From an uncultured Oscillospiraceae bacterium (GTDB lineage: Bacteria > Bacillota > Clostridia > Oscillospirales > Ruminococcaceae): 64,000 nt of DNA. Both the position numbers and the translations under genes were made by a program. Positions 1 through 64,000 of the stretch are shown piece by piece. Positions within the stretch are counted from its first letter, which is position 1, and every line of letters starts with the position of its first letter. Under the pieces are notes generated by a model. That model made no database searches. It had not been told where the DNA came from and saw only the letters and a program-made list of their open reading frames with translations. Location: positions 124,001 through 188,000 of the forward strand of contig CAKSLI010000003.1 of assembly GCA_934466475.1 (NCBI GenBank), given 5' to 3'.

Positions 1-408
1 ACATTTTTCGGCTGTTTTTCGCTGAGATCCCCTGCATTCCCGCCAGGCGTCAGGCTTATTGAAAAACGCGCCTTTGCAGCCTGCCGCTTTGAAAACGTGG
101 TCATTCCTAACACAGTCAGAACGATAGGCTCCGGGACGTTTCAGTCATGCAGCCAGTTACAGAAGGTCACTATTCCGGACAGCGTTGAAGAGATAGGCTG
201 CAATGTTTTTTCATGCTGTGACAGCCTGAAAGAAATCGAAATACCTTACACCGTTTGTGTAATCGGCGACAGGGAGAATGATAACAGAACTCTTGCCGCC
301 TGTGCAGATGTTCCTGAATTTTCCCATAACGATATAGTAATAACGGGAAAGGGAATGTCCGCGGACGTTGCCGATTTTGCGATCACGAATGACCTGACGA
401 TAATATAA
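1..408 (+). CDS. BspA-type leucine-rich-repeat protein, C-terminal end (partial)
   Basis: The reading frame is open from the first base, so the gene begins outside the window and only about 135 C-terminal residues are seen. They contain repeats of the LRR_5/BspA type, with units such as VIPNTVRTIGSGTFQSC and IPDSVEEIGCNVFSCC, each about 23 residues (IPxxVxxIGxxAFxxC pattern). After the repeats (about residue 85) comes a short tail without repeat character, rich in D, V and A. BspA-type proteins are usually secreted or surface-exposed and involved in adhesion, but the N-terminus that would show a signal peptide is missing. A strong terminator follows directly. Family assignment is secure; function is unknown. 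Confidence 0.8.
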   Translation, partial: TFFGCFSLRSPAFPPGVRLIEKRAFAACRFENVVIPNTVRTIGSGTFQSCSQLQKVTIPDSVEEIGCNVFSCCDSLKEIEIPYTVCVIGDRENDNRTLAACADVPEFSHNDIVITGKGMSADVADFAITNDLTII

Positions 409-412
409 TCAA

Positions 413-447
413 CCGGGCAGTCCACCACTGAACTGCCCGGATTTTTT
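413..447 (+). terminator. Rho-independent terminator after the LRR gene
   Basis: Perfect 8-base stem CCGGGCAG/CTGCCCGG (413-420 and 433-440) with a 12-base loop, followed by a T-rich run (ATTTTTTATTTT). It lies between the convergent LRR gene and asnB; the T run suits the + strand gene. Confidence 0.85.
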
Positions 448-2272
448 ATTTTATCTCAACAGCGTACTCACGCATCCAGTACTCTATCTGGAGCATATAC
501 GCGTATATCTGCGGGACCGTCATCAGCTGACCGAACCAGTTCTTCGTGAAGCTGGCTCCACCCGTATCAAGCATCTCGCGCAGCTTATCAGCGCTGACTA
601 TCTCCACAAGGCGGCAGTCATCCCGGTCAAGCACCTCCCGGAGCCGGCGGCTGAGCAGCTCCATGTAATTGGGATTGTGCGTCTTGGGATAAGGGCTCTT
701 TTTGCGCCAGAGTACGTCATCAGGCAGGATACCCGTCATCGCATGGCGTACAAGCCCCTTTTCCCGCCCGGTGTACGACTTCATCTCCCACGGAATATTG
801 TAGGCGTACTCAACTATCCGGTAATCGCAGAACGGCACGCGGACCTCAAGCCCGTGAGCCATTGACATTCGGTCTTTGCGGTCAAGCAGAGTTGCCATGA
901 AGTAATCCATGTTCATAATGAACATCTCACGCATTCGCCGCGCTGTCTCGTTATCGCTGTCGAGATAATCCGTTTTCGCAAGGCACTTGTCGTAGCTTCC
1001 GCGGACGTATGCTTCAGCGTCGCAGGCGGTCATCGGACGCTTCATCAGGGCGGCGCGCTCCGGGACGGCAGTCGACCACGGGAAGCCGTCGTAAAACAGC
1101 ACTTCCCTGCGATGATACCACGGATAGCCGCCGAAAATTTCGTCAGCGCACTCGCCCGAGAGCGCAACCGGGAAGCGCTCCTTTATCTTCCCGCAGAACA
1201 GATAAAGCGAGCTGTCCACGTCTGCCATTCCGGGGAGGTCGCGGGCGCGGGTGGAATCCTCCAGGGCGTCTGCCAGCGCGGGAGTGTCAAGCTCCACATT
1301 CGTGTGATCGGAGCCTATGAACTCCGCCATGCGCTTTACCCAGGGAGCGTCCTCGTCAGGCTGGAAGCTGCTTGCGTGGAAGTTCTGATGATTGTACTTG
1401 TAGTCTATCGACCATGTGCAGAGCCTCTCGCCGCGCTTTTTGAATTCCCCGGCTGCTATCGCGGAAATTATGCTGCTGTCCAGCCCCCCTGAAAGGAAGC
1501 AGCACAGCGGGACATCGCTCACGAGCTGCCGCTTTACCGCGTCTGTTATCAGCTCCCGGACATGCGCTGAGGTCTCCGTGAAGTTTTCCGTGTGCGGCTC
1601 GGCTTTAAGCTCCCAGTAACAACGCAGCCGGAAGCCCTCCCCGGTCAGCACCGCGCAGTGCGCCGCGGGAATCTCGCTTATATCTCGGAAAACTCCGCTG
1701 CCAACGCGCTTCGCGGGACCTATCAGCATTATCTCAGCCACGCCGTCCTCGGTTATCACCGGCTTCACGGAGGGGTGCTTCAGTAGTGCCTTTATCTCGC
1801 TCGCGAATATTATCCCGTCCCCGGTAAGCGAATAAAACAGCGGCTTCACGCCTATGCGGTCCCGGGCAAGGAAGAGCTTCCGCTTGCGGCTGTCCCAGAC
1901 CGCAAACGCAAATATCCCGTTGAACAGCTTAACGCAGTCCTCACCGTAGGTCAGGAACGCTTTCAGGACTACCTCGGTGTCCGAATGCCCCGTGAACTCC
2001 ACGCCCTGCATTTTCATCTTCTGGCGGAGCTCCGCGGTATTGTACAGCTCGCCGTTATAGACCAGTGTGCATCCGCCGCTGCTCATGGGCTGTGCTCCGT
2101 TCTCCGGGTCGATGACTATAAGCCGGCGGTGGACTAAGTACGCGTTGTCGTCATTGTATATCCCGGAGGCGTCCGGTCCCCGCGGAGCCAGCGCAGCGCT
2201 CATCTTCGCCATGACTCCGGACATCTGCCGCATGTTCTGCTCAAATCCTATCTGTCCTGCTATTCCGCACAT
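446..2272 (-). CDS. asnB: Asparagine synthase (glutamine-hydrolysing)
   Basis: This 608-residue protein makes asparagine from aspartate, ATP and glutamine. It starts MCGIAGQ, so Cys2 is the N-terminal nucleophile of a class II glutamine amidotransferase domain (about residues 2-190) with the expected RGPD and YNGELYN motifs. The C-terminal synthetase domain carries the PP-loop SGGLDSS near residue 260 and later GECADEIFGGYPWY. Length matches the 600-630 residue AsnB family. It is transcribed alone, divergent from the GntR-ABC operon. No consensus -35 was found upstream. AsnB-like proteins can also amidate cell-wall precursors in some Firmicutes, which sequence alone cannot exclude. Confidence 0.93.
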   Translation of the reverse strand: MCGIAGQIGFEQNMRQMSGVMAKMSAALAPRGPDASGIYNDDNAYLVHRRLIVIDPENGAQPMSSGGCTLVYNGELYNTAELRQKMKMQGVEFTGHSDTEVVLKAFLTYGEDCVKLFNGIFAFAVWDSRKRKLFLARDRIGVKPLFYSLTGDGIIFASEIKALLKHPSVKPVITEDGVAEIMLIGPAKRVGSGVFRDISEIPAAHCAVLTGEGFRLRCYWELKAEPHTENFTETSAHVRELITDAVKRQLVSDVPLCCFLSGGLDSSIISAIAAGEFKKRGERLCTWSIDYKYNHQNFHASSFQPDEDAPWVKRMAEFIGSDHTNVELDTPALADALEDSTRARDLPGMADVDSSLYLFCGKIKERFPVALSGECADEIFGGYPWYHRREVLFYDGFPWSTAVPERAALMKRPMTACDAEAYVRGSYDKCLAKTDYLDSDNETARRMREMFIMNMDYFMATLLDRKDRMSMAHGLEVRVPFCDYRIVEYAYNIPWEMKSYTGREKGLVRHAMTGILPDDVLWRKKSPYPKTHNPNYMELLSRRLREVLDRDDCRLVEIVSADKLREMLDTGGASFTKNWFGQLMTVPQIYAYMLQIEYWMREYAVEIK

Positions 2273-2353
2273 TACTCATTCCCCTTTCTGTGCTTTCTCA
2301 TCTATTGTATGCAGAACTCCGGGAGCCGTGATTAAAAATTTTTATTTACCCCC

Positions 2354-2382
2354 TTGACAAAATTGTATCGATATGATATATT
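2354..2382 (+). promoter_or_regulatory. Promoter of the GntR-ABC operon
   Basis: TTGACA (2354-2359), a 17-base spacer and TATATT (2377-2382), about 40 bases before the start codon of the GntR gene. Confidence 0.85.
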
Positions 2383-2399
2383 GTATATACAAGATATAC
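2383..2399 (+). promoter_or_regulatory. Candidate GntR (YtrA-type) operator
   Basis: Dyad GTATAT-N5-ATATAC immediately downstream of the -10 box, covering the expected transcription start. YtrA-subfamily repressors usually autoregulate from such A/T-rich dyads. The dyad is seen; binding is inferred. Confidence 0.6.
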
Positions 2400-2424
2400 A
2401 CAATATTCACTTTCAGGAGGATCC

Positions 2425-2793
2425 ATGAATATTATCATAACTAACTCAGCCGGCACGCCGATCTACGACCAGATAGCCTCGCAGATAAAGGCGCATATTC
2501 TTTCCGGCGAGCTGAAAGAGGGCGACCCGCTGCCCTCAATGCGGGCGCTGGCCCAGGATCTGCGGGTCAGCGTTATCACCACCAAGCGCGCCTACGAGAT
2601 ACTGGAGCAGGAAAAGCTCATTGAAAGCTTCACCGGGCGGGGGAGCTTCGTTTCCGCACAGAGTCCGGAAATGCTCCGGGAGCAGAGCCTCCGTGAGATA
2701 GAGCAGCACCTCGCAAAGGCGGCGGATTCCGCGAAACGCAGCGGCGTGAAATACGAGGAGCTCGCGGATATACTCAGGCTTTTCATGGAATGA
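2425..2793 (+). CDS. GntR-family repressor, YtrA subfamily
   Basis: A 122-residue DNA-binding regulator. Residues 8-75 form the GntR winged helix-turn-helix (PIYDQIASQIKAHILSGEL, then DPLPSMRALAQDLRVSVITTK). The remaining 45 residues are a short helical tail, as in the YtrA subfamily, with no ligand-binding domain. It is the first gene of a four-gene operon with an ABC ATPase and two membrane proteins, a common Firmicutes arrangement in which the regulator represses its own transporter. AGGAGG sits five bases before the ATG. A dyad at 2383-2399 is the probable operator. The inducing signal is unknown; cell-envelope stress is typical of relatives. Confidence 0.9.
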   Translation: MNIIITNSAGTPIYDQIASQIKAHILSGELKEGDPLPSMRALAQDLRVSVITTKRAYEILEQEKLIESFTGRGSFVSAQSPEMLREQSLREIEQHLAKAADSAKRSGVKYEELADILRLFME

Positions 2794-2866
2794 GCCCGGC
2801 GGCTCACTGCATTTATCAAATGGCATTCTGTAAACAAATTCTCTTTTAATGTATGGAGGTAATTCA

Positions 2867-3730
2867 ATGGAAAACAGTATTGAAATAAAAGGGCTGACCT
2901 GCCGGTACAGCAATTTCGCGCTGGAAAACCTGTATCTCACTGTCCCGTGCGGCTCGGTCATGGGACTTATCGGAGAAAACGGCGCCGGAAAATCCACCAC
3001 TATCAAGGCGATACTGGGCTTGATCAGACCGGAAAGCGGCTCTGTTACGGTGCTTGGCGAGGATTCAGCGAAGCTCTCTGCGGCTGTAAGGGAGCAGATA
3101 GGAGTGGTTTTCGACACCCTGCCGTTTCCCGCAGCACTGACCGCGAAGCAGCTGGATAAGGTGCTCGGCGGGATATTCAGAACATGGGACAGCACGGAAT
3201 ACTACAACTATCTGGAGCGTTTCTGCCTGCCCGCAGATAAAAAGCTCGGCAGCTTCTCACGTGGAATGCAGATGCGGCTGTCAATAGCAGCAGCGCTCTC
3301 GCATCACCCGAAGCTGCTTGTACTGGACGAACCGACCGGCGGTCTTGACCCGGTAATGCGCGCGGAGATCCTCGACCTGCTTATGGACTTCATTCAGGAC
3401 GAAACGCACTCTATCCTTATCTCAACGCATATAACAAGCGACCTGGAGCATATCGCGGACTACATAGGCTTTATCCACAAGGGGCACCTTGTTTTCTCGG
3501 AGGAGCGCAACGCGCTCAAGGAAAAGCACCGCGTCCTGAAATGCACTGACGAGGAGCTGAAGCGCATAGATCCCGCCGACATAATCGGAATGCGTAAGGG
3601 CAGGTTCTCAAACGAAGTGCTGACCACCGCCGGGGACAAATACCCGGATATCGCGCAGGATATCCCGTCCATAGACGAGCTCATGGTGTACTACGTCAGG
3701 GACGCCGATGAATGGAGGGACGTATTTTGA
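2867..3730 (+). CDS. ABC transporter ATP-binding protein
   Basis: A 287-residue ATPase of an ABC-2 exporter. Walker A GENGAGKST is near residue 38, the signature is FSRGMQMRLS, and Walker B with D-loop is LLVLDEPTGGLD, followed by STHI with the switch histidine. A 70-residue C-terminal extension is typical of YtrB/BcrA-like ATPases. The start was set at ATG 2867 because GGAGGT (2855-2860) lies at ideal distance; an in-frame ATG at 2849 lies upstream of that site. It should pair with the two membrane proteins encoded next. Substrate unknown. Confidence 0.92.
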   Translation: MENSIEIKGLTCRYSNFALENLYLTVPCGSVMGLIGENGAGKSTTIKAILGLIRPESGSVTVLGEDSAKLSAAVREQIGVVFDTLPFPAALTAKQLDKVLGGIFRTWDSTEYYNYLERFCLPADKKLGSFSRGMQMRLSIAAALSHHPKLLVLDEPTGGLDPVMRAEILDLLMDFIQDETHSILISTHITSDLEHIADYIGFIHKGHLVFSEERNALKEKHRVLKCTDEELKRIDPADIIGMRKGRFSNEVLTTAGDKYPDIAQDIPSIDELMVYYVRDADEWRDVF

Positions 3731-4413
3731 AAGGCATACTGTATTCATTCTTTGCAAAGAATTATTCGTATTTTACGGGGGCGCTGATTTATTGCACCGC
3801 CGCCTGCGCCCTGGGATTTGCGGCGCTGCTTCTGCCGGATAATATTCTGCACAACAACGGGTTCAATACTCTCACGATAATTATTCCACTGATCCTTCTG
3901 GTGATCCCGGAATTCGTTCTGCGCGACCTTGAAAGCGACATCAAATCCCGCTATGCCGATTATGTGCTGACTGCGGTCACCCGGGACACTTTCGCCATGG
4001 GAATGCTGATCAAAAACCTAATATGCATGGCGGCGGGGCTTGCGCTCTCAATGCTGGTTGCCGCAGTATACTACTTTGTCGGAATAGCGGACGTCACCAT
4101 ATTCGTACTGCTTCCGGCGATGGCGGCGATATGCGGCGCGGTAGACTGGGCGTGCACTCCTCTGGTGATCCAGATGAAAAGCGCCGAAAAAGCCGGTCTC
4201 ACCGTGGGACTTATCATAGGGATCGCTGTAATTCTTCCGCTGATGATTGCAGTCAGCGTATTTGCAGATGAAGACGCATCCGTTTTTCTGAGCATTATAA
4301 ACTGGCTTTCCGGAGCGCAGGCGCTTATCCCGGCATATCTCATTGCCGCGGCTCTGTACGCCGGGTTCTACTTCATTCTGCTGAAAAGGCTCGAAAGGGG
4401 GAACGTATGTTGA
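3727..4413 (+). CDS. ABC-2 type membrane permease subunit (first)
   Basis: About 228 residues with six hydrophobic segments and no recognisable enzymatic motif, consistent with an ABC-2 transmembrane subunit. A TTG at 3727 overlaps the TGA of the ATPase gene (TTGA) and has GGAGGG seven bases upstream, so it is the best start; an ATG at 3712 would add five residues but lacks a ribosome site. The overlap implies translational coupling. It probably forms a heterodimeric channel with the next protein. The cargo cannot be read from the sequence; relatives export or resist peptide antibiotics. Confidence 0.82.
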   Translation: MKGILYSFFAKNYSYFTGALIYCTAACALGFAALLLPDNILHNNGFNTLTIIIPLILLVIPEFVLRDLESDIKSRYADYVLTAVTRDTFAMGMLIKNLICMAAGLALSMLVAAVYYFVGIADVTIFVLLPAMAAICGAVDWACTPLVIQMKSAEKAGLTVGLIIGIAVILPLMIAVSVFADEDASVFLSIINWLSGAQALIPAYLIAAALYAGFYFILLKRLERGNVC

Positions 4414-5081
4414 AAGGGCTCATTCTGAAGGACATCTACACGGTAAGGTTTCAGCTCATTGTAAGCTTGTTGCTTATGCTCATACCGGATCTTGTTGTCA
4501 GCCTTGCCGCCGGCTCGTTCGGCGGGAGCGGAGATATCGGGCAGATAATGACGATATTCCTTTTCGGAGCTGCGAACCTTATATGTATCTGCCTGTTCTC
4601 CTCGTTCATTCTGAACACGCTGAACGATGACGTAAACAGCGGCTGGTGCAAAATAGTGCGCACAATGCCTGTCAGTTCCGGGCAGGCGGTCGGAGCAAAG
4701 TTCGCTTCAAGCGCTGTTGTGGTCGGAATGACCACAGCGGTTTCGCTTATTTTCAACATCGTTGGAATAATCGTGCAGGGACTTCCCGCAGAGCCGCTGA
4801 TCATGCTCCCGGTATGCCTCGCGGTACTGCAAGCGGCGGTTCTCAGCCCGGTTTTTCCGCTGGCAATGAAGCTTGGTACGCGTTCCACCAGCCTGATTTA
4901 TGTGTTCACGCTCGTAATTCTGCTCTCCGGAGCCGTGACAGCGCTGTATCTCGCATTGATCTCCGGAAGCCTTGTTCTGCTCAGGGTGATTTTCTACGGA
5001 GGACTGCCGGTACTGGCGGCGGTTTCAGTAATCCTGTCCTACCGCGCGGGTATCAGGCTATTCGGTAATATGACTGTATAA
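4407..5081 (+). CDS. ABC-2 type membrane permease subunit (second)
   Basis: A 224-residue protein with about six hydrophobic segments, starting inside the last codons of the previous gene (7-base overlap). It opens with MLKGLILKDIYTVRFQLIV, the short amphipathic entry seen in many ABC-2 permeases, and has the ILNTLNDDVNSGWCKIVRTMPVS cytoplasmic stretch, broken here only by the membrane pattern, that resembles ABC-2 coupling regions. It completes the GntR-ATPase-permease-permease operon, and a strong terminator follows. Substrate unknown. Confidence 0.82.
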   Translation: MLKGLILKDIYTVRFQLIVSLLLMLIPDLVVSLAAGSFGGSGDIGQIMTIFLFGAANLICICLFSSFILNTLNDDVNSGWCKIVRTMPVSSGQAVGAKFASSAVVVGMTTAVSLIFNIVGIIVQGLPAEPLIMLPVCLAVLQAAVLSPVFPLAMKLGTRSTSLIYVFTLVILLSGAVTALYLALISGSLVLLRVIFYGGLPVLAAVSVILSYRAGIRLFGNMTV

Positions 5082-5086
5082 AACAG

Positions 5087-5112
5087 GCTCCCCCGAATCC
5101 GGGGGAGCTTTT
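5087..5112. terminator. Terminator between the ABC operon and glmS
   Basis: Stem GCTCCCCCG/CGGGGGAGC (5087-5095 and 5100-5108) with a four-base loop, followed by TTTT. It sits between convergent genes and could serve both, though the T run favours the + strand operon. Confidence 0.85.
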
Positions 5113-5115
5113 AAT

Positions 5116-6942
5116 TTATTCAGTAGTAACGGACTTTGCAAGATTCCTGGGCTTGTCGGGATCTATTCCGCGGAGCACTGACGTGTAGTACGCGATGAAC
5201 TGGAGTGCGCATACAGTCGGGAGCGGGAGCAGCATATCGTCAAGGTCTGCGTCTATCTCCAGCCGGAGATCTACGGTATTCTCCGCGAATACCGTCCCCT
5301 TGCGGCAGACCGCAATAATGAAGCCGCCGCGCGCCTTGACCTCCTCCATATTGCTTATTGTCTTGGCAAGGATATCCGCCTGGGTAACTACGGTTATCAC
5401 CGGTATTCCCGGCTCAATGAGCGAGATAGTGCCGTGCTTCAGCTCGCCCGCCGCATACGCCTCGGAATGGATATAGCTTATCTCCTTCAGCTTCAGGGAA
5501 CCCTCCAGCGAGAGCGCGTAATCAAAGCTCCTGCCAATGAAGAACAGATTGTCTGCGTTAACCAGCTTGCTTGCGATGAACTGGCATTCGTCCTTGTTGT
5601 CAATGACCTTCTGTATCGCCGCAGGAGCCTTCAGGAGCTGCGCCGTGAGCTCTTTCAGGCGGGATTCGTCTATCATTCCCCGGGCGAATGCAAACCGGAA
5701 CGCCAGCATATACAGCACGGAAATCTGCGCTGTGTACGCCTTGGTGGAAGCTACCGCAACCTCCGGACCCGCAAGCGTGTGGATATACATATCCGCCTGC
5801 CGCGCTATCGCGGAATACTTCACGTTCACGACTGCGAGGGTCTTTGCACCGCGCTCCCTGGCAAGCTCCAGACCGGCCTTGGTGTCCGCGGTCTCGCCGC
5901 TCTGGGAAACCAGGATGACAAGATCTCCCTCGCCGACAATAGGATCCATATACCGGAATTCGGAAGCCACCTCCACAGTGACAGGAACCCGCGCCAGCTT
6001 CTCTATCGCATAGCGCGCCACGATCCCGGCGTGCATTGCGGTTCCGCAGGCAACGACAAAAACGCGCTTTACGTCCCGCAGGAGCTCATCGGTAAGCCCG
6101 ATGTCCCCGAAATACGGCTCGCCGTCACGGCAGCAGGAATTCAGCGTTTTTGCCACTATCTCGGGCTGCTCGTGTATCTCCTTCAGCATGAAATGCGGGA
6201 AGCCGCACTTCTGCGCCTGCTCAACATCCCATTCGGCAACGCTGACCTCTTTCTGCTCCGGGAGTCCGTGCACATCGTAAAACTCAACGCGGTCGTTCCT
6301 CATGCAAACTATATCATCGTTATCCAGAAGAACGTACTTTTTCGTGTATTTCAGGAACGCCGGGATATCACTGCCGATGAAGTACTCGTTCTCACCGATT
6401 CCAACGATAAGCGGACTTTCCTTGCGGGTCGCATACACTCTGTCTGGGAAATCCTTGAACATGATACCGAGCGCGTAACTTCCCTGGAGCTCCTTGAGCG
6501 TTTCGGTGATAGCGCGGAGCGGGTTTCTCTCGGAGTAATAGTAGTCCAGCAGGCAGGCAACCACCTCGCTGTCCGTCTGGGAGGTGAAGGTGTAGCCCTT
6601 TTCCGTCAGGAACTGCTTGAGCTCGATGTAATTTTCGATTATTCCGTTATGTACTATCGTCACCCTGCCGTTTGAGTGGGGGTGGGAATTCAGGTCGCTG
6701 GGCTCGCCGTGCGTTGCCCATCTGGTGTGGCCAATTCCGCAGTGACCGACCGGGCTTCCCTCCCTGCGGAGCTTCTCGCGCATATCGCTGAGCTTTCCCT
6801 TGGTCTTGACCGTCTTTATCCCGGTCTTTTCGAAAACTGCGATACCGGCGCTGTCATAGCCGCGGTACTCCAGCTTCTCCAGACCCTGCATAAGCACGTC
6901 AGTGCAGTCGCGCTGACCTATATATCCTACTATTCCGCACAT
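5116..6942 (-). CDS. glmS: Glutamine-fructose-6-phosphate aminotransferase (isomerizing)
   Basis: The 608-residue enzyme makes glucosamine-6-phosphate from fructose-6-phosphate and glutamine, the first step toward UDP-GlcNAc and peptidoglycan. MCGIVGYIG gives Cys2 as the glutaminase nucleophile. The N-terminal domain has GHTRWATHGEPS and HNGIIENY. Two SIS sugar-isomerase domains follow, with VACGTAMHAG, SQSGETADT and, at the C-terminus, the expected DPDKPRNLAKSVTTE. Length is standard. GGAGG lies before the ATG. Its 5' leader is about 350 bases long, contains a MITE-like insertion (6974-7252) and shows no recognisable glmS ribozyme. Confidence 0.97.
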   Translation of the reverse strand: MCGIVGYIGQRDCTDVLMQGLEKLEYRGYDSAGIAVFEKTGIKTVKTKGKLSDMREKLRREGSPVGHCGIGHTRWATHGEPSDLNSHPHSNGRVTIVHNGIIENYIELKQFLTEKGYTFTSQTDSEVVACLLDYYYSERNPLRAITETLKELQGSYALGIMFKDFPDRVYATRKESPLIVGIGENEYFIGSDIPAFLKYTKKYVLLDNDDIVCMRNDRVEFYDVHGLPEQKEVSVAEWDVEQAQKCGFPHFMLKEIHEQPEIVAKTLNSCCRDGEPYFGDIGLTDELLRDVKRVFVVACGTAMHAGIVARYAIEKLARVPVTVEVASEFRYMDPIVGEGDLVILVSQSGETADTKAGLELARERGAKTLAVVNVKYSAIARQADMYIHTLAGPEVAVASTKAYTAQISVLYMLAFRFAFARGMIDESRLKELTAQLLKAPAAIQKVIDNKDECQFIASKLVNADNLFFIGRSFDYALSLEGSLKLKEISYIHSEAYAAGELKHGTISLIEPGIPVITVVTQADILAKTISNMEEVKARGGFIIAVCRKGTVFAENTVDLRLEIDADLDDMLLPLPTVCALQFIAYYTSVLRGIDPDKPRNLAKSVTTE

Positions 6943-6973
6943 TATATTTTCCTCCAGGCATAGATTATCTTAT

Positions 6974-7252
6974 GGGAACCTCTAAAAACCGGGACACGAG
7001 CAGATTTCGTACATGACTTATATCAGATGCTAGGCACCAAACCGCAGCGTTTTCCGCCGTAGGCGGATAATGCGTTTACTGTATGTATTTCAAGGTTTGA
7101 CAACGAAGCAGATGATACGGGATACGCTGAATATAGCGAAGCGTAACAAAATCAGACGCGTGAGTTTCGCGTTTGAACGTGTCGATTTTGTTTTATTCAG
7201 CGTTTCCCTTTGTCATAGAAATCTGCCGTGAAGGAGGTTTTTAGAGGTTCCC
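6974..7252. mobile_element. MITE-like element A in the glmS leader
   Basis: Perfect 17-base terminal inverted repeats, starting GGGAACCTCTAAAAACC, at 6974-6990 and 7236-7252, flanked by a 4-base direct repeat TTAT (6970-6973, 7253-7256). The interior folds into a long hairpin with GCAGATTT at one end and AAATCTGC at the other. It carries the core CAGATGCTAGG (7024-7034) and ACGAAGCAGATG (7103-7114). No coding capacity. Compared with the copy at 31058 it has about 94 extra bases (7118-7211), themselves a hairpin with arms GATACGCTGAATA and TATTCAGCGTTTC. Confidence 0.85.
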
Positions 7253-7299
7253 TTATATGTATTCGGTTTCCCCGGTAAAAATTCGTTTTTGCCTTACCT

Positions 7300-7328
7300 A
7301 TTATAGCACAGACAGCGGAAAAATGCAA
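7300..7328 (-). promoter_or_regulatory. Promoter of glmS
   Basis: On the minus strand TTGCAT (7323-7328), a 17-base spacer and TATAAT (7300-7305). Transcription would start near 7293 and run through element A before reaching glmS. Confidence 0.75.
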
Positions 7329-7364
7329 GTACGCCGGAGCGTTCCGCACCTTTCCGCTGTGAAA

Positions 7365-10300
7365 TTATTCTACCCTTATGCCGCCTCCGCCGATATCTGG
7401 CTCTGAAGTATCAGGCTCGGAAGTATCCGCAGGCTCCTCAGTTACGGGGATTTCCGGCTCAGATGTGGCAGGCTCCTCCGTTTCGGGGGATTCCGGCTCG
7501 GACGTATTGCCGGGCTCCGGCTCGGAGGCGTCAGTCCCGTTGTCCGGAACTGTGGGTTCCTCGGTATGGGACGGAGTGTTGTCGTCCGGCTCCTGTGGTT
7601 CGTCCGGCGTCTCCGGAGTTACGCCGCTGTTGTCGGGAGCCTCACTGCTTCCGCTGCCGGAATAGCTCAGCCCGCTGCGCGCGAAATACGCCTTTACACC
7701 GTCCGCAATGGACTGCGCGATCCCCGCCTGGCGGGACGGGTCAGCCATTACCATGCACTCACGCTCGTTCGAGATGAATCCCATTTCGACCAGCACGGAC
7801 GGAAAATCCTGCTGGAGGGTCACCCAGTAGTAGCTGTACTTCTCACCGCGGCTGCTCTGGGTCCCGTCATTGTAAACGCTGTAATCGTAGTACGCCGACA
7901 GCTTGTCGTTTATGCTCTCCGCCAGGGGCTGCGAGAACGGCGTGAAATAGTACGCCTCAACGCCGTGAGCCTGTTCGTTCAGGGCGGAATTACAATGCAG
8001 CGAAATGAACATATCCGCGCCGTAGGCTCTCGCGACTGACGGGCGGGTGGTCGTGAGGATAAACTCGCTCTCGGTTTTGAGCCTTATGACTGTCGCGCCC
8101 ATTTCAGTGAGCTTCTGTTCAAGCTGCTTTGAAACCGCGAGATTCACGGACTGCTCCGTAACATTGCCGATAGCTCCCGGGTCAAGCCAGCCTGCGGACT
8201 TGCCGTAGCCGTGTCCCGGGTCGATGACAATTACCTTGCCGGAAAGCGGCGCGGTGGGCACATTGAACGTTATCATCAGGTCGCCGTTATCATCGTAATA
8301 CGAACCGCAGCCGCTGTAAATCCCAGCCTGGCGCAGGGTCAGCGTGAGCCGGAATTTCGGCACGCCGTTACGCGTTACGGTATCCCAGCTTCCGGAGCTG
8401 AACATGGAGCAGCTCGAAAAATCCGGGAGCTTGGTCACGCTGGTAACGTTATCGAAAATTATCTCCACCGTGGAGGCGTTGAAGCTTGTAACGCCGTAGG
8501 GGCCGTCGTCCTCGTCAACGTAGCTCACCGGAGCGGTAACATTGAATGTTGACTTGTAATCAAGGTGTATTTTCAGGAAGCTCTTTCCGCCGGAATTACC
8601 GACCGCCCTGACCGCAAGCCTGTTCTCGCCAAGTCCCGTATCCGTGAACGTAGTCACATCGGAAGCCTTGTATCTGCGCCCGGAGGTGCTTATCACATAA
8701 TCTCCGGAGGTGCTCTTGTAATAATCCAGGGAGCCCGCGGGGAGCTGCGAAAGCACGGGGCACGGCGCGCCGCCGGTGGTCTGGCTGTCGTACAGCACGG
8801 TGTAGTTGTTCAGGGTCTTGATGTAGGTCACGCTCTCCGAGGAGGACACCACCGGGGATATCGTGCCGACTACCTCGCCGGTGCCGACATTCGCCTGGTC
8901 CTTTATCTCGTCAACGATGACCTCCCTGGGAGGCTCCGGCTCGGCGTCTATCGTTATGCTGCCGCCGGTCATGTACTCCTCTATCCCCTTGTAAACCGCG
9001 TAATAGGACGTGTTTCCGAGCTGCTGCTTCTCGCCTATCTTACCTTCGGGGACGCGGTAATAGCCCACAAATCTCGCGTAATCGGAGTTCGCGTCAAGGT
9101 CCTCGCTGGCTCCTGATTTCTCGCGGAGCTTCACTGTGGTGCCGCCTATCATGGCGGTCACCTTGCTGCCGCTGTATGCGACAGCCTCCAGCGTAACGCG
9201 GGAGCCGCCCTCCACCAGGATATCCTTGGTCTGCTCAATGGAGCTCAGCACGTCAACGCGGCGCTCTATCGAGTAATTAATCTTCTTGCCCTTGTGCTCG
9301 ATGACAAAGCTGTTCCTGCCGACTTTCAGCTCCTTCTGGAAATAGAAGTTGCCCGCCTCGTTCAGCTTTACCTTTTCGCCGTCAAACAGCACGTCGAAGT
9401 TCTCGTCAAAGGTTCCCATGAACTTCACCGTGGAATCGTATGTAACGAAGCTCGTCTGGGTCGGCGATATCATCTGGAGCGTGTCGAACAGCGTGTTCGT
9501 GTTTATCTGCTCGTCAAAGTATTTCAGCAGCGTGGTCGTGGAACCCAGCCTGTCGTCCCGCAGACCTTGCAGAGAGTTGAAGCAGCTTCCGCCAAGGGTC
9601 GGGAACTGCTCCATTATCGAGAGCTGCCGCAGGAGCTGGTCCTCGTACCAGCCGGCGTATTCGCCTATGCGCTCGTTCAGGTGGAGGACGTACATTTTCG
9701 TGTCCGTTTCGTCCGCAAGGGCGCTCCACCAGGAAATGACCCTGTCGAAATCAAGCGCCGCGTCTGAATCGGTGCCGTAAGCCTTGACTACTATCATATC
9801 CGCATAGCCCCGCGAGAGATACTCCCTCGTGTCGCAGTGACCGTCAAACAGAGCCTGCACAACGTCTGCGGTGTCAGAGCCGCCCTCCTTTGAGGAGACG
9901 TTCGCCCACATATCGGTTATCAGGAGCCCCACCGCTGTGGTGTTGCTTGTTCCGCGGATGACCTCGGAAAGGGTGCGTATAACATACTCGTTGGTCTCGT
10001 ACAGCCAGTTCCCGTAGCCTATTCCGGAGCCGCTCGCCATGTATTCCGCGAACATCTCCGGCGTATCGGAGGTGTAGTAATCGTTGAGGATTATTCCCTC
10101 GCAGGCGTATTTCATAGCGAACTTGTGAGCCGCCGCCGCGAATCCCGCGCGGAGCCCTCCGCCCCCGGCGATTACGTCCGCGATAAGCGAGTTCACGTCA
10201 AGCTGGACGTACGCGTTGAAGCCGCTGTCGTGCGCGTAGTCGATAACCGCGCCGAGCGCCCCCCTGCCGGAGCCCATGTCGAGGTCGTAGCACTTTTCGC

Positions 10301-10625
10301 CCTCGCAGTCGGTGTTTATGACCACCGTGTTCATGTCGAAGCCGGAAAGCTCCTCAAACAGCGCCGGAAGCTCCTCCGCAAGGGAGGCGTCCGTCTGCTC
10401 GCCAGTGTAGAAATCCACAGTCGGAGTGAGCGAAACCGCGCGCATTCCGTCCGGGAGGTAGACCATGCTCTCCCCGGTCATGAGGTCGGCGGCTGTCTCC
10501 TGCTCAGGCTCCTCGTCAATGAGCCCGGGCTGCGCTTCCTCCGTTGCCGGGAGCGCCGAAGCAGTTCCCGCCAGAATGCACAGCGCAAGCGCCGCGCTCG
10601 TCAGTCCTTTTATAAATCTGTTCAT
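7365..10625 (-). CDS. Secreted N-acetylmuramoyl-L-alanine amidase with N-terminal GH-like barrel
   Basis: A 1086-residue exported protein. Residues 1-25 are a signal peptide (LALCILAGTASA). Residues about 60-370 resemble the GHL10/DUF187-type TIM barrel (MRAVSLTPTVDFYTG, ACEGIILNDYYTSD, ADMIVVKAYG). A middle region of about 400 residues looks like beta-sandwich and copper-amine-oxidase-like linker sequence. Residues about 797-975 are an Amidase_3 domain with zinc ligands in DPGHG, TEQS and SLHCN, and the glutamate in LVEMGF. The last 105 residues are a P/E/S/T-rich tail ending IGGGGIRVE. It follows a GH10-like lipoprotein gene by 15 bases, so both probably act on the cell wall. Barrel plus amidase in one chain is unusual. 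Confidence 0.88.
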   Translation of the reverse strand: MNRFIKGLTSAALALCILAGTASALPATEEAQPGLIDEEPEQETAADLMTGESMVYLPDGMRAVSLTPTVDFYTGEQTDASLAEELPALFEELSGFDMNTVVINTDCEGEKCYDLDMGSGRGALGAVIDYAHDSGFNAYVQLDVNSLIADVIAGGGGLRAGFAAAAHKFAMKYACEGIILNDYYTSDTPEMFAEYMASGSGIGYGNWLYETNEYVIRTLSEVIRGTSNTTAVGLLITDMWANVSSKEGGSDTADVVQALFDGHCDTREYLSRGYADMIVVKAYGTDSDAALDFDRVISWWSALADETDTKMYVLHLNERIGEYAGWYEDQLLRQLSIMEQFPTLGGSCFNSLQGLRDDRLGSTTTLLKYFDEQINTNTLFDTLQMISPTQTSFVTYDSTVKFMGTFDENFDVLFDGEKVKLNEAGNFYFQKELKVGRNSFVIEHKGKKINYSIERRVDVLSSIEQTKDILVEGGSRVTLEAVAYSGSKVTAMIGGTTVKLREKSGASEDLDANSDYARFVGYYRVPEGKIGEKQQLGNTSYYAVYKGIEEYMTGGSITIDAEPEPPREVIVDEIKDQANVGTGEVVGTISPVVSSSESVTYIKTLNNYTVLYDSQTTGGAPCPVLSQLPAGSLDYYKSTSGDYVISTSGRRYKASDVTTFTDTGLGENRLAVRAVGNSGGKSFLKIHLDYKSTFNVTAPVSYVDEDDGPYGVTSFNASTVEIIFDNVTSVTKLPDFSSCSMFSSGSWDTVTRNGVPKFRLTLTLRQAGIYSGCGSYYDDNGDLMITFNVPTAPLSGKVIVIDPGHGYGKSAGWLDPGAIGNVTEQSVNLAVSKQLEQKLTEMGATVIRLKTESEFILTTTRPSVARAYGADMFISLHCNSALNEQAHGVEAYYFTPFSQPLAESINDKLSAYYDYSVYNDGTQSSRGEKYSYYWVTLQQDFPSVLVEMGFISNERECMVMADPSRQAGIAQSIADGVKAYFARSGLSYSGSGSSEAPDNSGVTPETPDEPQEPDDNTPSHTEEPTVPDNGTDASEPEPGNTSEPESPETEEPATSEPEIPVTEEPADTSEPDTSEPDIGGGGIRVE

Positions 10626-10640
10626 TTTATTTCCCCATTG

Positions 10641-12134
10641 TCAGATGAGCTCCCTGAGAGCCGAAATTTCCTTGCTTACAGCGGCGCTGACCGAGCTTTC
10701 CGGAGCGAAAACGCTGCGATAGCTGTACAATGCGAATCCGCCGTAGCTCCGGCATTTCTTTGCCTCGGCGAGCTGCCGCGAGATTATGTCGCTGTTGTTT
10801 ATCCACTCGTATTTTCCGCTGCCCGCCCATTTGTCCTCGCAGCCGACCTTCGACACCGAAAGTCCCGCGACTATCGGGACACCGCCCTTTACGCCGAGCG
10901 CCTCCCAGTCGTCAAGCGTGGATTTGTACGGCGCCGCGGAATTCTCAAAGCCGTAATATATCTGCGGTATCATCATGTCGAGATACCCCGGAGTGGTGCA
11001 CCATTTGCGCACGTCCGCATAGAGCTGCGTGTAGTTGTTCTCTATCCGCCCCTGGACGCTCACGCTGAAAACCGCCGTGGAGTTCGACTTCTTGACGGCG
11101 CTGTAAAGCTCCGACACCATTCTGTCGCAGTTCGCGAACCGGAAATCCTCCAGACTGGAGGCTCCGCTGGCTCTGAACGCGCTGCTGTCGAACGAAGCGT
11201 CCGTTGTCGGGTAGAAATAGTCGTCAATGTGCAGCCCGTCAACATCGTAATCCGAAACTATCTCGGCGGCGCCCTCGGCGATGTACTTCGTCACCTCGTC
11301 AAATGCGGGATTCAGGTAATAGGTGCCGTTTACGTCAACCGCGTACTTCCCCGCCATGCCGTCCGCAGTGGCGAACGTATACACAGGATATCCCTTATAT
11401 CCGGAGATCTGCGAGGTACCGCAGGCTCTCAGCGGGTTTATCCATGCCTGGAACGATATCCCGCGGGAGTGCGCCTCCTCTATCATTATTTCCAGCGGGT
11501 CGAAGCCCGGGTCGCTGCCGACAGCCCCCGCCGCGTACTTCGTCCAGGGAAACAGCTCCGAGCGGTAATACGCGTCACTGTGCGAGCGCACGTGGACATA
11601 CGCCGTGTTTATCCCCAGGGAAACGCAGTTGTCGAATATCCCGCCGATCCCGCTGCGGAAGCCCTCGGCGGTCTGCCCCTGGAGCACGTCCGCAAGCTCG
11701 ATGTAGCTTATCCATACGCCCTTTACCTCGGAGTAGTTCAGCGCCTTGTAGTCCCTTGCCCCGGAGCTCCCGGACGGCTTTTCCTCCGGCTTTGCGGTCT
11801 GCGTTGTTTTTGAGGTGGTCTTTTCAGGCTTCGGTGTGGTCTGGGTCGTGTCGGCGGGCTTGGACGTGGAGCTGCCGGTTTCCGGCTTTTGGGTGGAAGC
11901 GGAGGTGGTCTGCTCCGGAGCCCTGGTCGTGCCCGTCTGCGAGGCTGATGTGGTCTCCGGCGCGGAGGTCGTATCGTCCACCCGTATTCCGCCCTGACTG
12001 CCGGAGTAATCTATCCCGTCAGAGCTTCCTATCTCCGGGAGGCTGGTGTCCGGGTTCTCCCCGGAGAATCCGCACCCATTCAGGAATGCGGCAAGAATAA
12101 GGGCGATAAGCGCCCCTATGCTGTTATTTTTCAT
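10641..12134 (-). CDS. GH10-like (DUF187/GHL10) lipoprotein
   Basis: A 497-residue lipoprotein. The signal peptide ends in the lipobox LNGC (Cys21), followed by a T/S/P/E-rich linker (residues about 35-130). The catalytic-type domain begins VKGVWISYIELADVL and contains INTAYVHVRSHSDAYY, FQAWINPLRACG, DVDGLHIDDYFYP and MMIPQIYYGFEN, all features of the GHL10/DUF187 glycosidase-like family. Members are often encoded with wall hydrolases, but their substrate is poorly defined. It is the first gene of a two-gene operon with the amidase. The N-terminal linker contains GGIRVD, closely matching the GGIRVE end of that amidase. Confidence 0.86.
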   Translation of the reverse strand: MKNNSIGALIALILAAFLNGCGFSGENPDTSLPEIGSSDGIDYSGSQGGIRVDDTTSAPETTSASQTGTTRAPEQTTSASTQKPETGSSTSKPADTTQTTPKPEKTTSKTTQTAKPEEKPSGSSGARDYKALNYSEVKGVWISYIELADVLQGQTAEGFRSGIGGIFDNCVSLGINTAYVHVRSHSDAYYRSELFPWTKYAAGAVGSDPGFDPLEIMIEEAHSRGISFQAWINPLRACGTSQISGYKGYPVYTFATADGMAGKYAVDVNGTYYLNPAFDEVTKYIAEGAAEIVSDYDVDGLHIDDYFYPTTDASFDSSAFRASGASSLEDFRFANCDRMVSELYSAVKKSNSTAVFSVSVQGRIENNYTQLYADVRKWCTTPGYLDMMIPQIYYGFENSAAPYKSTLDDWEALGVKGGVPIVAGLSVSKVGCEDKWAGSGKYEWINNSDIISRQLAEAKKCRSYGGFALYSYRSVFAPESSVSAAVSKEISALRELI

Positions 12135-12208
12135 GTATATTTTCCCTCTTGTTCGCAGGAGGTTCTGCTTATCCCGCCCTGCGTTATCTATATTATATAG
12201 TTACTTTT

Positions 12209-12237
12209 ATTATAGCATTGCGCCGCCTATCTGTCAA
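12209..12237 (-). promoter_or_regulatory. Promoter of the lipoprotein-amidase operon
   Basis: Minus-strand TTGACA (12232-12237), 17-base spacer, TATAAT (12209-12214): a perfect sigma-A consensus about 75 bases before the start codon. Confidence 0.9.
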
Positions 12238-12328
12238 TAGCAGGAAAGGAATTTCACAGCACCCGGAGCGTATTCTGCCAGAAAAATGCAGTTCCGGGGA
12301 TATTTCGCCCGTTTTCGGGAAAAACGCC

Positions 12329-12357
12329 TTGAAATCTCACGCCGGACGTGGTACAAT
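12329..12357 (+). promoter_or_regulatory. Promoter of the mannanase gene
   Basis: TTGAAA (12329-12334), 17-base spacer, TACAAT (12352-12357). The predicted start near 12364 excludes in-frame start codons upstream of 12387. Confidence 0.8.
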
Positions 12358-12386
12358 TATTGTATCATCTCATGAAAGGAACCGCA

Positions 12387-13460
12387 ATGGAAAGGAAACA
12401 CATGAACTCTATCTTAGCAGGATTACTTGCAATAGCCGTGGCTCTCAGCTCCGGCTGCGCGAAAACCGGGAACATCAGCTCCGGGGACGTTGAGAGCATT
12501 ATAAGCAGCGTTGAGGCCCTGACCTCCGGCTGCACGGAGGAAAACACCCCGGACGAGGTACAGCAGGAGGGCTTCTCCGTCAGGGGGACGAAGCTCTTTG
12601 ACGCGAACGGAAACGATTTCGTCATGCGCGGAATAAACCACCCGCACTCATGGTTCACCTCGCAGGACGATACCGCGCTGGAGGCTATCGCGGCGACCGG
12701 CGCGAACACCGTGCGCATAGTATGCGGCAGCGGTCAGCAGTACACCAGGGACAGCGCCGAGAGCCTGAACAGGATAACCGACAAATGCCGCGACCTCGGC
12801 ATGATATCCATTCTGGAGGTGCACGACATCACCGGCAAGGACGACAAGTCGCTGCTGGAGACCGCCGCAGATTACTGGATATCCGTAAAGGACGCGCTCA
12901 TCGGAAAGGAAAGCTATGTTATCCTGAACATCGCCAACGAATGGGTCGGCACTTGGGACGGTCAGGGCTGGTGTGACGGCTATGCCTCCGTCATTCCGGA
13001 GCTGCGGAAAGCCGGGATAAGGAACACCATAATGGTTGACGCCGCAGGCTGGGGGCAGTACGGGCAGAGCGTTTCCGACTTCGGCGAGCAGGTTCTCGCC
13101 GCCGACCCTGACGGCAACACGATGTTCTCGATACACATGTACGGCACCGCCGGAAAGAACAAGGCGACCATCGCCGGGAACCTCAAACGCGCCACGGACA
13201 AGGGTCTGTGCGTTATCGTGGGCGAGTTCGGCTGGAACCACACTGACGGCGATGTTGACGAGGAATACATCATGCAGTACTGCGCCGAAAACGGCATAGG
13301 CTGGCTCGCCTGGAGCTGGAAAGGCAACGGCGGCGGAGTCGAGTACCTCGACCTCGCAAATGAATGGGACGGCTCGGCGCTCTCCGACTGGGGGAATACG
13401 GTCGTCAACGGCGAAAACGGACTGAAAAAGACGTCGGTAAAGTGCAGCATATTTGAATAA
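12387..13460 (+). CDS. Beta-mannanase-like glycoside hydrolase GH5 (subfamily 8-like), lipoprotein
   Basis: About 357 residues. The N-terminus is a lipoprotein-type signal (LAIAVALSSGC), so the enzyme is probably tethered outside the cell. The catalytic domain starts near residue 58 and closely follows bacterial GH5_8 endo-1,4-beta-mannanases: MRGINHPHSWF, ANTVRIVCGSG, EVHDITGKDD, YWISVKDALIGKE, MVDAAGWGQY, MFSIHMYG and GWLAWSWKGN. The acid/base glutamate is in NIANEW (about residue 184) and the nucleophile in VGEFGWN (about 280). No binding module or dockerin is attached. ATG 12387 was chosen because the promoter lies just upstream; ATG 12402 is an alternative. It would degrade plant mannan. 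A terminator follows. Confidence 0.9.
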   Translation: MERKHMNSILAGLLAIAVALSSGCAKTGNISSGDVESIISSVEALTSGCTEENTPDEVQQEGFSVRGTKLFDANGNDFVMRGINHPHSWFTSQDDTALEAIAATGANTVRIVCGSGQQYTRDSAESLNRITDKCRDLGMISILEVHDITGKDDKSLLETAADYWISVKDALIGKESYVILNIANEWVGTWDGQGWCDGYASVIPELRKAGIRNTIMVDAAGWGQYGQSVSDFGEQVLAADPDGNTMFSIHMYGTAGKNKATIAGNLKRATDKGLCVIVGEFGWNHTDGDVDEEYIMQYCAENGIGWLAWSWKGNGGGVEYLDLANEWDGSALSDWGNTVVNGENGLKKTSVKCSIFE

Positions 13461-13463
13461 GCG

Positions 13464-13491
13464 AAACGGGGTGAGAGATCGCCCCGTTTTT
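13464..13491 (+). terminator. Terminator of the mannanase gene
   Basis: Stem AAACGGGG/CCCCGTTT (13464-13471 and 13482-13489) with a ten-base loop, running into TTTTT. Confidence 0.88.
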
Positions 13492-13498
13492 CATACTG

Positions 13499-13719
13499 AA
13501 AAAGGAGCCCTGCAAAAGCAGAGCTCCCTGAACATTTTCTTTCAGCATAAACCTATCCAAGTTTTGGTAAATGTACAACCCTTATCAAGCTCAGCCATGC
13601 ACTGTCTCTTGGAACATCACACGCGTCATCACTTTACAGACTGCTACGACTATCAAGTTTACGTCAGTCTGATAGGCAGCTCCTGCCGCCTGCATAACAG
13701 TGCTTTCGCGCTGTTTCTG
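13499..13719 (-). ncRNA. Unassigned structured ncRNA with its own promoter and terminator
   Basis: No convincing protein is encoded, yet the minus strand has a complete transcription unit of about 221 bases. The promoter is TTGATT-N17-TATAAT at 13726-13754. At the 3' end a hairpin of about ten base pairs (13504-13527, ends GGAGC/GCTCC) is followed by TTTTT (13499-13503). Inside, the transcript can form AACAG..GAAA..CTGTT with a GNRA loop, GGCAG-GAG-CTGCC, AGACTG..CAGTCT, CCAA..TTGG, and a long-range CCTATC/GATAGG pairing. It lies between two unrelated genes. Size would fit 6S RNA or another housekeeping RNA, but I could not match it to any family (no tmRNA, RNase P or SRP signature). Confidence 0.65.
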
Positions 13720-13725
13720 CTGTTT

Positions 13726-13754
13726 ATTATACACTAAACTGCAAAGAAAATCAA
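13726..13754 (-). promoter_or_regulatory. Promoter of the ncRNA
   Basis: Minus-strand TTGATT (13749-13754), 17-base spacer, TATAAT (13726-13731). No open reading frame with a ribosome site follows on that strand. Confidence 0.75.
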
Positions 13755-13795
13755 GACCTGTCTGATGTCAGGACAGCGCGCCGAACATAACAATG

Positions 13796-16475
<2,680 letters not shown>

Positions 16476-16566
16476 GAACATCACCTCTGCATATTCTATG
16501 TCTATGCAGAGGTGCGCGTGAATCCGTACAGTTTGTACAGACAATTATAGCGTTTGTGAATATTAT

Positions 16567-16655
16567 GGAGGGTGTGGAGGGTTTATATAACCTTTCTACT
16601 AAAAAAATCAGAAAGAAAATATATAAAAAAGTATATAGTAACCCTCCACACCTTC
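16567..16655. repeat. Palindromic element, copy 1 of 3 (GGAGGG-type arms)
   Basis: Arms at 16567-16583 and 16639-16655 pair over 17 positions with a single G-U wobble; the arm is built on TGTGGAGGG. The A/T-rich loop of about 55 bases is diverged from the other two copies but keeps ATATATAAAAAAG and a TATAGTAA-like end. Confidence 0.85.
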
Positions 16656-16672
16656 CACCTGTAAAAAAATGG

Positions 16673-16769
16673 TGTGGCGGGTGTGGCGGGTTTACCTAAC
16701 CCTTTTATAGAAAATTTGAAAATCATAAATATATAAAAGAAGTTATAGTAAGCCGCCACACCCGCCACA
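16673..16769. repeat. Palindromic element, copy 2 of 3 (TGTGGCGGG arms)
   Basis: Arms at 16673-16692 and 16750-16769 pair over 20 positions with one mismatch; the left arm is a tandem dimer of TGTGGCGGG. The loop (16693-16749) runs ACCTAACCCTTTTATAG ... GTTATAGT and is nearly identical to copy 3. GGGTT-TACCT-AACCC plus TTTT can also form a local hairpin. Confidence 0.9.
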
Positions 16770-16809
16770 AGTCCCAGAACTTGGTATAAAAGCACAACTT
16801 CCAGATTGT

Positions 16810-16910
16810 GGGATGACGGGTATGACGGGTTTACCTAACCCTTTTATAGAAAATTTGAAAAACATAAAATATATAAAAAAGTTATAGTAAGCCGTCATAC
16901 CCGTCATCCC
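16810..16910. repeat. Palindromic element, copy 3 of 3 (ATGACGGG arms)
   Basis: Arms at 16810-16831 and 16889-16910 pair over 22 positions with the same single mismatch as copy 2. The left arm is a near-tandem GATGACGGG-TATGACGGG. The loop nearly equals that of copy 2 although the arm sequence differs, and both arms differ in concert. Confidence 0.9.
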
Positions 16911-16929
16911 TGGCATTTCCAGGGAAATA

Positions 16930-18330
16930 TCAGTTATTTACGAATGCCTCGAAAGCCTTGTAGGCAGCCCACACATCGGTCTTGGCGGTTATCTCGAACG
17001 GGGCGTGCATGGAAAGCACCGGAACTCCCACGTCAATGGTGTTGACATCGAGGTTCGCGATGTAAGCCGCAACGGTTCCGCCGCCGCCGTTGTCAACCTT
17101 GCCGAGCTCTCCGGTCTGCCAGATGACGCCGTTTTTGTCAAGGAGCATTCTTATCTCGCTGACGAACTCTGCTGAGGCGTCAGAGGTGCCGCTCTTTCCG
17201 CGGGAGCCTGTGTACTTGGTAACGCACACGCCGCCGTTCAGCAGGGCGCTGTTGCGCTTCTCGAACACATCGGGGAATGTCGGGTCGAACGCCGCGTTTA
17301 CGTCCGCGGACAGGCAGCGCGAATTGTGGAGGACAGTCCTGCCCTTGACGCCGAACGCTGCCGCGAGGTCGGCAATGAAGTACTTCAGGTAAGCGGAGCG
17401 GAGGCCTGTGTTGCCGTCAGAGCCGGTCTCCTCCTTGTCGGTGAGGATAGCTACCGCCGTTCTCGCGGGGTTCTCCAGCTCCAGGACAGCCATGAGCTCG
17501 GTGTATGCGCACACCCTATCGTCCTGACCGTAGGCGCCCACAAGGCTCCTGTCGAAGCCAACGTCCTTTGCCCTGAACGCCGGGACAGCCTCCAGCTCGG
17601 CGGAGATGAAGTCGCTCTCCACAATGCCGTACTTCTCGTTGAGCGTCATCATGATGTTGAGCTTCACAAGCTCGCTGCCCTCATCATCCTTAAAGGGTCT
17701 GCTGCCGATGATGAGGTTCAGCTCCTCGCCCTTGATGAGCTGGGTCGCCGGGCGCTTGTACTGCGCGTCCGCAAGGTGCGGGAGCAGGTCGGAAACGCAG
17801 AATACCGGGTCGTTCTCGTCCTCGCCGATGTTCACCTCCACCTTTGAGCCGTCAGCCTTCAGGATAACTCCGTGCAGGGAAAGCGGAACGGTAGGCCACT
17901 GGTACTTCTTGATACCGCCGTAGTAGTGGGTCTTGAAGTAAGCCACCTCGTCCTTTTCGTAGAGCGGGTTCTGCTTCATGTCGAGGCGCGGTGAGTCGAT
18001 GTGCGCCGCAACGAGGTTCACGCCGTTCTCGATGCTCTCCCTGCCTATCACGGACAGTATGACGGACTTGCCGCGGTTCATGTAGTAAACCTTGTCGCCG
18101 GGCTTGTAGCGGTTCTTTGCGCTGAATTCCACGAAGCCGCGCGCCTTTGCCATTTTCACGATCTCGGCGGCGGCCTCGCGCTCGGTCTTTGCGGTATCGA
18201 GGAACTTCTTGTAGCCCTCGCAGAACTTGTCGCACTTCTTCAGCTCGTCCTCAGACATTCTGAGCACTGCGTTCTTCTTGTCCATGAGGAGCTTTTCCCT
18301 GAGCTCCTTTGCTGTTAATTTTGTAGCCAT
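16930..18330 (-). CDS. M18-family aminopeptidase
   Basis: 466 residues; removes N-terminal amino acids from peptides in the cytoplasm using two metal ions. Conserved M18 features appear in order: AAHIDSPR with a metal His, KKYQWPTVPLSLHG, AYGQDDRVCAY with the bridging Asp, DKEETGSDGNTG with the catalytic Glu, SADVNAAFDP and LSMHAPFE with the last His. Length matches bacterial M18 enzymes. ATG 18330 has AAAGGA upstream; a TTG nine bases earlier is too close to that site. It ends the prfA-to-aminopeptidase gene run, 42 bases after the lytic transglycosylase gene. Downstream lies the palindromic repeat array. Confidence 0.93.
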   Translation of the reverse strand: MATKLTAKELREKLLMDKKNAVLRMSEDELKKCDKFCEGYKKFLDTAKTEREAAAEIVKMAKARGFVEFSAKNRYKPGDKVYYMNRGKSVILSVIGRESIENGVNLVAAHIDSPRLDMKQNPLYEKDEVAYFKTHYYGGIKKYQWPTVPLSLHGVILKADGSKVEVNIGEDENDPVFCVSDLLPHLADAQYKRPATQLIKGEELNLIIGSRPFKDDEGSELVKLNIMMTLNEKYGIVESDFISAELEAVPAFRAKDVGFDRSLVGAYGQDDRVCAYTELMAVLELENPARTAVAILTDKEETGSDGNTGLRSAYLKYFIADLAAAFGVKGRTVLHNSRCLSADVNAAFDPTFPDVFEKRNSALLNGGVCVTKYTGSRGKSGTSDASAEFVSEIRMLLDKNGVIWQTGELGKVDNGGGGTVAAYIANLDVNTIDVGVPVLSMHAPFEITAKTDVWAAYKAFEAFVNN

Positions 18331-18372
18331 TGTATTCAAAGTCCTTTCTGTGTATTGTTCATGAGCTTGCGC

Positions 18373-18957
18373 TCATTGATTGTCGTACAGCTTCCTGTAA
18401 GTCGCCAGCGCCCGGTCTATCTTGCTGACGTAGTGCGCCGTGTCGGAGATCGGGATAACGTCCAGATGAACTCCGTCCGCTGAGATATCCGCGTCCTCCA
18501 GCCACTCGCCGACCTGACCGCTCCCTGCGTGATACGCCGCCATTGCGGTGTCCACATCGCCAAATTCCCGGCAGAGGTAGCCGATGAGCCAGCAGCCGTA
18601 GCGGATATTGGTTTCCGGGTCGTACATATCCAGATAGCGGGAATCCTCGTCCCCGAGGCGGTATTTCACCCAGTCGAACGTTGGCTCCATTATCTGCATG
18701 AGCCCGCGTGCCCCGACATCCGAGACCGCCTGCGGGTCGAAGCCGCTCTCGGTCTTTATCACCGCGTACACGAGGTACTTGTCCAGACCGTTCTCCCGGG
18801 AGTACCGCTCAACGAGATTCTCGTACCTTATCGGATGGGTGTACAGCTCAAAGCGGCTGTACCCGAATATTCCCGCCGCCGCAAGCAGAACCGCCAGTAC
18901 GGCGCATATTATCACCGCCGGCAGTGCCCTGCGCTTCTTCCTGTGGTATTTAGTCAT
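18373..18957 (-). CDS. Membrane-anchored lytic transglycosylase (SLT family)
   Basis: 194 residues. A basic N-terminus and one transmembrane helix (residues about 12-32) anchor an extracellular SLT domain. The catalytic glutamate is Glu70 in VIKTESGFDPQAVS, followed by DVGARGLMQIMEPTFDW, TNIRYGCWLIGYL and the AMAAYHAGSGQVGEWL motif that shapes the glycan cleft. Enzymes of this type cut peptidoglycan between MurNAc and GlcNAc. The ATG overlaps the stop of coaE by four bases (ATGA), implying coupled translation. Confidence 0.92.
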   Translation of the reverse strand: MTKYHRKKRRALPAVIICAVLAVLLAAAGIFGYSRFELYTHPIRYENLVERYSRENGLDKYLVYAVIKTESGFDPQAVSDVGARGLMQIMEPTFDWVKYRLGDEDSRYLDMYDPETNIRYGCWLIGYLCREFGDVDTAMAAYHAGSGQVGEWLEDADISADGVHLDVIPISDTAHYVSKIDRALATYRKLYDNQ

Positions 18958-19547
18958 GCTTTGCCTTTCAGTAGTTCTGCTGTCTGAGCCGCTTTCGCGA
19001 ACAGCTCCGCCCCGGTGCCGTTGTTTTCAAGGCAGAAGTCCGAGCGCATGCGGTAGAACTCCGCGCCGTGCTGGCTCGCGAGCCTTGCCCTTGCAAGCTC
19101 CTCCGGGATATTGTCCCGGGCGGTTATCCTGGCGGCGCAGACGCCGATATCAGCGACTACGCTCACTATCCTCCCGCAGAGGAACTCCAGCCGCGCCTCG
19201 AACAGGGTCGGGGCGTCCAGCAGTATCAGCCCGCCGCCCTGCTTTATCTTCCCGGCGATATTATATGTGATATACGGGTAGATTATTTTGTTGAACAGCG
19301 CCCTTTTTTCCGGGTCACGGAAAATCAGCTCGGAGGTCGCGCGGCGGTCAAGGCTCCCGTCCGGGAGTATCACATCGCGGCTGAACCTTTCGCGGAGCTC
19401 GTCAAGCGCGGGACAGCCCGGCTTCACGACCTCGCGGGCGCTGAGGTCGCAGTCAACCACATAAAAACCGTGTTCTGCGAACACCCGGCAGACGGTGGAT
19501 TTCCCCGCGCCGGACATTCCCGTAAGTCCCACTATCAGCCTATTCAT
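18954..19547 (-). CDS. coaE: Dephospho-CoA kinase
   Basis: 197 residues; phosphorylates dephospho-CoA in the last step of coenzyme A synthesis. The P-loop is GLTGMSGAGKST (residues about 7-18), followed by VVDCDLSAREVVKPG and the lid region KRALFNKIIYPYI, then LLDAPTLFEA. Length is typical. It overlaps the sua5 gene by eight bases upstream and the transglycosylase by four bases downstream, placing it inside one tightly packed operon. Confidence 0.94.
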   Translation of the reverse strand: MNRLIVGLTGMSGAGKSTVCRVFAEHGFYVVDCDLSAREVVKPGCPALDELRERFSRDVILPDGSLDRRATSELIFRDPEKRALFNKIIYPYITYNIAGKIKQGGGLILLDAPTLFEARLEFLCGRIVSVVADIGVCAARITARDNIPEELARARLASQHGAEFYRMRSDFCLENNGTGAELFAKAAQTAELLKGKA

Positions 19548-20547
19548 CTGCTTCCACTACCCTGAATGCCGCCGCACGGAGCAGGCGGTTGTACACTGCA
19601 AGCCCTATCCCGTCCTTTGAGGGGATCTCAACGTAGACGGTCTGCGCGCCCTCATCGTCCGCTTCACGCAGGAGCGCGAACAGCCTGTGCGCCTGCGCCT
19701 GCACGTCCGTCCCGAAACAGCGGAACATTCCATGCTCCACCGGGTCGGCGGAAAGCGCCAGCGTCCTGCCCTTTTCATGGGCGAGGCACCAGTCCCGGAA
19801 CCGCTCTCCGTGCGCGTTCACGATGAACACCTCCGCTTTCGGGGAGTAGTGCTTGTACTTCATTCCCGGGGACAGCACCTTAGCGCCCCTGGGCGGCTCG
19901 GAGGTGACAGCCGGGTCGATATCCACCGAGCACAGCTCCGAGAGCATTTCTGCGGTAACTCCGCCGGGACGGAGTATCCTCACTCTGTCGGCCGCCGGGA
20001 AGCACAGCACGGTGCTCTCAACGCCGCAGTCGCACTCGCCGCCGTCTATTATCAGCGGGATCCTGCCGTCCATGTCGCGAAGGACGTGCCGCGCGGTGGT
20101 CGGGCTGGGGCTCCCTGACAGATTCGCGGACGGAGCCGCCAGCGGGAATCCGCACGCGTCAATTATCGCCCTTGCGGCGGGGCTCCGGGGCATTCTGACC
20201 GCAACGGTGTCAAGGCCGCCGCTTGTCGCCTGCGGGATAACGTCCGACTTGGGGAAAATCATGGTCAGCGGACCCGGCCAGAACCTTCCGGCTATCCTGA
20301 GCGCCAGCTCCGGAATCTCGCGCACCAGCGGTCTCAGCTGTTCTATCGCGCTGATATGCACGATGAGCGGGTTATCCTGCGGACGTCCCTTTGCCTCGAA
20401 TATGCTGTGCACCGCGGCTTCATTCCGGGCGTCTGCGGCGAGGCCGTACACAGTTTCGGTCGGTATGCCGACTACTCCGCCCGCCGCCATTATTTCAGCC
20501 GCTTTCTCCGCGCTTTCCGGGGAAAACGGCAGGACTTCTGTCTTCAC
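19540..20547 (-). CDS. L-threonylcarbamoyladenylate synthase (Sua5/YwlC)
   Basis: About 335 residues. It makes threonylcarbamoyl-AMP for the t6A37 modification of ANN-decoding tRNAs. The YrdC domain (residues 10-200) shows GGVVGIPTETVYGLAADA, KGRPQDNPLIVHI, FWPGPLTMIF and APSANLSGSPSPT; a C-terminal Sua5 domain follows after the linker SPGMKYKHYSPKAEV. The GTG at 20547 has AAAGGA about ten bases upstream and gives the usual MKTEVL-like start; ATG 20556 or a TTG directly after the prfA stop are alternatives. The partner genes tsaB and tsaE lie at 60.2-61.6 kb. Confidence 0.92.
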   Translation of the reverse strand: MKTEVLPFSPESAEKAAEIMAAGGVVGIPTETVYGLAADARNEAAVHSIFEAKGRPQDNPLIVHISAIEQLRPLVREIPELALRIAGRFWPGPLTMIFPKSDVIPQATSGGLDTVAVRMPRSPAARAIIDACGFPLAAPSANLSGSPSPTTARHVLRDMDGRIPLIIDGGECDCGVESTVLCFPAADRVRILRPGGVTAEMLSELCSVDIDPAVTSEPPRGAKVLSPGMKYKHYSPKAEVFIVNAHGERFRDWCLAHEKGRTLALSADPVEHGMFRCFGTDVQAQAHRLFALLREADDEGAQTVYVEIPSKDGIGLAVYNRLLRAAAFRVVEADE

Positions 20548-20574
20548 TGGGGTCATTTCCTTTCTGTTGGTCAA

Positions 20575-21645
20575 CTATTCCTGTTTCAGGAGCTTCGCCG
20601 TCTGGTCGGCGAGCCGCAGCGCCTCGAAAACCTCGTCACAGCCGCCGTTCATCATCTCGTCCAGCTTGTACAGCGTGAGATTTATCCGGTGGTCTGTCAC
20701 CCTCGACTGCGGGAAGTTGTACGTCCGTATCCGCTCGGAGCGGTCGCCGGTGCCCACCTGAATGCGGCGCTCCTCGGCAATGGCGCTGTCCCGGGCTTCC
20801 AGCTTTGCCTCGTAGAGCTTGCTGTACAGCTTCTTGAGCGCTTTCTCCTTGTTCTTGAACTGGGAGCGCTCCTCCTGGCACTCGACAACCGTGCCGGTCG
20901 GGTTGTGGATGATCCTTATCGCGGATTCGGTCTTGTTGATGTGCTGACCTCCCGCGCCGCTGGAGCGGAACGTCTCTATCGTGAGGTCTGCCGGGTTTAT
21001 GTCAACATCGACCTCCTCGGCTTCCGGGAGCACCGCGACAGTGACTGTCGAGGTCTGAATGCGCCCCTGGGATTCCGTCTCAGGGACCCTCTGCACGCGG
21101 TGAACGCCGCTCTCGTATTTCAGCTTTGCGAACACTCCCTCGCCCTCGACAAGGAAGCTCACCTCGCGGTAGCCGCCGAGCTCGGTCGGGTTGGAGCTTA
21201 TCTGCTCGGTTTTCCAGCCCTGGCGCGCGGCGTACATCGTGTACATCCGCAGCAGGGAGTTCGCGAACAGCGCGGCCTCCTCGCCGCCGGCTCCGGCTCT
21301 TATCTCGATTATGCAGCTGCGGTCATCGTCCGGGTCCTTCGGCAGAAGCAGGAGCTTCAGCTCCCCGGACAGCTTTTCCATAAGCGCCTTGTTCTCATCG
21401 TATTCGCCCTGCGCAAGCTCCCGGAGCTCCGCGTCCGCGCCCGCCTCGTCCAGCGCGGAAACCGCGTCCTCAAAGCTGCGCTGAGCCTTTTTGTACTGCT
21501 GCCAGACCTCAATCAGCGGGGTCAGGCTCTTGTGCTCTCTCATAAGCTCGCGGTAGAGCTTGTTGTCTGCGATCACGGCGGGGTCTGAGAGCTTCACGGC
21601 TATCTCATCGTAGCGCGCCTCCGCCATTGCAAGCTTTTCGTTCAT
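20575..21645 (-). CDS. prfA: Peptide chain release factor 1
   Basis: 356 residues; recognises UAA and UAG stops and triggers peptide release. The catalytic GGQ lies in SSGAGGQHINKTESAIRI, and the RF-1 decoding region and the C-terminal RSERIRTYNFPQSRVTDHRI are intact. Length is standard for RF1. It follows a DUF951 gene by 43 bases and leads a run of sua5, coaE, transglycosylase and aminopeptidase genes. The nearby start of sua5 suggests co-transcription. Confidence 0.96.
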   Translation of the reverse strand: MNEKLAMAEARYDEIAVKLSDPAVIADNKLYRELMREHKSLTPLIEVWQQYKKAQRSFEDAVSALDEAGADAELRELAQGEYDENKALMEKLSGELKLLLLPKDPDDDRSCIIEIRAGAGGEEAALFANSLLRMYTMYAARQGWKTEQISSNPTELGGYREVSFLVEGEGVFAKLKYESGVHRVQRVPETESQGRIQTSTVTVAVLPEAEEVDVDINPADLTIETFRSSGAGGQHINKTESAIRIIHNPTGTVVECQEERSQFKNKEKALKKLYSKLYEAKLEARDSAIAEERRIQVGTGDRSERIRTYNFPQSRVTDHRINLTLYKLDEMMNGGCDEVFEALRLADQTAKLLKQE

Positions 21646-21688
21646 ATTATAACCTCCTGTGCATGATTCTGAAAGGAACCATGCGCCG

Positions 21689-21889
21689 CTATCGCTCGGA
21701 GGCTTCTGTTTCGCGGATAACCGTGCGTATCTTCTTCTCGCACTTTGAGCGCGGTATCATAAAGACGTGCCCGCAGCCCTTGCAGCACAGCCGGAAATCC
21801 GCTCCGCAGCGCTGCACGAGCATTCTGTCGCTACCGCAGCCGGGGTGAGGCTTCTTCATCACCAGAACATCGCCGACCCGTATATCCAT
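21689..21889 (-). CDS. DUF951 protein (YyzM-like)
   Basis: A 66-residue basic protein that matches DUF951: MDIRVGDVLVMKKPHPGCGS, then GADFRLCCKGCGHVFMIPRS and KCEKKIRTVI. The conserved cysteines, with CKGCG, suggest metal or nucleic-acid binding, but the function of this Firmicutes family is unknown. It opens the operon leading into prfA, consistent with a role linked to translation. A promoter is visible about 35 bases upstream. Confidence 0.9.
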   Translation of the reverse strand: MDIRVGDVLVMKKPHPGCGSDRMLVQRCGADFRLCCKGCGHVFMIPRSKCEKKIRTVIRETEASER

Positions 21890-21923
21890 CTGCGCTCATC
21901 TCCTTACATCGCATATATAATGT

Positions 21924-21952
21924 ATTATATCACAACTTCGCTTTTTTTGCAA
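21924..21952 (-). promoter_or_regulatory. Promoter of the DUF951-prfA operon
   Basis: Minus-strand TTGCAA (21947-21952), 17-base spacer, TATAAT (21924-21929). Confidence 0.8.
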
Positions 21953-21983
21953 TAGCGCCTGAAAAATTCAGGGCTCTCCCCGG

Positions 21984-22019
21984 AAAAACAGAAGCTGGCG
22001 CGGTTTGACCACGCCAGCT
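21984..22019 (-). terminator. Terminator of the NSS transporter gene
   Basis: Stem AGCTGGCG/CGCCAGCT (21993-22000 and 22012-22019); on the minus strand it is followed closely by TGTTTTT. Confidence 0.8.
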
Positions 22020-22024
22020 CCGGA

Positions 22025-23395
22025 TCAATGGACGAATGTCCTGATGATGCCTATGACAAAGATAAGGACGCACATGGCGGGCAGGACATACGTCATGTAG
22101 CCCCTCATGAATCTCCTGAGCTTCATGCCCTTTCCGGTGTTCGCCTCGCTGAAGAAATTATCCCAGCCCCAGCCCTTTTTCAGCACGCAGAAAAGTATCA
22201 CGACCACGGAGCCAAGCGGCAGTATAAGGTTGCTCACCAGGAAATCCTCAAGGTCCATTATGGTGGAGCCCTCGCCGAGCGGCTGAATGAATCCCAGCAC
22301 ATTGAACCCGAGGCAGCACGGCAGCGACAGCACAAAGAGCAGTATCCCGTTGACTATGCAGGCTTTCCTGCGGCCACAGCCGAAGATATCCTGCGTGCAG
22401 GCGACTATCTCCTCAAACACTGCGAGGACGGTAGAAAGCGCCGCAAACGACATGAATACGAAGAACAGGCTTCCCCACAGCCTTCCGCCGGGCATATTGT
22501 TGAAGATGTTCGGCAGCGTGATGAAGATAAGACCGGGACCGCTGTCCACATCCACCCCATACGCAAAGCAGGCGGGGAAGATGATAAGTCCCGAGGCAAC
22601 GGCGACCACGGTGTCAAGCAGCGCAACATTCACGGATTCGCCGAGGAGGGTACGCTCCTTGCCGATGTAGCTTCCGAATATCGCCATGGCTCCGATGCCG
22701 AGGCTCAGCGTGAAGAACGCCTGATTCATGGCGTTAACTACCAGATTCCCTATACCGATTTTTTCCACCGCCTCAGCGTCCGGCATAAGGTAAAATGCGA
22801 GACCCGCCTCGCCGCCGGGCATAAAGAAGCTGTTCACCGCGAGAACTATCATTATCGCGAGCAGCGCCAGCATCATGACCTTTGTCACGCGCTCCAGACC
22901 GTTCTCCAGCCCTATGGAGCACACCAGGACGGCGGCCGCGATGACAACGCCCATGTACAGCACCATTTGCGGAGCGTCCGCCAGGACGCCGCTGAAAAAA
23001 TCCGCTATGCCTGCCGAATCAAGTCCTGCCGTATCTCCCGCCGCCGTGGACACGAAATACCGCACCATCCAGCCGGCAACTGTCGTGTAGAACATCATCA
23101 GCAGGTATGCGCCTGCCATTGCCGCCTTTCCGTGAATGTGCCACTTAGTGCCCTGCGGCTCCAGCTGCTGATACATCCTTACCGGGCTTTTCTGCGCTGC
23201 CCTGCCTATGGAAAACTCCATTGTAAGCACGGGGATCCCGAGCAGCGCAAGGAATGCCAGATAGACCAGCACAAAGATACCGCCGCCGTTCTGACCCACG
23301 ACATACGGGAACTTCCACACGTTTCCTATTCCGATGGCGCAGCCCGCGCTCAGCAGAATAAATCCAAGCCTGCTCCCTAATTTCTCTCTTTTCAT
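22025..23395 (-). CDS. Sodium-dependent transporter, NSS/SNF family
   Basis: A 456-residue membrane protein with about eleven to twelve hydrophobic helices. It has the NSS entry signature GNVWKFPYVVGQNGGGIFVLVY in helix 1 (unwound GIGNVWKFP forms the sodium and substrate site), and later SLGIGAMAIFGSYIG and FVFMSFAALSTVLAVFE in helices 6 and 8. Bacterial members import amino acids such as tryptophan, tyrosine, leucine or alanine with sodium; the substrate is not readable here. It is a single-gene unit with its own promoter and terminator. Confidence 0.92.
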   Translation of the reverse strand: MKREKLGSRLGFILLSAGCAIGIGNVWKFPYVVGQNGGGIFVLVYLAFLALLGIPVLTMEFSIGRAAQKSPVRMYQQLEPQGTKWHIHGKAAMAGAYLLMMFYTTVAGWMVRYFVSTAAGDTAGLDSAGIADFFSGVLADAPQMVLYMGVVIAAAVLVCSIGLENGLERVTKVMMLALLAIMIVLAVNSFFMPGGEAGLAFYLMPDAEAVEKIGIGNLVVNAMNQAFFTLSLGIGAMAIFGSYIGKERTLLGESVNVALLDTVVAVASGLIIFPACFAYGVDVDSGPGLIFITLPNIFNNMPGGRLWGSLFFVFMSFAALSTVLAVFEEIVACTQDIFGCGRRKACIVNGILLFVLSLPCCLGFNVLGFIQPLGEGSTIMDLEDFLVSNLILPLGSVVVILFCVLKKGWGWDNFFSEANTGKGMKLRRFMRGYMTYVLPAMCVLIFVIGIIRTFVH

Positions 23396-23425
23396 AATAA
23401 CCTCCGCTCAGACAGCAATATACTT

Positions 23426-23454
23426 ATGATACTATTTATTTGCCGGATTGTCAA
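23426..23454 (-). promoter_or_regulatory. Promoter of the NSS transporter gene
   Basis: Minus-strand TTGACA (23449-23454), 17-base spacer, TATCAT (23426-23431). Confidence 0.8.
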
Positions 23455-23582
23455 GCCGCCGGGCTGAAAATAGGCATTCCGCACCAAACCGTTTGTGCAG
23501 ATTGCCCTGTACCCTCCCCTTTCCACATCACATGCGGCAAAAGTTGAAAGTATTTCCGGGAGCGTTTACGGGCAGGCAGAAT

Positions 23583-23615
23583 GAAAATAACCCCCGCTCC
23601 TTTCCGGAACGGGGG
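23583..23615 (-). terminator. Terminator of the chemoreceptor gene
   Basis: Stem CCCCCG/CGGGGG (23591-23596 and 23610-23615), followed on the minus strand by TTATTTT. Confidence 0.75.
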
Positions 23616-23621
23616 CTTGTT

Positions 23622-25643
23622 TTATTTCAGCCTGAATCTTCCCACAAGACCCTTGAGCGTTTCCGCCTGACCGGACAGCTCCTCGGAAGCCGCCGCGCTT
23701 TCCTCGGCGGTGGCGGAGTTGGACTGCACCACGCCTGAGATCCTGTTTATGTCCGAGCTGATCTTCCCGACCATATCCCGCTGGCGTCCGCAGGATTCCG
23801 TGATCTCGTCCACTATGCGCTTCACGGACAGCGTGTACTCGCTGAGCGTCTTCATTGCTTCGGCGGTCTGACCGGTGATCTCTGCGCCGTTGTTCGCCGC
23901 ACTGACCGAGCTCTCTATCAGCCTTGTCGTGTCGCCCACTGCCTCGGAGGATTTCCCTGCAAGCGTGCGCACCTCGTCAGCAACTACCGCGAAGCCCTTG
24001 CCCGCCGCTCCTGCCCTCGCCGCCTCTATCGCGGCATTGAGCGCAAGTATATTCGTCTGGAACGCGATATCCTCGATAGTCCCGATTATATCGCCGATTT
24101 TTCCGGAGGTGTCGCTGATATCGCCCATCGCGCCTGTAAGCGTCTGCATTTTCCGGTTGACTTCCTCAACAAAGCGGGAGGTCTTTTCCATGAGCTCCCG
24201 GGCTTTCTCGCAGTTGTCGGCGTTAGCCTGCACCTGCTTCTCGATATTGTCGAGGCTCTTTGCCAGCTCCTCAATGGAGGCGCTCTGCTCTGCCGCCCCC
24301 TGCGAAAGCGTGAGGGCGCCTGACGCCACCTGTCCCGAACCGGAGCTTACCTGGTCTGCCACGTTGTAGATCTCCGATATTACCTCGGACAGCTGGTCCC
24401 TTATCTCCGAGAGGCTCTCTGCAAGCTGCGAGAAATCTCCCGTGTAGTATTGGATGTTCTCCCTGGTGTCCACCGCGAGATTCTCAGCCGCGAGCTCCCG
24501 GAGAATACGCGCCACGTCATCGGTCGCGTTTTTCAGCGAGGCGCTCATATCAACCACGGCTGTGGCAATAGTGCCGACCTCGTCCGGGCTTCTGACAAGA
24601 TCCTCTACCTCCCTTGCGGAATCAAGGTCTATCTTCTCCAGCTTTGCGGCGGCTTTCTCAACGCGCTTCAGCGGAAGCATGAGGTTATGCACCACCAGAT
24701 ATACCCACAGCGTCAGGACTGCCATGCTGATCAGGCAGATGATTATAAGCTGTATCCTCATGGAATATACGGACGACATTACCTCTGACGACTTGTCCGC
24801 AAGCACGAACGCCCAGCCCTGGTTCTCCATGAATGTATACGCCGCGGTGTACTCTCTGCCGTCCTTATAGGTTATGGAGCCTGAACCCTCGCCGTCCCTT
24901 ACTCTGCTTATGATCTCGTTCATGTACGGCTCATCCGCAATAGTGGTTATCTTCTCCGGATCAGGGCTGAAGATATATTCGCCGGTGCTGACGTTTATAA
25001 GGTAATAAACCGCATTGTCTATCCCGGTCAGCGGAAGCTGGTTCAGCTTTTCAACAAGCCCGCTGGTGTAAATCCCAATGCCGCCGAGACCAATCGGATC
25101 GCCGTTGTCATCGGTCACCTTGCTGTACATGGAGATTATCTGCTCCCCGGAAGCCGGCGAGATGATTATGCCCGCGTTATATACGCCGCCGGAATCCAGC
25201 GCGTCATGCAGCTTACCGAGGCTGTCCGCGTCAGACCGCGTTACCTTTCCGATGACCTGCGGATTCGTATGCGTCCGCACCATAGTGTCCCAGGTGCTGG
25301 CGTAAATGCCCTCCAGGCTGTCTATGTCCTTGCTGAAGCTCTCGGTGTATTTCTGGGCTGCCGCCGCCTTATCCGCGTTGCCGGGTTCTTCAAGCAGGTC
25401 GTATATCTGTTCCGCCTTTAGGTAGGCGGTCAGCCTGTCCTCAGTCGACTGTATGTAATTGCTGATTGTCTCAGACCTGTCCTTTGCCGAAGTCTGAAGG
25501 CTGTTTACGGCGCTCTCCCGCGCAGCGGAGGACGTCATCATATTCACGAACACGAAAAGCAGCGAGAATACTATCAGCTGTATGACGAACAGAGTAACCG
25601 TGATCCTAAAATCAAGCCTGAATCTTTTAACTTGTTTTTCCAT
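23622..25643 (-). CDS. Methyl-accepting chemotaxis protein
   Basis: About 673 residues. Layout: first transmembrane helix (about 15-37), an extracellular sensor of about 250 residues of dCache type ([50 protein letters not shown]), second helix (about 300-320), HAMP linker, and a cytoplasmic signalling coiled coil with the invariant tip [20 protein letters not shown]. The ligand is unknown. ATG 25643 was chosen because GGAGA precedes it. The gene stands alone; no other chemotaxis gene is in the window, so it feeds a system encoded elsewhere and suggests a motile cell. Confidence 0.95.
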
Positions 25644-25787
25644 ATAATTCTCCAATATCCAGAATCAGATGTCTTCTGTTCTGTCCGGCAAGCATCTTTC
25701 CGGCGCCAACGCCTGCCGGCACACATGGAATCCGCCTCCGGCAGACGTATATGCAGGGCATTTGTCAGACATAAATGCTATGCGTTT

Positions 25788-25816
25788 ATTATATACCAAA
25801 ACTTCTGAAAAGTCAA
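25788..25816 (-). promoter_or_regulatory. Promoter of the chemoreceptor gene
   Basis: Minus-strand TTGACT (25811-25816), 17-base spacer, TATAAT (25788-25793). The 5' leader of about 135 bases contains GC-rich GCCGGC repeats but no recognised element. Confidence 0.82.
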
Positions 25817-25874
25817 TCTGTTTTTCGACTTTTTCTGCCGCGATACGCAAACACCAGAACTGATGTCACCGCAT

Positions 25875-25910
25875 AAAAGCTGGCTTTGACGACAATAATC
25901 AGCAAAGCCA
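25875..25910 (-). terminator. Probable terminator of the O-acetyltransferase gene
   Basis: Stem TGGCTTT/AAAGCCA (25881-25887 and 25904-25910) with GCTTTTA following on the minus strand. The loop is long (16 bases), so confidence is moderate. Confidence 0.6.
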
Positions 25911-25949
25911 TGAAACTGTAAGAATATTCCTGGGATAAATCGATGATCC

Positions 25950-26561
25950 TCAGAACAGTTCAGGGTGATTCTCAAGGGAATCCGCTTCCGTAATAGCGCG
26001 TATAACTTTGCACGGCACACCTGCCGCCAGGGAATTCGGCGGAATATCACGAGTTACCACGCTTCCCGCGCCGATAACGCAGCCCTCGCCGATCGTCACG
26101 CCGCCGCAGACGGTGACATTTCCGGCAATCCAGCAGTTATTTCCGATGGTGATCGGCTTCGCGTATTCCTTATCAGTAAAGGTCCCATCGGGCTTGGCGT
26201 ACTGATTTCTGTCCTGCCAGCGCAGCGGGTGCATCGGGGTCAGCAGGGATACATTCGGTCCCATGAATACGTTGTCTCCGATATTCACCGGACAACAGTC
26301 CACGCAGGTGAAATTGAAATTGGCATAGGAATTGATTCCTATCGTTGTCAGAAAACCATAGTCGAACTGGACAGGCCCCTGCAAATAAAATGAGCTTCCG
26401 TTGATTCCGAGCTTTTTCAGAATCTCTCCGCGCTTTTCGTCCGTTTCGGGGAGCGCGTTATATTCCATGCTCAGCTTGTGAGCGTTTGCCCTGAGCGCGG
26501 CAAGCTCCTTATCGGAAGGGTCGTATATCTTTCCGGCGATCATCTTTTCCTCTTCAGTCAT
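25950..26561 (-). CDS. Sugar O-acetyltransferase (maltose/galactoside acetyltransferase family)
   Basis: 203 residues. An N-terminal Mac domain (KMIAGKIYDPSDKELAALR, AHKLSMEYN) precedes a left-handed beta-helix of hexapeptide repeats (ITIGNNCWIAGNVTVCGGVT, IGEGCVIGAGSVVTRDIP). The catalytic histidine is in TPMHPL. Family members move acetyl from acetyl-CoA to the 6-OH of sugars such as maltose, glucose or galactosides, perhaps for detoxification. It has its own promoter and probable terminator; the native acceptor cannot be inferred. Confidence 0.93.
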   Translation of the reverse strand: MTEEEKMIAGKIYDPSDKELAALRANAHKLSMEYNALPETDEKRGEILKKLGINGSSFYLQGPVQFDYGFLTTIGINSYANFNFTCVDCCPVNIGDNVFMGPNVSLLTPMHPLRWQDRNQYAKPDGTFTDKEYAKPITIGNNCWIAGNVTVCGGVTIGEGCVIGAGSVVTRDIPPNSLAAGVPCKVIRAITEADSLENHPELF

Positions 26562-26593
26562 TCTTATCGCTCCTTTCCTGACGAATCAGACTG

Positions 26594-26622
26594 ATTATAT
26601 CATAGTATTTATGCTTTGTCAA
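26594..26622 (-). promoter_or_regulatory. Promoter of the O-acetyltransferase gene
   Basis: Minus-strand TTGACA (26617-26622), 17-base spacer, TATAAT (26594-26599): perfect consensus. Confidence 0.9.
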
Positions 26623-26690
26623 GAACTGATTCATTGCCGACAGGGGCTCATACTTTTTTTCTCACCAGGACTTCACGCCCTGAAGCTTAT

Positions 26691-26920
26691 GGTCACCTCT
26701 AAAAACCTTGTTTGAGTGAAAATGTGTATAGCACACCGCATGCTTCTTTCAACGAGCGAAATTTCTGATGCGACGGCGTCCATGCCGTCGCCCGGTTATT
26801 TCGCTCTGCAACATCGTGTTGCACCTCCTCGTAAGGCATACAGCCTTACTTCGTCGGCTTTCATCGCATTCGGCGCACTCTACCCATTTTCACTTTTCAA
26901 ACCGGTTTTTAGAGGCTCCC
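26691..26920. mobile_element. MITE-like element B
   Basis: Inverted ends GGTCACCTCTAAAAACC (26691-26707) and GGTTTTTAGAGGCTCCC (26904-26920) match over the inner bases, with three differences near the tips. The flanks are a TTAT direct repeat (26687-26690, 26921-26924). The interior differs from elements A and C but is also all hairpins: GAGCGAAAT/ATTTCGCTC with GCGACGGC/GCCGTCGC inside, TGCAACA/TGTTGCA, GTAAGG/CCTTAC, and an outer GTGAAAATG/CATTTTCAC. A 70-codon frame inside has no ribosome site and is taken as non-coding. Confidence 0.8.
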
Positions 26921-27065
26921 TTATGTAATTTACTGAGTATAAAGTGAAGTTCAAAACCTGCTATGCCCTGATACCCTATTTATCCTTTTTCGGGCATTTC
27001 CGGAGCCCATATATCAAAAGCCGTGCACTTTTGCGCAATGATTTGGTAAAATGATAAAAAAACAC

Positions 27066-27094
27066 TTGCATTAAATTGCGAAAAGTGCTATAAT
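27066..27094 (+). promoter_or_regulatory. Promoter of the PHP-malic enzyme-metF operon
   Basis: TTGCAT (27066-27071), 17-base spacer, TATAAT (27089-27094). The 85-base leader holds a small AGCCGG/CCGGCT hairpin before GAGGTGA and the ATG. From the end of element B to this promoter (26925-27065) nothing else was recognised. Confidence 0.82.
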
Positions 27095-27179
27095 ATTTAA
27101 TAGCGTATGTGCAAATAATGCAGGCAAGAACGTCCCCGACAGCCGGTTCTCCGGCTTCAAATACAGACGAGGTGACTTA

Positions 27180-28028
27180 ATGAAAGCAGATCTACATTGC
27201 CACACAACTATTTCCGATGGCTCGCTCGGCATTTCCGATGTGATCCGTCAGGCGGACAGGAACGATGTCCGCTGCCTTGCCATAACCGATCATGACAGCC
27301 TCGCTTCGCTGTCGCGCTCTGCGGTTCTCGGCAAGCGATACAACGTGAACGTTATCCCCGCCGTAGAGTTCTCCGCGTTCGACAGCGAGCGCAGGAAAAA
27401 GGTGCACATCCTGTGCTACATGCCCGCAAAGCCGGATCGTCTCGAGGGGCTGTGCCTGCGCACCTCTACCGGAAGAATGGATCTGGGCAAGCGCATGGCG
27501 GTCAAGGTGCTGGATAAGTACCCTATCACCCTGGAGAGCATTCTGCGCTACTCCGCCGGGAGCAAGGCGATATACAAGTGCCACATAATGCACGCACTCA
27601 TGGACTACGGCTACACCACCGAGCTTTACGGCGATGTGTACGACTCCATTTTTGACGTGAAGGACGGAATATGCGCAGAGGAGGTCGCCTCAGAGGCTGA
27701 TTTCTACCCGGACGTTCACTTCGTGACAACGCTGATACGCGCGTCGGGCGGTATATCCGTCATGGCACACCCGAAGGTATACGACAGCACCGCCCTGCTT
27801 GAGGAGCTCGCCGCAAAGCACGAGATAGACGGCGTTGAGGTATGGCATCAGAGCGCCGACCCGGACTACCAGAAGGACCTGCTCTCGATTGCAGAAGCCA
27901 ACGGTCTGCTGACCACCGGAGGTTCGGATTTCCACGGATTCTACAACCACTACGCGATACAGATAGGCTCCAACCTCACGCCGGAGCCTGTTCTCAGCAA
28001 AATAGTCAATCATAAGGGCAAAGCCTGA
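27180..28028 (+). CDS. PHP-domain phosphoesterase (TrpH/RNase AM-like)
   Basis: 282 residues. The PHP metal sites are plain: MKADLHCHTTISDGS at the N-terminus, AITDHDSLA, the glutamate of PAVEFSAF, an HPKVY histidine (about 200) and GGSDFHG near the end. Relatives hydrolyse 3',5'-nucleoside bisphosphates or trim 5' RNA ends. Here it is the first gene of an operon with malic enzyme, a TSCPD protein, metF and a MetH reactivation domain. Removal of the sulfate-assimilation by-product pAp would fit a methionine-linked operon, but that is inference. Confidence 0.85.
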   Translation: MKADLHCHTTISDGSLGISDVIRQADRNDVRCLAITDHDSLASLSRSAVLGKRYNVNVIPAVEFSAFDSERRKKVHILCYMPAKPDRLEGLCLRTSTGRMDLGKRMAVKVLDKYPITLESILRYSAGSKAIYKCHIMHALMDYGYTTELYGDVYDSIFDVKDGICAEEVASEADFYPDVHFVTTLIRASGGISVMAHPKVYDSTALLEELAAKHEIDGVEVWHQSADPDYQKDLLSIAEANGLLTTGGSDFHGFYNHYAIQIGSNLTPEPVLSKIVNHKGKA

Positions 28029-28054
28029 AATAATACATAAAGAAGGACAAAAGC

Positions 28055-29221
28055 ATGGATATCAAAGAAAAAGCACTCCAGAAGCACTATGAATGGGGTG
28101 GAAAGCTCGAAGTGGTTCCCCGCGCAAAGATAGAGACCCGCGAGGATCTGTCCCTTGCGTACACTCCCGGCGTTGCGCAGCCCTGCCTTGAGATCGCAAA
28201 GGATCCTGAGCTTTCCTACAAGCTCACCCGCCGCAGCAACCTCGTTGCCGTGATCACGGACGGCACCGCAGTACTCGGTCTCGGCGACATCGGCGGTCTT
28301 GCGGGAATGCCCGTAATGGAGGGCAAGTGCTGCCTGTTCAAGGAATTCGGCGGCGTTGACGCGTTCCCTCTCTGCATAAAGAGCAAGGACACGGACGAGA
28401 TAGTCCGCACCATTGAGCTCATCTCCGACAGCTTCGGCGGAATAAACCTCGAGGACATCTCCGCTCCCCGCTGCTTCGAGATAGAGGCAAAGCTGAAGGA
28501 AAGGCTCGATATCCCTGTTTTCCATGACGACCAGCACGGCACCGCGATCGTTGTCGGCGCCGCAATGATCAACGCGATAAAGCTCGCCGGAAAGAAGCTC
28601 TCCGACATCACGGTAGTTATCAACGGCGCAGGCTCCGCGGGAATCGCAATCGGAAAGTTCCTGCTGAAGCTCGGCGTTGGCAATCTCATAATGGTCGATC
28701 TCTGCGGAATAATCAACCGCGATGACCACTACGACAATCCCGCCCACGCGGAAATAGCGAAGCTCACAAACAAGAACAACGTCAAGGGAAATCTCGCGGA
28801 CGCCCTTAAAGGCGCTGACGCATTCGTGGGCGTCTCCAAGCCGAACCTCGTAACTCCTGAGATGGTGAAGTCCATGGCTGACAAGCCCGTGCTCTTCCCG
28901 ATGGCGAACCCCGAGCCGGAGATCACCTACGACCTCGCAAAGCAGAGCGGCGCATACATCGTTGGCACCGGCAGAAGCGACTTCCCGAACCAGATAAACA
29001 ACGTCCTGGTATTTCCCGGCATCTTCAAGGGAGCGCTCAAGGTGCGCGCAAAGGCTATCACAGAGGAAATGAAGCTCGCAGCGGCTTACGCTATCGCAGG
29101 TCTTGTAACGGACGACAAGCTGTCCACCGATTACATTATCCCGAGCGCACTGGACAAGTCCGTGGCTCAGGCAGTGGCTGACGCGGTTGCAGACGAGTGG
29201 CTCAGATCCGGCAACAAATAA
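28055..29221 (+). CDS. Malic enzyme (oxaloacetate-decarboxylating malate dehydrogenase)
   Basis: 388 residues; converts malate to pyruvate and CO2 with reduction of NAD(P). Motifs: LAYTPGVAQPCLEIAKD with the catalytic Tyr, AVITDGTAVLGLGDIG, CLFKEFGGVDAFPLC with the catalytic Lys, FHDDQHGTAIVVGAA for metal binding, and the Rossmann stretch VINGAGSAGIAIGKFLL. The length is that of the short bacterial type without a phosphotransacetylase tail. Start has AAGGA upstream. It sits 26 bases after the PHP gene and 12 before the TSCPD gene. Confidence 0.95.
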   Translation: MDIKEKALQKHYEWGGKLEVVPRAKIETREDLSLAYTPGVAQPCLEIAKDPELSYKLTRRSNLVAVITDGTAVLGLGDIGGLAGMPVMEGKCCLFKEFGGVDAFPLCIKSKDTDEIVRTIELISDSFGGINLEDISAPRCFEIEAKLKERLDIPVFHDDQHGTAIVVGAAMINAIKLAGKKLSDITVVINGAGSAGIAIGKFLLKLGVGNLIMVDLCGIINRDDHYDNPAHAEIAKLTNKNNVKGNLADALKGADAFVGVSKPNLVTPEMVKSMADKPVLFPMANPEPEITYDLAKQSGAYIVGTGRSDFPNQINNVLVFPGIFKGALKVRAKAITEEMKLAAAYAIAGLVTDDKLSTDYIIPSALDKSVAQAVADAVADEWLRSGNK

Positions 29222-29233
29222 GGAGGTACAAAC

Positions 29234-29485
29234 ATGACTTTTGAATATATTCCCCGCGGCGTATGCTCGCGCAAAATGGTTTTTGAAATCGAGGACGGAG
29301 TTATCAAGTCGCTTGAAGTCATCGGCGGCTGCAACGGCAACCTCAAGGGAATTTCCTCCCTTGTCAGCGGGATGAAGGCCGAGGACGTCATCGCCCGCCT
29401 GGAGGGGATCACCTGCGGAAGCAAGCCCACATCATGTCCTGCGCAGATCGCAGAGGCTCTCAAAAAGTATCTTTCTGAAAACTAA
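29234..29485 (+). CDS. TSCPD-domain protein (TIGR03905-like)
   Basis: An 83-residue protein matching the small TSCPD family: EYIPRGVCSRKMVFEIEDGV, VIGGCNGNLKGISSLVSGM and the near C-terminal CGSKPTSCPAQIAEAL, which holds the T-S-C-P-A version of the motif. The domain also occurs at the C-terminus of B12-dependent ribonucleotide reductases; the free-standing form has no established function. Conserved Cys residues suggest metal or redox chemistry. It is co-operonic with malic enzyme and metF. Confidence 0.88.
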   Translation: MTFEYIPRGVCSRKMVFEIEDGVIKSLEVIGGCNGNLKGISSLVSGMKAEDVIARLEGITCGSKPTSCPAQIAEALKKYLSEN

Positions 29486-29500
29486 AGGGATCTACACAAT

Positions 29501-30373
29501 ATGAAAATACCTGAACTATTCAAGCCCGGCAGAACCGTTTTCTCTTTCGAGGTTTTCCCTCCGAAAAAGGACAACGACGTTTCTGTCATCTACGACACAC
29601 TTGACCAGCTCGGTGATCTCCACCCGGATTTCATCAGCGTGACCTATGGAGCGGGCGGCAGCGCCGCAGGCGCCTCCACCACCGACCTTGTATGCCGGAT
29701 AAAGGAACACTGCCATACCGAGTCCATAGCTCACCTTACCTGCGTGAACTCCACTCACGCCGACATTGACGAAAAAATCCAGGAATTCAGGGAGCGCGGC
29801 ATTGAAAACGTGCTCGCACTCCGCGGCGACATAAATCCGAATATCCCGCCAAAGCACGAATTCCTCCACGCAAGCGATCTTATCGAGTACATGAAGCCGC
29901 GCTCCGACCTGTCATTCTCGGGCGGCTGCTACCCGGAGGTACACCCCGAGGCTGCAAGCGCCGTTGACGATATCATCAACCTGAAAAAGAAAGTGGACGC
30001 CGGCGCTTCCCACCTGATTTCACAGCTGTTCTTCGACAACAGCTCCTTTATCAGCTTCCTGGAGAAAGCCCGCATTGCCGGGATAACAGTGCCGATAGAA
30101 GCCGGGATCATGCCCTGCGTGAACGCAAAGCAGATCCAGAGAATGGTGACGATGTGCGGCGCCAGCCTCCCGCTGAAGTTCACGAAGATGATAAACCGCT
30201 ACGGCGATAATCCGGAGGCAATGCGCGACGCTGGCATCGCATACGCGGTAGACCAGATAATCGACCTGGTTGCCCAGGGAGTAGACGGCATTCATCTCTA
30301 CACGATGAACAACCCCTATATTGCCAGAAAAATCAGTGAAAGCATAGAAAAGGTGATACGCTGTGACAACTGA
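29501..30373 (+). CDS. metF: 5,10-methylenetetrahydrofolate reductase
   Basis: 290 residues; reduces methylene-THF to methyl-THF, the methyl donor for methionine synthase. It is a flavin TIM barrel: SFEVFPPKKD (catalytic Glu), PDFISVTYGAGGS, AHLTCVN, VLALRGDI and QLFFDNSSF. Length matches bacterial MetF. The next gene begins inside its last codons. fhs at 61.5-63.2 kb feeds the same folate pool. Confidence 0.94.
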   Translation: MKIPELFKPGRTVFSFEVFPPKKDNDVSVIYDTLDQLGDLHPDFISVTYGAGGSAAGASTTDLVCRIKEHCHTESIAHLTCVNSTHADIDEKIQEFRERGIENVLALRGDINPNIPPKHEFLHASDLIEYMKPRSDLSFSGGCYPEVHPEAASAVDDIINLKKKVDAGASHLISQLFFDNSSFISFLEKARIAGITVPIEAGIMPCVNAKQIQRMVTMCGASLPLKFTKMINRYGDNPEAMRDAGIAYAVDQIIDLVAQGVDGIHLYTMNNPYIARKISESIEKVIRCDN

Positions 30374-31031
30374 AATTACCCGAATCAACAGAGCAGAAGC
30401 GCTGCGCTACATGGGATATACCGAGGAACCTGACTCCCGTATCAGCGCGGTTATAGACGAATGCGAGCAGGAGCTCCTGAAAGAAGCGCGCCCTCAGTTC
30501 GTCTGGAGAGTCTTCAACATCATGCGCAACGAACATGAGCTTTACCTCTCCGACTGCGATTTTCCGCTGGAAGGCAAGGATATCGCAGAACATCTGCGGG
30601 GCTGCGACAAGGCGGCGATAGTGTGCTCCACGCTCTCCTCGGATACCGACAGATTCCTGAAGAAGCTGGACGTTTCCGACTCGATGAAGGCACTGATCTC
30701 TGACGCACTGGCAAACGCCCTGATAGAGCAGGTCAACGAAAACGCCCGCCAGGATATCCTCGCGAATATGCCCGGATACTCCACGACCTGGTGCTACGGC
30801 GCAGGCTACGGGGATTTCCCGCTCGACTGCGCGCCTATGCTCATCGCCTCCGTGGACGCTGTAAGGAAAATAGGCGTTTGCTGCACGGCTACCAAAATGC
30901 TCACCCCGCGCAAGACTATAATCGGCGTGATAGGTCTTTTCCGCGGAGAGCTGGACAAAAAGCGCAAGAGCTGCGAGGACTGCAATGCAAAGGACACCTG
31001 CAAGTTCCGCGCTTACGGCACCCGCTGCTGA
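30363..31031 (+). CDS. Free-standing methionine synthase reactivation (SAM-binding) domain protein
   Basis: 222 residues resembling the C-terminal activation domain of cobalamin-dependent methionine synthase (MetH), which binds SAM and supports reductive methylation of inactive cobalamin. The region SDALANALIEQVNENARQDI and the motif WCYGAGYGDFPLD correspond to the conserved helix and the RxSPGYxACPD-type loop, followed by TKMLTPRKTIIGVIGL. A Cys-rich tail (CEDCNAKDTCKFRAYGTRC) is present. GTG start, 11-base overlap with metF. The catalytic MetH core is absent from the window, so this is a split MetH system with the other part elsewhere. Confidence 0.87.
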   Translation: MTTEITRINRAEALRYMGYTEEPDSRISAVIDECEQELLKEARPQFVWRVFNIMRNEHELYLSDCDFPLEGKDIAEHLRGCDKAAIVCSTLSSDTDRFLKKLDVSDSMKALISDALANALIEQVNENARQDILANMPGYSTTWCYGAGYGDFPLDCAPMLIASVDAVRKIGVCCTATKMLTPRKTIIGVIGLFRGELDKKRKSCEDCNAKDTCKFRAYGTRC

Positions 31032-31057
31032 GATGACATACATCTGAATTTAAATCG

Positions 31058-31240
31058 GTAACCTCTAAAAACCGGGACACGAGCAGATTTCGTACATGAC
31101 TTATATCAGATGCTAGGCGTCAAACCGCAGCGTTTTCGCGAAGCGATAATGCGTTTACTGTATGTATTTCAAGGTTTGACAACGAAGCAGATGATATAAG
31201 TCATAGAAATCTGCCGTGAAGGAGGTTTTTAGAGGTTACC
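31058..31240. mobile_element. MITE-like element C
   Basis: Perfect 17-base inverted ends GGTAACCTCTAAAAACC (31058-31074) and its complement (31224-31240), flanked by AATC direct repeats (31054-31057, 31241-31244). The interior is close to element A over most of its length, with the core CAGATGCTAGG (31107-31117) and ACGAAGCAGATG (31182-31193) between paired GCAGATTT/AAATCTGC arms. It lacks the 94-base hairpin insert of A. Where A has the hairpin CCGCC-GTA-GGCGG, C has CGC-GAA-GCG. No coding capacity. Confidence 0.87.
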
Positions 31241-31309
31241 AATCATCAGCGCCGACACCTGTTATAGTGCCGACGCTGATATTTTGTTATTTTTATTGGA
31301 ATAAACCTA

Positions 31310-31338
31310 TTGACAAATACTAGAAGCAATGATATAAT
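31310..31338 (+). promoter_or_regulatory. Promoter of the first TetR gene
   Basis: TTGACA (31310-31315), 17-base spacer, TATAAT (31333-31338): perfect consensus, with a leader of about 105 bases before the start codon. Confidence 0.9.
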
Positions 31339-31450
31339 GAATTGTACTCAGAAATGCACACATTGTTTCTGAATTGCTCAGGCAGGCTGAACTGCCGCAG
31401 ATATCCGGTAAAGGCTGAGATCAGCTTACTGACAAAAGAGGAGCCCCGTT

Positions 31451-32104
31451 ATGCCGCCAAAACCCAAATTTACAAGAGAAGAGATCATTGCTTCCGCTGT
31501 GGAACTGGTCAGCAAGGAAGGTATTGATCACCTCACCACACGAAACCTCGGTGAATGGATGGGCAGTTCCGCCCGCCCGATCTTTACCGTATTCAACAGT
31601 ATGGACGAGGTAGTGAGCGAAGTCCGCGCTGCTGCAACGGAGCGCTTCAACAGCTACATCCGCGAGATCGCAAATTTCACGCCCGCCTTCAAGGAAGCCG
31701 GAATACGCATGGTAAGGTTCGCCATACGCGAGCCGAAGCTGTTCCACCTCATATTTATGACTGAAACAAACCCGAATGAGAATCCGGGGTCATTCTTTGG
31801 CAGCCTGGGTGATTACGAGCCGCTGTGCATCGAAGTTATCCAGCGCGATTACAACCTGACGCAGGAGCAGGCAGCCGTGCTTTTCCAGCACATGTGGACC
31901 TATACATACGGCATAAGCGCGCTGTGCGCAACGCACATGTGCATGTTCCCGGAAAACGAGATCGCAAACCGGCTGGGAACTGAATTCCTGGCAATCACCT
32001 CGCTTATCAAATCCGGAAATATGTATACGACTACCCCCGCGCCCGTCCCCGGAAACAACCCCGAAAATCTGAAAACAAACGACATCCTCGCAGGATTAAA
32101 GTAA
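31451..32104 (+). CDS. TetR/AcrR-family transcriptional regulator (first)
   Basis: 217 residues. The N-terminal helix-turn-helix spans about residues 5-55 (FTREEIIASAVELVSKEG, LTTRNLGEWMGSSARPIFT, VFNSMDEVVSEV). The C-terminal ligand domain has a cluster of aromatic and methionine residues (LFHLIFMTETNP, LFQHMWTYTYGISALCATHM). The tail is P/T-rich. GAGGAG precedes the start. No adjacent target gene is evident: element C lies upstream and a convergent sigma-factor gene downstream, so it may control distant genes or only itself. Confidence 0.88.
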   Translation: MPPKPKFTREEIIASAVELVSKEGIDHLTTRNLGEWMGSSARPIFTVFNSMDEVVSEVRAAATERFNSYIREIANFTPAFKEAGIRMVRFAIREPKLFHLIFMTETNPNENPGSFFGSLGDYEPLCIEVIQRDYNLTQEQAAVLFQHMWTYTYGISALCATHMCMFPENEIANRLGTEFLAITSLIKSGNMYTTTPAPVPGNNPENLKTNDILAGLK

Positions 32105-32112
32105 AAACTGAA

Positions 32113-32139
32113 GCCTCCGCATTGAACGCGGAGGCTTTT
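32113..32139. terminator. Terminator between TetR and the sigma-factor genes
   Basis: Perfect stem GCCTCCGC/GCGGAGGC (32113-32120 and 32128-32135) with a seven-base loop and TTTT. It separates convergent genes. Confidence 0.87.
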
Positions 32140-32144
32140 GTGTT

Positions 32145-33218
32145 TTATTCCAGGAACATTCTGAGGTTCTTGCTGCGCGACTGCTGGCGGAGCTTTCTCA
32201 GCGCCTTTGCTTCTATCTGGCGGATACGCTCGCGGGTAACATTGAACTGCCTGCCGACTTCCTCGAGAGTGTGCGCCCTGTCGCTGCCTACTCCGTAACG
32301 GAATTTCAGCACATCGCGTTCACGCTCGGGAAGCGTATCAAGCGCCTTGTTCAGCTCGTCCTTGAACACCGACTGCATCGCGCTGTCGATAGGCGCGGGA
32401 GCGTCCTCGTCCGGAATAAAGTCCCCGAGGTAGCTGTCCTCTTCCTCGCCGACAGGCGCCTCCAGGGAGACCGGATCCTGCGCTATGCGTATGACCTCGC
32501 GGACGCGCTCCGGAGTCATGTTGAGCTCCTGTGCGACTTCCTCGACAGTGGGCTCATGGCCGTTCTTGTGGAGGAGCTGGTTCTGCGCTTTCTTGACCTT
32601 GGTGATGGTTTCAACCATGTGTACGGGTATGCGGATGGTTCTCGCCTGATCCGCGATAGCGCGGGAGATCGACTGTCTTATCCACCATGTAGCATAGGTC
32701 GAGAACTTATAGCCCTTTGTATGGTCGAACTTCTCGACAGCCTTTATCAGACCGATATAACCCTCCTGGATAAGATCCAGGAACGGCATTCCGCGTCCCA
32801 CAAAGTGCTTGGCAATGCTCACTACGAGCCTAAGATTGGCTTCGATCAGGCGGTTGCGCGCCTCCTGGTCGCCGGCGCTTATCCTCTCGGCAAGCTGTAT
32901 CTCTTCTTCCGTTGTCAGCAGCGGGATCTTTCCTATCTCTTTCAGGTGTATCTTTACCGGGTCGTCCGCTGCGATGCCCTCCGCCGAATAATCGCCGTCA
33001 TCATCTCCTGTGGACACGTCAAGCGCCGTATCCAGGTCGCCGGGGGTTATATCGTCAACTATCTCTATATTGTTGCTTTCAAGGTCGTCATACAGCTTGT
33101 TGATCTGATCGGCGTCAATGTCCATTTCCTCAATGGCGTCGGTGATCTCCTTAGTCGTAAGGCGGCCGTTCTGTTTTCCGTGATTGAGAAGCTCTCCGAT
33201 CACTTTTTCGTTGCTCAT
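32145..33218 (-). CDS. Second RpoD-like sigma-70 factor (tandem paralogue)
   Basis: About 357 residues with all regions of a primary-type sigma factor: a short region 1.1-like start ([19 protein letters not shown]), region 1.2 ([17 protein letters not shown]), region 2 ([39 protein letters not shown]), region 3 and region 4 with [18 protein letters not shown]. Compared with its neighbour it differs at the region 2 border (KHFVGRG versus KKYVRRG) and in the C-terminus ([14 protein letters not shown] versus [14 protein letters not shown]). Its start has AAGGA eight bases upstream and lies 58 bases after the canonical rpoD. Probably a local duplication; its promoter set is unknown. Confidence 0.88.
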
Positions 33219-33276
33219 TCTGTGTTTCCTTTCCTCCGGTGAACACGAGGGTTCTGGGTGCCTTATGTATAGCTGA

Positions 33277-34368
33277 TCATTCAAGGAAGTCCTTCAGCTT
33301 CTTGCTGCGCGTGGGGTGGCGGAGCTTACGGAGCGCCTTGGTCTCTATCTGGCGGATTCTCTCACGCGTTACCTGGAACTCCTGACCTACCTCCTCAAGC
33401 GTTCTCTGCCTGCCGTCAATAAGTCCGTATCTCAGGATAATTACGCGCTTTTCGCGGTCTGTGAGCGTGTCCAGCACATCGCTGAGTGTCTGCTTCAGCA
33501 CGCTGTTGCACGCCTCGTCTGCGGGTGCTGGTGCGTCCTCGTCAGGAATGAAGTCGCCCAAGTGGCTGTCCTCCTCCTCGCCGATAGGCGTTTCGAGAGA
33601 AACAGGATCCTGCGCTATGCGGATTATCTCGCGCACCTTGTCCAGCGGCATGTTGAGCTTTTCAGCGATCTCGTCCTCGGTAGGCTCGTAACCGTTCTCA
33701 TGCAGGAGCTGGCTCTGCATCTTCTTGACCTTGGTGATTGTCTCGACCATGTGTACCGGAATACGGATTGTCCTTGCCTGATCCGCTATGGCACGGGTTA
33801 TGGACTGTCTTATCCACCATGTAGCATAGGTCGAGAACTTGAATCCCTTGGTATAGTCGAACTTGTCGACTGCCTTGATAAGTCCGAGGTTTCCCTCCTG
33901 AATAAGGTCAAGGAACTGCATTCCGCGGCGGACGTACTTCTTTGCGATACTTACGACCAGACGGAGGTTTGCCTCGCTGAGGCGCTTCTTTGCGGCCGCG
34001 TCGCCGTTTGCCATACGCTCCGCGAGCTTTATCTCCTCCTCGGTGGTGAGCAGCGGGATACGGCCTATCTCCTTGAGGTACAGCTTTACGGAGTCGTCTG
34101 CGAGCATTCCGTCAGTGTCATAGCTTTCGTCTGCATTCTCCGTTTCCGCAAGGTCGATGAGGTTCTCGATATCGAGATCGGCGGTGTAGTCGTCAACGAT
34201 GCGTATATTGAGGCTCTCAAGCTCCTCGTAGAGTCCGTTTATCTGCTCAGCGTCAAAGTTCAGTTCCTCCAGGACATCAGTGATCTCCTTTGTGGTGAGG
34301 CAACCTTTCTGCTTTCCCTGAGTAAGCAGCTCGTGAAGAGTTGCTATGCTGCCATTGTTCTCTGTCAT
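33277..34368 (-). CDS. rpoD: Primary sigma factor RpoD/SigA
   Basis: 363 residues with the housekeeping sigma-70 layout: region 1.1 remnant ([19 protein letters not shown]), region 1.2, region 2 ([40 protein letters not shown], recognising the -10 box), region 3 and region 4.2 helix-turn-helix ([20 protein letters not shown]). The C-terminus [14 protein letters not shown] is the canonical SigA ending. Its ATG overlaps the dnaG stop by one base (TGATG), the classic macromolecular-synthesis operon linkage. The near-perfect promoters across the window are what such a factor would use. Confidence 0.94.
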
Positions 34369-36116
34369 CAGCTTTTCTTCTCCTTTAACTTTTGTGCAAG
34401 CATCAGCAGGTCATCGTCCGACATACTTGCTGCATCTCTCTGTTTTATATTATCATAGTACTCGTTGAGCACCTTTATATAATCCTCGGCAACGTCCGCG
34501 CTGTGCGCAAACTGCGAAAAATCATTAAGTATACCGTAGATCCGGCCGACTTCCTCGGTAGAGAAGCCCTCGTTGAACATTCCGCCGGTGAAGACCATTC
34601 CGGCGTTGTTCTTTTCCTCCATGAACTCAAATACGCGGCGGTTGAATTCCGTGGCGAAGCCTGCCGTAAGCTTCTTTCTCACGGAGGGCAGCTTGTCCTG
34701 ATTGTGGAACACGAAGCACAGAAGTCCGCGCTCCGCCTTTTCCTCCCGCGGGAGCTTTGCGGACTCAGGATTTATCTTGTCCTTTGCGCGGGGGGAGATG
34801 AGCTCCCTGTACTGCTCGCGGTCGGATTTCTTCTTCTGGCGTGAAATTTCGCTCTTGACTGCGAAATCTACCGTTTCGGCAGGAACTCTTGCGTTTTCCG
34901 CCGCCTTTGAAATGTAGACGGCGCGCTCCAGGGAATTGTGTATCTGCGCAAGGAAAACGACAACTTTTTTAAGATACGCCGCCCTGTCCTCCTCCTTATT
35001 GAGGTCGAGACCTGCGGTTAGCTTACCCATTTCGTAATCTATCGCGCCGCCGGAGCTCTCGATAAGGTGCGCGAACGCCTCCGCCCCGAACTTCTTGATG
35101 TACTCGTCCGGGTCCTTTGCGCCGGTCATCTGGAGCACACGCGCCTTGACTCCTGCCTCGCTGAGCAGGTTTATTCCGCGGGAAGCGGCTTTCTGCCCCG
35201 GCCCGTCCGAATCGTAGGACAGAATGACCTCGGATTTCCCCATGCGCCCGATAAGCCGCGCCTGGGTCGACGTTATCGCAGTGCCGAGCGTGGCGACCGC
35301 GCTGTCAAATCCCGCCTGATGCATGGAAATGACGTCCATGTAGCCCTCGCAGAGTATGAAGTAATCTGCTTTGGAATTTTTCGCGTAATTCAGGGCGAAC
35401 AGGTTGTCGCGCTTCTGAAAGACGTAGGTCTCGGCGCTGTTGAGGTACTTCGCAGGAGCGTCAGAGGAAAGCGCCCGCCCGCCGAACGCGATGATGTTCC
35501 CGCGGGTATCGAAAATCGGGAACATCACGCGGTTCACGAACTTGTCGTAAACACGGTTGTTATTCCGGACAAGCAGCGAGCCGTCGATCAGCTCGTCCTC
35601 CGAAAACCCGAGATTCCTCATATAATAATGGAGCTTGTGATAATCGTTGACCGCGTACCCTATCCCGAAATGCCGTATAGTATGCTCCGTGAGCTGGCGT
35701 CCGGTGATGTAGTTCCAGCCGTCCGCACCCTCCGGGGAAAAAAGCTGCCTGTGAAAGAACTTCCCCGCCTCGCGGTTCATTTCGTACAGCCGCTTGCGCT
35801 TTTTCGCGGAATCATCGTCCCTGTCCTCCGGCATAGCCATTCCGGAGCGCTGCGCCAGGAAGCGCACAGCCTCGATGTAGTCGAGGTTCTCAATGGTGCG
35901 GATAAATGTGATGACGTCTCCGCCCGCTCCGCAGCCGAAGCAGTAGTAGCTCTGCGTGTTCGGGTAAACGTGGAATGACGGCGTTCTCTCCGAGTGGAAC
36001 GGGCACCGGCAGGAATATGTGCTGCCGGAACGCTTCAGCTCGACATAATTTTCAATCACGGACACAATTTCGTTGTTGTCCCGAAGTTCCTGAAGAAATC
36101 CCTCCGGTAAAGCCAT
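34368..36116 (-). CDS. dnaG: DNA primase
   Basis: 582 residues; makes RNA primers for replication. The N-terminal CHC2 zinc finger is [13 protein letters not shown]...[13 protein letters not shown] (residues about 38-66). The TOPRIM catalytic core has [14 protein letters not shown] and [12 protein letters not shown]. The C-terminal helicase-interaction region is degenerate and ends with lysine-rich [16 protein letters not shown] precedes the ATG. Only a -10-like TATAAT without clear -35 was found upstream. It leads into two sigma-factor genes. Confidence 0.95.
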
Positions 36117-36314
36117 ATTCTCCCTCCTGTTCTTTTGAATACGCCGCTGACGTAAGTATTTGTAAAGGCGAGTGCATTATACGAATGCCGAAAACGCCAA
36201 AAAAGGGCATAAATCCCCCTCTGTTAATATATACAGAATCCGCGGCGGGATTCCTTTTGATTTTCGACAAGTTTGTTGGTTCTGCACAAATATTTCGTGT
36301 TACTTTGCACTGAT

Positions 36315-36935
36315 TTATGCAAAATCAAAGTTTAATTTTTCAATTTCTTCCACACTTATGTTTCCGTTGCAGGAATCCACCAGCTTGTCCGTAAGCGCCC
36401 CGGCGTTTTCCTCACGGATATGGAGGGTAATCTGAACGTTGTCGGCGAATTTCTCCTCGTCAACCCGTGCGTCATATTCCGCGAATATCTGCGCCAGCCT
36501 GCCGTAAAGTCCGTAATCCACCGTAACAAGGAGCTTCACTGCTGCCGCCATGCACTTTATCTGAGCCGCGTCCACTGCGTCCTTTGCGCCTTTGGTGTAC
36601 GCGCGGACCAGCCCCCCCGCTCCCAGCAGAATTCCGCCGAAATACCGCGTAACCACGCAGCACACGTCCGTGAGACCCTCCCTGCGCAGCACCTCGTAAA
36701 TCGGGACTCCGGCGGTGCCGCCCGGTTCGCCGTCATCGGAATGGCGCGCAGTGTTGTTCTCCCGCAGGATATAGGCATAGCAGTTATGCGTTGCCTTTCG
36801 GTGCACGGCGCGTATTTCCTCGATGAACGCCACTGCCTGCTCCTCAGTCTGTACCGGACAGAGGTACCCGATGAATTCGGACTTCTTCTCAATAAAACGC
36901 GCCTCGCAGCGGCGCGCAATGGTCTTGTATTCCAT
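36315..36935 (-). CDS. IMPACT-family protein (YigZ/YvyE)
   Basis: 206 residues. The UPF0029 N-terminal domain has the landmarks IEKKSEFIGYLCPV, HRKATHNCYAYIL, RHSDDGEPGGTAG and VVTRYFGGILLGAGGLVRAY; the C-terminal DUF1949 domain follows. Bacterial members are poorly characterised; the eukaryotic relative IMPACT acts on GCN2 signalling. It is a single gene with GGAGGT before the ATG. The 198 bases between it and dnaG (36117-36314) carry no convincing gene. Confidence 0.92.
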   Translation of the reverse strand: MEYKTIARRCEARFIEKKSEFIGYLCPVQTEEQAVAFIEEIRAVHRKATHNCYAYILRENNTARHSDDGEPGGTAGVPIYEVLRREGLTDVCCVVTRYFGGILLGAGGLVRAYTKGAKDAVDAAQIKCMAAAVKLLVTVDYGLYGRLAQIFAEYDARVDEEKFADNVQITLHIREENAGALTDKLVDSCNGNISVEEIEKLNFDFA

Positions 36936-36952
36936 AGTACCTCCCTAAACGC

Positions 36953-36987
36953 AAAAACACACGCAGGAAAATCGAGCGTGTGTTTTT
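36953..36987. terminator. Bidirectional terminator downstream of rpmE
   Basis: Arms AAAAACACACGC (36953-36964) and GCGTGTGTTTTT (36976-36987), loop of 11 bases. The A/T ends give a T run on both strands; it terminates rpmE on the minus strand. Confidence 0.85.
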
Positions 36988-37015
36988 AACTACTTTAAAC
37001 CTACCGTGTGAACAA

Positions 37016-37219
37016 TTACTTGCCCATATTGTAGCGCTTCTTAAATCTGTCAACACGTCCGCCGGAATCTACCAGCTTCTGCTTACCTGTGAAGAACGGA
37101 TGGCACTTAGAGCAGATTTCTACTCTGATGTCCTTCTTGGTAGAGCGTGTAGCGATTTCATTGCCGCAAGCGCATCTGATAACAGTAGCCTCGTATGCGG
37201 GATGAATACCTTCCTTCAT
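37016..37219 (-). CDS. rpmE: 50S ribosomal protein L31 (zinc-binding form)
   Basis: 67 residues from the ATG preceded by GAGGTG (a GTG nine bases earlier is inside that site). [23 protein letters not shown] and [26 protein letters not shown] are typical of L31. The cysteine pattern C-x-C ... C-x-x-C shows the zinc-containing form; zinc-free paralogues lack it. It has its own promoter, an 80-base structured leader and a strong terminator. Confidence 0.96.
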
Positions 37220-37300
37220 GAATTTCACCTCAATCCGTATATGCCAAACCCTGGTTTGCTTACCATCAGCGGTTCAGACTATGGCATAGTCATTAACAAT
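37220..37300 (-). promoter_or_regulatory. Structured 5' leader of rpmE, possible L31 autoregulatory RNA
   Basis: Between the promoter and the start codon the transcript can form two hairpins: GACTATG-C-CATAGTC (37275-37289) and CAAACC-AGG-GTTTG (about 37245-37260). Structured L31 leaders have been reported in Firmicutes; I could not compare this one with the published consensus. Confidence 0.4.
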
Positions 37301-37305
37301 TATAT

Positions 37306-37334
37306 AGTATACCACAACTCTCCCACAATTGCAA
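37306..37334 (-). promoter_or_regulatory. Promoter of rpmE
   Basis: Minus-strand TTGCAA (37329-37334), 17-base spacer, TATACT (37306-37311). Confidence 0.8.
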
Positions 37335-37389
37335 GGGGTTTTTGAAAATTTTCTTGAAAATTTTCGTTCTATGTGGAACTATATTCCAA

Positions 37390-39105
37390 TCAGAAGCCGA
37401 GGATCTTTGTGAAATCTGCGGACAGCTTCTCCTGGAGTGCAACAGCGTCAGCCTTCTGCGCGCCTGTTGTGGTGTAGTATACCTTGATCTTCGGCTCTGT
37501 GCCGGACGGTCTGATAACTACGCTCGCATTATCTGTCAGGAAGAATGTGATAACGTTGGACTTCGGCAGGGTGATCTGCTCGGTCTTGCCGTCGGTGTAG
37601 GTCTTTACGGAAGCCTCATAATCAGCGGTTGCAACTACATCCAGACCGCCAATGGACTTCGGACCGTTCTTTCTGAGGTCGGACATGATCTCGCTCATGC
37701 GCTCCATGCCGCTCTCGCCCTCGCAGGTGAAGGTATCCAGCTTGTTGAAGTAAACGCCGTATTCAGCGTACATTCTCTTTCTTGCCTCGATGAGGGAGAT
37801 CCCCTTTGTGCGGTAGAAAGCAGCCATCTCGCAGATGAGCATGGAAGCCACAACGGCGTCCTTATCGCGGACATAGCCGCCTGCAAGGTAGCCGTAGCTC
37901 TCCTCAAAGCCGAAGATGTAGCGGTTCTCCTCGCCCTTTGCCTCGAGGAATCCGATCTGCTCGCCGATGAACTTGAAGCCTGTGAGTACTTCGCGGAGCT
38001 CAACGCCGTACTTAGCGCAGATAGCCTTTGTGATATCAGTTGTAACGATAGTCTTTACTGCAACAGGGTTCTTGGGCATTGTGCCGAGAGCTATGCGCTC
38101 CTTGCAGATGTATTCGAGGAGCAGCGCGCCGACTTCGTTGCCGGTGAACAGCTCGTAATGATCGCCGTCAGGAACTGCGATACCTACGCGGTCGCAGTCA
38201 GGGTCGGTTGCAAGCAGCAGGTCGGGCTTCTCGGTCTCGCAGAGCTTCAGACCGCAGGCGAGAGCCTCCTTGATCTCGGGGTTCGGATAGGGGCAGGTCG
38301 GGAAGTGGCCGTCAGGATTCTCCTGCTCGGGAACTACAACGACATTCTTAATGCCGATCTCCCTGAGGATACGGCGTACAGGCTTGTTGCCGGTGCCGTT
38401 CAGAGGTGTGTAAACTACCTTGAGGCCGCTGTCAGCAACGAGATCCGTATGGAGTCCCTGCTCCTTTACCTTTGCCATGTAAGCGTCGATAACGTCATCG
38501 CCGATGAAGCTGATCATGCCGTCAGCGACAGCCTTGTCGAAATCCATGGACTTAACGCCGTCAAAGATGTCGATAGCGTTGATCTTGGAGAGAACTGCCT
38601 CGGCAGCTTCAAGCGTGAGCTGGCAGCCGTCGTTGCCGTATACCTTATAACCGTTGTACTTTGCAGGATTGTGGCTGGCTGTAACCATGATACCTGCGCC
38701 GCAGTCCAGCGCCCTTACAGCCCATGAAAGCATAGGAGTAGGCATGAGCTCCTTATAGATATGTACCTTGATTCCGTTTGCAGCAAGAACCTCCGCTGCG
38801 CCCTTGGAGAAATAATCGGACTTGATACGGCTGTCATAGGAGATAGCCACGGACTTCTTCTCGCCGCTTGCGAGAATATACTCAGCAAGACCCTGAGTAG
38901 CCTTCTTTACGGTGTAAATGTTCATTCTGTTGGTGCCTGCGCCGATAACGCCGCGCAGTCCGCCGGTACCGAATTCGAGATCGCGGTAGAAACGGTCGTT
39001 CTTGCCGTCCTCGTCGGACTTTATGCTCTCCAGCTCAGTCTTGAGGTCGGGATCGGCAACCGCCTTCTCCAGCCACTGGTCATAGAGCTTATGAATATCT
39101 GCCAT
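37390..39105 (-). CDS. Phosphoglucomutase/phosphomannomutase
   Basis: 571 residues of the alpha-D-phosphohexomutase family; interconverts hexose-1- and 6-phosphates. RDLEFGTGGLRGVIGAGTNR is the N-terminal signature, TASHNPAKYNGYKVY carries the phosphoserine, DPDCDRVG the metal-binding loop, and GFEESYGYL the sugar-binding loop; near the C-terminus VIRPSGTEPKIKVYY binds phosphate. The length matches Firmicutes PgcA/PMM2-like enzymes. Together with glgB (47.3 kb) it supports glycogen synthesis or use. Single gene with its own promoter. Confidence 0.95.
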   Translation of the reverse strand: MADIHKLYDQWLEKAVADPDLKTELESIKSDEDGKNDRFYRDLEFGTGGLRGVIGAGTNRMNIYTVKKATQGLAEYILASGEKKSVAISYDSRIKSDYFSKGAAEVLAANGIKVHIYKELMPTPMLSWAVRALDCGAGIMVTASHNPAKYNGYKVYGNDGCQLTLEAAEAVLSKINAIDIFDGVKSMDFDKAVADGMISFIGDDVIDAYMAKVKEQGLHTDLVADSGLKVVYTPLNGTGNKPVRRILREIGIKNVVVVPEQENPDGHFPTCPYPNPEIKEALACGLKLCETEKPDLLLATDPDCDRVGIAVPDGDHYELFTGNEVGALLLEYICKERIALGTMPKNPVAVKTIVTTDITKAICAKYGVELREVLTGFKFIGEQIGFLEAKGEENRYIFGFEESYGYLAGGYVRDKDAVVASMLICEMAAFYRTKGISLIEARKRMYAEYGVYFNKLDTFTCEGESGMERMSEIMSDLRKNGPKSIGGLDVVATADYEASVKTYTDGKTEQITLPKSNVITFFLTDNASVVIRPSGTEPKIKVYYTTTGAQKADAVALQEKLSADFTKILGF

Positions 39106-39180
39106 GATGAATACCTCCTGATGATTTTCGGATTTCGACTATTCAAAGTAAAACGTATGCTTTGCTCATCAATCAAAATT

Positions 39181-39209
39181 ATTATAGCATAATTCCTTTC
39201 AGATTTCAA
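39181..39209 (-). promoter_or_regulatory. Promoter of the phosphoglucomutase gene
   Basis: Minus-strand TTGAAA (39204-39209), 17-base spacer, TATAAT (39181-39186). Confidence 0.82.
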
Positions 39210-39320
39210 GGGGGCATAATAAAAAAGTTTTACCTAAAACACACGATTTTTCAGCTAATTTATACCACAATTATGAGTTGCTTTGTTACATCAGCTCTAA
39301 AAATTTTTCTGCCTTTCCTC

Positions 39321-39349
39321 TTGACAAATCACTGAATATATGATATTAT
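39321..39349 (+). promoter_or_regulatory. Promoter of the DUF3793-flavodoxin operon
   Basis: TTGACA (39321-39326), 17-base spacer, TATTAT (39344-39349). Confidence 0.85.
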
Positions 39350-39358
39350 GTATTTGCT

Positions 39359-39376
39359 GGTTAGGCGTTGCTAACC
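39359..39376 (+). promoter_or_regulatory. Dyad 1, GTTAG-N6-CTAAC type, at the transcription start
   Basis: GGTTAG-GCGTTG-CTAACC, a perfect six-base dyad starting a few bases after the expected +1. A second dyad with the same inner half-site and the same spacing lies 53 bases downstream. The half-site recalls DtxR/IdeR-type iron boxes, whose arms are closer together; regulator identity is inferred. Confidence 0.55.
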
Positions 39377-39411
39377 TAGGCTGCGGGGTTCCGCATTTTA
39401 TTTTACGCACA

Positions 39412-39429
39412 TGTTAGTAAACGCTAACA
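39412..39429 (+). promoter_or_regulatory. Dyad 2, GTTAG-N6-CTAAC type, in the leader
   Basis: TGTTAG-TAAACG-CTAACA, a perfect six-base dyad with the same geometry as dyad 1. Between the two lies a short TGCGG-GGTT-CCGCA hairpin followed by TTTTATTTTA (39382-39402), which could act as a weak attenuator. Confidence 0.55.
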
Positions 39430-39472
39430 CGGAGTAAAACCACATAAAACGCACAAGATAAGGAGATAGGAC

Positions 39473-40051
39473 ATGTCCACGGAAGAATGCAGGCGCTTTG
39501 AAAAGAAGCTGGCTTTCCACACAGCGCCGTCACTGCTTGGAATAAAGTGCGCAAGCCTGCTGACGCTTTCGCGCAGGGAGTTCGACATAGACGGAAATGC
39601 GCGCAGGTTCAACCGCCGCGCAGCGATAAAAGGTCTCCGGATAAAGGTGCTCCGTGAGCAATGCGCCTGCCGCGAGCGCTCCCTTATCCTCGTGTACAAT
39701 GCGGAAAAGCTCGCAAAACGGCTGTCAGAGCCGGAGACCCGCGGTTTTCTGCGTGAATACGGCTACACGGACGACATGACTATGGATCAGTGCCTTGAAC
39801 GGCTCTCGCAGCGCACTTTCTGCGACGATTTCCCGCATGAGATCGGGCTTTTCCTCGATTATCCGGTTGAGGACGTGCGTGGGTTCGTTGAAAACGGCGG
39901 AGGCAACTACAAGCTGTGCGGCTGCTGGAAAGTCTACGGCTGTGTGGAATCGGCAAGGCGGAAATTCGCGGCATACGACAGGTGCAGGGAATATCTCTGC
40001 GAAAGACTAGAGCAGGGCGAGGACATATACCGCGCTCTGAAAATATCATAA
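39473..40051 (+). CDS. DUF3793 family protein
   Basis: 192 residues matching the DUF3793 family of Clostridia: KLAFHTAPSLLGIKCASLLT near the start, the basic middle RFNRRAAIKGLRIKVLREQC, CACRERSLILVYNAEKL, then FPHEIGLFLDYPVEDVRGFV and CGCWKVYGCVESARRKF. Cysteines are frequent. Function is not established. It is translated just ahead of a flavodoxin: its stop codon overlaps the flavodoxin ribosome site. This pairing and the twin dyads upstream suggest a role in iron- or redox-responsive metabolism. Confidence 0.85.
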   Translation: MSTEECRRFEKKLAFHTAPSLLGIKCASLLTLSRREFDIDGNARRFNRRAAIKGLRIKVLREQCACRERSLILVYNAEKLAKRLSEPETRGFLREYGYTDDMTMDQCLERLSQRTFCDDFPHEIGLFLDYPVEDVRGFVENGGGNYKLCGCWKVYGCVESARRKFAAYDRCREYLCERLEQGEDIYRALKIS

Positions 40052-40065
40052 GGAGGACAACTACT

Positions 40066-40473
40066 ATGAAAATTGCTGTTATTTACTGGAGCGGCACAGG
40101 AAACACCGAGGCTATGGCAAAGGCCGTTGCCGAGGGCGCAGGCGCTGAGCTTTTCTCCGTTTCCGAATTCTCCGGAGACGTGGCAGATTACGACAGACTT
40201 GCATTCGGCTGCCCGGCAATGGGCGCTGAAAACCTTGAGGAGGGCGAATTCGAGCCGTTCTTCACTGACAACGAAAGCAAGCTCTCCGGCAAGAAGGTAG
40301 CGCTTTTCGGCTCCTACGGCTGGGGCGACGGCGAGTGGATGCGCCAGTGGGCTGACCGCGTTACCGCTGACGGCGCAGAGCTCGTAAACGGCGAGGGACT
40401 CATCGTAAACGAGACCCCCGATGACGGCGCACTTGCAGACTGCAAGGCTCTTGGAGCAAAGCTCGCAGAATAA
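40066..40473 (+). CDS. Short-chain flavodoxin
   Basis: 135 residues; small FMN electron carrier. MKIAVIYWSGTGNTEAMAKAV contains the phosphate-binding SGTGNTE loop (residues 9-15); the aromatic FMN contacts lie in AFGCPAMGAENLEE and FGSYGWGDGEWMRQW. AGGAGG sits ten bases before the ATG. Flavodoxins often replace ferredoxin under iron limitation, which matches the candidate metal-type operators upstream. Confidence 0.95.
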   Translation: MKIAVIYWSGTGNTEAMAKAVAEGAGAELFSVSEFSGDVADYDRLAFGCPAMGAENLEEGEFEPFFTDNESKLSGKKVALFGSYGWGDGEWMRQWADRVTADGAELVNGEGLIVNETPDDGALADCKALGAKLAE

Positions 40474-40506
40474 AATTTACAGTCCACCTTCCCCCTTAAA
40501 TAAAAG

Positions 40507-40544
40507 CAGGCTGCCGGTATCATCTGCCGGCAACCTGTTTTTTT
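40507..40544. terminator. Terminator after the flavodoxin gene
   Basis: Stem CAGG-C-TGCCGG paired with CCGGCA-A-CCTG (40507-40516, 40527-40537) and seven Ts; it overlaps the stop of the convergent DUF3877 gene. Confidence 0.85.
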
Positions 40545-41083
40545 CAGAAGCCAAAGGACTCGTAGTCCTCCTTGGTGAAGCGGTGATAGGTCAGCTGGAT
40601 CCCCTCGTCTGCAAAGCAGTAGTAATAGCCGTCCGGCTTACCGTCCTCAAAGTAAACGAGATAGTCGAATTCATCGTTTGCGGATTTTTCAACGTGCACC
40701 TTGTCAGAATACTTCCGGAAAAGCGCCGTCACATCTTCCAGCGTGATCCCTTTTTCCCGGATGAGGCTTACATATTCCGGCAGGAAGCTGCATTTATCAG
40801 CGTGTTCATAAATATATTCCGCGCCCTTTGCCGGGACGTCAATGCGGACGAGCTTTCCGCCGTACTGCCTCTCGAATTCCACCCGCCCCAGGCGCTCCTC
40901 AGCGTAATCAGCGAATCTGCTGAGATACTCCTCCATTTCCTCCATGCTGGCGTTCACTCCAAGCAGGCGGTTAAGGGAATCGAGCGGATAGTTTATGCTC
41001 ATTTTATGACTTCCAAAACCGATTTTAAGCTGAGCCTCGTATATAAAATCCGATATGTTCTTTTCAAGCTTTGCAAAATCCAT
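40544..41083 (-). CDS. DUF3877-like protein
   Basis: 179 residues, acidic, no signal peptide or membrane helix. MDFAKLEKNISDFIYEAQLK, then INYPLDSLNRLLGVNASMEE, VRIDVPAKGAEYIYEH and YYYCFADEGIQLTYHRFTKEDY recall the DUF3877 family of Firmicutes. Function unknown. ATG 41083 has AAAGGA upstream. Single gene with its own promoter, convergent with the flavodoxin operon. Confidence 0.72.
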   Translation of the reverse strand: MDFAKLEKNISDFIYEAQLKIGFGSHKMSINYPLDSLNRLLGVNASMEEMEEYLSRFADYAEERLGRVEFERQYGGKLVRIDVPAKGAEYIYEHADKCSFLPEYVSLIREKGITLEDVTALFRKYSDKVHVEKSANDEFDYLVYFEDGKPDGYYYCFADEGIQLTYHRFTKEDYESFGF

Positions 41084-41121
41084 GGCATTCCTTTCCCAGT
41101 GTTTCAGTAGGCTTTGATATA

Positions 41122-41150
41122 ATTGTACCACATTTTTCAGGAAAAATCAA
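41122..41150 (-). promoter_or_regulatory. Promoter of the DUF3877-like gene
   Basis: Minus-strand TTGATT (41145-41150), 17-base spacer, TACAAT (41122-41127). It abuts the terminator of the upstream dockerin gene. Confidence 0.72.
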
Positions 41151-41153
41151 GAG

Positions 41154-41181
41154 AAAAAGCACGGAGTTTTCGCTCCGTGCT
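41154..41181 (-). terminator. Terminator of the dockerin-protein gene
   Basis: Perfect stem AGCACGGAG/CTCCGTGCT (41158-41166 and 41173-41181), followed on the minus strand by TTTT. Confidence 0.87.
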
Positions 41182-41188
41182 TCAATCT

Positions 41189-44100
41189 TTAAAGAAGACC
41201 AACTATGGATCTCAGGATAGCCGCCGCGTCAAGCGCATTGACAAACCCGTCGCCGTTAAAGTCGCAGGTTTCATCGAATCCAAAAGTGCCAACGCACATT
41301 TTCAGTATAGCGGACGCGTCCTTGGCGTCAACGCGTGTGCTGTTGTCGGCGTCTCCCGGAAGCGTGGTTCTGGTGTCAAGCATGATCACATAATCGCCGG
41401 TCACTGTCGGCTTTGCCTGCGCAATGCCTGTGGAAGCCGACACCTTGGAGGTAGATACGAAGTCCAGGAGATAAGTCTCCTCGTTATACATGTACATATT
41501 AACGAAGCGGTTCTTCTCCTTGCAGCCGGTCTTTATGTAAAGCACTGCCCCGATCTTATTGTCGCCGTATGTATGGATCCTTGCGACCTCGCTGTCGCCT
41601 GCCGTATCTATAAGCACTGACGGAATATACACATCCGTGCTCTTTATTCCAACGCTGACGCTTGAAACCGTCTTGTTCTCCTTTAATGTACCTGCGTCAA
41701 CCACCCAACTGAACATGTCGTTCACGACAAACTCAAGCGTGGCTTTCTTTGAAATAGCCGCGTTGACGATGTCCGCCGGAACAGAGGTATTTCCGTTCAG
41801 GTTGATGACCAGCCTGGATTCCGCCTTGGCAGCCTTGACCTTTAGCAGGAGCTGATCCCAGCCCTTTACGGAGCTTCCTTTCATTGTCGGAGGGCTGACC
41901 GTTGTGTCGTCAGTCTTGGTGGTATCATCGTCCTTGGCAGTGTCGTCAGTTTTGGTGGTATCGTCGGTCTTAGTGTCGTCCTTCTTGCCGTTGTCCTTGG
42001 AGGTATCGGTGCTCGTGTCGTCCTTCTTGCGGACAACTATGTTGAACGTTGTCGTTGCACCGTGGAAATTAACGACAACAGTCTGCTGACCCAGCACCCA
42101 GCTGTCGAACTCCTCGATCATATCATCGTCCATGAGGATGCTCTCGGTTTTTCCGTCCTCATACGTAACCTTGATCTGACCGCCGGTGACGTTGATAAGC
42201 TCACCCAGATAATAGGAATATTTCAGCGGACGCTTTTCAAGCTCAATGGATTTTACTCCGTAATCAACGCCTACCGTGTACTTGTACTCCGCAAGCGGGC
42301 TGTCGTCAACATTCGGGTCGGTAGACTTGGCATAGGTGCGGAGAAGATAAACCGTTGACTCATACTTATCCTTTTTCAGCGTGATGACAGTGTTCGCCGC
42401 ATACTTGGTGAAGTTCTTGACTGCAACGGTGCTGTCGAGAGTATAATATATCTCAGTGTTCTTGGAATCGCATGCCAGCGTGAGCTTCACGGTATCCTCA
42501 TAATTCCCGGCATTCTTGCTGGGATAGGGCGAAAGCGCCTTGTTCTTTGGAATATTTACCGTATACGTGTAGGATACCACATCGGAATCGAACATTCTGC
42601 CGGTAGTGTCCTTGGAGTAGCAGTATATTCTGAAGGTCTTGCTGGTATTCGGGTCGGTATTCAGCGTGATAACGCCGGAATACTTCGTGTAGCTGTCCTT
42701 TTTCGCGGAGGGATCCATGGAATAATACACGTCCGCGCCAACAGTCGTTGTGTTCAGGGCGATATTCAGCGCGTACTGATATGTGCCGGAAGCGACATTC
42801 GCTGTCGGAGCCTCAGCCGTGAGCTTCGGTATCTTGACCGTATAAACGAACGTGCTTACGGAGCTTTCCTTCATTCCGGGGGCGGTAGCTATCGCCTTGA
42901 TGTAATAGTCAACGGTCTCTCCGGGGATACCGGAAAGCGTTATCGGCGCGGAGGAAGAGAACGCAGTACCGCCGGTGACGGTCGGAGCGGCGATATTCGC
43001 GTCGTTTCCGATCGTATAGTAAATGGTCGCGTAATCCGGAACCGTCTTCAGGTATACCTTCGTCTCCTCGTAGAATGCGACCTTGCCCTCAGTGGAATCC
43101 AGCGGATCAGCCCACGGAGGCGTAACAGTTCCCGCCTCGCCGACATTTACGACTATCTCGACAGTATCGCCGTTTGTCGTTGTGTCGATGTAATCCGGGA
43201 GCGACACCTTGCCCTTTAGCTTGAACTGCTGCGCCTTGCCCATCTTCGGGTTGTAGACATCATTTGCGGAGGTGAGGTCCCACGTTACCGCGCAGCCGTC
43301 CTCCAGCGGAGTTCCCGTGGGAGCTTCAACGCTGACTATTGCCGGGAGCAGCTTGCCGATATCGGTTATGGAAGCGCCGTTCACAGCGTAAACCGCCTTG
43401 GGCTCGATTATCTTGTAATCGTCCAGCTTTTCGGTCTTTCCCGGGAATGTGTAGGTTACCGTCAGCGTACCCGTGGAGTTCGTCATGCACTTTGCGGAAT
43501 TGCCGTTTACAAACGCCTGGGTCGAGAAGAAAGCGTACATATTCTTTGCGGTGAGCTGTACGCTTATCGAATAGCTGGTGTTGTAATCAGCCTTGCCGTT
43601 GGAGTTCGAGCCTATCCAGGCAACCGCGGAAACAAGCGCGATTCCATATCTCTCAGGGTCAGACGAGGGAGTTACAAGCGTTGCGACCGTGTTGAACGTC
43701 TCACCGCCGACCGGCGCCTGCACCTCAAGGTGGACTTCCGGTATATTGGTCAGGTTTGACGGCTCCAGCGTGATGGAATATGTAAACATAGCCACAGCAC
43801 TGGTATTGAAGCGCTCATTGTATGCCACCGCCTTGATGTAATAGGTCTTGGTGGTTCCAACAACGCCGGCAAGGTTGATGCCGCCGTTATACTTGAAGTT
43901 TGTTGAGGTCTCAACGCCTCCCTGCGGGTCAGGACCGTTCTCATTCTCGCTTATGGTATAGTAGATCGTTTCAGAAGAACTGAGCTTTACTGTGATACCA
44001 GTCCTGTATTCGCCCTCGGCGGTGGTTGTGGTCGGCTTTGCAAGCTGGTCAGCTGCCAGTACAATAACATTGACATAAACGTTGTACTTGGTCGAGGTAT

Positions 44101-44869
44101 CCTCTACCTGTGAGCCGGAAGGCACCGACAATGTACCGCGGATCTTGAAGCTCTGCTGTGCAACGTCGTTGGGGTTGTATGTGGTGGAAGTAGCGTAGTC
44201 AAAGGTATTGAGCGCAGTCTTCCATGTTATCTTGGACTCGAATGTATAGGTGGTATCCTCGGTGCGTACAAGCGCGGTATCCGGGAGCTGTCTTAATATC
44301 TCCGCGTCCGTTGTATGGCAGGGGAACGGGTCGATAGTGATTTCCTTGCTTCCCTCCGGGATAGTCGTTGTCGTAACGAACTCGGCGCTTACCGTATTCG
44401 GCAGGCGCGTTGCGTCAAAGGACATCTCTGCAATTATGTACTGGTCTCCCTCAGTGCGGGTAGTCATCGCCTGCGGCGCAGATCCTACATAATAAAAGAC
44501 CTTTGCATTTTTTTCAACAGAATAGTTGGTTATATCGATTCTGAGAGATATCTCAACGCGGTACTTCTTGTTGTAGCCAGCGTTTCCGGTCACAACGGTA
44601 TTGCTGCCGTCGTCAAGGTACCATGTCACCTTTTTCTCGCGGATAGCCGTTTCTCTGTTGGTCCTTATGGCAGAAGTCCCCCAGAAGCTCTTTCCCGCCT
44701 CCGGTGACGCAGGAACGCTGTCCAGCGTGATCTCAGAAATAGGAATCAGATCTGCTGCAAACGCCTTTCCTGCTTCGTTGATCAGTTCCCCTAAAATAGC
44801 CGTATCCGTCAGCGTGAACATAAGTGCGAACGCCGCCAGCACAGCAGTAATTTTCTTCAATAGCTTCAT
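41189..44869 (-). CDS. Large secreted dockerin protein with chitobiase-type repeats
   Basis: 1226 residues. A signal peptide ends near residue 38 (GKAFAAD). The bulk is beta-sandwich sequence: at least four CHB_HEX-type repeats with the pattern IYYT(I/L)(S/D) ... YYIKA(I/V)A, each about 85-95 residues, interleaved with Ig-like stretches. A Big_3/4-type Ig domain (SIELEKRPLKYSYYLGELIN) is near residue 920. A highly acidic D/T/K-rich linker of about 50 residues (about 1005-1055) follows. The final 55 residues are a type I dockerin with two calcium loops, DADNSTRVDAKD and DFNGDGFVNALD. No catalytic motif was recognised, so it may be structural or binding. It needs a cohesin partner, none of which is in the window. 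Confidence 0.88.
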   Translation of the reverse strand: MKLLKKITAVLAAFALMFTLTDTAILGELINEAGKAFAADLIPISEITLDSVPASPEAGKSFWGTSAIRTNRETAIREKKVTWYLDDGSNTVVTGNAGYNKKYRVEISLRIDITNYSVEKNAKVFYYVGSAPQAMTTRTEGDQYIIAEMSFDATRLPNTVSAEFVTTTTIPEGSKEITIDPFPCHTTDAEILRQLPDTALVRTEDTTYTFESKITWKTALNTFDYATSTTYNPNDVAQQSFKIRGTLSVPSGSQVEDTSTKYNVYVNVIVLAADQLAKPTTTTAEGEYRTGITVKLSSSETIYYTISENENGPDPQGGVETSTNFKYNGGINLAGVVGTTKTYYIKAVAYNERFNTSAVAMFTYSITLEPSNLTNIPEVHLEVQAPVGGETFNTVATLVTPSSDPERYGIALVSAVAWIGSNSNGKADYNTSYSISVQLTAKNMYAFFSTQAFVNGNSAKCMTNSTGTLTVTYTFPGKTEKLDDYKIIEPKAVYAVNGASITDIGKLLPAIVSVEAPTGTPLEDGCAVTWDLTSANDVYNPKMGKAQQFKLKGKVSLPDYIDTTTNGDTVEIVVNVGEAGTVTPPWADPLDSTEGKVAFYEETKVYLKTVPDYATIYYTIGNDANIAAPTVTGGTAFSSSAPITLSGIPGETVDYYIKAIATAPGMKESSVSTFVYTVKIPKLTAEAPTANVASGTYQYALNIALNTTTVGADVYYSMDPSAKKDSYTKYSGVITLNTDPNTSKTFRIYCYSKDTTGRMFDSDVVSYTYTVNIPKNKALSPYPSKNAGNYEDTVKLTLACDSKNTEIYYTLDSTVAVKNFTKYAANTVITLKKDKYESTVYLLRTYAKSTDPNVDDSPLAEYKYTVGVDYGVKSIELEKRPLKYSYYLGELINVTGGQIKVTYEDGKTESILMDDDMIEEFDSWVLGQQTVVVNFHGATTTFNIVVRKKDDTSTDTSKDNGKKDDTKTDDTTKTDDTAKDDDTTKTDDTTVSPPTMKGSSVKGWDQLLLKVKAAKAESRLVINLNGNTSVPADIVNAAISKKATLEFVVNDMFSWVVDAGTLKENKTVSSVSVGIKSTDVYIPSVLIDTAGDSEVARIHTYGDNKIGAVLYIKTGCKEKNRFVNMYMYNEETYLLDFVSTSKVSASTGIAQAKPTVTGDYVIMLDTRTTLPGDADNSTRVDAKDASAILKMCVGTFGFDETCDFNGDGFVNALDAAAILRSIVGLL

Positions 44870-44907
44870 ACCAATACCTCCAGATATACGAAATTGTATA
44901 CAGTATT

Positions 44908-44936
44908 ATTATATAATATTTTCCTCGTCAAGTCAA
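44908..44936 (-). promoter_or_regulatory. Promoter of the dockerin-protein gene
   Basis: Minus-strand TTGACT (44931-44936), 17-base spacer, TATAAT (44908-44913). A TGTATACA palindrome follows just after the -10 and may be an operator. Confidence 0.82.
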
Positions 44937-45041
44937 TAGAAAAATAATTTTTTGGACTGCCTCCCAGCATACTGGCGGCAGCTTCTATATTATATATCGG
45001 CAGCTTTTCAAAAAAATGAACACCTGTCTGATGATTTTTGA

Positions 45042-45266
45042 TTATTTCTCCGAAACTGTGAAAATAAGTCCGTCGTCTGCGAAATCTGAAGTCAGTCCGA
45101 TTTCCGCGAAATAGCCGCAGATAAACTCCCGCAGACCGTCGTTCCTCTCATCAAGGGAAAAGTACTGCCCGCCGCAGCCGTCATGAAAATGCACGTGATC
45201 CGGATAATGCTCCGCACAGGCGGCTTTCAGCTTCAGCACGTCGCTGTATTCAAAAATGTGGCTCAT
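45042..45266 (-). CDS. Small RDAC-like protein coupled to a LysR gene
   Basis: 74 residues from an ATG with AAGGAGG upstream; the ATG overlaps the stop codon of the LysR gene (ATGA). The sequence YPDHVHFHDGCGGQYFSLDE recalls a small clostridial family with the motif VHLRDACGAQ (RDAC proteins), here with HDGC in place of RDAC. No membrane segment. Function unknown. Translational coupling suggests that it acts with, or is controlled like, the regulator. Confidence 0.65.
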   Translation of the reverse strand: MSHIFEYSDVLKLKAACAEHYPDHVHFHDGCGGQYFSLDERNDGLREFICGYFAEIGLTSDFADDGLIFTVSEK

Positions 45267-46207
45267 CTCTTGTCCTCCTTGAGTTCTCCGCACTGGCTCA
45301 GATATCTGCGCACCTCGCTGATATACACGTCTCCGATATCGCTGAGCATGCTGTGCTTCTTGACTATATAGCCGATCTCCATTATCGTGTTGCGGTTATG
45401 CTCGTCCTCGCGGAACGGCACTGCGCGGAAATCGCTGCCGTTGAGCTCCTCGCAGATTATTCCGGAGCAGAGCGTGTAGCCGTTAAGTCCTATCATAAGG
45501 TTCAGCTGGGTCGCGCGGTCGCTGCTGCGTATCATACGCGGGTAGTCGTTATCGGTGAGTATCTCCTCCGCAAGGAATCCGGAAGCGCCGTCCCCCTGCT
45601 CGAAAACCATGCAGGGATAATCCGCCAGCTGCTCTATCCCTATGGAGCTTTCTCCGGCAAGAGGGTGGTGCTTCCACAGGTAAACGTAGGCGCGGCAGTC
45701 AATGAGCGGCACGAATTCCAGTTCCTGCTCACGCAGGAGCCGCTCGATTATCTTTCGGTTGTAATCGCACTGGTAGATTATTCCTATCTCACTGCGGAAG
45801 CTGCCGACATCATTCAGCACGTCCATGGTGCGGGTCTCGCGGATGGCGAACTCAAAATTCAGTGTGCCGAAGCGCTTGACCATTTCAACGAACGCTTTCA
45901 CCGCGAACGAATAGTGCTGGGTCGATACGCCGAACTTGCGCTTCACATTCCCGGAACCGCCGTATTTCTGCCGCAGGATATCGTACTGCTGGCAGACCTG
46001 CCGAACATACATCAGGAAATCGGCGCCCTCGGCCGTGACAGAGACTCCGCGGCTTCCCCTGACGAAAATCTGTATTCCGGATTCCTTTTCGAGCTCCCTG
46101 ACCGCGCTGGTGAGAGACGGCTGGGAAACGAACAGCTTTTCAGCCGCCTTGTTCATTGACCCCTCGTCAGCGATAGCCAGGACGTATTTCATCTGCTGTA
46201 ATGTCAT
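45263..46207 (-). CDS. LysR-family transcriptional regulator
   Basis: About 314 residues. The winged helix-turn-helix is at residues 1-60 (MTLQQMKYVLAIADEGSMNKAAEKLF, VSQPSLTSAVRELEKESG). A LysR substrate-binding domain follows from about residue 90. ATG 46207 has GGAGA at proper distance; a longer frame would run into its promoter region. LysR targets usually lie divergently upstream, but here the neighbour is bacteriohemerythrin on the same strand, separated by a hairpin island, so the target is unclear. The coupled small gene downstream is a candidate partner. Confidence 0.92.
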   Translation of the reverse strand: MTLQQMKYVLAIADEGSMNKAAEKLFVSQPSLTSAVRELEKESGIQIFVRGSRGVSVTAEGADFLMYVRQVCQQYDILRQKYGGSGNVKRKFGVSTQHYSFAVKAFVEMVKRFGTLNFEFAIRETRTMDVLNDVGSFRSEIGIIYQCDYNRKIIERLLREQELEFVPLIDCRAYVYLWKHHPLAGESSIGIEQLADYPCMVFEQGDGASGFLAEEILTDNDYPRMIRSSDRATQLNLMIGLNGYTLCSGIICEELNGSDFRAVPFREDEHNRNTIMEIGYIVKKHSMLSDIGDVYISEVRRYLSQCGELKEDKR

Positions 46208-46239
46208 TTTCTTCTCTCCGCAACAAGTAATATGCTTCA

Positions 46240-46268
46240 ATTATAGCACTATATCCCCGCTGTGTCAA
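46240..46268 (-). promoter_or_regulatory. Promoter of the LysR gene
   Basis: Minus-strand TTGACA (46263-46268), 17-base spacer, TATAAT (46240-46245): perfect consensus. Confidence 0.88.
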
Positions 46269-46317
46269 GATAATTTATATCACGCCGCACAATCAATAGA
46301 AATAATCTATAATAAAA

Positions 46318-46340
46318 ATGCCGCCCGAAAAGGGCGGCAT
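46318..46340 (-). terminator. Terminator hairpin, LysR-side copy
   Basis: ATGCCGCCC-GAAAA-GGGCGGCAT is followed on the minus strand by TTTTTATTATAG, so this copy has a proper T run. An identical 23-base palindrome lies at 46569-46591, right after bacteriohemerythrin, without a T run. Confidence 0.8.
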
Positions 46341-46568
46341 CGAGACCGTCGAAAAATCCCCTAAAGGGGCTTTTCCGCCGAACAATCCCTGGACTTTGGG
46401 CTTTGCCCAAGTCCCCAGCTTCGCTTCCGCGCGCACTCATTATCAGCTACGCTGATAATTCGCACACTTGCTGGGATAAAAGTATTTTTTGCCCCGGCAG
46501 AGCTGGGGCAAAAAATGGATTTCAAATGCCCGCTTCGCGGGCAAATTTAGATTTTTTCGACAAGCTGA
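46341..46568. mobile_element. Hairpin-island element between duplicated terminator palindromes
   Basis: A 228-base non-coding segment bounded by two identical 23-base palindromes. Near its ends are inverted repeats GTCGAAAAATC (46348-46358) and GATTTTTTCGAC (46550-46561). Inside are consecutive hairpins: CCCCTAAAGGGG, GGACTT-T-GGGC/GCCC-AAGTCC (46391-46414), ATTATCAG/CTGATAAT (46439-46459), TTTGCCCC/GGGGCAAA (about 46490-46515) and TGCCCGC/GCGGGCA. This looks like an inserted element that split or duplicated the bacteriohemerythrin terminator. Confidence 0.6.
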
Positions 46569-46600
46569 ATGCCGCCCGAAAAGGGCGGCATCTTCAGGAT

Positions 46601-46999
46601 TCACTTGTTGAGAAAAGCGCCGAGCTTCTTGTCCTCGGTGCGGATATGCGTCACCAGCAGTCCGATGTGACCGTTGATCTTCGCCAGGTCGGCAATGGAG
46701 ACCCCGGAATCCGAAATACCGGCGGTTATCTCCCTGAGCGTCTGCTTGTATTTCTCGTGGAAAGCCCGGTGTCCCTCATAGCCCGGATAACCGCTCTGCT
46801 TCTGGAGCTTTTCCTCATCAGCGAAGTGGCGCTCCACATAATCGTTCAGGAATTTCACCATTTCGCTCACCTGTCCCCTGCCCTTTCCGGCGGAACAAGC
46901 CTCCATAAGCTTGTTTGCCGCTGCGAGAAGCTCGCGGTGCTCTCTGTCAATCAGCGAGTTGCCTGTTTCAAGGTCCTTTGTAAATTCAAATCTAGCCAT
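46601..46999 (-). CDS. Bacteriohemerythrin
   Basis: 132 residues, a single four-helix hemerythrin domain with a di-iron oxygen-binding site. The ligands are all present: His in LIDREHRELL, His and Glu in ERHFADEEKL, two His in GHRAFHEKY, and His and Asp in LVTHIRTEDKK. In an anaerobe it probably binds or scavenges oxygen. GGAGG precedes ATG 46999. The terminator palindrome follows ten bases after the stop. Confidence 0.95.
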   Translation of the reverse strand: MARFEFTKDLETGNSLIDREHRELLAAANKLMEACSAGKGRGQVSEMVKFLNDYVERHFADEEKLQKQSGYPGYEGHRAFHEKYKQTLREITAGISDSGVSIADLAKINGHIGLLVTHIRTEDKKLGAFLNK

Positions 47000-47042
47000 A
47001 ACTGCCTCCATGATGCTTATTTAAAAGATTCGTTTTCCTGAC

Positions 47043-47077
47043 AAAAACATATAACCCGCACAGATTGTGCGGGTTAT
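47043..47077 (-). terminator. Terminator of the tRNA-Ser gene
   Basis: Stem ATAACCCGCAC/GTGCGGGTTAT (47051-47061, 47067-47077), followed on the minus strand by ATGTTTTTGT. Confidence 0.88.
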
Positions 47078-47080
47078 AAT

Positions 47081-47171
47081 TGGCGGACAGGGAGGGATTC
47101 GAACCCTCGAACGGGTTTAATCGTTACACGATTTCCAATCGTGCGCCTTAGACCAGCTCAGCCACCTGTCC
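47081..47171 (-). tRNA. tRNA-Ser (anticodon GGA)
   Basis: 91 bases with encoded CCA end. Acceptor stem GGACAGG/CCTGTCC with discriminator G. The anticodon stem CACGATT-GGA-AATCGTG reads UCC/UCU codons. The long variable arm (about 18 bases) and the GGTTCGAATCC T-loop are typical of class II serine tRNA. It has its own perfect promoter upstream and a terminator downstream. Confidence 0.97.
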
Positions 47172-47223
47172 ATTTCTAGGTTATTGGAGCTTTGTTTTTT
47201 GTCGTGCTCTCAACGACTTGTTT

Positions 47224-47252
47224 ATTATAGCACATCTTTTTTATTTTGTCAA
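47224..47252 (-). promoter_or_regulatory. Promoter of the tRNA-Ser gene
   Basis: Minus-strand TTGACA (47247-47252), 17-base spacer, TATAAT (47224-47229): perfect consensus. Confidence 0.88.
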
Positions 47253-47294
47253 GCATTTTCTCAAAAAAAATCGAAAAAAATCAAAAAAATTTTC

Positions 47295-47330
47295 AAGCCC
47301 CGCGTTATTTGGCTTAACACGGGGCTTTTA
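47295..47330 (-). terminator. Terminator of glgB
   Basis: Stem AAGCCCCG/CGGGGCTT (arms near 47295-47302 and 47320-47327) with a 17-base loop; T-rich on both sides. Confidence 0.75.
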
Positions 47331-47336
47331 TGGGAT

Positions 47337-49175
47337 TCAGTGTTTTTTCTTTCTCGGGCGCTTAGGGGCGGTCTGACCTGCCGGGGCTTTCACAAGCTCA
47401 TAGTACGCTGCGGAATATCTCGGTACGCTGAGCTTTACGCAGCCGTTGGAGCCTGCCGTCATAGTCCCAGGGTAATGCGGAGCGCAGCCGCCGTATCTGT
47501 CCTCAGTGGAATCCAGCAGCAGCCTGAGTCTCATGCCGGCGCCGATCTCAAGCTTGTAATCCTCCTGAAGCCGGTCGGAGAAATTCATCACGCAGACGAT
47601 AGTTTTCTCGCCCGGGCAGCAGCGCAGCATGGTATAGCAGCGCTTCAGCGGACTGCTGCAATCCAGCCAGCGGAAACCGTCCGTAGTATCGTCCCAGCGG
47701 GAAAGCGCCGGATACTGCATATACATATTGCACAGCTTCTTCATAAAGTGCATGAATCCGTCGTGCATCGGATATTTCAGTATATCCCAGTCCTGCTCGC
47801 GCTTTTCGTCCCACTCGCGGAACTGCGCAAGCTCGCTGCCCATGAAGTTCAGCTTCTTGCCCGGGTGGGCGTACATATACATATAAAGCGCCCTCGCCTG
47901 CGGGAACTTGTCCTCATAGCCGCCGTACATCTTCTGGATAATGGTAGCCTTGCCGTGTACATTCTCATCATGCGACAGCGGAAGGATATACTTCTCGCTG
48001 TAAAAATACATCATTGAAAACGTCAGCTTGTGATAATGGTCAACGCGCTCGTCCGGGGGCGTCCGGAAGTAGTTCAGCGTGTCGTTCATCCAGCCCATAT
48101 CCCACTTGTAGTCAAAGCCAAGTCCGCCTTCGTCCACCGGCTTTGTTACCATAGGATAGTCCGTGGAATCCTCCGCGCAGAGTATAGCCGAAGGATTTAT
48201 CCACTTCAGTCCGCGGTTGAGCGATTTCAGGAATCTCACGCCGCATACGTTCTCACCGCGGCTGGGGTCTCCCATATAGTAGATGACTCGGCTGATCGCG
48301 TCCATGCGCAGACCGTCAAAGTGGTATTCCGTAAGCCAGTAGTTCGCCGCGGATTTCAGGAAGCTGCACACATGACCCTTGGTGAAGTCAAAATTACAGC
48401 TGCCCCACTCGCTGAACGCGATATCCCTGAACTCGGATTCGTATGTCGGAGTGCCGTCAAACTGGGCAAGCGCATATCCGTCCACCGCAAAATGCACCGG
48501 AACATAGTCCATAAGCACCGCGATCCCGGAAGCATGACAGCAGTCCACCAGCTTCTTGAGCCCCTCAGCAGTACCGTACCGCGAGGTGGGCGAGAAAAAT
48601 CCGGTCGCCTGGTAGCCCCAGCTTTCATCGCAGGGGTATTCGTTGAGCGGCATGAGCTCGATGCAGTTATAGCCGTGCTCCTTGCAGTACTTCACAAGGC
48701 GCGGGGCTATCTCCTCGTACCTGTACCAGCCGTTTTCATCGTCAGGATCAGTGTGCCAGCTGCCGAGGTGAACCTCATAGATATTCAGCGCGTCGCCGTG
48801 CCAGGTATGGCGCTTCTCCATCCATTCCAGGTCATGGAACTGGTACTCCATATCCCTGATAACGGACGCAAACTTAGGGCGCAGCTCCATTCCGAAGCCC
48901 ACGGGATCGCAGCGCTCCGTGATATTCCCGCCGTGAAGCACCTTATACTTGTACATCTGTCCAGGTTTTGCGCCGTCTATGTACAGCTCCCAGAACTTTC
49001 CGTCGCCGGTGCGGTTCATGTACCAGTCGTTCCAGCCGTTGAAATCTCCTATGACAGATATCCCCTCAGCATTGGGGGCGTAAACGCGGAACCACGTTCC
49101 TTTCCCGTCATAATGCGCCCCGAGCCATTTATAGGCGTCAAAGCAGTCGCCTGAAATGAAATCCCGAATGTTCAA
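47337..49175 (-). CDS. glgB: 1,4-alpha-glucan branching enzyme
   Basis: 612 residues of family GH13. An N-terminal CBM48 domain (VYAPNAEGISVIGDFNGWN) precedes the barrel. Catalytic motifs: YHFDGLRMDAIS with the nucleophile Asp (about 290), ILCAEDSTDYP with the acid Glu (about 333) and LPLSHDENVHGK with the transition-state Asp. It introduces alpha-1,6 branches into glycogen. The C-terminus has a lysine-rich tail (RPRKKKH). No other glg gene is nearby; the phosphoglucomutase at 37-39 kb is the only related gene in the window. Confidence 0.94.
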   Translation of the reverse strand: MNIRDFISGDCFDAYKWLGAHYDGKGTWFRVYAPNAEGISVIGDFNGWNDWYMNRTGDGKFWELYIDGAKPGQMYKYKVLHGGNITERCDPVGFGMELRPKFASVIRDMEYQFHDLEWMEKRHTWHGDALNIYEVHLGSWHTDPDDENGWYRYEEIAPRLVKYCKEHGYNCIELMPLNEYPCDESWGYQATGFFSPTSRYGTAEGLKKLVDCCHASGIAVLMDYVPVHFAVDGYALAQFDGTPTYESEFRDIAFSEWGSCNFDFTKGHVCSFLKSAANYWLTEYHFDGLRMDAISRVIYYMGDPSRGENVCGVRFLKSLNRGLKWINPSAILCAEDSTDYPMVTKPVDEGGLGFDYKWDMGWMNDTLNYFRTPPDERVDHYHKLTFSMMYFYSEKYILPLSHDENVHGKATIIQKMYGGYEDKFPQARALYMYMYAHPGKKLNFMGSELAQFREWDEKREQDWDILKYPMHDGFMHFMKKLCNMYMQYPALSRWDDTTDGFRWLDCSSPLKRCYTMLRCCPGEKTIVCVMNFSDRLQEDYKLEIGAGMRLRLLLDSTEDRYGGCAPHYPGTMTAGSNGCVKLSVPRYSAAYYELVKAPAGQTAPKRPRKKKH

Positions 49176-49214
49176 GCTATTCCCTCCGTATGGTATAAAA
49201 TTGTAAAATATAGG

Positions 49215-49243
49215 TTGACAACCTCTGTTTTTTCCGCTATAAT
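49215..49243 (+). promoter_or_regulatory. Strong + strand promoter ahead of the second TetR gene
   Basis: TTGACA (49215-49220), 17-base spacer, TATAAT (49238-49243), perfect consensus. The next coding start is about 280 bases downstream, so the transcript carries a long leader with element D. The -35 is embedded in the palindrome GGTTG-A-CAACC (49213-49223). Confidence 0.82.
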
Positions 49244-49278
49244 ATATATAAATTAGCTTATTGAAAAAAGTATCTATC

Positions 49279-49383
49279 CAGACTGTTGAGAAAGGTGCAG
49301 ATGCTAGGAAGCGTTATTTCGGCTAGGCTTTTTGCCTGCCGAAATGGCGCTGACGACGCAGATGTGCCTTTATCGACAGTCTG
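49279..49383 (+). repeat. Hairpin element D with the CAGATGCTAGG core
   Basis: Outer arms CAGACTGTTGAGAAAGG (49279-49295) and CCTTTATCGACAGTCTG (49367-49383) pair with two differences. Inside them come CAGATGCTAGG (49298-49308), an inner stem AGCG..ATTTCGG/CCGAAAT..CGCT, and ACGACGCAGATG (49353-49364). The two core strings match those of MITE elements A and C although the stems differ. It lies in the transcribed leader of the TetR gene. Terminal arms resemble GTCGA-type ends of the 46.3-46.6 kb island. Confidence 0.7.
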
Positions 49384-49527
49384 ATAAATATGTATTATAC
49401 AATTTATCAGCTAACTTATTTACCTAACTATATTATATAGAATACAGCGAATTAGTTCAAGCGACAAAAATCAGCTTTAGTCTATTATCAGACTTATTTG
49501 TTCTTTTGTCTATTAACGGAGGATAGT

Positions 49528-50082
49528 ATGGATCTGCGAATTCAGAAAACCAAGGCTGCGATAAAATCCGCATTTCTGGAGCTTCGTAAGAAGAAGCCGG
49601 TGGAAAAGATAACCGTGACCGAGCTTTCAAGGCTTGCGGAGATCAACAAGGCTACATTCTACCTGCATTATTCGGACATCTATTCACTTACCGACGAAAT
49701 GGAAGACGAGGCCATTGACGATATCCTTTCCGGAATACAGGGCCTCAACAAATTCTTTGACGACCCGAAAAAGTACTCCCACGAAATATTCCGCGCGTTC
49801 GTTGAGAACCGCCGCACGCTGAACAGCCTTTTCAGCGGATCAAGGCACACGAATTTCTCCACCAAGACGGAGGAAAGGATAAAGGCGCGGCTGTATGCCG
49901 AATTCCCGCGGCTCAGAACAAAGCGGAACGATATCGTGCTTTCGTTCATGATCCAGGGAGCGTTCCACACTGTCGCCGCAAACACCGCCGGGCGTGACAC
50001 TGAAATCTCCGAGGAACTGGATATGATATCCAGGCTGATGGACGTGATCATCTCAGAACTCGACCCTCCTGCGGAAAATTAA
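49528..50082 (+). CDS. TetR/AcrR-family transcriptional regulator (second)
   Basis: 184 residues. The N-terminal helix-turn-helix (residues about 5-52) reads TKAAIKSAFLELRKKKPVEK, ITVTELSRLAEINKATFYLHYSDIYSL, broken by the usual turn; the C-terminal ligand domain is of the TetR_C_7/DhaS-like kind. GGAGG precedes ATG 49528. It is followed, one base after its stop, by the promoter of the fucosidase gene, which makes that gene the likely target. The 280-base leader with element D suggests extra regulation. Confidence 0.9.
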   Translation: MDLRIQKTKAAIKSAFLELRKKKPVEKITVTELSRLAEINKATFYLHYSDIYSLTDEMEDEAIDDILSGIQGLNKFFDDPKKYSHEIFRAFVENRRTLNSLFSGSRHTNFSTKTEERIKARLYAEFPRLRTKRNDIVLSFMIQGAFHTVAANTAGRDTEISEELDMISRLMDVIISELDPPAEN

Positions 50083-50111
50083 TTGACATTCTGCCAGTTT
50101 TGTGGTATAAT
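50083..50111 (+). promoter_or_regulatory. Promoter of the GH95 gene
   Basis: TTGACA (50083-50088), 17-base spacer, TATAAT (50106-50111): perfect consensus starting right after the TetR stop codon. Confidence 0.9.
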
Positions 50112-50157
50112 TTGAATGTATCAGGCTTTATCTTAATGATACATGAAAGGAACTAAA

Positions 50158-52440
50158 ATGAGCAAGACCAATCAGATATTTTTTGACGAACCCGGTGATT
50201 TCAGCCTGTGGGAACAGACTTGCCTCCCGATAGGCAACGGATATATGGGCGCGAGCATGTTCGGCGGAATAAAAACCGAACGCGTGGTGCTCAACGAAAA
50301 GACATTCTGGGCAGGCGGTCCCTGCGGGGCGCGCCCCGACTACTACGGAGGAAACCACCGCGACCGATATAAATATGTGAAGCAGGTACAGGAATACCTC
50401 GCCGCCGGCGAGAACAAAAAAGCCGAGGAGCTCCTCCCCATGCTCACGGGCGATGGAGATTTCGGCAGCTATCTGCTCCTGTGCGATATGGTGCTTGATT
50501 TTGATATTCCCGAGGGCGAGGTCGCTGGTTACCGCCGGACTCTCGATCTCGACAAGTCGCTTTATACATGCGAATTCTCCTGCGGCGGAGTAAAATTCGT
50601 CAGGGAGGCATTTGCAAGCTATCCTGCGAGGATCATCGCGTTCAGGTTCACCGCCTCCGCCAAGGGAGCACTGAGCTTCACACTTTCCCTGGACAAGACC
50701 CACAGCGGGACAGTCACCGCCGACAGCAGCACACTGATATGCTCCGGTGCGGCCGAGGACAACGGAATGCGCTATGACGCGAGATTCCGCGTATTCTCAG
50801 ACGGAAACGTCACCCCGGACGGTGAAAGGCTTCATGTCTCCGGCGCTTCCGAGGCGGTCATATACTTCTGTGCGGCTACGGACTATGACATGAAGTACCC
50901 GAAGTACCGCACGGAAACCGCCCCCGCCTCCTTCACCATGCCTCTTCTCCACACTGCTGAGAGACTGGGCTGGGACGCCCTCTACGAGGAGCACTATATA
51001 GATTATTCCGCGATGTTCAGCCGTGTTTCACTTACGCTCGGCGACAGCGAAAAGGAGCTCCCGGCTGACGAACTTCTGGAAGCCTACCGCGCCGGCGACC
51101 GCGCGGCAATGAACCGCCTTGAAACGCTGTATTTCAGCTACGGAAGATATCTGCTGATCTCATCGTCAAGGGCGGGCTCGCTGCCTGCAAATCTCCAGGG
51201 CGTGTGGAACGAGAGCAACACTCCGCCATGGTGCTGCGACTACCATATCAACGTAAATCTCCAGATGAATTACTGGGGCGCATACAACACTAACCTTGCG
51301 GAAACCGTTCCTCCGCTGACGGATTTCCTCGACTCCCTGCGCGAGCCGGGGCGCGTTACCGCCAGGGAATACTACGGCATTGAAAGCACTCCCGACAAGC
51401 CGGAAAACGGCTGGACAGCGCACACGCAGTGCTCGCCGTTCGGCTGGACGGCTCCCGGCTGGGAATTCTACTGGGGCTGGTCAACTGCGGCTGTCGCATG
51501 GCTCATGCAAAATATCTGGGAGCACTACGAGTTCACAGGAAACAAGGACTACCTGCGCGACAAGATATATCCTATCATGCGCGAAAGCGTGCAGTTCTAC
51601 GTTCAGTGGCTCATATACGACAAAAAGCAGGACAGAATGGTGTCCTCGCCGACATATTCGCCGGAACACGGTCCCGCGACTATCGGCAATACATACGAGC
51701 AGAGCCTAATAGAGCAGCTGTTCATCGACTTCCTGAAAGCCTCAGCGGAGCTCAACACCGACCCGGAGCTTGCCGGAAAGGTCCGCGAGATACTGCCTAT
51801 GCTGAAGCCATACCACATCGGAAAGACCGGGCTGCTCAAGGAATGGTACGAGGAGGACGAACCGGATTTCGACCGCAGCAAGGTACAGAAGAATCACCGT
51901 CACATCTCACACCTTATGGGACTTTATCCCGGAAAGCAGATAAACCACTCCAGACCGGAGCTCATGCAGGCGGCTATCGCCACAATGAACGACCGCGGCG
52001 ATGAATCCACCGGCTGGGCAAGAGCCTACAAGATAAATCTCTGGGCGAGAACCGGAGACGGCAACCGCACCTACAAGCTCCTTCGCGGGCTTCTTGAGAG
52101 CTGCACTTTCAGGAACCTCTGGGATTTCCACCCGCCGTTCCAGATCGACGGAAACTTCGGCGCTTCTGCCGGAATAGCCGAAATGCTGCTTCAGAGCCAT
52201 GAGGGAAATATCGCGCTCCTCCCTGCCCTGCCCGATGCCTGGAGCACCGGAAAGTTCACGGGACTTTGCGCGCGCGGCGGGTTCGTCATTGACGCCGCCT
52301 GGGAAAACGGCTTTATCACAAAGCTGCGCGTTATGCCGAAGCTCGGAGGAAAGTGCGTGCTGAAGATCCCGACCAGTTCCGGAATCCAGATCGTTGAATT
52401 TGACACCGAAAAAGGCAAGGCGCTTGAATTAACATACTGA
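50158..52440 (+). CDS. GH95 family glycoside hydrolase (alpha-L-fucosidase-like)
   Basis: 760 residues without signal peptide, so probably cytoplasmic. GH95 landmarks in order: WEQTCLPIGNGYMGASMFGG, VVLNEKTFWAGGP, SLPANLQGVWNESNTPPW, CDYHINVNLQMNYWGAYNTN, SSPTYSPEHGP, HRHISHLMGLYPGKQI, STGWARAYKINLWAR and FQIDGNFGASAGIAEMLLQ. The acid Glu is in the SPEHG segment. Family members cleave alpha-1,2-fucose or alpha-L-galactose from host glycans, milk oligosaccharides or plant xyloglucan by inversion. Intracellular location implies import of oligosaccharides, but no transporter is adjacent. Preceded by a TetR gene. Confidence 0.92.
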   Translation: MSKTNQIFFDEPGDFSLWEQTCLPIGNGYMGASMFGGIKTERVVLNEKTFWAGGPCGARPDYYGGNHRDRYKYVKQVQEYLAAGENKKAEELLPMLTGDGDFGSYLLLCDMVLDFDIPEGEVAGYRRTLDLDKSLYTCEFSCGGVKFVREAFASYPARIIAFRFTASAKGALSFTLSLDKTHSGTVTADSSTLICSGAAEDNGMRYDARFRVFSDGNVTPDGERLHVSGASEAVIYFCAATDYDMKYPKYRTETAPASFTMPLLHTAERLGWDALYEEHYIDYSAMFSRVSLTLGDSEKELPADELLEAYRAGDRAAMNRLETLYFSYGRYLLISSSRAGSLPANLQGVWNESNTPPWCCDYHINVNLQMNYWGAYNTNLAETVPPLTDFLDSLREPGRVTAREYYGIESTPDKPENGWTAHTQCSPFGWTAPGWEFYWGWSTAAVAWLMQNIWEHYEFTGNKDYLRDKIYPIMRESVQFYVQWLIYDKKQDRMVSSPTYSPEHGPATIGNTYEQSLIEQLFIDFLKASAELNTDPELAGKVREILPMLKPYHIGKTGLLKEWYEEDEPDFDRSKVQKNHRHISHLMGLYPGKQINHSRPELMQAAIATMNDRGDESTGWARAYKINLWARTGDGNRTYKLLRGLLESCTFRNLWDFHPPFQIDGNFGASAGIAEMLLQSHEGNIALLPALPDAWSTGKFTGLCARGGFVIDAAWENGFITKLRVMPKLGGKCVLKIPTSSGIQIVEFDTEKGKALELTY

Positions 52441-52448
52441 TACTGACG

Positions 52449-52478
52449 CGGGCAGGATGTTTGCAGACATTCTGCCCG
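52449..52478 (+). terminator. Terminator of the GH95 gene
   Basis: Stem CGGGCAG-G-ATGT paired with ACAT-T-CTGCCCG (52449-52460, 52467-52478); the T run is weak (TAAATTCTT). Confidence 0.7.
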
Positions 52479-52615
52479 TAAATTCTTATGCAAAAAAACT
52501 GGATTTTTTATGTTAAACCCCTTTATTTTATTTCAAATATATGCTATAATAATATTGTATAATATATTTCAGCTCTCATTCATGAACGAAACGAGGGCAG
52601 CCCGGAGGGTAGATT

Positions 52616-53479
52616 ATGGCTTTCTGCGATTTAAAGCCGGTCAGAGTGTATGACGACGGCAGCAGCATAACTTATGTCATAGGAGAGGTTTTCGCTGTTT
52701 ACGACAGCGCACCTGTCCCGGTCATTTACAGCTGGAATCAGGTTCAGAGCGTCATTGAGGACAAGCGCAGCCTGACAATTAAAACACAAAACTGCGATTT
52801 CGTTATTCCTAAAAAGGATTTTGCCCACACGGAGGACTATTTCCGTGCAATAGCTATCATAGAATGCACGCAGAAAACAGGCGGCTTCGTTTATGAGCAT
52901 CAGCGGCGTATTCTTCCGCTGAAGGGCGACTACATAGAAATGGACCCCGGGCGCGACTGCTACACAGGCACCTGCGAAATTGACGAGAATGACGCGGCTT
53001 CCACGTTTATCATGCTGATGAACTACAAGCTGATGAAAATTCTCTGGCTGCTCGCAATTATAATGATGCTCGTGATATTCCTCGGACTTCATTTGATTTT
53101 TGGCATTACCCGCGAGAATATCCTGTATTTCATTCCGATCTCGATAATAAGCGGCGGAATCGTGACCCTGCTCATTTATCTTATCTGCTACCTCAACGCG
53201 CGCAGAAAATACACCTCTGCCGCTGGCTGCGACCCCGCTTCCGAGGAGCTAATTTCATTCATTGTCTGCCCGTCAGGATTTGCGGCATGCGAAACCTGCA
53301 TTTTTGACAGCCAGGAGCTTATTCCCTGGGCAAGCTTCGACTACTTTGTTGAATCCGATAAGATGTTTGTGCTGTTCAAGGACGGAACCGCCTCGGTATT
53401 CGTTCCCAAAAGCGCATTTGACAAGAAATGCCTCGGCGGTATTTCAGATATAATTTCGCTCAGGCTTGAGCAGAGATAA
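52616..53479 (+). CDS. Two-helix membrane protein with duplicated YcxB-like halves
   Basis: 287 residues, function unknown. Two transmembrane helices lie mid-protein (about 143-163 and 171-192). The N- and C-terminal cytoplasmic halves look alike: YSWNQVQSVIEDKRSLTIKT ... FVIPKKDF against IPWASFDYFVESDKMFVLFK ... VFVPKSAF. This W-x-x-V/F ... PK-x-F pattern recalls YcxB-like/PH-type membrane proteins, suggesting an internal duplication around a helical hairpin. GGAGGG precedes the ATG. A downstream unknown gene follows after 15 bases, so the two form an operon. The -10-like TATAAT repeats upstream (52545-52563) have no clear -35. Confidence 0.72.
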   Translation: MAFCDLKPVRVYDDGSSITYVIGEVFAVYDSAPVPVIYSWNQVQSVIEDKRSLTIKTQNCDFVIPKKDFAHTEDYFRAIAIIECTQKTGGFVYEHQRRILPLKGDYIEMDPGRDCYTGTCEIDENDAASTFIMLMNYKLMKILWLLAIIMMLVIFLGLHLIFGITRENILYFIPISIISGGIVTLLIYLICYLNARRKYTSAAGCDPASEELISFIVCPSGFAACETCIFDSQELIPWASFDYFVESDKMFVLFKDGTASVFVPKSAFDKKCLGGISDIISLRLEQR

Positions 53480-53494
53480 TGGAGGTACGGCAAA

Positions 53495-54931
53495 GTGGGC
53501 GTTGAGATAAAAAGCGAACACATTGACATAAACGGCAGCACCGTTCTGCTGGTTTCGGTACGCGGAGGCAGCGCCGTTATCGGCACCTGCTCCGCCGGCT
53601 ACGGCTCAAAGCGCGGAGATACATCGGCGCTGACGCGGCTGTTCTATATCGGGAACAGTCCCGCAATAGAGATACTCTGCCCGAATCACGGCAGCAAGAA
53701 CTCTGACAAGCTGATCTCCCTGTGCGGCAGCTATTCTTTTATGGACGAGGATATACACGACAAGCTGTCCGAGAGCCTCACAAAGCTCAACCGCGGAGAA
53801 TCGCTCCCGGCAGGTCTGCATGATGTATTCGCGCTGCTGCCTGACGGAGTATACACTGCATACATCAGCGACTATTACCCGACTGACGGCGCGGGTTCGT
53901 TCTTCTGGGGAGCTTATAACCTCACTCACGAGATACACGGCACCGCCGAGCACAACCGTACTATCGGCACGGAAAAGACATACCGCCCCTGCTTCCTGAT
54001 ACCCGGCGCTCCGCTGGACGGCTTTGACTCCAAGACGCTCACAGCGACAAACGAGGCTGTAAAGTCGCGCACTGTCCAGGGAATTGCATACCACTTGTCC
54101 GGGCTCCATTCCGTGCTGCTGAAAGGACATCACGGTGCAGTTTCCTGCGTTGACAAGAAACTGCCTTTCAGATGCGCAGTCATCGAAAAGCTCACCGAGC
54201 CCTACACTGACCTGTTCGTTACGCCAGTTGCAGAGCCTGCTCCCGCAGAGCCCGCCGAGGCTTCATCCGAAACGAACGCCGAAACAGCAGAGCCGGAGAC
54301 TCCCACACAGGCAAAGCAAGTGGATATTCCGGAGCCGGAGGGAATCACAGGATTCCGCAGCGCATCCACAAAGATACCGCTGGAATTCATGCCGCGCGAT
54401 ATGCTGAAGCTCATCATCGAAACCCGCACGGAATACAAGCCTGATCACTACAAAACGCTGTACAAGAAGCTCGGCTCCGTCCGTAAGAAGACTTACAGCA
54501 ACAAGCTGCTCCCACGTCCTGTGCTGGAAGCCTGCGAGCAGATGCCGGACTGTGAGATGATGGAATCCGTTTTTGCGGTGCAGAAGCTCACGCAGCAGCA
54601 GCTTGACGCGCTCCTCTCCGGAGAAACCGAGTGCAACGGAGAGATAATTATTTCGCCGAATTTCTACTCCAGCATAGTGACGGCATGCAACTTCCTGCAA
54701 TATTCAAACCCGAAGAAGTTCATAGACTTCTCGCTGAATATACTCGATAATCCGGAGCTTTACGCAACGCACGAGTACATTGCAAACCGTATTTCCCGCG
54801 TCACCAGCAAGGAGATCTATTCCTACTTCAAGAATGTCGCCGCCAACCGCGAAACGGCAGAAGAAAAGCTGCTCCCCATAGCAGAAAGGTACATTTCCTA
54901 CTATGAGAAACAGCAGAACAGCGAACAATAA
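53495..54931 (+). CDS. Protein of unknown function (478 residues)
   Basis: GTG start with GGAGGT eight bases upstream. No signal peptide or membrane helix. Residues 1-240 look like a compact alpha/beta domain (STVLLVSVRGGSAVIGTC, DGVYTAYISDYYPTDGAGSF, HSVLLKGHHGAVSCVDKK). Residues about 245-285 are an A/E/P/T-rich linker. Residues 290-478 are helical and polar, with many Tyr and Lys (TEYKPDHYKTLYKKLGSVRK, SNPKKFIDFSLNILDNPELY). I recognise no family. It shares an operon with the two-helix membrane protein, hinting at a membrane-linked two-component assembly. A terminator follows. Confidence 0.75.
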   Translation: MGVEIKSEHIDINGSTVLLVSVRGGSAVIGTCSAGYGSKRGDTSALTRLFYIGNSPAIEILCPNHGSKNSDKLISLCGSYSFMDEDIHDKLSESLTKLNRGESLPAGLHDVFALLPDGVYTAYISDYYPTDGAGSFFWGAYNLTHEIHGTAEHNRTIGTEKTYRPCFLIPGAPLDGFDSKTLTATNEAVKSRTVQGIAYHLSGLHSVLLKGHHGAVSCVDKKLPFRCAVIEKLTEPYTDLFVTPVAEPAPAEPAEASSETNAETAEPETPTQAKQVDIPEPEGITGFRSASTKIPLEFMPRDMLKLIIETRTEYKPDHYKTLYKKLGSVRKKTYSNKLLPRPVLEACEQMPDCEMMESVFAVQKLTQQQLDALLSGETECNGEIIISPNFYSSIVTACNFLQYSNPKKFIDFSLNILDNPELYATHEYIANRISRVTSKEIYSYFKNVAANRETAEEKLLPIAERYISYYEKQQNSEQ

Positions 54932-54936
54932 ATTAT

Positions 54937-54965
54937 AAAGGAGGCTTTACAGCCTCCTTTGCTTT
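54937..54965. terminator. Terminator between the unknown operon and dut
   Basis: Perfect stem AAAGGAGGCT/AGCCTCCTTT (54937-54946, 54951-54960) with a four-base loop; serves the convergent genes. Confidence 0.87.
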
Positions 54966-55455
54966 ATTTGGTCGTAGAACCAAATCCGCCGTTCCTGACG
55001 CCTTCTGCGTCATCGTCAACGGTTATTCCGAACTCCACGAAAATTCCCTGTGCAAAGCCTGTTCCTGCCGGGATCTCAAGCGTCTTTCCCTCGTTGGAAT
55101 CATTCGTCAGTTTGATGAAGATGTGGCCCTCGTTATCGGAATCTGAGTAATCGCTGTCTATTATTCCCACCGTGTTATTGAGCTGAAGGCGGTACTTGAA
55201 GCCAAGACCGCTCCTGGGATAGAGCTTCAGCACCCAGCCCTGCTCTATCAGCGCCCTGATTCCGGTAGGTATCTTCACGGTCTCTCCAGGGGCGAGAGTT
55301 ATCGCATACGGAGCATAGAAATCATAGCCCGCAGAGCCCGCTGTTGCACGGCGCGGCAGCTTTATGCCATTGTAGATCTCCTCTGCGTCCGGACGGTCGC
55401 AGCCCTCTTTGAACTGCGTTATGCTGACCTTTTCAAACTTAGCTATTCTTTTCAT
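54964..55455 (-). CDS. dut: dUTP diphosphatase
   Basis: 163 residues of the trimeric dUTPase family; converts dUTP to dUMP and keeps uracil out of DNA. The five motifs are in order: AGYDFYAP, PRSGLGFK, LNNTVGIIDSDYSD, FAQGIFVEF and the C-terminal RNGGFGSTTK. Slightly longer than the minimal form because of an N-terminal extension and an acidic DSDNEGH insert. It follows nrdG by nine bases, so deoxynucleotide synthesis and dUTP removal share a transcript. Confidence 0.94.
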   Translation of the reverse strand: MKRIAKFEKVSITQFKEGCDRPDAEEIYNGIKLPRRATAGSAGYDFYAPYAITLAPGETVKIPTGIRALIEQGWVLKLYPRSGLGFKYRLQLNNTVGIIDSDYSDSDNEGHIFIKLTNDSNEGKTLEIPAGTGFAQGIFVEFGITVDDDAEGVRNGGFGSTTK

Positions 55456-55464
55456 AATGCCTCC

Positions 55465-55953
55465 TTAATCAAAAAGTACTACCTTGCCTAGCCTGAGTGT
55501 TTCCTGCACGTCAATAACGCGCTGGTTGGAGCTCCCTTTCCAATGGAGCTTCGGGTCGCGGACCGCCTCAACATACGGTCCATCTACAATAACGTCAAGA
55601 TACGGTACTATCTCCAGATCCTGAATATCCTCCCAAAGGTAGCCGGTGTACAGCCATATCGTCTTTTCCGGAAGCTGCTCGCGCACTTTTTTCGCAAGCC
55701 GGGTTATCTCCCCGCGGTTGTGCACATGGAGCGGGTCTCCGCCGCTGAACGTGATTCCGCTGATGTAATCCGCCGACAACTTCTCAAAGAGCTCCTGCTC
55801 GGCCGCTTCGTCAAAGGGGATACCTCCGTCAATATCCCATGTTATCGGGTTATGGCAGCCGCGGCAGCGGTGCTCGCAGCCCGCCACCCACAGAACGGTG
55901 CGGAGTCCGTCCCCGTTCAGCATATCGTCTGTCGTTATGTTATGGTAACGCAT
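55465..55953 (-). CDS. nrdG: Anaerobic ribonucleotide reductase activating protein
   Basis: 162 residues, radical SAM. The cluster motif is CEHRCRGC (CxxxCxxC, residues 26-33). TFSGGDPLHVHN binds SAM and IWLYTGYLWEDI follows. It generates the glycyl radical on NrdD. Located 20 bases after nrdD and 9 before dut. Length is typical of class III activases. Confidence 0.95.
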   Translation of the reverse strand: MRYHNITTDDMLNGDGLRTVLWVAGCEHRCRGCHNPITWDIDGGIPFDEAAEQELFEKLSADYISGITFSGGDPLHVHNRGEITRLAKKVREQLPEKTIWLYTGYLWEDIQDLEIVPYLDVIVDGPYVEAVRDPKLHWKGSSNQRVIDVQETLRLGKVVLFD

Positions 55954-55973
55954 ATTCCTGATTCTCTCGTTTC

Positions 55974-58094
55974 TTACATACTCTTTCTGTCTGCTATTTC
56001 AGCCATTTTAGCGGCATTAAGGCGCGTGTCGCCCTTTACTCTCGAATAGCTCAGGTAGCCGTTCATGCGGTCTATCTTGGTCAGATTGCTGCTGCCGCAC
56101 TTGGGGCATACGTCCATTTCAAGCTGCTGATAACCGCAGTCATCGCAGTACGCAAGCGAAAGGTTGACGCCCTCGTAAAAGCCCTTCTTCATTGCGCGGC
56201 GCACAAGGGTTTCAACAGCTCCCTTGTTGTAGTCTATCGGATAGCGGACGTACTGTATCTTTCCTCCGTTGAACATATCCCAGAAACGCTGCTCCTTGTC
56301 CTGCTTCTGGATAGGCGTGATATCCTCGGTGACATGGCAGTGGAAGCTGTTGCTTACATATTCGCGGTCGGATACGTTCTCGATTATCCCGTACTTCTTG
56401 CGGAACTGCTTTATCTGGAGGCCGCAGAGATTTTCCGCGGGAGTACCGTATATCGCATAGAGGTGGCCGTCCTCTTTCTTGAACTCGTTGATACGCTTAT
56501 TGATGAACTCCATGGTTCTGAGCGAGAAGCTGCCGTCCTCAACAAGGGACTTCTTGTCCGCAAGCTCCTCAAGCTCGTTGAGCGCGGTGATTCCAAAGGA
56601 CGCAGTTGCAGATTTCAGCAGCGGCTTTATCTTGTCGTGTATTCCGAGGTGTCCCCCAAGGAATCCGCCCTCGCAGTAAGCCAGGGGGTTGGTGCTTGCC
56701 TTCATCTCGCCGAGATAATCATAGGTGCGTATGTGAATCTTTCTGATAAGATTCAGGTAGTAGTCCAGCACCTCAAAGAAATCCCTGCTCTCCTGCTGAG
56801 CCTTTGCATATATCATCGGAAGGTGGAGCGACACCGCACCGATGTTGAATCTTCCGACAAATACCGGCTTGTCGTCCTCGTCCGCGGGCTCCATGCCGCC
56901 TCTCTCAAACCACGGGGACAGGAACGCACGGCAGCCCATCGGACTGATTATCCTGCCGTATTTCTTGTAAATGGAAGCAACATAGCCGTCCCCGGACAGG
57001 CTCAGCCAGTCGGGATACATAGCCTTCTGGCTGCACTCAACGCCGGCTCTGAACACATCTTCAAGGGGCTTACCGGGGCCGTGGAGGTTCTCGTCATAGA
57101 GGAACACGATTTTCGGGAAAAGCACTGGTTTCTTGCAGTTCTTCTTGCCCTGACCCTTTCTGCGGACGTCCAGCATGGTTATGCTTGCCATTTTAGCAAA
57201 TCTTCCCGTGCCTGTGCCGGCAGTCATTGTGATGAACGGATAGTCGCCGCGGCTGGAGCTTACGGAATTGAACTTGTACTCCCAGCCCTGGAAGCCCTGC
57301 TCAAAGTCTACCTTGACATCGTTCATCGCTTCACGGTCTGCGGCTTCGTCAGAAAGTCCCAGGCTCTTATAGCGGTCGTACTGCTTCTTGTAGGACTTCT
57401 CCGCATACGGCTCCAGCAGGAGGTCAACGCTCGGCACGGTAAATCCGCCGTACTGCTGGCTGGCAGCGGACAGCGTAATATCTCCGATGACATCAAATGC
57501 GACCGCCAGGGTCTTAGGCTCGTTGTACCAGAGATTTCCCATCTCAAAGCCGCCCTCCAGTACGCTCTTTACATCGAACAGGCAGCAGTTCATCGTATCA
57601 CGGCGGGCGCTCATGTCATGGACATAAATGTAGCCATCGCGGCACGCCTGAAGCTCCTCGGTCGTCATAAAGAACTTCTGGTAAAGCTCCTTGTTGAGCT
57701 CGTTGAATATCAGGCTCCTTTTGGTGGAAACCAGCGCAGAGTCAGTGTTGGAATTCTCCTTGTCGCCGATGTACATAATGGACTGGCTCTTTTTATACAC
57801 CTCGTCCAGCATGCTTACGAAATCCTGCTTGTAGTTGCGGTAGTCCTTGTAGCTCTTGGCAACAGCGGGATTCGTGGCTTCAAGCGCGCCCTCCACGATG
57901 TTATGCATCTGCGCGATTGTTATTTCATCGGTTCCGAGCGCCTCAGCCTTTTCTGTGACGAATTTGCAGATAAAGTCGATTTCCTCGGGTTTGAAGGTAT
58001 ACATCACCCTGGTGGCTGATTTATTTACCGCGTTCACCACCTTCTGAACGTTGAATTCTTCCTTGGTGTTGTCCTTTTTTATAACCCGAATCAT
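55974..58094 (-). CDS. nrdD: Anaerobic ribonucleoside-triphosphate reductase (class III)
   Basis: 706 residues; reduces NTPs to dNTPs without oxygen. An N-terminal ATP-cone (residues 1-90, KKDNTKEEFNVQKVVNAVN) provides allosteric control. The catalytic barrel contains NCCLFDVKSVLEGG and the thiyl and formate region. Near the end, a four-Cys zinc site CDDCG...CPKCG precedes the glycyl-radical motif RMNGYLSYSR (Gly about 679). It begins the nrdD-nrdG-dut operon. Confidence 0.96.
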   Translation of the reverse strand: MIRVIKKDNTKEEFNVQKVVNAVNKSATRVMYTFKPEEIDFICKFVTEKAEALGTDEITIAQMHNIVEGALEATNPAVAKSYKDYRNYKQDFVSMLDEVYKKSQSIMYIGDKENSNTDSALVSTKRSLIFNELNKELYQKFFMTTEELQACRDGYIYVHDMSARRDTMNCCLFDVKSVLEGGFEMGNLWYNEPKTLAVAFDVIGDITLSAASQQYGGFTVPSVDLLLEPYAEKSYKKQYDRYKSLGLSDEAADREAMNDVKVDFEQGFQGWEYKFNSVSSSRGDYPFITMTAGTGTGRFAKMASITMLDVRRKGQGKKNCKKPVLFPKIVFLYDENLHGPGKPLEDVFRAGVECSQKAMYPDWLSLSGDGYVASIYKKYGRIISPMGCRAFLSPWFERGGMEPADEDDKPVFVGRFNIGAVSLHLPMIYAKAQQESRDFFEVLDYYLNLIRKIHIRTYDYLGEMKASTNPLAYCEGGFLGGHLGIHDKIKPLLKSATASFGITALNELEELADKKSLVEDGSFSLRTMEFINKRINEFKKEDGHLYAIYGTPAENLCGLQIKQFRKKYGIIENVSDREYVSNSFHCHVTEDITPIQKQDKEQRFWDMFNGGKIQYVRYPIDYNKGAVETLVRRAMKKGFYEGVNLSLAYCDDCGYQQLEMDVCPKCGSSNLTKIDRMNGYLSYSRVKGDTRLNAAKMAEIADRKSM

Positions 58095-58174
58095 CCTGTG
58101 ACATTCCTTTCGCTCATGAATATTCTATGTGCCGCAGATGTAGTTTTCATTCTATATCTAGTAGCAGTATATCT

Positions 58175-58203
58175 ATAATAGCACTTTTTCTTGTATAAGT
58201 CAA
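58175..58203 (-). promoter_or_regulatory. Promoter of the nrdD-nrdG-dut operon
   Basis: Minus-strand TTGACT (58198-58203), 17-base spacer, TATTAT (58175-58180). Downstream AGATATA repeats were checked for NrdR boxes but do not fit a clear consensus. Confidence 0.78.
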
Positions 58204-58328
58204 GCCATTATCGGTGATATTCATTTTTTACATAGTAAAAAAGAAACCCGAAAATTTGTGCGGAATTACCGTTGACAGCCGCAAACCGCCATGCAATGCC
58301 ATGTAACGCATTTACATGAAAATGGCGC

Positions 58329-58351
58329 AAAAAATGTCCCGAACAGGGCAC
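58329..58351 (-). terminator. Probable terminator of the rpiB-upp operon
   Basis: On the minus strand GTGCCC..GGGAC (58336-58351) is followed by ATTTTTTG. A second hairpin, CCTGCCG/CGGCAGG (58358-58381), lies just before it. Between here and the nrd promoter (58204-58328) nothing else was recognised. Confidence 0.6.
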
Positions 58352-58427
58352 GTCCAGCCTGCCGCAGGATAATACGGCAGGTGTCGTGTATTCCCCCATT
58401 CAGGACGCTTTTCTATCTCTGTATAAA

Positions 58428-59060
58428 TTACTTTGTGCCGTAAAGTCTGTCGCCGCAGTCGCCGATTCCGGGAACGATATAGAGGTTCTCGTTCAGACCC
58501 TTGTCAATAGCGCCGGTGATGATGTCAACGTCGGGATGAGCCTCCTGAACTGCCTTGACGCCCTCCGGGCATGTGATGATGCACATGAACTTGATCTGCT
58601 TTGCGCCTGCATTCTTTACGATATTGATTGCCTTGATAGCGGAGCCGCCGGTTGCGAGCATAGGATCGAGGATAATCACTTCGCGGTTCGCGATATCAAA
58701 CGGGAGCTTGCAGTAATACTCATGTGTGGTATTGCCGTTCACCTCGTCGCGGTAAAGACCGATATGACCTACCTTAGCCGCAGGAACCAGCGCCAGTGCG
58801 CCCTCCATCATGCCGAGACCGGCTCTCATTATCGGAACAAAAGCTACCTTTCTGCCGCTGATGATGTTGGAATCAGCCAGCCCCAGAGGGGTTTCGATCT
58901 GGACCTGCTTCAGCGGGAGATCGCGTGTTGCCTCATAGCACATGAACATTGCTATCTCCTGAACCAGCTCGCGGAACTCCTTAGCGCCTGTGTTCTTATC
59001 GCGCAGAAGTGAGATCTTGTGCTGAACCAGCGGGTGATCGCAGACGATTACGTTACTCAT
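58428..59060 (-). CDS. upp: Uracil phosphoribosyltransferase
   Basis: 210 residues; salvages uracil to UMP using PRPP. The PRPP-binding loop is [17 protein letters not shown] (about residues 126-142); the flexible-loop start [19 protein letters not shown] is [19 protein letters not shown], and the C-terminal uracil loop is [16 protein letters not shown]. Two bases separate it from rpiB upstream, with GGAGG in the rpiB 3' end, so the genes are co-transcribed: both handle pentose phosphate chemistry that leads to PRPP. Confidence 0.96.
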
Positions 59061-59062
59061 TG

Positions 59063-59497
59063 TTACTTTTCCTCCAGCTTCATTATCTTATCAACGCGGC
59101 GCGCGTGGCGTCCGCCCTCAAATTCGGTTTCAAGGAATATATCGGTTATCTCGGCCGCAAGTCCGGCGCCGATAACTCTGCCGCCCATGCACAGTACGTT
59201 CGCGTCGTTGTGCAGGCGTGTATATTTTGCGGAATACCAGTCGCCGCAAAGTGCAGCGCGTATTCCCTTTATCTTGTTTGCGGAAATGGAAATGCCGACT
59301 CCGGTGCCGCATATAAGAATGCCCTTGTCAGCTTCGCCGGAAACTACCTTCGCGCAGGTCTTTTCGGCGATATCCGGATAATCAACGCTCTCGCCGTTGC
59401 AGCCGCAGTCGATGTACTGGACGCCCTTTTCTTCAAGATGCTTGATGATTTCGCACTTGAGCGCGTAGCCAGCGTGATCTGAACCGATAGCTATCAT
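59063..59497 (-). CDS. rpiB: Ribose 5-phosphate isomerase B
   Basis: 144 residues. [13 protein letters not shown] at the start, then the [13 protein letters not shown] loop, and the active-site Cys in [17 protein letters not shown]. It interconverts ribulose-5-P and ribose-5-P. The ATG is preceded by GAGGT; a GTG immediately before it is possible. It heads the rpiB-upp pair, with its own promoter. Confidence 0.95.
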
Positions 59498-59530
59498 CAC
59501 TGATACCTCTTTTCAAAAGAATATATTCTT

Positions 59531-59559
59531 ATTATACAACAAATCTCTGCTTTGGTCAA
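59531..59559 (-). promoter_or_regulatory. Promoter of rpiB-upp
   Basis: Minus-strand TTGACC (59554-59559), 17-base spacer, TATAAT (59531-59536). Confidence 0.83.
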
Positions 59560-59577
59560 TAGCTTTTTTAATTATTT

Positions 59578-59608
59578 CAAAAAAAGAGCGCCGCACGCGC
59601 AGCGCCCT
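59578..59608 (-). terminator. Terminator of the fhs-tsaEB-RNHCP gene run
   Basis: Stem AGAGCGC/GCGCCCT with one G-U pair (59585-59591 and 59602-59608), followed on the minus strand by a run of seven or more Ts. Confidence 0.78.
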
Positions 59609-59625
59609 TTTCAACAATTAACCGT

Positions 59626-60051
59626 TTATTTCATTGAGCCGTCCCCGCCCATAAGCGCGGTGAGCTCCTCAATGCGCTCTATCGGGAACGGAGGCTCGCA
59701 CAGCGGCTTCAGCGCTATGCTCATCAGCTTCATGGGATTGTCGTCAGCAGCGGTGCGGTTGCTTGAAAACACGCCGCACCGCCGGCAGCGGTGTATTATA
59801 GCCCACTCGCCGCTCTTCCTGACCCAGACCGCCACAGGCTCCATTATCCCGCCGCAGTCGGAAGCCCGGTCGCCAGGCTCGTTATCAACGTGCAGGCTGG
59901 AAAGGCAGTTCGGGCAGTGATTCCTGTGGCCGCTTCCCGCGCCCTCCGGAACCACGGTCCTCCCGCATACGCGGCAGGTGAATACGTCATTGCACGGGTG
60001 AGTCTTATAATATCCTTTTTCGTAGAGCTTTCTCTTATTTTCACGGTTCAT
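59626..60051 (-). CDS. RNHCP-domain protein
   Basis: 141 residues with cysteine pairs: TCRVCGRTV, then the naming motif RNHCPNCLSSLHVD, and HRCRRCG. These suggest two zinc-binding knuckles. The RNHCP family has no established function; zinc-ribbon proteins of this size usually contact nucleic acid. It follows tsaB after 134 bases, so its co-transcription with the tsa genes is likely but not certain. Confidence 0.88.
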   Translation of the reverse strand: MNRENKRKLYEKGYYKTHPCNDVFTCRVCGRTVVPEGAGSGHRNHCPNCLSSLHVDNEPGDRASDCGGIMEPVAVWVRKSGEWAIIHRCRRCGVFSSNRTAADDNPMKLMSIALKPLCEPPFPIERIEELTALMGGDGSMK

Positions 60052-60092
60052 TCTGTGTCCTCCATACGTTCGTCCAAAGTTAAGTCAGAACG

Positions 60093-60123
60093 CCGGGAGG
60101 AATGCCGTCCGCAGACCTCCCGG
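60093..60123. other. GC-rich hairpin between tsaB and the RNHCP gene
   Basis: Perfect eight-base stem CCGGGAGG/CCTCCCGG with a 15-base loop and no T run. On each side are related strings, CCAAAGTTAAGTCAG (60074-60088) and GTAAAGTTAGTCAA (60141-60154). Could be a processing or attenuation site; no function assigned. Confidence 0.4.
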
Positions 60124-60185
60124 TCAACGAACAATAGCCGATGTAAAGTTAGTCAAACAAATTCTCCTTGTGTCAGTAATTAAAG

Positions 60186-60878
60186 TTATTCCGTAACTGG
60201 CCTGCCCTCGCGCGCCAGTCTCTCGCGCTCCGCCTGGGGGAGCCTGAGATAGCTCGGCATGAGCGCCGCCGGGTCGATAAGCGCCCTGCCCTGCGCCGCA
60301 AGGCACACTCCGCTGCCGCGCTGGAATCTCAGGGGATACGGTGCGAGCTCAAACTTTTCCCCGGTGGACTTATGCGCAAGCTCCGCGCCGTCTCCGGCGA
60401 GTATCATCCTGCCGGACATGGTTTCAAGCTCCTTTGCGAGCTCCTCCAGACGTATCGCGCGGTCACCGCACAGGCGGGTGATAACTCCGCCCTCGCTGCG
60501 GAAAACGGCATTGTAGACCTGCCCGCAGCGTGCGTCCATGCAGCAGACTATCGTGCCGTCTATCCCCGGGAAGTTGTACGCTATCGCCTCCAGCGAGGAA
60601 ACGGGGACGCACTTCTTCCCCGCGCCGTAGCACATTCCCTTGACGGTGGAAACCCCTATTCGCAGTCCGGTGAAAGATCCCGGACCCACAGTCACAGCCG
60701 CTGCGTCAAGGTCGGCTATGGAAACTCCCGCGCACTTCATCATGCTCTCTATCATCGGGAGAAGCGTCTGGGAATGCGTGTGCTTCGTGTTCAAAAACTG
60801 CTCTGCGATTATCCTGCCGGAATCGTCCATAAGTGCGCAGCCTGCGCTTATCGCGGAGCTGTCTATGCCTAAAATCAT
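60186..60878 (-). CDS. tsaB: tRNA threonylcarbamoyladenosine biosynthesis protein TsaB
   Basis: 230 residues of the ASKHA fold. MILGIDSSAISAGCAL and THSQTLLPMIE open the protein; VTVGPGSFTGLRIGVSTVKG is the signature. TsaB pairs with TsaD and TsaE to place the threonylcarbamoyl group on tRNA A37. It follows tsaE by 20 bases. The neighbours tsaE and (elsewhere in the window) sua5 make three of the four pathway genes; tsaD is not in the window. Confidence 0.93.
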   Translation of the reverse strand: MILGIDSSAISAGCALMDDSGRIIAEQFLNTKHTHSQTLLPMIESMMKCAGVSIADLDAAAVTVGPGSFTGLRIGVSTVKGMCYGAGKKCVPVSSLEAIAYNFPGIDGTIVCCMDARCGQVYNAVFRSEGGVITRLCGDRAIRLEELAKELETMSGRMILAGDGAELAHKSTGEKFELAPYPLRFQRGSGVCLAAQGRALIDPAALMPSYLRLPQAERERLAREGRPVTE

Positions 60879-60898
60879 CTTATCACTCCCTCAGCGTA

Positions 60899-61552
60899 TC
60901 ACAGATACGACTTGTTTTCAAGCTCGTTCCAGTAGGGCTTCATGCCGCGGCTCTCCATATAATGCGTGAACGTGTCAGCATTTTCCGCCGAAATGCGAGG
61001 CTCTGTCCAGAGAGCGCCGCAGCCCTCGCAGATACGGACGATATCTCCGGTCTGCCTTACGGTGGAGCGGGAGACCTCGTTGCTGCCGCACAGCGGGCAG
61101 ACGATGCGTCCGCTGACCTTTATGCGCCGCTCACTGTCGCCGGATTTCTTGATGCGTATTTTCAGTATGGTGCGGGTGCTGTCGCCGGAAAGCTCCTGCT
61201 CAAGACCCTCGATGTTCTCGCTCCATTCCGCCGCGATTATTCCGCCGCGGTCGAGGTAATCAAGGAACCCAATAGCGTACAGGTCGTCATAGCTGTCTAT
61301 GCGGTAGAGGTCGAAGTGGAACAGCGGCAGTCTGCCATCGGTGTACTCGTTTACCAGGGCGAATGTCGGACTGGTGACCGGGTCGGTTATGCCGAGAGCC
61401 GCGGCAAGCCCCTTGGTGAAAGTGGTCTTGCCGGCGCCCATGTCTCCCTCGTAGAGGATAATATCTCCCGCCCGGAGCTGGGTCGCTATCTCGGCGGCTA
61501 TGCGTGCGGTGTCCTCCGGGCTTTCCGAGATGTACTCAACGTATTCTTCCAT
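60899..61552 (-). CDS. tsaE: TsaE ATPase with an added C-terminal zinc ribbon
   Basis: 217 residues. Residues 1-148 are ordinary TsaE: P-loop GDMGAGKTT (36-44), TSPTFALVNEY, PLFHFDLYRI, IAAEWSENI. TsaE hydrolyses ATP to recycle the TsaBD complex. Residues about 150-217 are extra: Cys152, Cys155, Cys175 and Cys178 form a zinc-ribbon pattern (CPLCG ... CEGCG), followed by a polar helical tail. TsaE is normally about 140-160 residues, so this is a fusion or extension. The ATG overlaps the fhs stop by one base (TGATG). Confidence 0.9.
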   Translation of the reverse strand: MEEYVEYISESPEDTARIAAEIATQLRAGDIILYEGDMGAGKTTFTKGLAAALGITDPVTSPTFALVNEYTDGRLPLFHFDLYRIDSYDDLYAIGFLDYLDRGGIIAAEWSENIEGLEQELSGDSTRTILKIRIKKSGDSERRIKVSGRIVCPLCGSNEVSRSTVRQTGDIVRICEGCGALWTEPRISAENADTFTHYMESRGMKPYWNELENKSYL

Positions 61553-63222
61553 CAGAACAGACCTGTGATCTTTCCGTCCGCGTCAACGTCAATGTTATCA
61601 GCGGCGGGAACCTTCGGCAGACCGGGCATTACCATAACGTCGCCGGTGTAAACTACCACGAATCCCGCGCCTGCGGAAGCCCTCACATCGCTGACGGTTA
61701 TCCTGAAATGCTCCGGCTTGCCGAGCTTTGCCGGATCGTCTGAGAGGGAGTACTGGGTCTTTGCAACGCATACCGGAACTCTGTCCATGCCGAGCGCTTC
61801 GATCTCCTTGAGCGCCTTTGCCGCCTTGGGAGTGAAGTCCACGCCGTCAGCACGGTATATCTCCTTTGCGATGATATCCAGCTTCTCCTTTACCGTGAGC
61901 TTCTCGTCATAGAGCGGTCTGTAATCGCTCTTTGTGCTCTCGATGGTCTCAACGACTGCGTTTGCGAGCTCGATTCCGCCCTCGCCGCCCTTCAGGAACA
62001 CATCCGAGAAAGCGACCTTTGCGCCGTGCTTCTCGCAGTAGTCCTTGACTACCGCGATCTCAGCGTCAGTATCAGTGTAGAAGTGGTTGATTGCAACCAC
62101 TACCGGAACGCCGAACTTTTTCAGGTTTTCAATGTGAACGCCGAGGTTTACGATTCCCTTTTCGAGAGCCTCTACGTTCTCCTTTGTGAGGTCGGGCTTT
62201 GCAACTCCGCCGTTGTACTTCAGCGCGCGTATAGTTGCAACCAGCACGGTGCAGTCGGGCTTGAGTCCGGCATAACGGCACTTGATGTCAAAGAACTTCT
62301 CAGCGCCGAGGTCAGAGCCGAAGCCGGCTTCAGTGATCGTGTAATCACAGAGCTTCATAGCGAGTTTGGTAGCTCTCACGGAGTTGCAGCCGTGCGCGAT
62401 ATTTGCGAACGGACCGCCGTGGATAAGCGCGGGGTTGCCCTCGAGTGTCTGCACGAGGTTCGGGTTTATGGCGTCCTTGAGGAGCGCGGTCATTGCGCCG
62501 ACAGCGTGGAGGTCGCGTGCAAATACCGGCTCGCCGGAATAGGTGTAGGCGACAAGGATATTGCCGAGGCGCTCCTTAAGGTCCTCAAGATCTGAAGCAA
62601 GGCAGAGGATAGCCATTATCTCGCTGGCAACGGTGATCTGGAAGTGATCCTCGCGCGGGATTCCGTTCACCTTGCCGCCCATGCCGATAACGCAGTTGCG
62701 GAGGGCTCTGTCGTTCATGTCGAGAACGCGCTTGAAGAGTATCCTGCGGACGTCAATGCCGAGCGCGTTTCCCTGCTGGATGTGATTGTCCATGAGCGCT
62801 GCGAGCAGGTTGTTAGCCGCTGTAATGGCGTGCATGTCTCCGGTGAAGTGCAGGTTGATGTCCTCCATGGGGACTACCTGAGAATATCCGCCGCCTGCCG
62901 CGCCGCCCTTGATTCCGAACACCGGGCCGAGGGACGGCTCGCGCAGTGCAAGTATCGACTTCCTGCCGGTCTTGTTCATTGCCTCGCAGAGACCTACGGA
63001 GGTCGTGGTCTTGCCCTCGCCCGCGGGGGTCGGGTTGATCGCGGTCACAAGTATCAGCTTTCCGTCCGGCTTGTCTGCGAGCCTGTTGAACAGCTTCTGA
63101 GAAAGCTTCGCCTTATAGTGTCCATAGGGCTCCAGTTCTTCTTCCTCAATGCCGAGATTCGCAGCGATCTCGGTGATTTTCTTCATTTTCGCCTGCTGTG
63201 CGATTTCAATATCTGTAAGCAT
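61552..63222 (-). CDS. fhs: Formate-tetrahydrofolate ligase
   Basis: 556 residues; makes 10-formyl-THF from formate, THF and ATP, entry to one-carbon metabolism. The P-loop is [14 protein letters not shown], followed by [20 protein letters not shown] and the MNDRALRN region, all intact. GGAGG precedes the ATG. It lies 15 bases after the topoisomerase gene and directly overlaps tsaE. Confidence 0.96.
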
Positions 63223-63237
63223 TTTATGTCCTCCAAA

Positions 63238-64000
63238 TTACATCAGCGTGAGCTGATCGATGTCCTCGTCTGTCGCCGTTCCCGCGGAGGGAATGGTCTT
63301 TATGCGCAGCGCCTCTATATCCTTTACGCCGCTGTTTTCCACCGGGTAAGCTCCGGAGAGCTCCGCCCTGGTAAGGCGCATTACCTGAACGCCCTGGGTA
63401 TCACGCGACGCCTTCGGCAGCACCAGCGCGGTATTGAACACCAGCGCCTTTCCCGCCGTGGATCTCAGCACGAAATCCGCCTCGCCCTTTATCAGGAATA
63501 TCCCCACAAGCTCCGACAGGCCGGAGTAGGCTCCGGAGAGCTTGCGGCGCTTCGTCTTGGTCTCGTAGCTGGAAAGCGGCACCTTTGCGCACTTTCCGTT
63601 GCGGAAGAACATCACCAGCGTTTCGCTGTAATCCTCCGTCACCGCAAGGAAGCGTATGCTCTCGCCGTCATCGAATCCGAGCTTCGCCGGGATATAGTCG
63701 CCCATTGCGCTTGCCTTGGTCTCGTCAAAGTCGGCGCAGCGCGTCTTGTATACCTGCTGTTTGTCCGTAAAGAACAGCAGCTCTGCATTTCCGCTGACCT
63801 CACGCGCGAGGATCACCTCGTCGTTCTCTTTCAGCTTATGCTGACTGCTCATGCGCAGCGACTGCGGCGTTATCTTCTTGAAATACCCCTCGCGGGTCAG
63901 GAAGATGTTCACCGGGCCGAGCTTCACCGGCTCCTCTGCGGCATCTGCGGATTCCTCCACATCGTAAAGGAACATCGTGCGGCGCGGCTGACCGTATTTC
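63238..64000 (-). CDS. Type II topoisomerase subunit A (GyrA/ParC), C-terminal part (partial)
   Basis: The frame is open to the right edge, so about 254 C-terminal residues are seen and the 5' part lies outside the window. The first visible residues KYGQPRRT are the junction between the cleavage core and the beta-pinwheel of GyrA/ParC. Pinwheel repeats follow (VNIFLTREGYFKKITPQSL, ELLFFTDKQQVYKTRCADF, LVMFFRNGKCAKVPLSSYET). The divergent pinwheel, without a visible GQRGGKG-type gyrase box, leans toward ParC or a third paralogue. It precedes fhs in the same direction. Confidence 0.85.
   Translation of the reverse strand, partial: KYGQPRRTMFLYDVEESADAAEEPVKLGPVNIFLTREGYFKKITPQSLRMSSQHKLKENDEVILAREVSGNAELLFFTDKQQVYKTRCADFDETKASAMGDYIPAKLGFDDGESIRFLAVTEDYSETLVMFFRNGKCAKVPLSSYETKTKRRKLSGAYSGLSELVGIFLIKGEADFVLRSTAGKALVFNTALVLPKASRDTQGVQVMRLTRAELSGAYPVENSGVKDIEALRIKTIPSAGTATDEDIDQLTLM

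Follow-up and report, generated by a model that had tools for sequence, protein, structure and literature searches.

Three palindromic elements that stand side by side between an aminopeptidase gene and the sporulation gene yunB very probably have the architecture of a phage or PICI replication origin, to judge from their sequence. Relatives of these elements lie directly behind D5/P4-type primase-helicase genes, which is also where the origins of Lactobacillus phage A2 and of PICIs are found, and the palindromes thus have the build of such an origin; that they also work as one is something we infer. What is unusual is that the copies in the window (the whole 64-kb stretch of DNA analysed here) have no initiator gene beside them. 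Why would origins of a phage type stand alone in a host chromosome?

An earlier note on this DNA had offered three readings of the conserved pairing: an RNA switch, a cruciform, or the recognition site of a replication or transposition protein with its specificity in the arms. The idea of a site for a replication protein is supported by the elements behind D5/P4-type genes, by the annotated origin of A2 and by the PICI origins. The other parts of the proposal are taken up below.

Layout and pairing of the palindromes

The features of the locus are given in Table 1. That three palindromes lie between the aminopeptidase gene and yunB was confirmed by reading the sequence, by computing its repeats and by Pfam names for the flanking genes. 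The aminopeptidase stop codon is about 20 nt from c3, and yunB is the next gene downstream on the same strand. Each element is about 100 bases long and every arm is a tandem dimer of a unit of about 9 nt, in agreement with the nine-base unit of the earlier note. A search of the 64-kb window found no further copy of the loop core beyond the elements.

Table 1. Palindromic elements and flanking genes in the window
Feature	Position	Strand	Description
c1, solo origin-like element	16566..16657	+	arms TGGAGGGTGTGGAGGG / CCCTCCACACCTTCCA flanking A/T-rich core
c2, solo origin-like element	16671..16769	+	arms TGTGGCGGG x2 and reverse complement, A/T-rich core between
c3, solo origin-like element	16810..16910	+	arms (G)ATGACGGG x2 and reverse complement
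c2 core	16691..16751	+	A/T-rich, 61 nt, would-be unwinding region
c3 core	16830..16890	+	A/T-rich
M18 aminopeptidase gene	16930..18339	-	PF02127, E 3.7e-87
yunB, sporulation protein gene	15786..16472	-	PF09560, E 5.2e-26

The arms pair at 15 of 16 positions in c1 and at 17 of 18 in both c2 and c3, where the sole mismatch is a conserved G opposite G. When the arms of c2 and c3 are exchanged, pairing falls to 12/18 in either direction. The arms of these two copies differ at 10 of 36 positions and their cores at 1 of 60 aligned positions (59 match, plus 2 gap columns), so that the faster change is in the arms (p = 0.0036, Fisher test in which each gap column is taken as a change). This bears out the observation that the two loops are nearly identical while the arms differ in concert with pairing kept. 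As RNA, all three elements fold far more stably than shuffled sequences on both strands (z -8.0 to -11.1; 0/200 shuffles equal).

Concerted change of the arms was also found across relatives. For 35 elements the sum of own-arm matching was 622 and the maximum in 20,000 permutations was 464, in a set that is biased, as most elements were found by models that reward pairing; elements that were duplicates or unclear were excluded (L055, L068, L074, L076, L025, L026, L020, L070, L073 and L017). The left and right arms of an element are each other's best match in just 14/35 elements because many elements share a unit. The arm pairing score of solo copies, which have no initiator gene of their own, has the same mean as that of phage elements (17.8 in both, p = 0.97), an equality that is partly built in because most elements came from a pairing-rewarding model.

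The inner hairpin that had been described, GGGTT pairing with AACCC ahead of TTTT, is present in c2 and c3, and c1 has a shortened version of it (GGTT/AACC). It does not hold as a family-wide feature. The GGTT..AACC pair occurs in 7 of the 23 rows of an alignment of 23 elements, all of them solo copies, and in 0 of 9 D5-adjacent rows, and it is therefore a trait of a single lineage within the family. At gathering thresholds Rfam matched only a drum RNA and a tRNA in the 64-kb window, and none of the palindromes.

Other features of the window were observed. The drum RNA (RF02958) lies at 13527-13634 on the minus strand and scores 75.3 bits. A repeat pair at 6974-7252 and 31057-31240, with pieces that are 96-100% identical, resembles a small mobile element in its inverted ends AACCTCTAAAAACC. 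A tandem duplication at 32147-33823 has a spacing of 1132 bp and is 72-79% identical. Immediately before yunB, a small hairpin at 16482-16514 pairs with the region of the ribosome-binding site of that gene, and in many of 30 relatives yunB is preceded by similar palindromes in which the arms change and the loop is like ATAAACATA.

Relatives in Clostridia and their D5-type genes

Search models were built from 6 and then from 23 elements. Related palindromes were found in 6 of 43 genomes in a scan of the genus at E <= 0.1, and in at least 11 and at least 12 of 396 genomes in scans of the family, where the best 10 candidates per genome were scored. In selected genomes 25 places were found in 17 of 20, a set made up mostly of earlier matches that gives no rate. 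The units vary widely between elements (TGTGACGGG, ATGGAGGG, TTGAGGG, TGCAGGGTT and others), and the arms agree within each element.

A D5/P4-type primase-helicase gene ends 5-44 nt away from 10 of the 25 elements, with the element always on its 3' side, and for 9 of these 10 the better-scoring strand is the strand of the gene. At one place (L063) the adjoining D5-type gene is a fragment only. Viral genes of this D5 type have matches to PF19263, D5_N and DNA-primase PHROGs. The arms may carry the specificity of the element, as had been proposed. In a test of this, identity of the D5 C-terminal part did not co-vary with unit similarity (20 proteins, 190 pairs, residual rho 0.06, p = 0.41), in a biased set with units assigned by eye and several phages found via one shared unit.

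Variations in the arrangement of the elements were also observed. In two sequences (L070 at 5903-6016 and L073 at 10129-10240) an iteron palindrome is located inside a very long reading frame that matches the D5 profile, and here the putative origin is inside the initiator gene. In L061 the full element is directly preceded, at about 7900-8090, by one half of another element, which has a different arm of CCCTCT units and the same core end. Two near-identical stretches of about 250 bp, at about 8000-8300 in L054 and L055, come from different places in the genome G098, and each carries a palindrome plus further outlying units.

Arm sequences of the window in viral contigs

Exact arm 20-mers of the window elements were compared with 2.9 million viral contigs. 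The arm of c1 gave 6 matches and those of c2 and c3 gave 2 each; a control 20-mer with permuted units gave 0. In 8 of the 10 matching contigs a D5-type gene lies within about 175 nt of the site or contains it. This is the case for 5 of the 6 contigs with the c1 arm. One contig (L067) matches the c2 arms exactly, in a palindrome placed 33 nt behind a D5-type gene; the second c2 contig, L068, ends at the element. The two c3 contigs (L075 and L076) both have the site 13 nt behind a D5-type gene. The D5 match is absent from one arm-matching contig, L069, and in L072 the partner arm is poor.

The sequence GTGTGACGGGTGTGACGGGT was found in 14 viral contigs, with a D5-type gene beside the site in six (L016, L025, L019, L022, L023 and L026). 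Two others, L017 and L020, have a weak palindrome without a D5 gene. The remaining contigs (L013, L014, L015, L018, L021 and L024) have neither a D5 nor a model match, and several of them resemble coding repeats by eye.

A D5-type protein query matched 889 of 50,697 phage records. In Lactobacillus phage A2 the annotated rep_origin begins at the end of the primase gene, and the 9-mer ACGGGAGGA occurs 5 times, on both strands, within 300 nt behind that gene. Repeated 9-mers in both orientations were likewise found in the 300 nt behind the primase gene of all four other named phages (4/4).

Solo copies and the gaps that carry them

Neither the window copies nor 15 of the 25 relatives have a D5 match around them, in the 64 kb of the window and in 6.6-16 kb around the relatives. 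None of the window elements is immediately 3' of an initiator gene, whereas 10 of the 25 Clostridia relatives are. The neighbours of the solo copies include tpi/gpmI, an isoleucyl-type tRNA synthetase with signal peptidase II, homoserine O-succinyltransferase, endonuclease III, dihydrouridine synthase and P-type ATPases. Transposase pieces are near the solo copy at three places (L061, L143 and L144), so not all solo copies are located among plain housekeeping genes. The genomes G062 and G098 have several solo copies each with related cores; the three in G062 have cores 0.82-0.88 alike and different arm units. In G016 a solo core is 0.92 identical to that of a D5-adjacent origin in the same genome.

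The core pattern of the window matched 2 genomes in the GTDB species set (85k genomes), and in both the element is a solo copy. G001 has one element in the aminopeptidase/yunB gap in the orientation opposite to that of the window, and c3 is likely the positional counterpart of this element. G002 has one element between tpi and gpmI, with the tpi end on the contig, and a genome from the genus search, G025, has an element in the same gap, reversed relative to G002. A window loop 20-mer and a looser core pattern were found in 0 viral contigs. The window core type is known so far in solo copies only (2/2 genome matches, 0 viral contigs). The cores of c1-c3 have an identity of 0.79-0.95 to the best other solo copy and of 0.74-0.75 to the best D5-adjacent element. 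When the 361-bp region was compared with plasmids and phages, only weak similarities emerged, with best E-values of 0.1-0.3.

The cores of c3 and the G001 element are identical in 56 of 63 columns, whereas the window and G001 agree at 127/205, 37/92 and 36/74 of the fourfold-degenerate sites in the genes alongside. A core that outlasts these sites means either selection on the core or recent exchange, two causes that give the same picture in these data.

The presence of an element at either gap varies among relatives. The aminopeptidase/yunB gap was read in 30 of the 38 relatives that have the gene, and 29 of the 30 lack an element there, with gaps of 53-339 nt. Among 30 relatives read at the tpi/gpmI gap (39 have the gene), 2 have an element and 25 have a gap that lacks one; 3 gaps of more than 700 nt were left out. 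No target-site duplication was discernible, and the empty sites are too diverged for clean ends. Another repeat family (like GAATTCGGAATTCCGAATT) occurs at L080, L125 and L129 in one or the other gap without a palindrome. The two gaps may be insertion hot spots.

Possible roles of the stand-alone copies

Given an origin-type architecture, a decoy function is an evenly balanced proposition. Each palindrome would be a compact free-standing origin, with two opposed iteron sets around an A/T-rich stretch, seated without its own initiator gene in a gap between host genes. When a phage enters, its initiator would bind to the arms and so be drawn away from the origin on the phage DNA. It is proposed that the arms change fast, with all units together, because they must match the phage's current initiator, and that the core stays the same because it is required for initiator assembly or for melting. 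Free-standing origins of a phage type that capture the initiators of entering phages would be a natural counterpart of the PER effect discussed below, and the reading is a credible one, if slightly short of an even prospect. Fast arms around a kept core, with three arm types side by side, are consistent with a decoy role. Several observations argue against this role. No co-variation was found between the D5 C-terminal part and the unit, and a plain decoy would need iterons only, yet the A/T core is also kept. Most relatives lack an element at either gap (29/30 at aminopeptidase/yunB), and the gaps that carry elements may simply accept insertions, as other repeats and genes occur there. The window core is found in 0 viral contigs, so that no phage on which a decoy would act came to light. 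It is a bolder and rather doubtful suggestion that chromosomal mimics of phage origins form a lineage in gut Clostridia, with a conserved core and interchangeable arms. Each copy would be matched to the initiator of a single phage type, and arrays such as this one would cover several types, which would amount to a gene-free, DNA-only decoy defence in an arms race with phage initiator specificity.

The kept core is what a firing origin requires, and it leads to another explanation, in which the element is a selfish minimal origin. A phage initiator would fire the chromosomal copy, amplify the local DNA and raise its packaging and transduction, and the element would spread by recombination. The patchy distribution of the solo copies, which are absent at the same site in close relatives, and the several related-core copies in G062 and G098 agree with such spread. 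No target-site duplication could be discerned, at empty sites too diverged to show clean ends, and we regard this explanation as unlikely. The copies could also be neutral remnants, the origins of lost prophages or chance insertions tolerated in gaps. Both gaps do tolerate insertions, in the form of unrelated repeats (at L080, L125, L129 and others) and extra genes, and phage origins are a plausible source, as the solo core in G016 is 92% identical to the origin of a D5 phage in that genome. Against this account, the arms are paired as well as in phages (detection favours paired elements) and the core outlasts the synonymous sites of its neighbours, unless it was recently acquired. No D5 remnant lies around any solo copy, in the 64 kb of the window or the 6.6-16 kb of the relatives, and the window has three adjacent copies that each have a different arm type, all of which makes neutral remnants a distinctly unlikely account.

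Selection need not be invoked for the concerted arms as such. Templated correction within quasi-palindromes plus slippage of tandem units would alone yield arms that change together. From this one would expect neither faster change in the arms than in the core nor a position behind D5 genes, and mutational homogenisation is thus an improbable explanation of the elements. An equally poor prospect is an RNA element, in which a transcript hairpin between co-directional genes ends or protects the mRNA. The elements do lie about 20 nt past a stop codon at both aminopeptidase/yunB and tpi/gpmI, between co-directional genes, their folds are very stable on both strands, and there are two terminator-like sites on the + strand. 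However, both of these sites are on the strand opposite to either flanking gene, the orientation is flipped at the same site among relatives, the inner hairpin is found in 7/23 elements only, the palindromes match no Rfam family at gathering thresholds and the association with D5 genes is left unexplained. The terminator and RNA readings were ranked low after the Rfam, folding, terminator and alignment checks. The RNA switch or cruciform of the earlier note is likewise without positive support, as only some of the solo copies have the terminator-like hairpin, and it is weakened further by a site at which two relatives carry the element on opposite strands.

Should the decoy reading be true, bacteria would defend themselves against phage with bare, gene-free DNA of about 100 bp that can be read through its iterons. 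Even without a decoy, the origins of a large phage group are recognisable from sequence, by a set of iterons that forms a palindrome just after a D5-type gene. Phage-type origins occur alone in host chromosomes, and whether hosts carry functional phage origins is a directly testable question.

Comparison with known systems

The earlier note knew of no named family with these features. This is not right, as the architecture matches known phage and PICI origins. The D5/P4-type phage origins, such as that of A2, likewise have short units, in both orientations, on either side of an A/T-rich stretch, with many different unit sequences, and the arm sequences of the window occur exactly in such phages. 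These origins adjoin a primase gene, whereas the window copies have none in 64 kb, and the A2 origin is longer and less compact than the window elements. In 2000 Moscoso and Suarez, to go by their title, reportedly used the A2 origin as a defence against phage.

MITEs and REP-like palindromes are also short, are located in gaps between genes and are patchy among relatives, and the window elements share with them the short intergenic palindrome and the patchy distribution. MITEs have constant terminal inverted repeats with a target-site duplication, whereas in the window elements it is the ends that vary around a conserved core, and the relatives point to phage origins.

In Gram-positive PICIs the origin is the region immediately 3' of the initiator gene, and in the mapped E. 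coli PICIs two iteron sets always flank an AT-rich region, according to the available part of the source (PMC6092414). PICI and SaPI origins belong to islands of many genes, whereas the window copies are about 100 bp long and alone. No report of natural solo chromosomal copies was found in literature searches that took in few subscription papers, and this is weak evidence of novelty.

The system closest to the proposed decoy is PER. A 302-bp noncoding, origin-like element of phage Sfi21 confers resistance and is thought to bind phage proteins, as stated in the part of the source that was available (PMC6356513). PER has been described for prophage and plasmid copies and depends on copy number, whereas the window has single chromosomal copies with a predicted action. 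The likeness lies in noncoding, phage-origin-like DNA that is present in the host, as is found here, and acting against phage would be the proposed mode of the window elements.
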